The notes under the pieces are model-generated. The model made no database searches. It was given only the letters and a program-made list of their open reading frames with translations, and was not told the origin of the DNA. Made by a program: the position numbers and the translations under genes. 35,331 nt of DNA from Clostridia bacterium (GTDB lineage Bacteria; Bacillota; Clostridia; Oscillospirales; CAG-272): contig JAFQPI010000071.1 in the NCBI GenBank assembly GCA_017411805.1, forward strand, positions 1 to 35,331, in the 5' to 3' direction. Of the stretch, positions 1-35,331 are shown one piece after another (the stretch's first letter is position 1; the number at the start of each line of letters is the position of its first letter).

Positions 1-3000
1 AAAATAGCATTGATACCGTAGCAGAAGGCGGTGTGGTAGCCGTTGCTGCCGCGAATGGTGGCGCCGTCCACTGTCAGGTGGCCACCCTCCATTTTAATAA
101 CACTGTTCACAAAATTCAGAGTGCCGCCCGCATAGGTCAGACTACCGGGACCGTGGATATAGAGACTGGAATTGGCAGCGTCTGTCAATGTGATCAACTG
201 AATATAGTATTTCAGATCATAGTTTCCGGTCAACGGACAGCGGAATACCGCATCGCCCAGCAGGTTCAAGTCCTTTGTTCCCCGCACCACAATGGCGTTC
301 CTTGTAATTCCGCCGGGCTCTTTTTCCTCATCATGAGGAATCATAGGCAGGATATCCTCCACATTACCAAGCGCCACGTAGCGGATGTCGTTGCTTTCCA
401 GCGCGGTTTTCAGCTCGATATAGCTATAGCACCACGCAGGATTGTTGGCATTCTCACCGACATCGCTTGGGAACTGCGCGGTGAAGGTGATGACTACTTC
501 GATAATATCGTCTGCGCCGGCATATGCGCAGGTATAGGTGTATGTATTTGCGGGAATGCCTGAAAATTCAAAGGACATGGTTTCGGGAGGCGCGAACTTA
601 TAGCCGTCCTTTGCGTGAACGATCAGGAACATCTTATACTGCTTGCCCGCGCGGAATACCGGCTCCGTTACCTTATATTCCGTGTCAACCGAGTACTCCG
701 CATCCACTTCATACCAGCTCTTGGTCTGAAGGGGGATCTGATAATGGGCATAGCTTGAAGTGCGCAGGTACACATTGCTGTCCCAATCTCTGGTGGATTT
801 CGTCTGGTTGGGCACAAACATGCCGTCCACCACAACCGAGCTTACCGTATCCGAAGTATCGATAAAGTAAGGGATTTTGATGTGCAGCGTCGTTCTGGCG
901 GCATTAAAGGTATATTCCCAGTTTGTCGGCGTCTCGTTATTTGCACGGACAAAGATATTCTCAGCGAACTTGTAACCGTCAAAGGCGGTAAACTCATAGT
1001 TATAGAAATAGCTGTTTCCGCCAACAAATTTGCTCCCGGTCACCAGGCGGTTACCCGAACCGTCCGTCCAATAGCGGTCGGTCATTTCAGAGTTATTGTA
1101 CGCCCACACGCCATTGTCGATGGAGACCATGCCGCCGTCCACCGGTGCACGCATCTCATAGAAACGGAAGTTGACGATGTCATCATAGGTACGCTCACCG
1201 CCAAGCGTAAACGCAAAGGTCACCTTGACAACCGAGGTTTCCTGATAGAGTTCAATGCTGCTCGTATACTCATGGTCATACAGGCCCGTTAGCTTTACGG
1301 GGATATCCTCGGATGTAAAGGCATAGCCGTCCTTCGGATCGACGTTGAAGCTGATGCTGTAGGTTCTGCCCGCCTCAAAGACCTGTCCGCCGTAATTGAT
1401 CGAGCGGCCTTCTTCGTCTTTCCAGCTGCAGGTCTGATTGTCGATCACGCGGTACTTATGCGCGCCGGAGATATCTTCCTCCAGATCGCTGCCGTCAACG
1501 TACTGGATATACTCACCGACGACAGGCACGGGAAGTCCGCTGAGAGAAATGCCTGTGATGGGCATCGTCTGATCCTCTTTGAAGATCGCGTACAAATATT
1601 CAGGTCCCGCGCAGGTGAAGGAATACTCTGCGTCGGTGGAGATGGTATAGCCCTTCGTTCCCTTTCTCCACTCCACGAAGCGGTAGCCCGCGTCAGGCTT
1701 CGCCTTTACGGTAACGCTTGTGCCTTGAATTGCATTCTCGGTATAGCCGCTACTCGACCAGTCGAAGGTGTCGCCGGTGTTCTTCATATACACCTGACCG
1801 CCGCTGTCGCCTTCGTCAAGCGTTTCATTATAGACGTAGGCGCCGATCGGCCAGATCTGCGTAGAGACTTCAGCCTCCTTGACGGGGCTTTCGTTGTAAA
1901 CGCTGTCTCGCACGTATTTCGACCCGGTTGCCTGCACCTTGAAGAACCACCCATCCTCGGGATTCGCCTTTCCGCTGAAATCAAATTGCGACTCGGTCGT
2001 CGTCCAATGGGCATACGCGCCACCGTTGGCTTGATACAGGTAGATGGTATATCCGTTCGCGCCGGAAACGTCATTCCAATCGGCCAGGATGCCATTCCAG
2101 CTTAGTCCGGTGGGCGCTTCCAGCTTGGTGTAGGGGCTGGAATACTTAAAGGAAACCGTGTCTTCGTATCCGGTGACGCCCTTGGGCGCAATATCGACCT
2201 TGATGGTTCCGCTATCCTTCTTGTATTCGTTCAGTTGCGCCTCCAGATCGTAGCTTGTGGAAGTAAGGCCGGTCTCTGACTTAAAAAGTCCATTGTCCGC
2301 CCAGATCGTCAGATCGTAGGATGTTGCGCCGGAAACGGCATCCCACTTCAGCGCGCCTGTATCGTCCAATCTGACATTGAGCGTCGTTCCGCCCGTCAGC
2401 GTTTGCGGTACAACACCAACGCCATCTGCATAACCCTTACGGGGGCTTTCGTTGTACTCACTATCTCTGTGTGTTTCTACGTTGATGGCCTTGACTTTGA
2501 AGAACCATCCGTCCTTTATAGCGTTTGCCGCAACGGCGATGCTTTCAAAATTGAAGCTCGACTCGGTCGTAGACCAGTGGGTAAACGCTCCGCCGGTGGC
2601 CTGATACAGATAAATGTCGTATTCAGTTGCCCCCGGAACATCCTCCCACTCGGCAACCATACCGTTCCAACGGAGGTTAGCGGGAGCTTCCAGCTTGGGA
2701 TAGGGACTGCTGTACAGGAAATAGGCGGAGTCTCCGCCTCCGGAGCCGCCCCGGGCATTAACGGTCACTTGCACAGTTCCGGAGTCTTTTTTGAATTGGT
2801 CTAACTTTGCCTCCAGATCGTAGCTGGTAGAAGTGAGGCCTGTTTCATTCTTGAAAAGGCCGTTATCCGTCCAAATAGACAGATCGTAAGAGGTTGCGCC
2901 GGGAACTGCCGTCCAGGTCAATACGCCTGCATCGTCCACGGTAAACCGAATGATTCCGTTGTCACCCCATTTACTTTCGGGGCGTACCCCGCTGTAGGAG

Positions 3001-3110
3001 GCAACACCGTCTGTCGCTGACACCGTGATCAAAGTCAACGGCGCAACCGAAAGCACCATCACCAGCGCGAGCAGAATTGACATGAGCTTTGACTTAAATT
3101 TCGTTTTCAT
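1..3110 (-). CDS. Large secreted multi-repeat surface protein, N-terminal 1036 residues (partial)
   Basis: The minus-strand reading frame is open from the ATG at 3110 to the left edge with no stop, so the C-terminus lies outside the window. An AAGGAG site precedes the ATG. Residues 1-33 form a signal peptide (MKTKFKSK, hydrophobic core, ...TVSA). Two fibronectin-III/Ig-like repeat pairs follow: the motifs TSTSYDLEA and WxGxxAxWxDVxGAxxYxIYLYQA recur about 170 residues apart. Next comes an InlB/Listeria-Bacteroides-type repeat (KAKPDAGYRFVEW ... YAIFKE). Several modules built around KDGYxFxxE/ vTFtF follow. The last visible part (GPGSLTYAGGTLNFVNS...VDGATIRG) looks like the start of a right-handed beta-helix. 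The family role is adhesion or cell-surface carbohydrate binding; the ligand is unknown. No LPXTG or SLH anchor is visible because the end is missing. The gene is probably controlled by the adjacent membrane LuxR regulator. Confidence 0.85.
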   Translation of the reverse strand, partial: MKTKFKSKLMSILLALVMVLSVAPLTLITVSATDGVASYSGVRPESKWGDNGIIRFTVDDAGVLTWTAVPGATSYDLSIWTDNGLFKNETGLTSTSYDLEAKLDQFKKDSGTVQVTVNARGGSGGGDSAYFLYSSPYPKLEAPANLRWNGMVAEWEDVPGATEYDIYLYQATGGAFTHWSTTESSFNFESIAVAANAIKDGWFFKVKAINVETHRDSEYNESPRKGYADGVGVVPQTLTGGTTLNVRLDDTGALKWDAVSGATSYDLTIWADNGLFKSETGLTSTSYDLEAQLNEYKKDSGTIKVDIAPKGVTGYEDTVSFKYSSPYTKLEAPTGLSWNGILADWNDVSGANGYTIYLYQANGGAYAHWTTTESQFDFSGKANPEDGWFFKVQATGSKYVRDSVYNESPVKEAEVSTQIWPIGAYVYNETLDEGDSGGQVYMKNTGDTFDWSSSGYTENAIQGTSVTVKAKPDAGYRFVEWRKGTKGYTISTDAEYSFTCAGPEYLYAIFKEDQTMPITGISLSGLPVPVVGEYIQYVDGSDLEEDISGAHKYRVIDNQTCSWKDEEGRSINYGGQVFEAGRTYSISFNVDPKDGYAFTSEDIPVKLTGLYDHEYTSSIELYQETSVVKVTFAFTLGGERTYDDIVNFRFYEMRAPVDGGMVSIDNGVWAYNNSEMTDRYWTDGSGNRLVTGSKFVGGNSYFYNYEFTAFDGYKFAENIFVRANNETPTNWEYTFNAARTTLHIKIPYFIDTSDTVSSVVVDGMFVPNQTKSTRDWDSNVYLRTSSYAHYQIPLQTKSWYEVDAEYSVDTEYKVTEPVFRAGKQYKMFLIVHAKDGYKFAPPETMSFEFSGIPANTYTYTCAYAGADDIIEVVITFTAQFPSDVGENANNPAWCYSYIELKTALESNDIRYVALGNVEDILPMIPHDEEKEPGGITRNAIVVRGTKDLNLLGDAVFRCPLTGNYDLKYYIQLITLTDAANSSLYIHGPGSLTYAGGTLNFVNSVIKMEGGHLTVDGATIRGSNGYHTAFCYGINAI

Positions 3111-3183
3111 TGTCTTTTCTCCTTTTCCATGCGCACGAATCCACCAAATCAGAGCCGCCGCGCCTGTATTTTTAGACAATTTT

Positions 3184-3260
3184 ATTTTATCATATATATG
3201 ATAAAATGTCATTCACCCATTAGGGTGATTTAGTGGTGATTTAGGGTGAGTCGAGGGTGA
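3184..3260 (-). promoter_or_regulatory. Promoter and phased operator array of the large surface protein
   Basis: On the minus strand a -35 ATGACA (3212-3207) and a -10 TAAAAT (3189-3184) are separated by 17 bp. Directly upstream are four boxes TCACCC/TCACCA ending at 3223, 3234, 3244 and 3255, so the spacing is 11, 10 and 11 bp, one helical turn each. A fifth, inverted box GGGTGA (3218-3213) abuts the -35. The spacer between -35 and -10 is part of a 24-bp perfect palindrome (3184-3207, centre CATATATATG). The layout is that of an activator array next to a core promoter, with a second dyad inside the core. That the neighbouring LuxR protein binds it is an inference from position. Confidence 0.6.
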
Positions 3261-3277
3261 TTTTCGCTCTGAGGCAC

Positions 3278-3308
3278 AAAAAAGGCGGTAGTTTTTGCAA
3301 CCACCGCC
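3278..3308 (-). terminator. Rho-independent terminator of the luxR-type gene
   Basis: Read on the minus strand, GGCGGT (3308-3303) pairs with ACCGCC (3289-3284) and is followed by a run of T (3283-3278). It lies 11 bp after the regulator stop codon, so it separates that gene from the surface-protein gene and gives the latter its own promoter. Confidence 0.7.
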
Positions 3309-3318
3309 TAAATAACGA

Positions 3319-4278
3319 TTATTTTTGGAACATAGCGTAAATCTCATCTCTGCCCGATACGCCGAGGGCTTTATAGAGCATACCCGTGTGCGTTTTTACC
3401 GTGTTCTCCGATAGGTGAAGCTCGGCGGCAATCTCTTTTCGGCTCTTGTAATCGAGTATTCTTTCAAGAATATCCATCTGTCTTGTGGAAAGGACGGTAT
3501 CTTCGGGGAGTGAGTCAAGAATTGTTTTTATCTTTTCTGCTCTCGTCATATTATCTACGATAATGATCGGCGCTTTTTCCTCCACGATAACGGGAGGGGG
3601 AACTTCGTTCTTGTGAACGTAATCTTGGAGCATCCAATATACGAAGAAGAATACGAACTCACTCATAAGGTAGGAAGCGGAAAGGAACTCAAAATTCCAA
3701 GTGACAAGCTTTTCCACGAGCCACATACCGATATTGCCGAACACTACGGCTAACATAAGTCCTGCGATCTTCTGTGATTTTCCGTTGTTTTTCTTGAGCG
3801 ATATACTGATTACCACAAGCATTGCTACAAAGTATCCGAGAACGTATATCAAATTAACGGGGTGAAGGAAGCCATATTCCTTAATGAGCTTTGCCGCGCC
3901 GTCAGCATACGTCAACTCAACGCTCTTGTAGTACCAATCAAGGCGACCTGTTGTCAGCACAAGTCCGAACATCAGCATAGCCGCAGCGATGAGCACGTAT
4001 TTGACCCACTTCTTGTAGGTAAATCCGCAAAGACCTGATATGATCATAAACATACAAAGCGGAACGAACACCTGCCCGAAGTATGCGATCTTGTTTGCCG
4101 CAAGCGCAAACTCGACCGTTTTCGAAAGCGACAGAAGCAGATATCCAAGATTTACAACACAAACAGAGAGGTAGAGAACAAAGAGCCAAGGCTCGTTTTG
4201 CGTTTTTCGTACGACCAGATAGTAGCCTACCGGCAATAAAAGCGACAAAGCAAAAATGACGCCATATGCGATTGTCAT
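3319..4278 (-). CDS. Membrane-embedded LuxR/GerE-family transcription regulator
   Basis: This 319-residue protein has about seven hydrophobic segments in residues 1-215 (first segment AYGVIFALSLLLPVGYYLVV), the arrangement of the 7TM sensor region found at the N-terminus of some histidine kinases. A proline-rich linker (residues ~227-245) leads to a LuxR-type helix-turn-helix at ~263-315 (STRQMDILERILDYKSRKEI ... LSENTVKTH). No receiver or kinase domain is present, so it is a one-component regulator tethered in the membrane. The start is set by AAGGAGGTGG upstream of the ATG. The gene is followed by a terminator and then by a promoter with phased repeats for the secreted protein. The likely role is sensing an extracellular or membrane signal and activating the adhesin-like gene; the signal is unknown. 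Confidence 0.85.
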   Translation of the reverse strand: MTIAYGVIFALSLLLPVGYYLVVRKTQNEPWLFVLYLSVCVVNLGYLLLSLSKTVEFALAANKIAYFGQVFVPLCMFMIISGLCGFTYKKWVKYVLIAAAMLMFGLVLTTGRLDWYYKSVELTYADGAAKLIKEYGFLHPVNLIYVLGYFVAMLVVISISLKKNNGKSQKIAGLMLAVVFGNIGMWLVEKLVTWNFEFLSASYLMSEFVFFFVYWMLQDYVHKNEVPPPVIVEEKAPIIIVDNMTRAEKIKTILDSLPEDTVLSTRQMDILERILDYKSRKEIAAELHLSENTVKTHTGMLYKALGVSGRDEIYAMFQK

Positions 4279-4317
4279 AAGTCCACCTCCTTGTTGAAAT
4301 GTAAATTTGATTATTTT

Positions 4318-4346
4318 ATTATATCACAAAATTATGAATTAATCAA
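4318..4346 (-). promoter_or_regulatory. Promoter of the luxR-type gene
   Basis: On the minus strand TTGATT (4346-4341), a 17-bp spacer and TATAAT (4323-4318) form a near-consensus sigma-A promoter about 40 bp before the start codon. The -35 abuts the rearranged DNA that carries the IS3 remnant. Confidence 0.7.
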
Positions 4347-4440
4347 GCCATTTTTCTGCTTTTGAAATGGAAGCCGTACAGAAAGGCAAAAAGTGATGGT
4401 TTGTATAGCGAAAACAAAGTCAAGCGTCATTTTTTGCCCA

Positions 4441-4640
4441 ATAGATTTAACGAACTCCGGGCTGGAAAGCTTTTTTGCTACGCTCAAAAAAGAATTGACA
4501 TTTCGGAGATAATATGCTACAATAGAGATGTAAAGACGGATCTGTACCGCTACATAGAGCTTTTCTATAACAGAAAACGCCGGCATAGTACCTTGGGTTA
4601 TATGAGTCCCGTGGCATACCGTCTCGCAAACTCGCAGTAA
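4441..4640 (+). pseudogene. IS3-family (IS150-like) transposase, C-terminal remnant
   Basis: The frame from 4441 gives SGLESFFATLKKEL, the conserved end of the IS3-family integrase core. After one in-frame TAA (about 4513) and a one-base frameshift near 4525, the sequence continues as TDLYRYIELFYNRKRRHSTLGYMSP, the classical IS3 C-terminus. Only about 65 of roughly 280-300 residues remain, and no intact terminal repeats were found. It is a decayed insertion sequence at the left edge of the rearranged toxin region. Confidence in family is high because both motifs are diagnostic and in the right order. Confidence 0.85.
4495..4523 (+). promoter_or_regulatory. Candidate sigma-A promoter inside the IS3 remnant
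   Basis: TTGACA (4495-4500), a 17-bp spacer and an extended -10 TGC-TACAAT (4518-4523) point toward the lipoprotein gene at 4837. The match is close to consensus but overlaps old coding sequence. An inverted repeat downstream could terminate its transcript, so activity is uncertain. Confidence 0.35.
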
Positions 4641-4659
4641 GCCCCTCAAAGCGGCGGCG

Positions 4660-4710
4660 CGATTTTTCGGTTTTCCGTTCCGCTACGCTCCACTCCAAAC
4701 CGAAAAATCG
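4660..4710. repeat. 14-bp inverted repeat downstream of the IS3 remnant
   Basis: CGATTTTTCGGTTT (4660-4673) is repeated exactly in inverse orientation (4697-4710) around a 23-bp loop. No long T-run follows on either strand. It could be the end structure of the decayed element or a weak terminator. Confidence 0.55.
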
Positions 4711-4836
4711 TAAGAAAAGACGAAGCATAGACGTCGTTTCCTGCGATTTCGGATGTTTCTATGCAGGATAGTTTAATGCATATGGTTGACATTTTGCCAT
4801 CTTATGTTTTTTCAACCGATCCAAGGAGGCCATAAA

Positions 4837-5253
4837 ATGAAAACATCAGGCATTATTTATTTTGTTATATTGCTGATTTTGATAGCAACGGTTTTTGTTG
4901 GCTGTATGCCAAAGGTTAAAAATCCTATTGCTAATCTTGAACAAGAGATTGAAAGCGTAACTTTTATCTTTGTTGATGAAACTGAAGAACAGTTGCGCGT
5001 GCTTGAAAAAGACGAAATACCTGAGTTTCTAAATCAGCTTAAGTCGATCCCATGCTATATGATCACGAACGATCCTCCCTATAATATCTGCGATGAAACC
5101 ATTAAGCTTTCATTTAAAGATGGCAGCTATATGATGATCAACTACATGAATACAGCAACCTATAGCGAAGGCGAAATTGACCACGATGCATATTATCTCG
5201 AGAAAGAACTGTTCTATGATCTCTGGGAAAAGTACGTCAATGGTGCCAATTGA
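4837..5253 (+). CDS. Small lipoprotein, candidate orphan immunity protein
   Basis: The protein has 138 residues. The start is fixed by CCAAGGAGGCC five to six bases before the ATG at 4837; an earlier in-frame ATG lacks a site. Residues 4-22 form a hydrophobic signal followed by the lipobox FVGC with Cys23. The mature part is acidic, of mixed alpha/beta type (SVTFIFVDETEEQLRV... LSFKDGSYMMINYMNTATYS), with no recognised family. It lies 27 bp before a membrane protein and in front of a series of Rhs tip modules, which is the usual place for immunity genes against membrane-acting effectors. That role is inferred from context only; no toxin domain survives immediately upstream, where there is an IS3 remnant. 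Confidence 0.7.
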   Translation: MKTSGIIYFVILLILIATVFVGCMPKVKNPIANLEQEIESVTFIFVDETEEQLRVLEKDEIPEFLNQLKSIPCYMITNDPPYNICDETIKLSFKDGSYMMINYMNTATYSEGEIDHDAYYLEKELFYDLWEKYVNGAN

Positions 5254-5280
5254 ACGAGCATTTACTTAAGGAGAATAACA

Positions 5281-5946
5281 ATGGAAGCCAGAATCAATGA
5301 ATTTGTCAGCACAGTTGCAAATAAGATTACAATTCAGTTAGTAAAGAATTTTAGAAAAGTATCAATTGTTTTATTGGTCATATCTTTATGTTTGTTACTG
5401 ACCATAAAGTCATATGTGCTTGCTATCAGCATATTGGCGTTTTGCCTTATTGAGTTGTTGGTTTATACTTCTGTTATAAAGAAAAAAATAATAACAATAT
5501 ACAACGCATTGACAGTAAGCTTAATATTCTCATTGGACTTCATGTTGTCTTGTAACCTGTGGTTATATTTTATACAAATAATCCTCGAATGCTATAATTC
5601 AATCACATTTATTATCACGGTATTAATTGAATTAATATGTCTTCTTGCCGGATATTTATATGCCACTAATTCTATTAAACAAGGTCGCGGATTGAACAAG
5701 CGTTCGGCTGCTGCACCATTAACATTTTCGATTCTTCCGGGTGCACTGGGGTACTGTTTATCAAGACGCATTATTGAAAAAACAACATTGTTTACACAGA
5801 GTGTATTTTTTTCAATAGTATTTATATCAGTAGGCTGCATATTGATGTTTGCTATTGGTATGTACTATGTTTCTTCAATTTACTACATAAAAAAATACCA
5901 TATAGCTAACAGCATTACCCCTATAAAAAAAGCCGATTATGATTAA
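5281..5946 (+). CDS. Multi-pass membrane protein, unknown function
   Basis: The protein has 221 residues, with AAGGAG nine bases upstream of the ATG. About six hydrophobic helices are visible (for example residues 26-60, 62-85, 93-118, 128-150 and the last at ~175-205), separated by short basic loops. The N-terminal 25 residues are amphipathic. No enzyme or transporter motif is recognised. It follows the lipoprotein by 27 bp, so the two are probably cotranscribed. Within a toxin/immunity array it may be an immunity protein or a hitch-hiking gene. The codon use is AT-rich, unlike the sugar genes to the right. Confidence 0.7.
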   Translation: MEARINEFVSTVANKITIQLVKNFRKVSIVLLVISLCLLLTIKSYVLAISILAFCLIELLVYTSVIKKKIITIYNALTVSLIFSLDFMLSCNLWLYFIQIILECYNSITFIITVLIELICLLAGYLYATNSIKQGRGLNKRSAAAPLTFSILPGALGYCLSRRIIEKTTLFTQSVFFSIVFISVGCILMFAIGMYYVSSIYYIKKYHIANSITPIKKADYD

Positions 5947-6005
5947 TAATTGGTAGAAATATAATCCCGATGCTAATGATATTATCGACTTTTTCAATAA
6001 ACTGA

Positions 6006-6638
6006 ATGGAAAACAATAATAAAATGTATAATTTGTTTATTACAAGTACAAATAGATATTGCTATGCCAGAACAATGCTTGGCGCTCCCCACACATTTGC
6101 CATATGTACCGAATGCGGAAGAAAGAACATTCACTTTCTTCCTATCAGCGAACAAGCATCTCTGCTGATTGAGGGAGGCAAGCGTTTCCCCGATTTTCTA
6201 TCTTTTGGGGATGTCGGGCAGTACTTTTTAGTATCTGACACCGTGGTTTCAGTTTTTGAAGCAAACGCTGTAAGCGGATATTACGTTGAAAAGGCACTTC
6301 CTGTGTACAGAGAAGTACGCGGTGAACTCCAAAAAGTTGACGATATTCAGTATTTTTTATTAAAGGTTATAGGTAAAGTTGATTTTGATTTAAAAGCAAT
6401 GCATTTAAAAAAGAAGTGTGTATGTAAGAGTTGCGGGCGTTTCGATTGGAGCATCCAAAAGTTATCGATTGTAGATACCAAACTCGATATGAATACTTGG
6501 GATCAATGTGATATTTGCAGAGTATCCTCATCACCGGGTTTCATTGTTTGCTCTGAAAAAGTAGCAAACTTAATTAATCAAAAAAAGCTAACTGGTGTGT
6601 ATATTCAAAATGAAAAGGATATATTTCGCAATAGGTAG
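6006..6638 (+). CDS. Double-CXXC protein, candidate immunity protein
   Basis: This 210-residue protein has no signal peptide and is probably cytoplasmic. It carries two CXXCG knuckles, CTECG near residue 34 and CKSCG near residue 139, plus a third pair CDIC near 168, which suggests zinc binding. The two halves share a pattern: a segment ending in F(L/I)VxS(D/E)xVxxxxxxxxxxGxYV occurs after each Cys region (FLVSDTVVSVFEANAVSGYYV and FIVCSEKVANLINQKKLTGVYI), so the protein seems to be an internal duplication. The style resembles double-CXXCG immunity proteins of polymorphic toxin systems, but no family was confirmed. It lies just before an Rhs module border, as expected for the immunity gene of a module whose toxin was lost. 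The ribosome binding site is weak. Confidence 0.65.
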   Translation: MENNNKMYNLFITSTNRYCYARTMLGAPHTFAICTECGRKNIHFLPISEQASLLIEGGKRFPDFLSFGDVGQYFLVSDTVVSVFEANAVSGYYVEKALPVYREVRGELQKVDDIQYFLLKVIGKVDFDLKAMHLKKKCVCKSCGRFDWSIQKLSIVDTKLDMNTWDQCDICRVSSSPGFIVCSEKVANLINQKKLTGVYIQNEKDIFRNR

Positions 6639-6695
6639 TAACTATACCGTTATCAATAGAGATTTATACTTCCGTAACTTGTAGAATACTCAACA

Positions 6696-6725
6696 CCCCA
6701 ACCAAGCCACCTGCCTTGGTTGGGG
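6696..6725. repeat. Module-border hairpin, copy 1
   Basis: CCCCAACCAAG (6696-6706) and CTTGGTTGGGG (6715-6725) are a perfect 11-bp inverted repeat with an 8-bp loop. It is followed by a stretch (about 6732-6775, containing CATATTGACT and CCGCCTACGGTCAG) that recurs after copy 2, so hairpin plus Rhs start form one repeated border. Confidence 0.85.
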
Positions 6726-6784
6726 GTAGCATAGAGCCATATTGACTCGCGCACCGCCTACGGTCAGCTTTACCGCCGGGCAGC

Positions 6785-7791
6785 GACATAATAGCCGAAG
6801 AATGGGGCGATAATCTTCTTATCTACCTCTATGACTCAAACGGCTCGCCGATGGGTATGCAGTACCGCACGAGCTCGATGGCTGAGGACGTATTTTATAC
6901 CTTCTGGTTCGAGAAGAACCTGCAGGGCGATATCGTCGCGGTCTATAACTCGGCAGGAATAAAGGTTATCTCCTATTCCTATGATGCCTGGGGCAACTGT
7001 ATAACCAAACATCACAACTTAACCGGAACCAATTCCTACGCGACTTTCAACCCCTTCCGCTACAGAGGCTACTACTTTGACTCTGAACTTGGGTTCTATT
7101 ACCTCAATAGCAGATACTATAATCCAATAATCGGCCGATTCCTCAACGCCGATGTATATGTAAGTACTGGGCAAGGCTTGCTGGGTTACAATATGTTTGC
7201 GTATTGCAACAATAGTCCAATAATATATATTGATCCGTTTGGCGAAGATACTATATATGTTTGTAGCTTTAAAGATCTTGAGGTGGTGGGACATGCATTC
7301 TTGCTTATACAAGATGAAAACGGAGTTTGGTATTATACCGATTATGGTTATTATGCAGATGAAACTGTTCAAACATTTAGTTTGGAGGATTATTCTAATG
7401 ATCCATATGAATATTTAAAAGCAAAACACATAGAAACAAAAACTATTACAAAAAAATATTTATTTGGGTTAATCACTATTACTAAAACTTATACCGTAAA
7501 TGCATACACATCCTTATACATAGAAGGCGATTTTTCTGAGGCACTAGAATTAGCCAAAGAATATCAAGAGACTGGATATGGCGAATACAAAGTATTGTCC
7601 ACAATTGCCTACATTATGCACAAGACTTGCTTAAAAATGGGCAATGCACTAGCGATACAATGCAAAAAGCCATATCTCATACTTATGGGATCGTGCCGGC
7701 CTTATACATTCCCAATTTGCTTTCATATAGAGTGCGTTCGATAAGAACTCATAGATACCCTCAATTTCCTTTTGCTATTAGACATTATTAA
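6785..7791 (+). pseudogene. Orphan Rhs core fragment with frameshifted C-terminal toxin
   Basis: The frame 6785-7744 starts with DIIAEEWGDNLLIYLYDSNG and continues through the Rhs-associated core (RYRGYYFDSELGFYYLNSRYYNP ... GRFLNADVYVSTGQGLLGYN ... DPFGED). It then has a unique tail from about residue 133 of the ATG at 6851. There is no ribosome binding site, and the upstream Rhs piece (AYGQLYR) is out of frame. The tail contains GHAFLL and, after a one-base slip at 7603, NCLHYAQDLLKNG in the next frame, which runs on to a stop at 7789-7791. In the frame as it stands the protein ends at 7744 without that motif. A His in GHA followed by NC-x-H is the order of circularly permuted papain-like hydrolases, so the toxin may be such an enzyme. 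It is either inactivated or affected by a sequencing error. Confidence 0.8.
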
Positions 7792-7814
7792 ATCTTTTAT
7801 TAAGGAGAAAAATG

Positions 7815-8489
7815 ATGTATTATAAGTTGTACAAAAAGAATCTGTTAATACTGTTAATTGTATTTTTACTTGTACTTACGCTTCCTTCGTGCTCTTCTGC
7901 AGTCTCATTTGAAAAAGGATATAAACAAGCACAATACTCTGACACAACGTATGTATTGTATACCGATAACGGGGACTTGACGGATTGGATTCCGCTGCCA
8001 TCGCCCGAACAAATTCAAAAAGTCGATAGAACGGACATTTTTCCAATTAGTGCGTCCTCGTTTGACCCGGTATATGCTACGCTTGAAACTCCTGCCAATT
8101 TTTTAATTATCAGTACGAACGGAGAAAGTGCTATCGAAGATAGGTCATCTATAGCATTAAAAAGAGTTGATTTGGAGCTTTCCTCGGTGTTTGAAACCAA
8201 ATATGCTGGTATACAAGTTAAATATGCAAATGGAGTTTCTGAATCAGAAAAAGTAATAGAGGAATTTATATCAAATAAATCCACTTTTACTGACATTGTC
8301 GGCGAAGAACCTAATACAACCACGCAAAGACCCACTGACGCAAAAGTATATTGCACCCTATACTGCACACACCCCGAAATTGATTATCTCATATGCAAAT
8401 TAACTGTATTAGTTTCAAATGACCAATACTATTTGCTTGTTTATCCGGAATCAAATCAAGAAATGTATTATTTATTGAATCTTCAATGA
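7815..8489 (+). CDS. Lipoprotein, candidate immunity protein of the upstream Rhs toxin
   Basis: The protein has 224 residues. Two adjacent ATG codons follow AAGGAG; the second (7815) has the better 7-base spacing. Residues 8-25 are hydrophobic and end in the lipobox LPSC with Cys26, so the protein is anchored outside the membrane. The mature part is soluble, with Thr/Ser-rich strands and a TTTQRPTD linker near residue 175; no known family is recognised. It starts 24 bp after the out-of-frame end of the Rhs toxin, so it is the natural cognate immunity gene. An outside-anchored lipoprotein would suit a toxin that acts at the envelope or is caught on entry; this is inference. Confidence 0.7.
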   Translation: MYYKLYKKNLLILLIVFLLVLTLPSCSSAVSFEKGYKQAQYSDTTYVLYTDNGDLTDWIPLPSPEQIQKVDRTDIFPISASSFDPVYATLETPANFLIISTNGESAIEDRSSIALKRVDLELSSVFETKYAGIQVKYANGVSESEKVIEEFISNKSTFTDIVGEEPNTTTQRPTDAKVYCTLYCTHPEIDYLICKLTVLVSNDQYYLLVYPESNQEMYYLLNLQ

Positions 8490-8614
8490 TTTTTACTGTT
8501 TGACAGATGGTGATACAATGTTATGTTTTAATTCCATTGAGCAACGGTAATATTAATTCTTTCAATATGAATGTTTCAATGAAAAACTAGAGGCAGTCTA
8601 TTTATTACTTAACC

Positions 8615-8652
8615 GTCCCCACCTAAGGCAACCTCCCGCCTTGGTTGGAGAC
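8615..8652. repeat. Module-border hairpin, copy 2 (degenerate)
   Basis: Positions 8615-8629 and 8638-8652 form an inverted repeat of 15 bp with three mismatches (right arm GCCTTGGTTGG). As in copy 1 it is followed by CATATTGACT and CCGCCTACGGTCAG, the start of an Rhs piece. Confidence 0.75.
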
Positions 8653-8677
8653 AGCATAAAGTCATATTGACTTACAC

Positions 8678-8886
8678 ACCGCCTACGGTCAGATTTACCG
8701 CTTTGATAATCTGATTGACGGTACAAGCACGATATATGAATATGATCCGACAGGCAGACTCGTCCATTTAGTATCTATGATGAGGCAGTCAAGGCAACAA
8801 CAATAACATTTGGATCGGGAGCTAGTTGGGGAGTTGGATATGATTGGTATTTCGACCCAATCGTTATAAAAAAACCTATAGAGTAA
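8678..8886 (+). pseudogene. Collapsed Rhs module: repeat start joined to toxin C-terminal end
   Basis: Translation from 8678 gives TAYGQIYRFDNLIDGTSTI and YEYDPTGRLV, a canonical YD/Rhs repeat. After about 8770 the meaningful frame changes (YDEAVKATTITFGSGASWGV then GYDWYFDPIVIKKPIE and a stop at 8884-8886). Core and most of the toxin are deleted, leaving the first repeat and the last ~35 toxin residues in a different frame. The ending resembles the end of the toxin at 11692-12696 (SWGISYTTYQPLFEI). Two membrane-protein genes follow and may be its immunity genes. Confidence 0.7.
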
Positions 8887-8970
8887 TGTATTGACAAGTC
8901 GCATAACGCATCAAAAATGCCATATGTGACATACAGTTGTCAATTTTTTGCACAAAAAGGAGATGATTTA

Positions 8971-9414
8971 ATGAAGATTAATTATGATTATTATTATAAA
9001 AATAATTTTATTATTCCACTATTATCATCAATCGCCTTAGTTGTTTTTATAGGTTTGAATATTTTTATGTTGTTAAAAAAAGGTGATACAAAATCAAGCA
9101 CCTATTATATTTTTACTATTTTGGCGTCTGTATTAGTGATAGCGATGCTGACTGCACAGCTGTACCGTGGATTTAACTTAATTGTCGAAAAAGAGAGTGA
9201 TGCAGATGTTATTTCGGGCGAAATAACTGATATTCAATTTGTCTACAACTCTCCGAGGTACTCTCTTAACGGTGAAGCGTGTCACGCGGTATGGCTTTTC
9301 ATAGGAGATCAGCGTTACTATATTTTAGATACTGATGAAATTTCAATAGGGGATAAGGTGCAGCTTACGTATCTGCCTCGCAGCCGTTTTGTTATAGAAT
9401 ACTATAAGGAGTAA
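8971..9414 (+). CDS. Small two-helix membrane protein, candidate immunity protein
   Basis: The protein has 147 residues. AAAAGGAG lies ten bases before the ATG at 8971, which is preferred over an in-frame ATG at 8917 that has no site and sits in a remnant. Two transmembrane helices (residues ~13-36 and ~46-66) are followed by a C-terminal beta-rich domain with IxDIQFVYNSPRYSLNG and GDKVQLTYLPRSRFVIEYY, a pattern like the DUF3592-type fold of membrane-anchored domains. The family link is by eye only. It is four bases from the next gene, so the two are cotranscribed. Both follow the collapsed Rhs module. Confidence 0.7.
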   Translation: MKINYDYYYKNNFIIPLLSSIALVVFIGLNIFMLLKKGDTKSSTYYIFTILASVLVIAMLTAQLYRGFNLIVEKESDADVISGEITDIQFVYNSPRYSLNGEACHAVWLFIGDQRYYILDTDEISIGDKVQLTYLPRSRFVIEYYKE

Positions 9415-9418
9415 AAGT

Positions 9419-9940
9419 ATGGAAACTAAAAAATGGTCTACAGAAATCAATGGATTAACGCATGATTTTCAGTGTACATTGAAGCCCAAAAGCAAACAAC
9501 AAGTATTATATGTAGATGGTGTACCGAAAATCCTTCCCGATAGATCTTTTCGTAATCCGTATATTGATTATTGTTTCGACATCGATGGTCATGAATTGCA
9601 TTTAGTCGCATCGTGGCAAGATTGTGATCTGGCTTTAGACGGTGTTTTTCTAAGCAGCGGATTACCGTATAAGAAATGCGTAAACGTTTCATGGTGCATA
9701 GCTTTCACAGCAATTTATCTAACGCTGTTTTTGGCTATAATAGTAGCTCCAAAGCTGATTTTTAATATCTTTTCTATGTGGATCGTACTTGCTCTGCCGT
9801 TGACAATATCTGCTGTTTTTGCTACTTATGTATTGAGCAAATCATCGTTTTTGGGGAAGCGCTTTTTTGTAAAGCCGATATTTTATATGGTATTAATGGT
9901 ACTGTATTTATTCTTGGTATTGCTATATCATTTACCATGA
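9419..9940 (+). CDS. Membrane protein with N-terminal soluble beta domain
   Basis: The protein has 173 residues and starts four bases after the preceding stop, with AAGGAG overlapping the end of that gene. Residues 1-85 are soluble and strand-rich (VDGVPK, FDIDGHELHLVASWQDCDLALDG) and are vaguely like the FAIM1-type beta sandwich. Residues ~90-170 hold three transmembrane helices. No catalytic motif is seen. Coupling to the preceding membrane protein suggests a two-component membrane immunity or a linked envelope function. Function is not assigned. Confidence 0.7.
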   Translation: METKKWSTEINGLTHDFQCTLKPKSKQQVLYVDGVPKILPDRSFRNPYIDYCFDIDGHELHLVASWQDCDLALDGVFLSSGLPYKKCVNVSWCIAFTAIYLTLFLAIIVAPKLIFNIFSMWIVLALPLTISAVFATYVLSKSSFLGKRFFVKPIFYMVLMVLYLFLVLLYHLP

Positions 9941-10007
9941 TTTATATAATGGTGTAAAGCTTTTTGATTGATTGCAATACTTTTTTCAAAACATCCATTC
10001 TTATTTT

Positions 10008-10020
10008 CCCAACCAAGGCA
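10008..10020 (+). repeat. Single arm of the module-border hairpin, copy 3
   Basis: CCCAACCAAGGCA matches the left arm of the intact hairpin at 10592-10604. The right arm is missing (GACTATGGTT follows), so this is a decayed copy in the 118-bp gap between 9941 and 10058. Confidence 0.5.
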
Positions 10021-10058
10021 GACTATGGTTATAATTTATATAGAAAGGATAATTATAA

Positions 10059-10481
10059 ATGAAACGAACACTGATAATCGGAAGCTTAGGCGGATTGTTT
10101 CTGTACATTATTGAAACTGTATGCTCTTTCCTAGTATATACTAAATTATCATTAGGTGTATTTGGTACATTACTTTCAGTATTAATAATATGTGCCGTTT
10201 TGATTGCAATTTTTACAATGATATTTAGAACTCCATCATTTGTTCAAATTTTATTGCGATTTTTTGTTTTTATCACTTCATATGTTTGTATTATGCTAAT
10301 TAATGCACATATTGGTACAATACTTTTTATTGAAGACATACTGTCACTTTCCTCTTCTTCATCATCTGACAACGTTTCCGGAATGCTAACTGTTACGGTG
10401 TTATCTATCGTCATAATTGCATCTATTATTACCATCATTGTTTTTGGAATAACTAAACTAATTAGTGCTTGCACTAAATAG
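10059..10481 (+). CDS. Four-helix membrane protein, unknown
   Basis: The 140-residue protein is preceded by AGAAAGGA about ten bases before the ATG. Four hydrophobic segments are visible (residues ~6-28, ~35-55, ~65-88, ~112-138). A Ser-rich loop SLSSSSSSDNVSG lies between helices three and four. No family is recognised. The gene stands alone between two border-hairpin copies, consistent with an immunity gene left behind after loss of its toxin. Confidence 0.65.
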   Translation: MKRTLIIGSLGGLFLYIIETVCSFLVYTKLSLGVFGTLLSVLIICAVLIAIFTMIFRTPSFVQILLRFFVFITSYVCIMLINAHIGTILFIEDILSLSSSSSSDNVSGMLTVTVLSIVIIASIITIIVFGITKLISACTK

Positions 10482-10591
10482 TAAAGCATGTTGTTGGAAA
10501 ATAGACTTATCGCTTATCTAATAATTATCTAAATATAGATAATCATTTTAATTTGTTTTTCAACTCCGAAAATATCGCCCTCAATTACCGT

Positions 10592-10625
10592 CCCCAACCA
10601 AGGCAAGCCACCGCCTTGGTTGGGG
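10592..10625. repeat. Module-border hairpin, copy 4 (perfect)
   Basis: CCCCAACCAAGGC (10592-10604) and GCCTTGGTTGGGG (10613-10625) form a perfect 13-bp stem with loop AAGCCACC. No T-run follows, so it is unlikely to be a simple terminator. It lies in the 564-bp gap between two candidate immunity genes. Confidence 0.9.
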
Positions 10626-10851
10626 TGGTTGTGGATTAAATCAAATTGTATATTATTCTGACGGAACAGAGTATTACGATGGGGTATATCATTATACTAA
10701 TAATGAGACGAATAATTCTACATCTTCCCCACGATACATATCTCCAACTGCTTATAGAAGTGTTTTTTTCATTTTACCACTAACATATAGATATAGTTTA
10801 CCTTCCGCGTTTCATAGATTCAGCCATATCTGCGAGCCGATCATGGCTTAT
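10626..10851 (+). other. Open remnant without start, possible toxin C-terminal scrap
   Basis: The frame from about 10626 is open to a TGA near 10851 (CGLNQIVYYSDGTEYYDGVY ... RYISPTAYRSVFF). It has no start codon or ribosome binding site and begins straight after the border hairpin, where an Rhs piece would be expected. No domain is recognised. The rest of the gap up to 11030 is AT-rich with nothing further that I can name. Confidence 0.3.
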
Positions 10852-11045
10852 TGATATTTAATTGTTTGTTGAAATAGTTTTTGATAATCAATTTATAACG
10901 GCTCTTTCGTGCTTATAGTTGATTTTTCGGTGTGATTCATAATCATTTTATAATATGAAAATATTCAAAAAACCAGGACTCTTTTTTGCAATCGAGTGTA
11001 AACTTTAATCGTTACAGAGCCATTATTATAAAAAGGAGCAAATAT

Positions 11046-11516
11046 ATGAAATATTTTTCTGTTACATCATGGTGGAATAAGCCTAACATTAGTAGAAATC
11101 TATCTGATGCTATATACAAACTTAAACTTAACCAATATGAAAAAGAATATGATAAAGCTAAGCGTAATATGTCGAAGCAATTGATTATTGATTATCATAA
11201 ATTTCATGGATATCATGATTGGTTAATTAAGCAAGTTGACCTACCTTCCAATATATATTCCAGGTCGAATAGTGTTATAATTGAAATTCAATCGCCTGAT
11301 CTCAAAATGACTAGACGAATCGAATTTAAAAATATAAAAGCTCTTTATGTTTCAATAAATAAAGAATTTGAAAAAAGTAATGAAGATACATATATGTTAG
11401 ATGAATGGTTACCGGTTTCTGACAATCACCTTAGCTTTGAGTTGCTTACTTCAAGTCACAATACGTTGTTTTTGAAGTGCAAATTTGCTTATTTGAAAGG
11501 TGCCACACAAGCTTAA
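11046..11516 (+). CDS. Small cytosolic protein, candidate immunity protein
   Basis: The protein has 156 residues. The start at 11046 has AAAAGGAGC five bases upstream; a longer in-frame start lacks a site. There is no signal or membrane helix. The N-terminal third is helical and basic (YEKEYDKAKRNMSKQLI), followed by DYHKFHGYHDWLIKQVDLP, then strands ending in NTLFLKCKFAYLKG. The helix, then H-D-x-x-I, then beta layout is common in small immunity-type proteins, but I cannot assign a family. It sits between border-hairpin copy 4 and the next Rhs module. Confidence 0.65.
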   Translation: MKYFSVTSWWNKPNISRNLSDAIYKLKLNQYEKEYDKAKRNMSKQLIIDYHKFHGYHDWLIKQVDLPSNIYSRSNSVIIEIQSPDLKMTRRIEFKNIKALYVSINKEFEKSNEDTYMLDEWLPVSDNHLSFELLTSSHNTLFLKCKFAYLKGATQA

Positions 11517-11601
11517 TATTGTTGCATGTTAATTTGCCGATCCTTTATAATCAATCTTATCATATCTAAGGCGATCTTCTCATTGAATGATGTACATATG
11601 A

Positions 11602-11682
11602 TTTTGACACAAACGGCTATATAACCAAGATCTCATTTCGCACCGGCGCGGAATACAGATACGTCTATGACGACCTTCAAAC
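11602..11682 (+). pseudogene. Rhs repeat fragment, out of frame with the following core
   Basis: The frame reads DFDTNGYITKISFRTGAEYR and YVYDDLQ, a typical YD repeat. At about 11680 it joins DNA that in the other modules reads YDSNGSPMGMQ, but in a different frame. The join falls at a shared TATGAC, so a deletion between repeats is likely. No start codon or ribosome binding site precedes it. Confidence 0.75.
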
Positions 11683-11691
11683 GGCTCGCCG

Positions 11692-12696
11692 ATGGGCATG
11701 CAGTACCGCACGAGCTCGATGGCTGAGGACGTATTTTATACCTTCTGGTTCGAGAAGAATCTTCAAGGTGATATCGTCGCGGTCTATAACTCGGCAGGCA
11801 CAAAACTTGTCTCCTACACTTACGACGCCTGGGGCAACTGTATAACTACACACCACAGCGTCTCCGGCGCCAATTCCTACGCAACGTTCAACCCCTTCCG
11901 TTACAGAGGATACTACTACGATACCGAACTTGGATTCTATTTTCTCAATAGCAGATACTACAATCCCGAATGGGGTAGGTTTATTAACGCCGACGTTTAC
12001 GTAATCACAGGACAAGGTCTGCTTGGCTACAATATGTTTGCGTATTGTGGGAATAATCCAATAGTTTTCATTGATCCAGAAGGAACCGAATATAGAGTAG
12101 TGGGTGCGGATTTCCAGTTCGACATATCTTTTGGGTGCGCATCAGCGGGTTTGGAAATCATTTGTTATTGGGATGTTGAAGAATGCTCCAATGGCGGAGT
12201 TGTTATTGCAGGATATATATATAATGGTGCTTCTGTACCGGTGAACAATCCTATTGTTGCGGATATTATTACTACAATAACTGATAATTTGGGTAGTATT
12301 CGTGAAGGCAGCGAAGATACATTGATGATGGTAGGTGCGATGCTAAGTAAAGAATTTTCCATTAGCGTGTCTGGATTGTTGATAACAGGAAATGAAGATT
12401 TTATTAATACTGAGTCATATCTTGGACCTTTTACATCAGTTAACGTGAAATTAGGTAAAGTAAGTGGAGCATATGCATATTCCGATTCGTGCATAGCTTA
12501 TGCACTAGGTTACAATTTTGTAGGACAACCAGCAAAAGTATCCTGGGGAATATCTTATACTACATATCAACCGCTTTTTGAAATAACAGTTGGTCAAAAT
12601 AATAATGTCGCTAATTCTGCAACGAATGTCAATAATTGTGGAGGAGGTTATATGAGATGTCCCGCCCGCGGAAGATTATTTGCGCAGTGCTGTTAG
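11692..12696 (+). CDS. Orphan Rhs core with C-terminal effector domain
   Basis: The 334-residue frame begins MGMQYRTSSMAEDVFYTFWF within Rhs core and has no ribosome binding site, so it is probably a silent cassette rather than an expressed gene. The core ends at about residue 130 (GRFINADVYVITGQGLLGYN ... FIDPEG). The unique tail (residues ~131-334) is Gly/Ser- and aliphatic-rich with strands such as ADFQFDISFGCASAGLEIICY and VSWGISYTTYQPLFEITVG. It lacks nuclease or deaminase motifs. The last 13 residues read through the ribosome binding site and start of the next gene. A membrane-acting toxin is plausible because the next gene encodes a membrane protein. Core DNA is nearly identical to the copy at 13589. 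Confidence 0.75.
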   Translation: MGMQYRTSSMAEDVFYTFWFEKNLQGDIVAVYNSAGTKLVSYTYDAWGNCITTHHSVSGANSYATFNPFRYRGYYYDTELGFYFLNSRYYNPEWGRFINADVYVITGQGLLGYNMFAYCGNNPIVFIDPEGTEYRVVGADFQFDISFGCASAGLEIICYWDVEECSNGGVVIAGYIYNGASVPVNNPIVADIITTITDNLGSIREGSEDTLMMVGAMLSKEFSISVSGLLITGNEDFINTESYLGPFTSVNVKLGKVSGAYAYSDSCIAYALGYNFVGQPAKVSWGISYTTYQPLFEITVGQNNNVANSATNVNNCGGGYMRCPARGRLFAQCC

Positions 12697-13322
12697 TTAT
12701 AGGAATAGCTATAGCCATTATTCCGAAATTTTTTCAGCCGACCAATGTGCCGGTCCCACAAAAAGATTCTCCGGTATCCTTTAGTGAAAGTATTAATTGC
12801 TTTATAAGCATTGATCAAATCAGTAGTAACGAAAATTTTATATTCCTTTTAGATAAATACGAGGGTTATTTAAGAGTATTCGATATTAACGGAAACTATA
12901 TTAAGACTTTTGTTTTTTTTGATTCTCCGAACGGCATTTGGCGAATGACGGTATTTGACGATTTATTATATGTCAAAGCCTACGATTCGGACTTATACTT
13001 TATTCAAAACGGCGAGTTTGTTGAATATGTTGATTATATTTATGGAGACGAATCTATGAGAATATTCGATTCATTAGATTTTTCACAAGAATCGAAAAAA
13101 TATGAAGCACGCAGGGGAGGAGTATGGGACGTTTCAGACGACGAAGATCGTTTAATAATCCCAATAAAGGGTTATAATACTTTTCTCAGCAATAAAGATT
13201 CAAGACAAACTATGACTATATTTATTGTTTTATTAATAGCACTTGTCAGATTCATGCCACAAAAGAAGGGCAAGCTAAATAACAGTTATAGCTTAATCAA
13301 AGACGATAATCCTTCGGAATAA
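12657..13322 (+). CDS. Membrane-anchored candidate immunity protein
   Basis: The protein has 221 residues. The ATG at 12657 follows GGAGGAGG by about nine bases and lies inside the end of the toxin frame (40-bp overlap), so the genes are coupled. A transmembrane helix spans residues ~8-26 and a second one ~190-207. Between them is an extracytoplasmic strand-rich domain (YEGYLRVFDINGNYIKTFVF, DDLLYVKAYDSDLYFIQNG) resembling NHL/beta-propeller blades. It is the evident immunity candidate for the adjacent toxin; direct evidence is positional. Confidence 0.75.
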   Translation: MSRPRKIICAVLLVIGIAIAIIPKFFQPTNVPVPQKDSPVSFSESINCFISIDQISSNENFIFLLDKYEGYLRVFDINGNYIKTFVFFDSPNGIWRMTVFDDLLYVKAYDSDLYFIQNGEFVEYVDYIYGDESMRIFDSLDFSQESKKYEARRGGVWDVSDDEDRLIIPIKGYNTFLSNKDSRQTMTIFIVLLIALVRFMPQKKGKLNNSYSLIKDDNPSE

Positions 13323-13345
13323 TAAAAAATTTTTTGTGCTGCTAT

Positions 13346-13588
13346 TTACTTATTTGAATTGACTGCAGCCTCGATCTGAGCGGTAAGCCAGCAGTTAAGG
13401 CTACCGTAAGCAGTAGCGATAAAATCCTTTGCCTCCCGGGTCATAATTGATACAGCGGTATCGTACGACATCCGGAAAGCGATTTTCTGGTTTTCAACGG
13501 TGAACTGATTGCTCTTCTTGAGCGCCTCTACGTAAGTCTGCGTAGTGCTAACTACCGCAACGTCAACGGCGTAGTACATACATACCAT
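13346..13588 (-). pseudogene. Short reversed gene fragment, possibly of phage origin
   Basis: The minus frame encodes 80 residues (MVCMYYAVDVAVVSTTQTYV ... AYGSLNCWLTAQIEAAVNSNK). There is no ribosome binding site. Its 5' end abuts the Rhs remnant exactly at 13588/13589, so it is a truncated gene inserted or joined there. The helical, Ala-rich C-terminal half recalls short tail-module proteins of clostridial prophages, but that is impression only. Confidence 0.4.
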
Positions 13589-13831
13589 CTTTCGGGAACC
13601 GACATAATAGCCGAAGAATGGGGCGATAATCTTCTTATCTACCTCTATGACTCAAACGGCTCGCCGATGGGCATGCAGTACCGCACGAGCTCGATGGCTG
13701 AGGACGTATTTTATACTTTCTGGTTCGAGAAGAATCTTCAAGGTGATATCGTCGCGGTCTATAACTCGGCAGGCACAAAACTTGTCTCCTATACGTACGA
13801 CGCCTGGGCAACTGTGATGCTATCGCAGTAA
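13589..13831 (+). pseudogene. Truncated Rhs core copy
   Basis: The frame reads YHLSGTDIIAEEWGDNLLI, then the same core as the modules at 6785 and 11692, up to SYTYDAWATVMLSQ and a stop at 13829-13831. It loses one base in TGGGGCAACTG (near 13808), which ends the match. The first ~165 bases differ from the 11692 copy at only a few positions, so duplication or gene conversion was recent. Confidence 0.85.
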
Positions 13832-13863
13832 TTATCTTACCTTCCCCAAGTGGGGGAATGGGG

Positions 13864-13923
13864 ACCGCCGCCGGGTTCCCGAAAACGCGCTCGCGCGTTT
13901 TTGGGGTTCGGGCGTAGGGCGGT
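13864..13923. repeat. Nested GC-rich inverted repeat
   Basis: ACCGCC (13864-13869) pairs with GGCGGT (13918-13923). Inside, GAAAACGCGC (13881-13890) pairs with GCGCGTTTTT (13893-13902), and CCCG pairs with CGGG around it. A smaller TCCCC/GGGGA pair precedes it (13843-13856). It lacks a T-run, so it looks like an interspersed palindromic repeat rather than a terminator. Confidence 0.65.
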
Positions 13924-14012
13924 GGATGAGGATGTCTGAAGGATGCTAATTCCGGTATATCTTTTTATTTTGTCATATAATTACTTCATTATTCGATTAT
14001 TTCTCATAGTTT

Positions 14013-14056
14013 AAGGGGCTGATCCATTGATTTGTTAATGAATCAGCCCCTGTTTT
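14013..14056 (+). terminator. Terminator-like hairpin at left end of the 20-kb block
   Basis: AGGGGCTGAT (14013-14022) pairs with ATCAGCCCCT (14042-14051), and CATTGAT/ATGAATC bases inside partly pair as well. A TGTTTTTG run follows on the plus strand. The same hairpin sequence, as a perfect palindrome, occurs at 34475-34506. Confidence 0.75.
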
Positions 14057-14068
14057 TGTTATTTACTT

Positions 14069-14095
14069 TAGAGTGACAAGAATAATCCGAACTAG
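14069..14095 (+). repeat. 27-bp direct repeat, copy L
   Basis: The sequence beginning TAGAGTGACAAGAATAATCC and ending GAACTAG is identical over 27 bp to 35191-35217, and its first 24 bp match 34540-34563. All three are in the same orientation. It marks the switch from the AT-rich Rhs region to the GC-rich sugar block. The 98 bp from here to the isomerase stop hold nothing else I can name. Confidence 0.9.
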
Positions 14096-14193
14096 TTTTT
14101 TGGCGACAAATATTCGCCATCGGTTCGTCAAACACCTTGTTACGCTGACGATGATAAATTCCGTATTTATTCGTCTTTATTTTGATGTCCGAT

Positions 14194-15591
14194 TCACTCC
14201 ACAACCACCGCAGGGAGTCCGAGAAGGGAGGCGAAATACTTCATCTGGTCGACGGTTGCGTCGTAGATGATCGCGCTATGGTGGGTCGCGCCGGCGTTAC
14301 TGAGCTTCTCGAGGAACTCGGGCAGGGGTGCGGCGGGCTTGAACCAGCCTCTTACCTTCTCCTCAAAAACGTCGGTCGGTACGTCGAGCATCTCGATCGG
14401 CGAGATGAAGAGCTTATAGCCCTCCTCGCTCTTATAAAGATTGATGAAGGTAGCCTTACCCGCGCGGTAGCAGCCGTAAGCAACCACGGGATCGAGGGTA
14501 TTTTCGCCGTAGATGAATCTGATCTTCTTCATTCCCGGCTTGGCCTTTGTAAGCGCGAGGTTATATTCACCCATATGGCTGATCAGTAGCGAGCCGTTCT
14601 TCCAGTCGGGGCAGAAGATCTCGGCGAAGGTTGCGCCCTCATATGACTTGAGCAGTGCGCCGACGAGGGACGCGGTCAGAATGTCGCCCTCACCCGCATA
14701 ACCCGTGCCGCGGGACATCGCCTTGCAAGCCTCGATGAAGGGCATTGCACGGATTCCGCTCTCGCCGCCGATCTTGCGGAAATTGATGGTGAAGGCATCG
14801 AGACTGTGCTTTTCGATGAATTTACGGATCGCAAGGCAGTTACGGACCGTCTCGGCGTGCGCCTCGGCATCAACGGGCTCGATCTCATAGAAGAGCTCGT
14901 TGTTTTCCTTCATTTCAGCCTCGACCTCAGCATCGCTGAGAGATTCGCGGAGAGCATCGAGCTCACCGGGCTCGGGATAGACCGCGCTTACGCCGAAGCG
15001 GGAAAGAAGGGTCTCGTCATCAATAAGGAAGTCGCCCATACCGTCAAAGGAGCCGCCGATCGAGCCCGCGCGGCTTCCCGCGAGAGCACGTGCCGCGCAA
15101 GCGGCTTTAACGTAGCACGAAACCTTATCTAGCACGTCGGAATGTTCGATATGACCCGCGCAAACGGCATAGGATTTTCCGCGCTGTCGGAGCAGGGAGC
15201 ACATATCCATAACGCCGTGGATTCCGTGGCAGAAGCTGATCTCGGAGGGTTTTTGCGCGGGGCTGAAATCATAGGTCTCGGTGGTATCGAGAACTATAAT
15301 GGGAAGCTCGGTGCCCGCAAGAGCATCGATCGATTCAAGCGAGGGAGAGTACGCCGCATGCCAGGTGACGATACAATCCGCGCCCGCCTTCTCGAATTTT
15401 TCAACCGCAGCCGCAAATTCGGGCTTGATGCGGCAGAATTCATTTCGGATGACCTCAAATCCGCGCGCTTCAAGCTCGCAGGCGAGTCTTTCATAGAAGG
15501 GCTCAAGCCTCGGTCTGCCGATAGCACCGCTTCCGCAATCGTCATAAAGCTTTATATAAAGAGGAAGAAAACCGATTTTGACCTTTTTCAT
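14194..15591 (-). CDS. L-fucose/L-arabinose isomerase-family protein
   Basis: This 465-residue protein starts MKKVKIGFLPLYIKLYDD, with AAAGGAtTAGGAATT upstream. It belongs by overall pattern to the aldose-ketose isomerases of the fucose/arabinose isomerase fold, which need a divalent metal. It has the N-terminal Rossmann-like region with TWHAAYSP and the core with NFRKIGGESGIRAMPFIEAC, GYAGEGDILTASLVGALL and FCPDWKNGSLLISHMGEYN, the usual places for metal-binding Glu and His. The natural substrate (fucose, rhamnose, arabinose or other) cannot be read from sequence. It is the last gene of the operon, 16 bp after the amidohydrolase. It would supply the ketose that the FGGY kinase phosphorylates. 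Confidence 0.85.
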   Translation of the reverse strand: MKKVKIGFLPLYIKLYDDCGSGAIGRPRLEPFYERLACELEARGFEVIRNEFCRIKPEFAAAVEKFEKAGADCIVTWHAAYSPSLESIDALAGTELPIIVLDTTETYDFSPAQKPSEISFCHGIHGVMDMCSLLRQRGKSYAVCAGHIEHSDVLDKVSCYVKAACAARALAGSRAGSIGGSFDGMGDFLIDDETLLSRFGVSAVYPEPGELDALRESLSDAEVEAEMKENNELFYEIEPVDAEAHAETVRNCLAIRKFIEKHSLDAFTINFRKIGGESGIRAMPFIEACKAMSRGTGYAGEGDILTASLVGALLKSYEGATFAEIFCPDWKNGSLLISHMGEYNLALTKAKPGMKKIRFIYGENTLDPVVAYGCYRAGKATFINLYKSEEGYKLFISPIEMLDVPTDVFEEKVRGWFKPAAPLPEFLEKLSNAGATHHSAIIYDATVDQMKYFASLLGLPAVVVE

Positions 15592-15607
15592 AATTCCTAA
15601 TCCTTTC

Positions 15608-16630
15608 TTATTTGATGTTGAGGTATCGCGCGGCGTTACCGTACATAATGTTGCTGACGTCTTCCCGTGTCAGACCGAGCTTTTCTGCGGCACGGCGGAA
15701 TGCGAGCAGCTCCTCATAGATGAAGAGGGTAACGTCGCTTTCGTCGGTCTCGCGCATCTGCTTGTCGCCCGAAACGTCGCCATAAAGTCCGCGCGGAACG
15801 ACGTTTACGTAGCGTCCTCCGTCATTGATGCGGTACATGCGCATCTTGGTGTAGGGCATATCCGAGCCGTAAAGGACTCTCTCGGGTCCGACGGCGTCGA
15901 TCAGCCGCTCCATTGCGTAGTCATAGACGTTGGCGGAGAAATCATAATAGAGATTTTTGGTCTTTTTGATGACCTCAAAGGCGTCGCCGATGTCCTCATA
16001 GACGTATGCTCTGCCGACGTGAGCAATGATGACCTTCGCATTCGGGTATCTTTCGTCGATCTCCGCCATCTGCGCGAGGTTTACGGGGTCGCGCAGACGC
16101 ATCGAACGCGGAATATGGAGAATGACGATTCCGCCGAGCTCGTTCATGAGCTCGAGATGCTCGTGGGGGAGAAAATCGAAGATCCTGATCTCTGCGGCGG
16201 GGATATAGGGCGCGCAATTTGCCTGATAGGGCTTGATTCCGAGATATCCCTGCGCCATGGCGTTGATGATATCGCGCTTTGTGGTCTTGTATGACGTGCA
16301 GTAAAGTCCGTACGCGCCCTGATTTTTGATAAGATCTGTGACGTATCCGTTGACCTTATCAAGGTAGCAGGTGGGCGAGCCCATGATGAGCGAGGTAACC
16401 TCTTTGCCGGGGAAGATATTGCGCGCGGTCTCGCCGATGTCCTCATAGGTCATATTCGGCGCAACGAGCTCGGTCCAGGAAACGCATCCCTTGCGCTCCT
16501 CGGGCTTTTTGCGCTTCATGCCGTCGGTCCAGACATGCGCGTGCGCGTCGATTATCTTCTCGGGCAGAAAATCCGCGAGCTTTTCTTCATAAACCTTTTT
16601 ATCGTAGTCTGTTAACTGTACTCCAAACAT
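15608..16630 (-). CDS. Metal-dependent amidohydrolase (Amidohydro_2 family)
   Basis: The 340-residue TIM-barrel protein has the HxH metal motif at His30 and His32 (IIDAHAHVW), a later HIPRSMR strand, VIIAHVGRAY, and the catalytic Asp in LYGSDMPY. This is the pattern of amidohydrolase-2 proteins such as sugar lactonases and decarboxylases. It has no signal peptide, so it is cytoplasmic. Position in the operon (11 bp after the SGNH gene, 16 bp before the isomerase) suggests hydrolysis of a sugar lactone or related ring compound made by the upstream dehydrogenase; this is inference. A decarboxylase role is the main alternative. Confidence 0.85.
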   Translation of the reverse strand: MFGVQLTDYDKKVYEEKLADFLPEKIIDAHAHVWTDGMKRKKPEERKGCVSWTELVAPNMTYEDIGETARNIFPGKEVTSLIMGSPTCYLDKVNGYVTDLIKNQGAYGLYCTSYKTTKRDIINAMAQGYLGIKPYQANCAPYIPAAEIRIFDFLPHEHLELMNELGGIVILHIPRSMRLRDPVNLAQMAEIDERYPNAKVIIAHVGRAYVYEDIGDAFEVIKKTKNLYYDFSANVYDYAMERLIDAVGPERVLYGSDMPYTKMRMYRINDGGRYVNVVPRGLYGDVSGDKQMRETDESDVTLFIYEELLAFRRAAEKLGLTREDVSNIMYGNAARYLNIK

Positions 16631-16641
16631 TCTGTTACCTC

Positions 16642-18657
16642 TTATGCTTCGTAAATTTCAAATTCAACTATGCGGAAGTAGTGAGGGTTTGCATTAACTT
16701 CGGCAACAACGCCGTATTTTTCGTTGAACGCGGCAACGCCCGAGCCGTCGCGGCTTCTCGGCGCGGTCAGCGCGAACATAACGTACTTCGTCTCAACTGC
16801 TCCGAAGGAGGCGGTGACCTTATTCGTGGTCGCGTCTACTTTTTCGTATTTCAGGCCCGACGCAAGCTTTTCGCCTGACCAAGCCAGCGTCCAGTTTTCA
16901 CCATCCATGCTGACAAGGATATCAAAGCCGTCGATATCGTAGGTCACGCCGCTGTTGTAGAGCGCGAAGGAATCGATCTGCGCTGCCTCGTCGAGCTCGA
17001 ACCAAAAGCCGCAAAGATACTTTCCGTCTGCCGAAAGCTCTCCGTTTGCATTATAAAGCTGACCAATCGAGGTGTAATCGGCGCACTGAGACTTCGAGAA
17101 GGTCATCTTGAAATCTGTATAGGTCGATTTTGAATCCTTATCGTAAACGTATTTGCCGTCTGTCTGATTTGCCGGATTCGAGATTGTTGAAAGGCCGAAG
17201 GACTCTGTCTTTGCGAGCGATTTACCGTAAAGGAGATTGAAGGTGTAGTTCTTGGTTTCCTTTGCGCCGCAGAGAGAGCAGGCGCGCTCCTTTACGCCCT
17301 TGAGCTCGGCGGTGGCGGGAGTTACTACCTTCCATTCGCCGTAGGTGTGCGAAAGTGTAATCGTTATGCTCTCCTTTTTGCCGCAAGCGGTGCACTCTCG
17401 GGTTCTCTCACCGGCTTTTGTGCAGGTGGCAGCCGATACTTCCTTCCATTCGGTATAGGAATGCGCCGCGACGGGTTTGTTGCCGGCTTTGGCAATATAA
17501 GTATCGATCAGTGCCTGAATTCGAACCATCTCGGTGGAGGACGCGAGAACGTCCTCGAACTGCGTTTCAGCCGCGCTTGTATAATAGGAGGTCGAGCGGT
17601 TGACAAAGGAGTAATCAACACCCTCCGCAGAGTGACCTGTCAGGGCACAATATGTCATCAGCGCCTTGATATAACCCGTCAGATAGTTCGGGTGGACGTT
17701 GTCCTTGGTGATGACGAAATCGTTCTTTGTGTATTTAAACTCGGTGTCCTTGATCCTGCCGTTCCAGAGATCGGTCACAAGATCGCCCGCGGGGATGACC
17801 GTCCAACCGTCGGCAAGAGTCTTCTTCAGAGCCGCGCTCGTCTCGGTATTTTTCGTATCATAGTGTGTGATGATAACGGCAAACTGAGTATCCTCGGGGA
17901 AAAGGTCCGCGATCCTCTTTACCTGATCGTAGGAATCCGCGATCGACGCGCCCCTTTGCTGGAAGACGACGACGTCCTGATCGTAGAAGGAGTCCATCTC
18001 TTGGCCTTCCTTGTTGCCGTAATGATTAGGATGGAGCTCGAGCATGAGCTGATAGAGGCCGTAATCCTTGTAGCTTGCGGGGATTCCGTCATCGGACGCC
18101 TTATCTCTGCCATCTACAAAGCCAGCCGAGCCGTATGTGAAATTCGTGACCTTGACCTTGTCGCCAAAGGTCTCGGCGATCTTCTCAAATACGCCCTTCG
18201 ACTGAGTGGGGCTGCCGCCGTTATTGATGACGACCTCGCCGTAATAAAGCAGCGAATTGCCCGCAAACATGATTTTTTTGCCATCAAGCGAGTTCTCACC
18301 CGCGGGAATGACCTCCTCTGCCTTCTCTCCGCAAACGGTGCATGATGACGCGCGCTTGCCGTCCGAATTGCAGGTGGGTGCAGTCAGGATCTCCCACTTG
18401 GCGTAGGTGTGGCCCTTCGGGGATGTTTCTTTTCTCTGCACGTCGCCGCAGGAGCATTTGCGCTCATAGTAACCCGGCTCGGTGCACGTGGGAGCTTTGA
18501 ATTCCTCTGTGTATTCGTGTACGTGATCGGTCGTATCAACCGTTTCGGGAGCCGTGTCTCCTGAAGTTGCCTCGGGTCCCGGCTCTGTCGGGGCTTTGCA
18601 CGCCGAGCAAAATACAAGTACGAATATTAATAACGACATCAATAAAACCTTTTTCAT
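16642..18657 (-). CDS. Surface SGNH-type lipoprotein with Cys repeats and F5/8C-like domain
   Basis: The protein has 671 residues. The signal peptide ends in lipobox CSAC with Cys20. Two short H-x(n)-C-x(n)-C-x-C repeats follow (HVHEYTEEFKAPTCTEPGYY and HTYAKWEILTAPTCNSDGKR). Then comes an SGNH-like domain (~125-375) starting IMFAGNSLLYYG, with the block NxxxxP-type KDNVHPNYLTGY carrying the likely catalytic His. Two more Cys repeats (HSYTEWKEVSAATC, then HTYGEWK) lead into a C-terminal jelly-roll like F5/8 type C (~490-670: LCGFWFELDEAAQIDSFALY, SMDGENWTLAWSG). SGNH enzymes often de-esterify glycans, and the jelly roll would bind carbohydrate. Its place in the sugar operon suggests that it prepares the sugar source at the cell surface. 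Confidence 0.8.
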   Translation of the reverse strand: MKKVLLMSLLIFVLVFCSACKAPTEPGPEATSGDTAPETVDTTDHVHEYTEEFKAPTCTEPGYYERKCSCGDVQRKETSPKGHTYAKWEILTAPTCNSDGKRASSCTVCGEKAEEVIPAGENSLDGKKIMFAGNSLLYYGEVVINNGGSPTQSKGVFEKIAETFGDKVKVTNFTYGSAGFVDGRDKASDDGIPASYKDYGLYQLMLELHPNHYGNKEGQEMDSFYDQDVVVFQQRGASIADSYDQVKRIADLFPEDTQFAVIITHYDTKNTETSAALKKTLADGWTVIPAGDLVTDLWNGRIKDTEFKYTKNDFVITKDNVHPNYLTGYIKALMTYCALTGHSAEGVDYSFVNRSTSYYTSAAETQFEDVLASSTEMVRIQALIDTYIAKAGNKPVAAHSYTEWKEVSAATCTKAGERTRECTACGKKESITITLSHTYGEWKVVTPATAELKGVKERACSLCGAKETKNYTFNLLYGKSLAKTESFGLSTISNPANQTDGKYVYDKDSKSTYTDFKMTFSKSQCADYTSIGQLYNANGELSADGKYLCGFWFELDEAAQIDSFALYNSGVTYDIDGFDILVSMDGENWTLAWSGEKLASGLKYEKVDATTNKVTASFGAVETKYVMFALTAPRSRDGSGVAAFNEKYGVVAEVNANPHYFRIVEFEIYEA

Positions 18658-18679
18658 TTTTCTACTCCTTTATAATCAT

Positions 18680-20116
18680 TTATTTATGAGATCTGCGCCA
18701 TTCTTTGTATGACTTGAATTTGGTTTGATAATATTCGGAATATTCGGAGGGGGAAACCTTTCGGCTGCCCTCGGCACGCTTGGTTTTAGTTATCTCAACT
18801 CCGCTATCCGATGCCCACGCGAGTATAGCCGCACCGAGCGCGGGCGAGTCTGTCTGCTTGTCTGCCGAGACCTCAAGACCCGTGACGTCCGCGATCAGAC
18901 TCTGCCAGAAACGGCTTGCGGTCGCGCCGCCCGACATCGTGATCGATCGGGGCGTGCCCATGCCGCTCTTTTTGTATTCCTCGATTACAAGGGCGGTCTC
19001 GAAAGCCGCGCCCTCCATCAGCGCGAGCGCGAGATCGTATTTATCATGTCCGATCGTAAGACCCGTGATATGCGCGCCGACGCTTCCGCCGATCAGAAGT
19101 CCCGTGCCCGTTGCCGAGGGACGGAAGAAAAGGCTATCGTTCTTCCCTTTTCTCTGCTCTGCACCCGCGGAAAGCTCGGGGATCGGGGTGTTTGTCAGCC
19201 TTGAGAGCCACTCAAAAGCCGCGCCGATGCCCGAAACCGTTGAAAGTGCTCCGTATCCGCCCGCGGGATGGATGCAGGGCGAGATCCTGCTTTTTCCGAA
19301 AAGAGGCTTTTCGGTGACTCCGAGAAGTACCCAAGCCGTGCCCGTTGCAAGCATAAGCTGACCTACCTCGACCGTACCGCTTCCGATCGAAGCACAGTAC
19401 TGATCGTGCGCGCCGTTATAAACGCGAACAGACTCTGAAAGCCCCGTCCGAGAGGCAGCTTCTGCGGTCAGATTGCCGACGAATGCGCCGCTCGGAAGCA
19501 TTTCGGGAAGCTTATCCTCGGGGAGACCGAGATGATCGAGAAGATCGGGGCTGATCTTCCTCTCGTTTATATCGTAAAGACGGCGGATAGCGGCGCAGGT
19601 GGGATCCTCAACGATCCTTCCCGTCAGCCTCAGGTTGATAAATCCGAGCGTTGAGGGAAATGCTGCCGCGCTTTCATAGATCTCGGGGATGTTTTTCTTC
19701 ATCCAGAGAAGCTTTGCCGCGTCGGAATTCGGCTGCATTCGCCAACCGTAACGGCTGTAAAAGAGCTCGTCGCCGAAAATGTTCTTCAGCTCCTCGCTCT
19801 CGCGGACGGAGCGGTTGTCCATCCAGGAGTAGGCGGGAGTCATTGTATTTCCGAATTCGTCAAGCAGGACGGTCGCTCCGCCCTGAGCCGAGACCGAAAT
19901 GGCTTGTATCTCGCCGAGATCCTTTACCTTTCCCGCGATCTCGCGGATCGCGCTGACTGCGGCTTCGTACCAATCGTTCGCGTTCTGCGTAGCCTCAGCG
20001 CCGCACGCCAAGAGCTCATACGCGCTTTTTGCGGTCGCAAGACACTCGCCTCTCTCGCCGAGAGCGATAGCCTTGAGCGAGGTCGTGCCGACGTCGATTC
20101 CTATGTAGATCTTCAT
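18680..20116 (-). CDS. FGGY-family carbohydrate kinase
   Basis: This 478-residue protein begins MKIYIGIDVGTTSLKAIALG, the phosphate-1 motif of the FGGY fold. The ATG at 20116 overlaps the aminotransferase stop as ATGA; an upstream in-frame ATG would intrude into that gene. The FGGY N-half has SVSAQGGATVLLDEFG and SWMDNR. The ATP half has YNGAHDQYCASIGSG (catalytic Asp in the HDQ segment), LMLATGTAWVLLG and MSGGATASRFWQSLIADVTG. It would phosphorylate a ketose such as L-fuculose, rhamnulose or xylulose; specificity is not visible. The preceding ATGA overlap indicates translational coupling to the aminotransferase. The class II aldolase on the other side of the promoter would cleave its product. 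Confidence 0.9.
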   Translation of the reverse strand: MKIYIGIDVGTTSLKAIALGERGECLATAKSAYELLACGAEATQNANDWYEAAVSAIREIAGKVKDLGEIQAISVSAQGGATVLLDEFGNTMTPAYSWMDNRSVRESEELKNIFGDELFYSRYGWRMQPNSDAAKLLWMKKNIPEIYESAAAFPSTLGFINLRLTGRIVEDPTCAAIRRLYDINERKISPDLLDHLGLPEDKLPEMLPSGAFVGNLTAEAASRTGLSESVRVYNGAHDQYCASIGSGTVEVGQLMLATGTAWVLLGVTEKPLFGKSRISPCIHPAGGYGALSTVSGIGAAFEWLSRLTNTPIPELSAGAEQRKGKNDSLFFRPSATGTGLLIGGSVGAHITGLTIGHDKYDLALALMEGAAFETALVIEEYKKSGMGTPRSITMSGGATASRFWQSLIADVTGLEVSADKQTDSPALGAAILAWASDSGVEITKTKRAEGSRKVSPSEYSEYYQTKFKSYKEWRRSHK

Positions 20117-21648
20117 TTTGCTATTTCTTCGATCGCGTCGCAGATAAAGTCGATGGCGTCGCGGTCTGCGATGAGGGGCGGCTTGAAGAGTACCGCGGGC
20201 AGGCAATTCTGCTTATAGATCTGAGCGCTGGCGTCGATACAACGCTCGTGCAGCTCGCCCATAAACTTCTTCGCCTCCTCAACGTTTTCGCAATGCAGAG
20301 CCGCAAGGAGTCCCGCGCCCTCTGCCTTTGTGAATTTTGAAGGATATTTTTCAACCAGCGCGTTGAGTCTTTCCTCGAAATACGCGCAATTTTCCGCAAT
20401 GACCGCTCTGTTTTCGAGCGCAAACTTCATCGTTACGAGGTAGGCAAGCGAAGCAAGCTCCTCCTGACCGTTCGTTACGAGCGCGCCGAACTGATTGAGA
20501 TTGTCGTACTCTGCGGTGGTAATGACCTTGCTTGCGGGATATTCGCCGCCCGGGAAGCCCTTGCCGATGATGACAAAATCGGGCTTCAGATCATAGAGGC
20601 GGAACTGGAACATTCCGTCATACCACATACAGGACTGAATTTCGTCGACCATCGTGGGCGTGTCGTACTCGGCGCAAAGCTCGTGCGCGCGCTTGAGGTA
20701 TGACGGCTCAAGTCGGATTCCGCCGTAGTTCATAAGGATGATCTCGTGCATAAAGCCCGCGGTCTTATAGTTACCCGAGTTGTATTTCTTGATCTTTGCC
20801 TCGAAATCGGCGATATCGTTGATCGAAACGGGAACGACACGGTAGATCTCGGCGTTCTCGGATTTTGCTCTGATCTCGTCCCAGAGTCCGCGGAAGGTCT
20901 GAATAAGGGTGGTCGTGCCGTGATAATTTGCCGTAACTCCGCCGACCTTGTCGCCCATTACGAAGAAAACGGGGGTCTTGCCCGCGTATTTGGGCTCGGG
21001 AAATTCGGGCGAGAGCTTATAGAAGCGCGCGAGCATCATTTTGAATCCCGCTTCGACAGCAAGCGAGCCGGTTTCAAGGTTGATGACGCGGTTGAGGACC
21101 TTGGGTTCTTTTGAAGAAATGACCTTTTCGATGGCTTCGGAGTCATCCCAATCGATGCCGTTGACGGATGCGATCAGCTTTTCCTCGCAAAGTCTCGTAA
21201 TGTGACCGCGGGTGTTATTGTGAGTTGCATTCGGGATGCCGAGTGCACGGGCACGGTCGATCAGGCGGTAGCCGGGGAAGGCGTGACCGAGCGAGGCGTG
21301 ATAGTGCTCGCTCTTGCCGATGAAGTAGAGCTTTCCGTCCTCGCCGACGCGGTAATATCCCCTTGCCGCAACGGGCGCGGCATCGCGGCTTGCGGCTTTG
21401 CGGAAGGAATCTGTGGGCGCGCCCGCGGTTACGGCGGGCATCGGATCGATCACCTGCTTACCGACGAGGGCGAGCATCTCGGAATTCTTCTTCTGAACCG
21501 CCTCGGGGTAGAACTCGACCTTATCGTTTGCAAGAGCCGAGGCTTCACCAAGGCTGAGCTCGCCGATCGCATAATTTGCCGCCACCAGGGCGTTCGTATA
21601 TTCCTTGCCGAGCAGATCGGCAAGAGACATCGTTACGTTTTTAAACAT
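20113..21648 (-). CDS. Class III PLP-dependent aminotransferase-family protein
   Basis: The protein has 511 residues, with an AGGTGC-type site before MFKNVTMSLADLLGKEY. It has the class III (ornithine/GSA aminotransferase) layout. ARALGIPNATHNNTRGH comes in the N-terminal part, VNLETGSLAVEAGFKMMLAR is the region where the PLP phosphate is held, and TMVDEIQSCMWYDGMF is the Asp that contacts the PLP ring. The Lys that forms the Schiff base is in IIGKGFPGGEYP (Lys363). N-terminal length is greater than usual (about 430-460 in the family). Such an enzyme is unusual among isomerase/kinase/aldolase genes and suggests an amino or keto sugar intermediate. It lies 12 bp after the dehydrogenase and overlaps the kinase. 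The amine donor and substrate are unknown. Confidence 0.85.
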   Translation of the reverse strand: MFKNVTMSLADLLGKEYTNALVAANYAIGELSLGEASALANDKVEFYPEAVQKKNSEMLALVGKQVIDPMPAVTAGAPTDSFRKAASRDAAPVAARGYYRVGEDGKLYFIGKSEHYHASLGHAFPGYRLIDRARALGIPNATHNNTRGHITRLCEEKLIASVNGIDWDDSEAIEKVISSKEPKVLNRVINLETGSLAVEAGFKMMLARFYKLSPEFPEPKYAGKTPVFFVMGDKVGGVTANYHGTTTLIQTFRGLWDEIRAKSENAEIYRVVPVSINDIADFEAKIKKYNSGNYKTAGFMHEIILMNYGGIRLEPSYLKRAHELCAEYDTPTMVDEIQSCMWYDGMFQFRLYDLKPDFVIIGKGFPGGEYPASKVITTAEYDNLNQFGALVTNGQEELASLAYLVTMKFALENRAVIAENCAYFEERLNALVEKYPSKFTKAEGAGLLAALHCENVEEAKKFMGELHERCIDASAQIYKQNCLPAVLFKPPLIADRDAIDFICDAIEEIAK

Positions 21649-21660
21649 TTCAGCACCTCT

Positions 21661-22800
21661 TTATTCAATATCAATAATTCTTCCTTCTTTATGCGAAAGA
21701 AGTGCGGCGGTCTGGAGCTTATGCGAAAGCTCGGTCTCCTCGGGAGTAACGCATCCGAAGGGGATCTCAATGCCCGAAAGCTCGCAAATGAACGCGCCCC
21801 ACATCTGGAGGATCGAATCTGCAAAGCCAAATTCGAAAATACCGCCCGTGATCGAGGGGATCATCGGCTTGTTGCCCATATTGACGCGGCACCACGCCTG
21901 CTCCTTGTCCCAGCTCTGTGTATAAAGGAATGCGCCCGGGTCGTTGGTCGAGAATTTTGCCGAAGCCTCAAGTCCGTAGACCTCAAGTCGCCATTCGTTT
22001 GTCGAGCCGGGCGAGAGGCGGCGGGTCTCGTACATCATCGGGAAGATCGAGCCGTCACGGTCACGGACGTCGCAAAGCAGAAGCGCGTTATCCCATGTCT
22101 CGCAAGGTACTCTGCCGCCCTTGCCGTCGGGACGCTCTGTGACGATGTTCGAAAGCTTGGCAAAGACGTTGAGCGGCTTCCATCCCATACGGAAGGGAAC
22201 GTGCTCGGAGTGAAGCCCGAGGTCGCCCATACAGCCGTACTCGCCGTTGACCGAGAGCGTGCGCTTCCAGTTGATCGGTTTATTCAGATCCATATCGCTC
22301 GAGTGACAGAATGCCGAGCGGACCTCGATGATCTTACCGAATCTGCCCTCGCGGATCCATTCGATCAGCTTCTGGCAGGCGGGATAGTAGGGAAATTCGC
22401 TCGAGCAACGGACCATAACCTCGGGATGAGCCTTTACTGCGTCCATTATCGCGCGGTTCGCCTCAAGGTCGATTCCGAAGGGTTTTTCGCCGAGCAGATG
22501 CTTGCCCGAATTGATTATATCAATATAGAACTGCTTGTGCAGATTGTGCGGAACGGCGCAGTAAACGGCGTCGATGTCGTCCTTCTCGAGAAGCTCGCGG
22601 TAGTCCGCGGTCGAGTATTTTATGCTGTCGAAATTGTCGGTAAACCAAGCCCTCGCCGCCTCGTTTACGTCGGATATGCCAACGATCTCGGGCGTGGGAA
22701 TGTCCTTTGTAAGATGGCACCATCTTGCCGCCGCTGAGGCGAATTCTCTGCCCATAAGTCCACAGCCGATAACGGCAAATCTGATCTTTTTCTTATTCAT
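21661..22800 (-). CDS. Gfo/Idh/MocA-family oxidoreductase
   Basis: This 379-residue protein has the Rossmann GxGxxG variant GCGLMG (residues 12-17) and the catalytic Lys106 in LGEKPFG. The middle GYMGDLG-type segment (NGEYGCMGDLGLHSEHVPFR) holds the usual His. The family oxidises or reduces sugar hydroxyls or inositols with NAD(P). It is the first gene of the minus-strand operon. A consensus promoter (TTGACA, 17 bp, TATAAT at 22865-22837) lies about 40 bp upstream. It probably generates a keto group for the following aminotransferase, or a lactone for the amidohydrolase; both are inferences. Confidence 0.9.
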   Translation of the reverse strand: MNKKKIRFAVIGCGLMGREFASAAARWCHLTKDIPTPEIVGISDVNEAARAWFTDNFDSIKYSTADYRELLEKDDIDAVYCAVPHNLHKQFYIDIINSGKHLLGEKPFGIDLEANRAIMDAVKAHPEVMVRCSSEFPYYPACQKLIEWIREGRFGKIIEVRSAFCHSSDMDLNKPINWKRTLSVNGEYGCMGDLGLHSEHVPFRMGWKPLNVFAKLSNIVTERPDGKGGRVPCETWDNALLLCDVRDRDGSIFPMMYETRRLSPGSTNEWRLEVYGLEASAKFSTNDPGAFLYTQSWDKEQAWCRVNMGNKPMIPSITGGIFEFGFADSILQMWGAFICELSGIEIPFGCVTPEETELSHKLQTAALLSHKEGRIIDIE

Positions 22801-22836
22801 TTCATTACCTCATATAGTAATAATTATACGTAATTT

Positions 22837-22865
22837 ATTATACACGCAAAATTCCCGCTTGTCAA
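22837..22865 (-). promoter_or_regulatory. Promoter of the six-gene sugar operon
   Basis: TTGACA (22865-22860), a 17-bp spacer and TATAAT (22842-22837) on the minus strand are an exact sigma-A consensus, 37 bp from the ATG. A strong core promoter implies that a repressor is needed, fitting the DeoR gene opposite. Confidence 0.85.
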
Positions 22866-22900
22866 TAGACTTTGACGCAGAAATGCAAAAAAGTCAAAAT

Positions 22901-22991
22901 ATGACGGAATCTTTCATTTTTTGAAAGAAAATCAGGCGATTTTGAGAGAAAATGAAATTTTTTTCAAAATCGGCTTGACAAATTCCGTCAT
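22901..22991. promoter_or_regulatory. Nested inverted repeats, candidate DeoR operators
   Basis: ATGACGGAAT (22901-22910) and ATTCCGTCAT (22982-22991) form a perfect outer pair 71 bp apart. Within it, CTTTCA/TGAAAG (22911-22927) and CGATTTTGA/TCAAAATCG (22937-22945, 22964-22972) form two more dyads. The right outer arm lies between the -35 and -10 of the DeoR gene, so binding there would block it. Two distant operators suggest looping over the divergent region. Confidence 0.6.
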
Positions 22992-23003
22992 CTGTGGTAG
23001 CAT
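22975..23003 (+). promoter_or_regulatory. Promoter of the DeoR-aldolase unit
   Basis: TTGACA (22975-22980), a 17-bp spacer and TAGCAT (22998-23003) lie about 30 bp before the DeoR start. The spacer is occupied by the right arm of the 10-bp outer inverted repeat, which suggests autoregulation. Confidence 0.7.
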
Positions 23004-23032
23004 AATTATAGCAAAAAAAGAGAGGAACGGGA

Positions 23033-23833
23033 ATGAACAAGGCGGAAATACGCGAAAAGGAAATAATGGCACTTTTGCGCGTTTCGGGAAAGGTCAGCGT
23101 AGCGGAGGCTATGGCTCTGCTCGACGTTTCGGAATCGACTGTGCGGCGGCTGTTTTGCAAGCTTGAAACCGAGGGCTCGGTCATTCGTACCTACCGCGGG
23201 ATCAGCATCGGCGCGGTCCCCGGAACGCGGGAATCATACTCCTTCGAGCGAAACGAGCTTTACCGATCGAATGAAAAAATGCAGATAGGCGAGGCGGCGG
23301 AGGCTCTGATCGAGGAGGGCGACACGCTTTATCTCGACTCGGGAACCACGGTGCTCAAGCTTTGCCGCGCCATAGCGCAGAAATGCGTGGCGGCAGACGG
23401 CAAGGGCGCGGAAAAGTACGCGACCGTTACGGTCTTTACAAATTCGCTGGCAAACCTCAATCTGCTAAAGGACTATATGAACGTCTGCCTCATCGGCGGT
23501 GAATTCCGACCGCACAGGCAGGATTTTTGCGGCTATCTCACCGATGAGGTCATAAAAAGGCTTCATTTCAGCAAATGCTTCGTCGGCGCGGACGGTTTTT
23601 CGGTCAAGGGCGGGCTTACGGCATCGGATTTTGATACCGCGCGCATAAATCAGCTCGTCGTTGCGGCATCCGACAGACGTATCCTGCTCGCGGATACCTC
23701 AAAGGCGGGCAAGGCATCGGTCATCCACTACGCGCCGATCGATTCGGTCGACACTCTTGTGACAAACAAATGGCTCACCTCCGAGGTAAAGGCGGAGATT
23801 TTGATGGCAAATATTAATATTATCGAGGCATAG
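23033..23833 (+). CDS. DeoR-family sugar repressor
   Basis: This 266-residue protein has an N-terminal winged helix (residues 5-58, KVSVAEAMALLDVSESTVRR then GISI) and a C-terminal sugar-phosphate-sensing domain with the family motif LYLDSGTT and the signature of the DeoR effector fold (VFTNSLANLNLL, VCLIGGEF, KCFVGADGFSVKGGLT, ILLADTSKAGK). GAGAGGAACGGG precedes the ATG. It is divergent from the sugar operon and 13 bp before the aldolase. It most likely represses both transcripts until a sugar phosphate from the kinase or aldolase binds. The inverted repeats in the shared promoter are the candidate sites. Confidence 0.92.
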   Translation: MNKAEIREKEIMALLRVSGKVSVAEAMALLDVSESTVRRLFCKLETEGSVIRTYRGISIGAVPGTRESYSFERNELYRSNEKMQIGEAAEALIEEGDTLYLDSGTTVLKLCRAIAQKCVAADGKGAEKYATVTVFTNSLANLNLLKDYMNVCLIGGEFRPHRQDFCGYLTDEVIKRLHFSKCFVGADGFSVKGGLTASDFDTARINQLVVAASDRRILLADTSKAGKASVIHYAPIDSVDTLVTNKWLTSEVKAEILMANINIIEA

Positions 23834-23846
23834 AAAGGGAAAAATT

Positions 23847-24677
23847 ATGTTAGTTACACTCAACGAAGTTTTACTTGACGCAAAAAAGAACAAATACGCG
23901 GTCGGACTCTTCAACACCGTCAACCTTGAGATGGCTATGGGCGTCCTTGCGGCGGCAGAGGAGCTTCGCTCGCCCGTCATCATCGGAAGCGCGGAATGCC
24001 TGCTCTGCTATTCGGGGCTCGACGACCTATCAAATATGCTTCTGCCGATGGCAAAGCGCGCAAGCGTGCCCGTAGTTCTCCATTTTGACCACGGTCTTAC
24101 CGAGGAGAACGTCAAAAAGGCGATCGCGCTCGGATTTTCATCGGTAATGTACGATTGCTCGACCCTCGGATTTGAGGAAAACCTCTCCGCGGTCAAGGCG
24201 ATCTGCGATTATTCGCACTCAAAGGGCATCACCGTCGAGGCTGAGATCGGTCACGTCGGCACCGAGGAGGTCAGCGTGCCCTCGGATGCTTACACCGACC
24301 TCGACGAGGCAAAGCAATTTGCTGAATTTACCGGCTGCGACGCGCTTGCAATCGCCGTCGGCACCTCGCACGGAGCCTATAAATTCAAGCCTCAGCTCGA
24401 TTTTGAACGCATCGAGAAGATCGCGTCGATGATCGATGCGCCCCTCGTCCTCCACGGAGGATCGGGTCTCAGCGACGACGATTTCCGCCGCGCCATCGCA
24501 GCGGGCATCTCTAAGATCAATATCTTCACCGATATCAACGTCGCCTGCCTCAAAGCCGCGCACGATAATTATGCCGCGGGCAAGGGCATGACCGACGTTA
24601 TGGGCGCAATGAGTGCCGCTGTCAAGGAAGCCACAATGAAGAAGATGCTCCTATTCGGCTCGAACGGCAGAGCGTAA
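23847..24677 (+). CDS. Class II ketose-bisphosphate/ketose-phosphate aldolase
   Basis: The 276-residue protein has the class II aldolase motifs: HFDHGLTEENVKKA (Asp81 catalytic, His82 zinc), VEAEIGHVG (Glu131, Glu133), AVGTSHGAYKF (His175 zinc), LHGGSGLSDDDFR (His203 zinc) and KINIFTDIN for the phosphate. Length matches tagatose/fructose-bisphosphate aldolases. A start with AGAAAGGG upstream lies 13 bp after the DeoR stop, so the two are cotranscribed. In this setting it should cleave the ketose phosphate made by the FGGY kinase into DHAP and an aldehyde. Whether it takes mono- or bisphosphate sugars is undecided from sequence. A terminator follows. Confidence 0.92.
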   Translation: MLVTLNEVLLDAKKNKYAVGLFNTVNLEMAMGVLAAAEELRSPVIIGSAECLLCYSGLDDLSNMLLPMAKRASVPVVLHFDHGLTEENVKKAIALGFSSVMYDCSTLGFEENLSAVKAICDYSHSKGITVEAEIGHVGTEEVSVPSDAYTDLDEAKQFAEFTGCDALAIAVGTSHGAYKFKPQLDFERIEKIASMIDAPLVLHGGSGLSDDDFRRAIAAGISKINIFTDINVACLKAAHDNYAAGKGMTDVMGAMSAAVKEATMKKMLLFGSNGRA

Positions 24678-24731
24678 ATTCTGCCCACCAAGATCTGTCT
24701 CCAAAAACGACTCTATTCTAATAAAAAACGT

Positions 24732-24776
24732 CTGACGGCGCACCCGCTCTATCGCAGGTGCGCCGTCAGCGCAATA
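24732..24776. terminator. Bidirectional terminator between aldolase and permuted hydrolase genes
   Basis: CTGACGGCGCACC (24732-24744) and GGTGCGCCGTCAG (24757-24769) are a perfect 13-bp stem. A TATTTTTG run follows on the plus strand and an A-run (24722-24728) precedes it, giving a T-run on the minus strand. It serves the convergent genes on both sides. Confidence 0.9.
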
Positions 24777-24785
24777 TTTTTGTGG

Positions 24786-25337
24786 TTATTGAACGTCTTT
24801 ATTACAGCTTTCGGCGTATGCCTTCAGGCTTCCGCTATAGACGTAATTCGCGTCGGGCAGCTGGAGAAAATGAATCGGCTCGACGATCGAGGCAAGCTGA
24901 TCCGCTCCGCGGATCCCCTGACGCACGAGCATCTCCTTTACGAATTCGGAGCAATAATAGCATCTCTTTTGATGATACGGTATCCGAACTCCCGCAAGAA
25001 AAAGCCCGATATAATTATAGTGATACCGCTTTTTATTCTCTTGCATAGACTCAAGCTTTTCCTTGAGCGCGCGGTATTGCTCGTCTGTAACCGATATCGA
25101 GAGGATCGTTGCCTTTGTTTTTGAAAATCGCTTGAAGGTTCCCCTGTTCGGTGACTCTGTGACAAATCCGCCGAGGACGGGATTATACGGATGGACCCTT
25201 CCGAATGAATACATTGTTTCAAGATCGGGAACAAGGCTGATAGACGCGTGATTGTATTTTGCTCCTGTCAGTACCTTCAAGATACGGGAAAGAATCGTTC
25301 CGGTCTGACTGATGACGATATAAACCGTTCCGGACAT
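24786..25337 (-). CDS. Permuted papain-like (YiiX/NlpC-P60-type) hydrolase
   Basis: The 183-residue protein starts MSGTVYIVISQTGTILSRIL. AAAAGGAGAAAGGC precedes the ATG at 25337; a longer in-frame start has no site. It has NHASISLVPDLETMYSFGR near the N-terminus and RCYYCSEFVKEML in the C-terminal half: the catalytic His comes before the Cys, the circularly permuted order of YiiX- and LRAT-like members of the NlpC/P60 superfamily. The usual activities are cleavage of amide bonds in peptidoglycan or lipids. No signal peptide is evident, so it may be cytoplasmic or peripheral. It is a single gene with its own promoter (TTGCGA/TATAAT, 25388-25359). The partner substrate is unknown. Confidence 0.8.
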   Translation of the reverse strand: MSGTVYIVISQTGTILSRILKVLTGAKYNHASISLVPDLETMYSFGRVHPYNPVLGGFVTESPNRGTFKRFSKTKATILSISVTDEQYRALKEKLESMQENKKRYHYNYIGLFLAGVRIPYHQKRCYYCSEFVKEMLVRQGIRGADQLASIVEPIHFLQLPDANYVYSGSLKAYAESCNKDVQ

Positions 25338-25358
25338 TGCCTTTCTCCTTTTCCAATA

Positions 25359-25388
25359 ATTATAATTAAGTATATCATACATTCGCAA
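25359..25388 (-). promoter_or_regulatory. Promoter of the permuted hydrolase gene
   Basis: TTGCGA (25388-25383), an 18-bp spacer and TATAAT (25364-25359) on the minus strand lie 22 bp before the start codon and read away from the two-component system. Confidence 0.6.
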
Positions 25389-25497
25389 ACTGAAAATTAA
25401 TCAAAATCCGATTTTTGATGAATAATTCACGGTTTGTGAGCTCCCGGCTGTTTTTTTCAAAAAAGATAAAAACGCAAACAAAACTTTAACATTTCTA

Positions 25498-25506
25498 TGC
25501 TACAAT
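25498..25506 (+). promoter_or_regulatory. Extended -10 of the two-component system operon
   Basis: TGCTACAAT matches an extended -10 (TGnTATAAT) 38 bp before the response-regulator start. No good -35 is present, so an activator, possibly the response regulator itself, may be needed. Confidence 0.5.
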
Positions 25507-25544
25507 ATATATATAATTGAGTAATTTTGCCCGGAGGGATGAAA

Positions 25545-26216
25545 ATGTTCAAAATTTTGGTTGTCGAGGACGACCGCGACCTCAATCGCAGCGTCTGCTC
25601 CTTTCTTTCCCACAGCGGATACGAAGCTATCGGCTGTCTCGGCGCAGAGGAAGCCTACGACGAAATGTACAAGACCACCTTCGACTTGATCGTTTCGGAT
25701 ATCATGATGCCGGGGATCGACGGCTTTGAATTTGCCAAGACCGTCCGCTCGCTCAACAGCGACATTCCCATACTCTTCATGACCGCGCGCGACGATTTTG
25801 CCGCCAAACAGCGCGGCTTCAGGATCGGGATCGATGATTATATGACCAAGCCCATTGACCTTGACGAGCTCTTTTTGCGCATCGGCGCGCTCCTTCGCCG
25901 TTCAAAGATAGCTTCGAGCCGCCGCCTTGAGGTCGGAAGCTTTATCATGGATGCCGACGAACGCACCGCCACCCTCGACGGCGAGGAGATATCCTTTACG
26001 GCGCGCGAATTCGATCTGCTCTATAAGCTTCTCTCATATCCGAAAAAAACCTTCACCCGCACTCAGCTTATGGACGAATTTTGGGACGTTGATACCCAAA
26101 CGAGCACCCGCACCGTTGACGTCTATATGACAAAACTCCGCGCCAAGCTATCCGAATGCCAAGATTTTGAGATACTGACCGTTCACGGACTCGGCTACAA
26201 GGCGGTGATAAAATGA
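25545..26216 (+). CDS. OmpR/PhoB-family response regulator
   Basis: This 223-residue protein has a receiver domain (residues 3-115: VVEDD at the acidic pocket, phosphoacceptor Asp52 in LIVSDIMMPGIDG, Thr/Ser in LFMTARDD, Lys102 in MTKPIDL) and a C-terminal winged helix (~125-222: ISFTAREFDLLYKLLS, TRTQLMDEFWDVDTQTSTRT and VHGLGYKA). GGAGGG lies six bases before the ATG at 25545; an ATG at 25539 is too close to the site. It overlaps the kinase by four bases (ATGA). It is an ordinary transcription regulator of a sensory pair; target genes are unknown, perhaps its own operon. Confidence 0.93.
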   Translation: MFKILVVEDDRDLNRSVCSFLSHSGYEAIGCLGAEEAYDEMYKTTFDLIVSDIMMPGIDGFEFAKTVRSLNSDIPILFMTARDDFAAKQRGFRIGIDDYMTKPIDLDELFLRIGALLRRSKIASSRRLEVGSFIMDADERTATLDGEEISFTAREFDLLYKLLSYPKKTFTRTQLMDEFWDVDTQTSTRTVDVYMTKLRAKLSECQDFEILTVHGLGYKAVIK

Positions 26217-27298
26217 GCTTCAAGCAAGTGCTTCGCGCCTTGAATCATTTTTTCACCTTCTTTCTCATCGTCGCCTTTATAATAACCTGCTGCACTATGC
26301 TTTTCGTTAAGGTCCTCGCCGACGACATCGGGCTTGAGCTTACAAGCGAAAATATCAGCTCGGCGGCAAAGCTGACCTTCCTCAACGTCACGCTGATCAG
26401 CATTCTTTTCACCGTCATAGACTCTGCCCGCCGCAGGCTGACCGTCGATATTCCCGTCAGAAGGATCTCCGAGGCGGCTGAAAAGATGATAAAAGGCGAT
26501 TTCAGCGTCCGCATTCCAAAGGTCTCGCGCCTTGTTTCGGACGATAAATTCAACGAGATCATAGATTGCATCAACAAGATGGCAGAGGAGCTTTCGGGCG
26601 TTGAAACTCTGCGCACAGATTTCATTGCAAATGTATCGCACGAAATGAAAACGCCCCTTTCCGTCATGCAGAACTACGCGACCCTGCTCGCCGCCCCCGA
26701 TCTGAGCGACGAAAAACGCATCGAATACGCCCGCACGATAACAGATGCCTCGCGCCGCCTTTCCGACATGATGACGAATATTCTCAAGCTCAATCGCCTT
26801 GAGAACCAGCAGATCTATCCGAAATCCGAAAAATTCGACCTCGGAGAGCAGCTTTGCGAGTCTCTCTTGCAATTTGAGAGCCTTTGGGAGCGGCGAGGCA
26901 TCGAGATCGAGACAGATATCGAGGAGGGCATCTTCGTTTGCGCCGATTCCGAGCTCCTCTCTCTCGTCTGGAACAATCTCTTTTCAAACGCCTTCAAATT
27001 TACGGAGGACGGAGGCAGCGTCAGCCTCTCGCTCTCTTCGGACGAAAAATACGCGATCGTCCGAATCCAGGACACGGGCTGCGGCATGACTCCGGAGGTC
27101 GGCGCGCATATATTTGAAAAGTTTTATCAGGGCGACACCTCGCATGCAACGCAGGGCAACGGCCTCGGCCTTCCCTTGGTCAAGCGAGTTATCGACATCA
27201 TGCAGGGTGAGATCGGAGTTGAAAGCAGGATCGGCGAAGGTACGGCATTTACGGTCAAGATAGAAAGGCTTCAAAATGGATCTAAAGAAGATATTTAA
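26213..27298 (+). CDS. Sensor histidine kinase
   Basis: The protein has 361 residues. Two hydrophobic segments (~12-35 and ~53-70) flank a short external loop of about 20 residues. A HAMP-like linker (~78-132: PVRRISEAAEKMIKGDFSV) precedes the HisKA box with His143 (IANVSHEMKTPLSVMQ). The ATPase domain has the N box (LVWNNLFSNAFKFTEDGGSV), G1 (IVRIQDTGCGMTPE), F (IFEKFYQGD) and G2 (NGLGLPLVKRVID). The small external loop suggests that a membrane or partner-protein signal is sensed. The ATG overlaps the regulator stop. The next gene starts 23 bp inside its end, so the partner membrane protein is translationally coupled. Confidence 0.93.
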   Translation: MSFKQVLRALNHFFTFFLIVAFIITCCTMLFVKVLADDIGLELTSENISSAAKLTFLNVTLISILFTVIDSARRRLTVDIPVRRISEAAEKMIKGDFSVRIPKVSRLVSDDKFNEIIDCINKMAEELSGVETLRTDFIANVSHEMKTPLSVMQNYATLLAAPDLSDEKRIEYARTITDASRRLSDMMTNILKLNRLENQQIYPKSEKFDLGEQLCESLLQFESLWERRGIEIETDIEEGIFVCADSELLSLVWNNLFSNAFKFTEDGGSVSLSLSSDEKYAIVRIQDTGCGMTPEVGAHIFEKFYQGDTSHATQGNGLGLPLVKRVIDIMQGEIGVESRIGEGTAFTVKIERLQNGSKEDI

Positions 27299-28160
27299 GG
27301 CACTATTATACCCCGGAATATGGGTTATGATAATACTTCTGCCCCTCTCCGCGGCATTCCTCGTCTATTCAATGGTATTTCTCGGCACCGAAAGCATTCC
27401 CGCGATCCTCTCATACGTTCTCTCGGCATATACGCTGACCGTCTGGTGCTTCAAAATACCATATCTGATCTCCTTTTTCAAGACATTCAGGAACGAAAAC
27501 AAATATATTCTCCGTTGGCGCGAGGACGACCGTCTGCGCGTAAACACCTCGCTTTACGGCTCGCTTTTGTGGAATACTGCTTACGGAATATTTCAGCTTT
27601 GGCTCGGATATTACCACCATACCTTCTGGTATTATTCGCTTGCGGGATATTATATCTCGCTCGCCGCGATGCGATTCTTTCTCGTCCGCCATACGCGCGC
27701 GCATAAGCCGGGCGAGCTTATTCGCCGCGAGCTTCAGAAATACCGCGCCTGCGGATGGGTATTTCTCATCATGAACCTTGCGCTGACCCTGATAATATTC
27801 TTCATGGTCTATTGGAACAGGACCTTCCTGCATCACGAGATAACCACGATCGCAATGGCGGCTTATACCTTCACCACCTTCACCACAGCTATCATCAATA
27901 TGGTAAAATACCGAAAATACCAAAGCCCCGTTTACTCGGCTTCAAAGGCTATCAGCTTTGCGGCGGCATGCGTTTCTATGCTGACGCTCACCTCCACTAT
28001 GCTCACCACCTTCGGCGGCGCAACTATGGATGCTGAGGCGCGGAGATTGATGCTCGCGCTTATCGGCGGCGCGGTATCTCTTGTGATACTCATAATGGCT
28101 GTCTATATGATAGCTAACAGCACCAAAAAAATCAAAGCACTCAACCGAGAGGAATTATAA
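27276..28160 (+). CDS. Multi-pass membrane protein coupled to the histidine kinase
   Basis: This 294-residue protein has about seven transmembrane segments (residues ~13-35, 43-65, 92-112, 118-135, 157-180, 190-212 and 255-280), with basic loops such as RNENKYILRWREDDRLRV. It starts 23 bp inside the kinase gene, after AAAGGCTTC. No transport or enzyme motif is recognised. Tight coupling to the two-component system suggests that it is an accessory sensor or the regulated function. It has an RxHTRAHKPGELIRRELQKY loop that could contact the kinase. Only its membrane nature is certain. Confidence 0.75.
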   Translation: MDLKKIFKALLYPGIWVMIILLPLSAAFLVYSMVFLGTESIPAILSYVLSAYTLTVWCFKIPYLISFFKTFRNENKYILRWREDDRLRVNTSLYGSLLWNTAYGIFQLWLGYYHHTFWYYSLAGYYISLAAMRFFLVRHTRAHKPGELIRRELQKYRACGWVFLIMNLALTLIIFFMVYWNRTFLHHEITTIAMAAYTFTTFTTAIINMVKYRKYQSPVYSASKAISFAAACVSMLTLTSTMLTTFGGATMDAEARRLMLALIGGAVSLVILIMAVYMIANSTKKIKALNREEL

Positions 28161-28164
28161 TAAT

Positions 28165-28569
28165 ATGGAAGAAAACAACAACGGATTTATTTATACCTAT
28201 TCCGCCCGAGAGCAGGCACAGATCAAAAAGATCCGCGAAAAATATACGCCGAAAAAAGAGGAAGAGGATAAACTGGAACGTCTTATACGCCTTGATGCCT
28301 CGGTAAACCAAAAAGCAACCGTGCTCTCGCTGATTCTCGGCATAGTCGGCACGTTGATACTCGGATTCGGAATGAGCATTTGCATGTCCGAGCTTGCCGA
28401 TATTCTCGGGCTTTCGGGAACCTTCGCCGTGATCATCGGAGCAGGTATCGGCGCAGTCGGTGCCGTCATTGCCATTCTGGCATACCCGATCTACAGCCTT
28501 GTCATCCGACGCGAACGCGAAAAGATCGCCCCCGAAATAATCCGCCTCAGCGACGAGCTTTTGAAATAA
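28165..28569 (+). CDS. Two-helix membrane protein (often labelled dihydropteridine reductase)
   Basis: The protein has 134 residues. A charged N-terminus (FIYTYSAREQAQIKKIREKY, then TPKKEEEDKLERLIRLDASV) is followed by two Gly-rich transmembrane helices (~50-75 and ~82-115) and a basic tail. The YSAxxQxxIKKIREKYxPK... RLD pattern is typical of clostridial proteins commonly misnamed dihydropteridine reductase; no NAD(P)-binding motif or reductase fold is present. The start is four bases after the preceding stop, so it is the last gene of the operon. A strong terminator follows. Confidence 0.8.
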   Translation: MEENNNGFIYTYSAREQAQIKKIREKYTPKKEEEDKLERLIRLDASVNQKATVLSLILGIVGTLILGFGMSICMSELADILGLSGTFAVIIGAGIGAVGAVIAILAYPIYSLVIRREREKIAPEIIRLSDELLK

Positions 28570-28579
28570 TGGATATATC

Positions 28580-28624
28580 AAAACCTGCCCGAGCCACCGC
28601 AAATCGGTGGCTCGGGCAGGTTTT
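28580..28624. terminator. Strong bidirectional terminator
   Basis: A perfect 20-bp stem (28580-28599 and 28605-28624) around the loop CAAAT carries AAAA on the left and TTTT on the right, so it ends transcripts from both sides. It separates the two-component operon from the convergent MORN lipoprotein gene. Confidence 0.95.
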
Positions 28625-28635
28625 ATATTAATTTA

Positions 28636-30435
28636 TCAGCTTTGGAAAACGTCGTTCGACCACATGCCGTCGAAAACAGTTCCGTATTTATTGATATACT
28701 TTCCGTTTCCGTGGCGTCTGTTATTCAGCCAATATCCGTCATAGCTCGATCCGTCCGACCATTTCATAACGCCGTATCCGGTGCGACTGCCCTTATCAAA
28801 GTTGCCCTCGTAAACGCTGCCGTCTACATAGGTTGCCTTGCCGTAGCCATGCTGCTCATTATTCTTCCAAGCTCCGACGTATACGAATCCCGAAGTGGTA
28901 ACGTAGGTTCCCTGACCCTCGAAAATATTATTTATAAAGTCGCCCTCGTAATAGCTGCCCTCTGCCCAGGTAAATCTGCCCTTACCCGTTCTCTTGCCAT
29001 CGACAAAATCTCCGACGTATGAGTTTCCGTTCTTCCAGCTATAGGTGCCCTTGCCGTTGATCTTGCCTTTTACCCAGTTGCCAGAATATACCGTTCCGTC
29101 CGACCAGGTATAGGTTCCGAAGCCGTTGAAATTGCCATTCGAATAATTGCCCTCGTACTTATCGCCGCTCGGCCACGTGTAAGTAACCTGACCCTCGGGG
29201 CTGCCATATACGAAATTGCCCGTTACAACGCCTCCGCTATTATACTTCAAGGTTCCCTTGCCCATAGGCACACCTCGGTCAAGAAGACCCGTATATGTAC
29301 CGTAAGAGAGCTTGAAATCCGTTACGTATCCCGTGGTCTGCTGCTTATCATTTTCGCTGTTAAGATATTCGCGGGTCAGATGGGCAGTATCCTTGAGGAA
29401 GCTGTACGCCTCGGGGTCAAGCTCCTCGTCCCAACCTATGATAAAGGCTGTGACGGGGTCGATCACGCTTCCGCGCGACATAATGCTTTCGGGAAGATAT
29501 TTTCCCGCGAGCTCTTCAACACTTGCGGGGAAATAGAAGTCCGCGGCGCCGTACAGATGGCAAAGTTCATGGCTGAAGGCGGAGATATCGGACGAGAACA
29601 AGGTAAGTCTCTCGGTATCATAAAGGCTGCTCCGGCTATCCGCATAGGCTCTTCCGGGTTTATTGAGCATGAACGCGATCGGATTTGAATCGGCATCGTT
29701 TGAGAGGTCAAGCTCCTCCTGCGCCTTGTATACACTCGTAAATCCCAGGGACGAGATCGTTGTATTCTGCCATACGTCGGGATAATCTCCCGAGGATATC
29801 GAGCCCGAATAGGAAGCTGTGATATAGGAATAGGTTATATCAAGCTCCTTGCCGTATTTTGCCGCAGCAGATTCAAGCGTCTTTTCCTGATTTGCAAGGG
29901 ATGCTTTGAGTGCCGCTGTGGAGCTGCTGTCCCATTTGCTATCCTTATCGCTGACAAGCACGACGGTAACCAGAACGTCTCCGATCAGCTCAGCGCATCT
30001 GCCCTCATTCTTATTTTCAAGATAGACGTGGTTTCTGAATTCATTGGGTATATTATCGGTCGTGACGGGAGTAGTCGTGACGGGGGACGTTGTCTCGGGT
30101 GCCGCGGTCGTAAAACTTGGACGAACGGGGCGCGTCGTGCTCTCCGGACGGCTTGTCGTCGGCTCCTGATCCTGAGTATCACGCACCGTCTCGGTGCCGC
30201 TGTTGCTAGGAGGCTCGGTATTGAGCGGACCTCTCCTCGTCGTCTCGTCCTTCAGATAATCCTCTCTGTCGGTCTCCTCATCATAATCGTAGTTATACTT
30301 CGTTTTATTCTCCGAATATTCGGAAAGAAAACTGTCAACAAAATATCCGCAGGAGGAAAACGAGATGGATACCGTCAGAAGGCAGAGCGCGAGAGCCGCC
30401 ATTCTGAGCGAAAATTTCTTCATATTGTTATTCAT
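28636..30435 (-). CDS. Lipoprotein with metzincin-type zinc motif and nine MORN repeats
   Basis: The protein has 599 residues. The signal peptide ends in ISFSSC with Cys29. A disordered Thr/Pro/Glu-rich linker (~40-125) is followed by a domain with HELCHLYGAAD (His289, Glu290, His293, Asp299) and, further on, SIMSRG, the order of HExxHxxGxxD plus Met-turn seen in metzincin zinc peptidases. Residues ~395-599 consist of nine 23-residue MORN repeats (G-x-G-T/x-Y-x-W-x-D/N-G-x-x-Y-x-G-x-F/W). The peptidase would act outside the membrane; MORN repeats usually bind lipids or proteins. The combination is not one I know. The ribosome binding site before MNNNMKKFSL is weak; Met5 is an alternative start. 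It lies 72 bp after the HAD gene on the same strand. Confidence 0.8.
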   Translation of the reverse strand: MNNNMKKFSLRMAALALCLLTVSISFSSCGYFVDSFLSEYSENKTKYNYDYDEETDREDYLKDETTRRGPLNTEPPSNSGTETVRDTQDQEPTTSRPESTTRPVRPSFTTAAPETTSPVTTTPVTTDNIPNEFRNHVYLENKNEGRCAELIGDVLVTVVLVSDKDSKWDSSSTAALKASLANQEKTLESAAAKYGKELDITYSYITASYSGSISSGDYPDVWQNTTISSLGFTSVYKAQEELDLSNDADSNPIAFMLNKPGRAYADSRSSLYDTERLTLFSSDISAFSHELCHLYGAADFYFPASVEELAGKYLPESIMSRGSVIDPVTAFIIGWDEELDPEAYSFLKDTAHLTREYLNSENDKQQTTGYVTDFKLSYGTYTGLLDRGVPMGKGTLKYNSGGVVTGNFVYGSPEGQVTYTWPSGDKYEGNYSNGNFNGFGTYTWSDGTVYSGNWVKGKINGKGTYSWKNGNSYVGDFVDGKRTGKGRFTWAEGSYYEGDFINNIFEGQGTYVTTSGFVYVGAWKNNEQHGYGKATYVDGSVYEGNFDKGSRTGYGVMKWSDGSSYDGYWLNNRRHGNGKYINKYGTVFDGMWSNDVFQS

Positions 30436-30448
30436 TTATGCATACTTT

Positions 30449-30471
30449 GGCGCACTTTGTACGGGTGCGCC
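30449..30471. repeat. Small inverted repeat between MORN lipoprotein and HAD genes
   Basis: GGCGCAC (30449-30455) pairs with GTGCGCC (30465-30471). There is no T-run, so it is at most a weak terminator or RNA-processing site between two genes on the same strand. Confidence 0.4.
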
Positions 30472-30507
30472 GACCTTTCCGGAATGTTTCTTGGCAATAA
30501 GAGATAC

Positions 30508-31293
30508 TCAATCTTTTGCAGCCACCAGAATATCTCCGATACCGCCGAAAATATACTTGGGTCTGTAGGGGAAGTTGCTGATATCCTCGCGAGCCGTCAC
30601 GCCCGATAGTACGAGGATGGTATCAACGTTCGATTCGATACCCGCTATGATATCGGTGTCCATTCTGTCACCGATGAAGGCGATGTCCTCCGAGTGACAG
30701 CCGAGACGCTTGAGTCCGTGGCGGATCATTACGGGGTTGGGCTTGCCTACAAAGTACGCCTTCTTACCGGTTGCGATCTCGATGGGCGCAACGAGAGAGC
30801 CTGTCGCGGGCATGATTCCGCGGTCGGTAACTCCGACGGTATCGGGATTCGTACCGATCAGCTTTGCGCCTGCATTGACGAGCGCGATCGCCTTCTCGAT
30901 CTTCTCGAAGCAATATGTTCTCGTCTCGCCGACAACTACGTAGTCGGGGTTTACGTCGTTCATATAGATACCCTGGTCGTACATAGCCTTCGAGAGCGAC
31001 GCCTCGCCGATGACGTAGGCGGTACATCCGGGAGCCTGGCTGTGGAGAAACTCGGCGGTTGCCATCGCGCTGGTATAAAAATGATCGGGAGTGACCGAAA
31101 GTCCCATTCTCTCAAGCTTCATCGAAAGCTCGTGGGGTGTTCTCTCGGGGGAATTGGTAAGAAAAACGAACTTTTTGCCGTTTTCGATCATCCAGTTTAC
31201 AAATTCGCTGACTCCGTCAAGGATCTTGTCGCCGTGGTAGATAACGCCGTCCATATCGCAGATAAAACCCTGCTTTTCAAGAATGTTTTTCAT
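30508..31293 (-). CDS. HAD-IIA family phosphatase (NagD-like)
   Basis: This 261-residue protein has the DxD nucleophile motif FICDMDGVIYHG near the N-terminus, FLTNSPERTP (motif II), KAYFVGKPNP with the motif III Lys, and FIGDRMDTDI (motif IV). The cap sequence PDYVVVGETRTYCFEKIEKA is typical for IIA members (NagD, PGP-like). The start at 31293 has GGAGAAAAAAT before it; a longer frame has no site. The substrate is uncertain, commonly small phosphate esters such as ribonucleotides or glycerol phosphates. It lies 87 bp from the TlpA-like gene and may be part of that minus-strand unit. Confidence 0.9.
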   Translation of the reverse strand: MKNILEKQGFICDMDGVIYHGDKILDGVSEFVNWMIENGKKFVFLTNSPERTPHELSMKLERMGLSVTPDHFYTSAMATAEFLHSQAPGCTAYVIGEASLSKAMYDQGIYMNDVNPDYVVVGETRTYCFEKIEKAIALVNAGAKLIGTNPDTVGVTDRGIMPATGSLVAPIEIATGKKAYFVGKPNPVMIRHGLKRLGCHSEDIAFIGDRMDTDIIAGIESNVDTILVLSGVTAREDISNFPYRPKYIFGGIGDILVAAKD

Positions 31294-31380
31294 ATTTTTT
31301 CTCCATATAGAATTTTTATGTTTTTGGTTAAGATAATTCTGATTCGCTGATAGCTGAGCCTCTTTCTCTCCCTCCACCGA

Positions 31381-31974
31381 TCATTCCGCTTCAACATATA
31401 TCATAGTGATACCCCGTCTGAGCGCATCCTCGCTCAGCGCGCCGCTTCCGTAGGCAACGAGATTGCCCTCGGCGTCAATGAAGTATGTCGTCGGGATCGA
31501 TTGTATGCCGTACTTATTGGTTGCATCCATTTTCGTATCGTAATAAACGGGGAAGCTGTATTCCATCATATGAATGAAATTGCGCGCGGATTCGACGGTC
31601 TCGTTCTTGCCGTCGGTCAGATTGACCATCATAAAGGTGACGCGGCCATCGTATTCCTTGCAGACCTTATCGAAATCGGGCATCTCCGCCTTGCAGGGAG
31701 GACACCAGCTTGCCCAGAAATTGAGCACGACAGGCTTGCCCTTCATATCAGAAAGCTTGACCGCCTTGCCGTCCGCCGTGTAAACGGTGAAATCGGGCGC
31801 GGGATTATCCTTGATCTCGCCCTCTCCGCTCGTATCAGCTTCGCTGCCGCCGGTGCCGGCAGGCTCGGTATTCGATTCAGAGGGCGCGAGAGTGACTATC
31901 GGATCCGCATCCACGCAGGACGGAAGCGATATCAAAAGCCCCGCCGCCAGAAGAAGTGTAATTATTCTCTTCAT
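31381..31974 (-). CDS. TlpA/ResA-like thioredoxin-fold lipoprotein
   Basis: The 197-residue protein has a signal peptide with lipobox LPSC (Cys20), a Ser/Gly/Glu linker, and a thioredoxin domain (~65-195) with the active site ASWCPPCKAEM and the cis-Pro loop SIPTTYF. It would act outside the membrane on disulfides or hemes. The start is chosen at 31974, seven bases after GGAGG. The overlapping ATG at 31977 is also possible, making either a TGATG or ATGA coupling with the upstream SGNH gene. The tail ALSEDALRRGITMIYVEAE is short. Extracellular redox partners are unknown. Confidence 0.88.
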   Translation of the reverse strand: MKRIITLLLAAGLLISLPSCVDADPIVTLAPSESNTEPAGTGGSEADTSGEGEIKDNPAPDFTVYTADGKAVKLSDMKGKPVVLNFWASWCPPCKAEMPDFDKVCKEYDGRVTFMMVNLTDGKNETVESARNFIHMMEYSFPVYYDTKMDATNKYGIQSIPTTYFIDAEGNLVAYGSGALSEDALRRGITMIYVEAE

Positions 31975-32612
31975 CATAGTGCCTCCATAAGTGCCTCGTA
32001 TCTCGTCAGAAGAAAATCGTATCCCTCGTCCGAGAAATGGCGGTTCGACTTGCCCTCGAGAACACAGCCCTCGTCGATCCACTCGCACTGTGCGGGATTA
32101 TAGAAGGAGAAGCCCGCTTGGCGGTAATTATCGAAGCAGACGATCCCCCATCTTGCGCAGACAGCGAGCATGGCGTCAACGTAGTCGACGTCGGAAAGTC
32201 CCTCCTTGTTTTTCGAACGCCAACGATCGTAGTTTGTAAGGAAGAGGAATTTTGCCTTCGGGTATTTTGCCGTCAGACCGAGGATGAGGACGTTGAGCGC
32301 ACCGCAGAAGGTCGAGGTGTCCTCCGAGTCGATCGCGCCGAGCGGAACATGAAGTCTCTTATCGTTTGCGCCGCCGAGAACAACGACGTAGTCGGCTCCG
32401 TCCTCCATCTCCGCATAGCGGACGCACATGGGAACTCTCTGCGGCTCGACCGTCTGATGAGCCACGGGATTACCGTTGATGCCGTGATTATAAACCGTCA
32501 TATTGTGCTTTTTTGCAAGCTTATTTACCCAGGTGACCTCGTTTCCGAGCTTTGAGCCGTGGATCAGCGAGTCGCCAAGGGCAACGAGTGTTTTTCCGGT
32601 GAGATTTGACAT
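31974..32612 (-). CDS. SGNH/GDSL-family hydrolase (intracellular)
   Basis: This 212-residue protein starts MSNLTGKTLVALGDSLIHGS, the block I motif with Ser15. YNHGINGNPVAHQT is block II, VVVLGGANDKR is block III, and SNRHFSDEGYDFLL stands at block V with the likely catalytic His, though the usual DxxH spacing is not clear. It has no signal peptide, so it is cytosolic, unlike the SGNH lipoproteins at 16642 and 32803. GGAGGAAAG precedes the ATG at 32612. Its stop overlaps the start of the TlpA-like gene. It probably removes acyl or acetyl groups from sugars. Confidence 0.85.
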   Translation of the reverse strand: MSNLTGKTLVALGDSLIHGSKLGNEVTWVNKLAKKHNMTVYNHGINGNPVAHQTVEPQRVPMCVRYAEMEDGADYVVVLGGANDKRLHVPLGAIDSEDTSTFCGALNVLILGLTAKYPKAKFLFLTNYDRWRSKNKEGLSDVDYVDAMLAVCARWGIVCFDNYRQAGFSFYNPAQCEWIDEGCVLEGKSNRHFSDEGYDFLLTRYEALMEAL

Positions 32613-32742
32613 TATATCTTTCCTCCGTTTTCGCATAATAATACATAATAATTATATCATTTAGATATTAATTTGTCAAGTGGAGGATATCTTGAGAAAA
32701 TAAAAATTGCCGCCGAATTGCTTCATAAATGAAAATATAATA

Positions 32743-32771
32743 TTGCAATCGATAAAATTATATGCTATAAT
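32743..32771 (+). promoter_or_regulatory. Promoter of the tandem-SGNH lipoprotein gene
   Basis: TTGCAA (32743-32748), a 17-bp spacer and TATAAT (32766-32771) lie 32 bp upstream of the ATG at 32803 and GAAAGGA site. It is divergent from the SGNH/TlpA unit. Confidence 0.8.
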
Positions 32772-32802
32772 AAAAACACAACAAGAAAGGACGGTATTTC
32801 AA

Positions 32803-34437
32803 ATGAAAAAACTTATGTCCCTCGCGCTCGCGATAATTCTCTCCCTCTCCGCAGTTGCATGCGGCGGCGCGGATCAGGCGTCCACGGAGCCGCAGACCAC
32901 AGTTCCCGAGTCTCCCGGAACAAACGCGCCCGAGACCGATCCCGAAAGCGGAACAACCGAAGTAACGAATACCCCCGAAACAACCACCAATACAGAGGAG
33001 GATGACATGCTTAATATTCTTTTCCTCGGCAACAGCCTCATGTACTACAACGATATGCCTCTGATATTTGCCAACCTCGCAAAGGCGGCAGGCAAAAAGG
33101 TCAACGTAAAGTCGGTGACCAAGGGCAGCGCAACGATCTCGGATTTTGCCAACGAGCGCACCGAAGTCGGCGCACAGGCGATCCCGCTGCTTAAAAACAA
33201 CAAATGGGATATCGTTATAGTTGAGCCCTCGCGCCGTATAAATCCCTATGAAAATACCGTAAAAGAAGCCGAGCTTGAATCGGCAAAGAAGATCCAAGAG
33301 CTCGCGCGCGCCGCGGGCGGAGATATTCTGCTCTATTCGGTTTGGGGCAACAACAACGGCACGGTCGTTGAATACAAGGCGGTAAGCCCGATCAATATGA
33401 CCGAAGTTGCCTCCCACGCAATGGGCCGCAAGCCGCATACCGCATTCATGCACTCGGTCAGCGAGGAATTCGCTCCCGCGCTCGGCGGAGTCAAGGTAGC
33501 GCGCGCGGGTTACGCCTTTGAAAACTTCATCGCGGCGCATCCCGGCGTCAATCTCTACGATCCCGACGAACGCCACCCCTCCCTCGCAGGCTCGTATCTC
33601 GCCGCATGCGTGTTCTATAACACGATCTACGGCGAGAGCGTCAAGGATATAAGCTTCACCTCGGGTCTTGCATCGGCTCCCGAGCTTAAGGCGATTGCAG
33701 ACGCGACCGTGCTTCAGGGTCTCGTTCCCGATCTCAGCGAAGATGAGTCAGATAAACCCTTCAATCTCCTCATCGTCGGCTCGAATCTGATGGACAATTA
33801 TTCCTGCGCGAACGTATTTGCGAAGCTCGTAAAGGAAGCCGACGGCAGAACCGTCTTCTCGACCTACGTTCGCAGCTCCACCTTCGTTATCAATAACATC
33901 GCCGACGAGAAAAACGATCTCGGTCTGAGAACCGCTCTCGCGGAGGTCGAATGGGACGCCATTCTTATTCAGATCAGCCGCCGCTGTACAAAGTCGGGAA
34001 CCGACGTTGAGGCAAGCGAGCTGAACGCGCTGAAGTCCGTCCTCCCGCTGATGAAGGCTGAGACCGATAAGATCTATCTCTTCACGCTCAACAGCGACAA
34101 GACCCCCGCGATCTTCACCACTGCGGGCGGCGACCCCGGATACACAAAGACGGACAAAAAGGAGACCTACACCGCCGCTGAGGGAAGCGCGTATTTCAAG
34201 GAGCTTGCCGACAGATGGGCAGCCGAGCTCGGAATCGGCGTCATCAATTACGGTCAGGCTTACCACGATTATTCCTCCCCCGAAAAGACGGGACTCGGCT
34301 ATCTCCAGGCTTGCATGATCTATAACACCGTCTTCGGCAAAACTCTTCCCGAAGGACTGAGCGAGAAAAACGGACTTTCCGATACCGCAGCCGAAAATCT
34401 CCGTAAGATCGCTGTTAAATTTACGTCGGGAGAGTAA
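32803..34437 (+). CDS. Lipoprotein with two tandem SGNH-like domains
   Basis: The protein has 544 residues. The signal peptide ends with VACG, Cys20, then a Thr/Glu/Pro linker (~25-65). The first SGNH domain (~66-310) has NILFLGNSLMYYND at block I and DERHPSLAGSYLAA at block V, with a possible catalytic Asp and His. A second copy begins at ~320 (FNLLIVGSNLMDNYSCANVF) where the Ser and Asn are swapped (SN for NS). Its end reads SSPEKTGLGYLQACMIYNTVFG without the D-x-x-H. So domain one looks active and domain two degenerate, perhaps a binding module. The first domain resembles the one in the surface lipoprotein at 16642, which links this gene to the sugar operon. Confidence 0.82.
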   Translation: MKKLMSLALAIILSLSAVACGGADQASTEPQTTVPESPGTNAPETDPESGTTEVTNTPETTTNTEEDDMLNILFLGNSLMYYNDMPLIFANLAKAAGKKVNVKSVTKGSATISDFANERTEVGAQAIPLLKNNKWDIVIVEPSRRINPYENTVKEAELESAKKIQELARAAGGDILLYSVWGNNNGTVVEYKAVSPINMTEVASHAMGRKPHTAFMHSVSEEFAPALGGVKVARAGYAFENFIAAHPGVNLYDPDERHPSLAGSYLAACVFYNTIYGESVKDISFTSGLASAPELKAIADATVLQGLVPDLSEDESDKPFNLLIVGSNLMDNYSCANVFAKLVKEADGRTVFSTYVRSSTFVINNIADEKNDLGLRTALAEVEWDAILIQISRRCTKSGTDVEASELNALKSVLPLMKAETDKIYLFTLNSDKTPAIFTTAGGDPGYTKTDKKETYTAAEGSAYFKELADRWAAELGIGVINYGQAYHDYSSPEKTGLGYLQACMIYNTVFGKTLPEGLSEKNGLSDTAAENLRKIAVKFTSGE

Positions 34438-34474
34438 ATTCTTTCCCCGAAGCTCCAAGCGAGTGACAAAAATC

Positions 34475-34506
34475 GCGGCTGATTCATTGATCAATGAATC
34501 AGCCGC
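34475..34506. terminator. 32-bp perfect palindrome, right-hand copy of the 14013 hairpin
   Basis: GCGGCTGATTCATTGA followed by its exact reverse complement gives a 32-bp palindrome 38 bp after the lipoprotein stop. The sequence matches the hairpin at 14013-14051 apart from the loop. A T-run occurs on the minus side (after position 34474), little on the plus side. It is preceded by GAGTGACAAAAAT (34461-34473), a partial copy of the flanking repeat. Confidence 0.75.
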
Positions 34507-34538
34507 TTGATTATTATAATGATCATATCAAATCATGA

Positions 34539-34590
34539 ATAGAGTGACAAGAATAATCCGAACCGGTTCGTATTATTTTTGTCACTCTAT
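34539..34590. repeat. 52-bp inverted repeat containing the flanking repeat, copy R1
   Basis: The 26-bp arms 34539-34564 and 34565-34590 pair with two mismatches and no loop. The left arm is the same sequence as copies at 14069 and 35191. ATTTTTATT follows on the plus strand, so it may also act as a terminator for the lipoprotein gene and, in reverse, for the XRE gene. Confidence 0.85.
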
Positions 34591-34592
34591 TT

Positions 34593-35030
34593 TTATTCAT
34601 ATCTATCTTCAACATCGGTCAAGCCGAGCAGATAATCGATGCTTACATTATAAATTCTTGAAAGTTTGATCAAAAGTTCGGTATTCAACATGATTTCACC
34701 TGTTTCATACTTTGAATATCCCATTTGAGACATATTGATCTTTTTCGCTATTTGAGTCTGATTTAGCTTATGTTTCATACGAATTTCGCGCAGTCTGTTT
34801 CCCCGATCTTCTGCCGATACGGTATGACGTACAACGCTGCGGGTTTCTCCAAGCAAAAAATCCACGCTTACGTCATAATAAGCGGCAAGCACGATGACTC
34901 TGTGTACGGGAATTTTGTTTTGCCCCGTTTCATATTTTCCATATGCCGTATAGGTTATTCCAAGGTATTCTGCCACTTCTTTTTGCAACTTGTCTCTGTC
35001 TTCGCGTATGTCTCTGATGTGCGGATACAT
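34593..35030 (-). CDS. Tandem-XRE (two HTH_3 domains) transcription regulator
   Basis: This 145-residue protein consists of two complete XRE helix-turn-helix domains. The first is at residues ~6-61 (REDRDKLQKEVAEYLGITYT, GKYETGQNKIP, SVDFLLG). The second is at ~80-135 (REIRMKHKLNQTQIAKKINM, SKYETGEIMLN, SIDYLLGLTD). There is no dimerisation or sensor domain. AGAGGTAAT precedes the ATG at 35030. Repressors of this two-domain type are common near mobile elements and stress genes. It is divergent from the broken gene at 35153 and may have controlled that. Confidence 0.85.
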   Translation of the reverse strand: MYPHIRDIREDRDKLQKEVAEYLGITYTAYGKYETGQNKIPVHRVIVLAAYYDVSVDFLLGETRSVVRHTVSAEDRGNRLREIRMKHKLNQTQIAKKINMSQMGYSKYETGEIMLNTELLIKLSRIYNVSIDYLLGLTDVEDRYE

Positions 35031-35091
35031 AATTACCTCTTGCCATAATTGATTAATGCAAAAGTATTATAAAATATGCCTAATCAGATTA

Positions 35092-35120
35092 TTGACAAAC
35101 CTGCCTACTTCGATTATAAT
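35092..35120 (+). promoter_or_regulatory. Promoter of the interrupted gene at 35153
   Basis: TTGACA (35092-35097), 17 bp and TATAAT (35115-35120) are a full consensus 32 bp before the start codon, with GGAGGAAAC as the ribosome binding site. An excellent promoter in front of a gene cut after nine codons suggests recent interruption. Confidence 0.85.
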
Positions 35121-35152
35121 ATTATTATCAAAACATTTGGAGGAAACAGAAA

Positions 35153-35224
35153 ATGAAAATCTGCACATTTTTCGGGCAAAGTATTATTGGTAGAGTGACA
35201 AGAATAATCCGAACTAGCCCATGA
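35153..35224 (+). pseudogene. SLOG-like gene interrupted near codon 9
   Basis: The frame reads MKICTFFGQSIIGRVTRIIR TSP and stops. The first eight residues match the start of SLOG-fold proteins in Clostridia (typically MKICTFFGHRD...), which bind nucleotide-derived ligands. After TTCGGGCA the sequence changes and runs into the 27-bp repeat at 35191-35217. So an element or recombination event has cut the gene; the rest is outside the window or lost. Confidence 0.6.
35191..35217 (+). repeat. 27-bp direct repeat, copy R2
   Basis: This copy is identical over 27 bp to 14069-14095 and in the same orientation. It interrupts the SLOG-like frame about 35 bp after its start codon. Confidence 0.92.
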
Positions 35225-35323
35225 GCCTAAATTTTTGGTGCTTTTCGGCTTGTCGTCCTTGTAAGGTTAATACCTTGCATCGTCCTCCGCACCAAAAATC
35301 ACCTAAAAATTAAGGCTCACGGG
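35218..35323. repeat. Long inverted repeat at the right edge
   Basis: CCCATGAGCCTAAATTTTTG (from 35218) pairs with the region 35301-35323 (reverse complement CCCGTGAGCCTTAATTTTTA) with a few mismatches. Between them TGTAAGGT-TAAT-ACCTTGCA (about 35259-35279) forms a smaller dyad. No coding region is visible. It could be the end structure of the inserted element or a structured non-coding RNA. Confidence 0.55.
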
Positions 35324-35331
35324 TCGGAGAT

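Follow-up and report, generated by a model that had tools for sequence, protein, structure and literature searches.

In a gut bacterium, a phased array of short TCACC boxes lies between the gene for a membrane-bound regulator of the LuxR type and the start of a gene for a large repeat protein, and it is very probably the operator of that regulator. We hold this because the layout is conserved behind related luxR genes, because residue 296 of the recognition helix tracks the box letters across independent switches, and because the held-out Thr and Met loci fit the same relation. Here, "the window" refers to the whole stretch of DNA that was analysed (35,331 nucleotides), and luxR to the regulator gene within it.

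The box array in the window

On the minus strand, the order is luxR, its terminator, four boxes, an inverted box, a promoter, and the start of the large repeat-protein gene. The direct TCACC boxes lie at 3256..3260 (box 1), 3245..3249 (box 2), 3235..3239 (box 3, where the next letter is A and not C, giving TCACCA), and 3224..3228 (box 4), that is, with box-to-box spacings of 11, 10, and 11 bp. Box 4 is the left arm of a promoter-proximal palindrome, TCACCCTAATGGGTGA, whose right arm is a TCACCC copy on the plus strand (3213..3218) that adjoins the −35. The first-pass annotation had reported these boxes at 11/10/11 bp with an inverted copy at the −35, and its coordinates and spacing are exact.

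The pattern TCACC-N5/6-TCACC has three matches in the window, all of them in the array, where 0.07 are expected from shuffles, and the de novo phased-repeat score of the 260 nt 3′ of luxR was reached by none of 200 dinucleotide shuffles. The three-box pattern occurs once in the window's own 2.46-Mb assembly (~85% complete), at the array only. Nine of 146 genomes, its own included, match this pattern, as do nine for a reversed control pattern, and within the same 146 genomes it lies 3′ of luxR in the window and in G044 only; away from such loci, relatives have the pattern no more often than chance would give. A regulon-wide role for the box was therefore dropped, since the pattern is single in its own assembly and at control frequency in relatives. 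An origin from a phage or mobile virus was also rejected, a scan of viral contigs having given 59 stretches with the pattern and no relatives.

The membrane LuxR protein and its neighbours

The proposed reader of the array is encoded by luxR (3319..4278, minus strand), a protein of 319 aa with a HisKA_7TM domain at residues 8-214 and a LuxR/GerE helix-turn-helix (HTH) domain at residues 262-316. The match to Pfam HisKA_7TM, a seven-helix membrane domain, is above the curated cut-off (E 9.9e-14), and the match to the GerE HTH (PF00196; E 4.4e-13) scores 49.1 bits against a cut-off of 23.5, which places the protein among the GerE-type HTH regulators. Pfam detects no receiver domain in the window LuxR, which sets it apart from the response regulators of the NarL/FixJ type. 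The codons for K295, T296, and H297 are found at 3388..3396 (minus strand); of the three, T296 is the one that follows the box letters. Going by the end points of the NCBIfam NarL match, which spans equal lengths (window 260-312, model 153-205), T296 corresponds to NarL position 189, provided that the alignment is ungapped. The intrinsic terminator of luxR (3283..3309, minus strand), an 11-pair stem with a T run behind it, separates the gene from the array.

Other neighbours are worth recording. A short ORF 5′ of luxR (4362-4640, plus strand) resembles, by eye, the C-terminus of an IS3-type transposase. Farther along the plus strand, the ORFs at 6851-7744 and 11692-12696 have a common N-terminal RHS-type stretch and unlike C-termini, with small ORFs after each, and have the appearance of Rhs tip cassettes in a locus for polymorphic toxins; the Pfam cut-off for RHS_repeat is exceeded in the ORF at 11692-12696 only, not in that at 6851-7744.

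Conservation behind related luxR genes

An initial search of 146 relatives found arrays 3′ of luxR orthologs in G043, G044, G107, and G005. A scan of GTDB genomes with one peptide pattern extended the sample to the best 80 of 168 relatives, which are mostly from ruminant and deer gut metagenome assemblies; loci that duplicated discovery loci were left out of further counts. Several loci end too soon 3′ of luxR for an array to be judged, and scoring covered the 72 loci, the window included, with at least 150 nt in that direction. The phased-repeat score accepts any 5-mer with at least two G/C, ignores the box letters, and was compared with 200 shuffles per locus. A score of at least 4 was reached by 36 of the 72 regions 3′ of luxR versus none of 67 regions 5′ of it, and the shuffle p was ≤0.01 in 37 of the 72. 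Autoregulation through boxes 5′ of luxR was rejected on the same measure, the upstream region scoring 0 in the window and none of the other 66 reaching 4.

The layout common to many 7TM-LuxR loci is a terminator, phased boxes, an inverted box, and a −10 about 28 nt farther on. The first-pass annotation had staked its reading on conservation in orthologous loci and had suggested looking beside other 7TM-LuxR and repeat-protein genes. Such arrays were indeed found there, with layout, phasing, and −10 distance kept at many loci, and with some loci lacking an array. In one locus missed by the score (L050), an ACACCC array lies farther downstream, at +319 to +385. No array was seen in the stretches examined 3′ of luxR in L051, L082, L084, and L099, and L083 has a lone palindrome there with no direct-box array. 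In remoter 7TM-LuxR proteins, where the 296 site is Phe or Tyr, no such array is seen by eye, and two Thr proteins of other architecture (L030 and L031, of 500 and 485 aa) likewise have none.

Three side observations concern these genes. In L051, what looks by eye like the start of an insertion element occupies the region ~70-230 nt 3′ of luxR, where the array would sit. Within genera, the distribution of close LuxR relatives is patchy, as one would see for an accessory element (7 of 29 genomes in g28, 2 of 12 in g49, and 4 of 21 in g38). The luxR genes of L077 (TAG), L093 (TAG), and L097 (TGA) each carry one in-frame stop, and their arrays are still there. We rejected a changed genetic code for these three, which look like broken genes because two of the three stops are TAG and because they fall in a region where Gln or Trp is conserved.

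Promoter geometry

The promoter of the putative surface-protein gene (3184..3212, minus strand) follows directly after the inverted box in the direction of transcription. It reads ATGACA-17-TAAAAT, with the −35 at 3212-3207 (a 4/6 match), a 17-nt spacer, and an extended −10, TGATAAAAT, in which TG precedes the hexamer at 3189-3184. A perfect 24-bp palindrome, ATTTTATCATATATATGATAAAAT (3184-3207), spans the spacer and the −10; relatives, judged by eye, do not retain it.

Across the 51 loci scanned, gaps between like boxes were 10, 11, 21, or 22 bp in 104 of 109 cases, in a scan that admitted partners at 9-12 and 20-23 bp alone. The automatic scan picked up an inverted arm in 38 of these loci, and in 31 of the 38 the best −10 hexamer begins 27-28 nt past it; in several of the other seven, a different hexamer was picked though TGATAAAAT or TGGTAAAAT sits at 28. 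From this distance it follows that the palindrome is centred at about −46 and the direct boxes at about −57, −67, and −78. Judged by eye, the −35 hexamers are mostly poor. A site by the −35, a fixed spacing to the −10, and a −35 that is poor by eye together make up the layout of a class II activator-dependent promoter, and it is this geometry that would fit the words "cooperative" and "activator" as applied by the first-pass annotation.

The same palindrome could be read as that of a repressor, with LuxR blocking RNA polymerase there and the upstream boxes loading protein. That the inverted arm touches the −35, and that the −35 of the window is a fair one (ATGACA), would suit such a role. The layout is nevertheless that of class II activation: the palindrome is centred at about −46, boxes occur upstream only, the extended −10 lies at a constant distance, and most −35 hexamers are poor. 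The membrane LuxR proteins characterised in Eggerthella lenta activate, according to the part of the source available (PMC9734109). We regard repression as quite unlikely and activation as the probable mode of action.

One might also ask whether the repeats are regulatory at all, since slippage can yield short direct repeats and the array could be a neutral tandem duplication or some other non-regulatory DNA element. Fixed phasing, a terminal inversion, a constant −10 distance, and co-variation with the protein (see below) speak against this, and by eye the spacers vary between loci while the boxes persist. Neutral duplication is largely excluded, and we give non-regulatory readings as a whole almost no credence.

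Box letters and the recognition helix

The box letters differ by locus (TCACCC, ACACCC, ATACC, and TTACC/CTACC), and the inverted arm mostly changes along with the direct boxes, although several Thr loci have an arm that ends in GGTGT or GGTGG. For the 55 of 81 loci with a phased identical NNACC pair, five held-out loci among them, the NN dinucleotide was compared with each well-filled column of the LuxR alignment. Residue 296, in the recognition helix, is the best column, with a normalised mutual information of 0.86 (0.52 for residue 304 and 0.49 for residue 300), and predicts the dinucleotide by majority in 51 of the 55 loci. In this set, Thr296 goes with TC in 32 loci and with CA in one (L107), giving the class Thr-TCACC; Met296 goes with AC in 12 of 12 (Met-ACACC), Leu296 with TT in two (Leu-TTACC), Lys296 with TT in three and TG in one (Lys-TTACC), and Trp296, in the automatic scan, with AT in two and AA in two (Trp-ATACC). 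The remainder of the recognition helix is highly variable in the Thr class. Each of RGIG6167, SIG644, and RGIG4132 holds two paralogs with unlike 296 residues and unlike boxes, their same-genome status being taken from the record title.

Shared ancestry was handled with a tree built by a quick method from the membrane part alone, without the HTH, for the 55 loci (18 of 52 inner branches starred). The residue classes are scattered over this tree, with 15 changes and, for Thr, at least eight forced by starred branches. Met and AC switch together in six of six independent pairs (sign test p 0.031), and Thr and TC in seven to eight of eight (p 0.008-0.016); in the starred-branch test, half of the support stands on few pairs. 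The residue-letter rule was also recorded before new loci were examined. All five held-out Thr and Met loci that could be tested fit it (Thr in L186, L192, L200, and L205; Met in L198), the Met locus L196 stopping after 14 nt and thus falling outside the test. The Lys rule fails in its exact form, because all five new Lys loci (L019, L138, L161, L165, and L166) carry TAGCC, not TTACC. The operator letters thus co-vary with the recognition helix, in the Lys class only in part.

Residue 296 may not be the sole determinant of the box letters and may share its role, because columns 304 and 300 carry signal too. Among Lys-type proteins, Ser300 seems, by eye, to accompany TAGCC and His or Asn300 TTACC; position 300 is a possible second part of the recognition code. 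We take DosR N183 and DegU N198 to be at the same position as residue 296. For DosR, base contacts by the lysine of the recognition helix and the residue after it have been described; for DegU, they have been modelled. In the parts of the two sources available, the core residues for DNA binding by DosR are K182, N183, and K179 (PMC5999986), and K194, K197, and N198 are given as modelled base contacts of DegU (PMC9263151).

The co-variation also bears on whether a different transcription factor reads the array, the proximity of luxR being incidental. Further HTH proteins are indeed encoded in the window (34593-35030), but the box letters track LuxR residue 296 in 55 loci and across independent switches, and pairs of loci with a close HTH and a distant membrane part have the same box class in nine of nine cases. 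We consider another reader very unlikely. The first-pass reading of an activator array tied to the adjacent membrane LuxR is thus supported by conserved layout, phasing, −10 distance, and recognition-helix co-variation.

Output genes

The gene past the array in the window (3..3110, minus strand) is cut by the contig end; its large product has a hydrophobic N-terminus and contains a B repeat of the InlB type (Pfam Flg_new_2, E 6.3e-9). The start of the gene, picked by eye, is an ATG 208 nt past the luxR stop. Elsewhere, the first gene past the array is of one of two kinds: its product is a large protein whose N-terminus is hydrophobic, like that of the window protein, or else a protein of ~145 aa. 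The latter was found in 22 loci by filter, of which 20 were aligned, and has no match in Pfam or NCBIfam; it is often first in the output operon (e.g., L059:1249-1704 and L103:7154-7585), and the family has two subgroups and an invariant LPGQ motif. A large ORF, or its start at the contig end, is present in all nine loci listed. Matches to Flg_new or Flg_new_2 are above the Pfam cut-off in the window protein, one L059 protein, and one L078 protein, and three further outputs tested gave sub-threshold Flg_new-type matches only. The output proteins are presumably located at the surface.

Mosaic loci and the exchange of modules

Comparison of whole loci at the DNA level reveals sharp mosaics. L059 and L078 are 85-100% identical to approximately window residue 222 of luxR and 45-65% identical thereafter, whereas L059 and the window show low identity first and then 85-100% across the HTH and terminator into the array. 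L059 and L067, in turn, show low identity to 160 nt past the stop, just beyond the −10, and then 75-100% over the leader and the 145-aa gene. The breakpoint lies at nt 660 for the window and L067, and at ~nt 660-680 for L063 and L096; L078 and L096 break in the same part as the latter pair with the opposite orientation of identity, and L093 and L076 break earlier. The breakpoint at the membrane/HTH junction coincides with a conserved MLQDYVH stretch.

Pairwise comparison covered 1,225 pairs of 50 loci, with a local score of at least 50 counted as array sharing. The nine pairs with a close HTH and a distant membrane part all have the same box class, and eight have a common array region; for the 12 pairs with a close membrane part and a distant HTH, array scores are 9-21 and the class is the same in six. 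HTH and array are common, with sensor and output unlike, in window/L063, L059/L063, L058/L076, and L058/L087; L058/L075 also have a common HTH and array and not the sensor, the output being unscored. Rank correlations show a modest excess of HTH-array given sensor (0.26) over sensor-array given HTH (0.16). A link of the output gene to the sensor or the HTH was rejected on this measure, the partial correlations being weak (0.18 and 0.17). Since the rank correlations are weak, the case for reassortment stands on the sharp mosaics. Their breakpoints fall at the membrane/HTH junction and immediately beyond the −10, and so show, as far as sequence can, that three parts have been reassorted, namely the sensor, the HTH with terminator, array, and promoter, and the output genes, with HTH and operator usually moving together.

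Chimeric metagenome assembly could mimic such a pattern; nearly all loci are metagenome-assembled, and the key mosaic, L059, starts at a contig end. The partners are, however, 83-96% identical and not ~100%, come from different samples, and lie mostly inside long contigs, and the breakpoint recurs in L059/L078, L063/L096, and window/L067. We judge an artefact of this kind unlikely.

Reassortment between loci gives a strong hint of modular rewiring. We incline slightly towards a reading of the loci as three-module plug-and-play circuits, in which recombination would swap specificity and target together and a one-residue-centred code would insulate paralogs. The modules would be a 7TM sensor, a cassette for specificity that joins HTH, terminator, array, and promoter, and an operon whose output is surface repeat proteins. 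Because the HTH is encoded at the 3′ end of luxR, beside its operator, a crossover at the membrane/HTH junction together with a second one past the −10 would exchange DNA specificity along with DNA target; any sensor could therefore be rewired to any output with function kept. If this is true, paralogs in one genome are insulated from each other by a small code centred on one residue.

On our main reading of the array itself, the HisKA_7TM membrane domain would sense a signal, and the HTH domains would dock on the promoter-proximal palindrome (centre ~−46) and also occupy the direct boxes stacked upstream on one helix face, residue 296 setting or tracking the first two box letters. At the promoter, whose −10 is extended and whose −35 is mostly poor, the docked LuxR could then contact RNA polymerase and turn on an operon whose products would be large repeat proteins, secreted or at the surface.

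Comparison with known systems

Gut bacteria have many membrane-spanning LuxR regulators, and the operator, promoter geometry, and residue-to-letter relation described here can be read from sequence. If our reading is right, the targets of such regulators become predictable, sets of mutually insulated regulator-operator pairs become available, and sensors can be rewired to surface proteins in evolution without a non-functional intermediate. We found no operator for membrane-spanning LuxR-type proteins in the open-access literature.

The closest known system is that of the 10-12-TM LuxR activators of Eggerthella. Dong et al. (2022) report, in the part of their paper available, the activation of dehydroxylase genes in E. 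lenta by 12-TM LuxR proteins encoded next to them (PMC9734109). As described there, the Coriobacteriia proteins (DadR, CadR, and HcdR of Eggerthella lenta) likewise join a membrane N-terminus to a LuxR HTH C-terminus, are encoded beside their single target, and have many diverse members. Activation of a neighbouring gene by a particular small molecule marks that family; what is seen in the window is a neighbouring promoter with phased boxes. The window family differs in its HisKA_7TM membrane domain, which by the model match does not have the 10-12 N-terminal TM helices of that family, in its Clostridia hosts, and in its targets, which are large repeat proteins instead of dehydroxylases. An operator array and a residue-to-letter relation are seen here, whereas the available part of PMC9734109 names no operator motif for the E. 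lenta proteins and gives no description of their operator.

Regulators of the NarL/FixJ type (NarL, DosR, DegU, and LiaR) have the same GerE HTH, and the residue that varies here sits at the NarL 189 position; its neighbours are base contacts in DosR and DegU, according to the portions available of PMC5999986 and PMC9263151. In the window family, a membrane domain replaces the receiver, and the arrays are long, phased, and end in a palindrome.

MalT, a large soluble ATP-dependent protein of the LuxR family, acts at enterobacterial maltose promoters, where its boxes are several short direct repeats upstream of the −35 bound by a LuxR-family HTH. The array is alike in placing a LuxR-family HTH on direct repeats, although its box letters and layout differ. 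As for the exchange of specificity, recombination in HsdS of type I restriction systems swaps target-recognition domains within an otherwise kept gene, whereas in the loci described here the recognition domain appears to move with its own DNA target, which adjoins the 3′ end of the gene.
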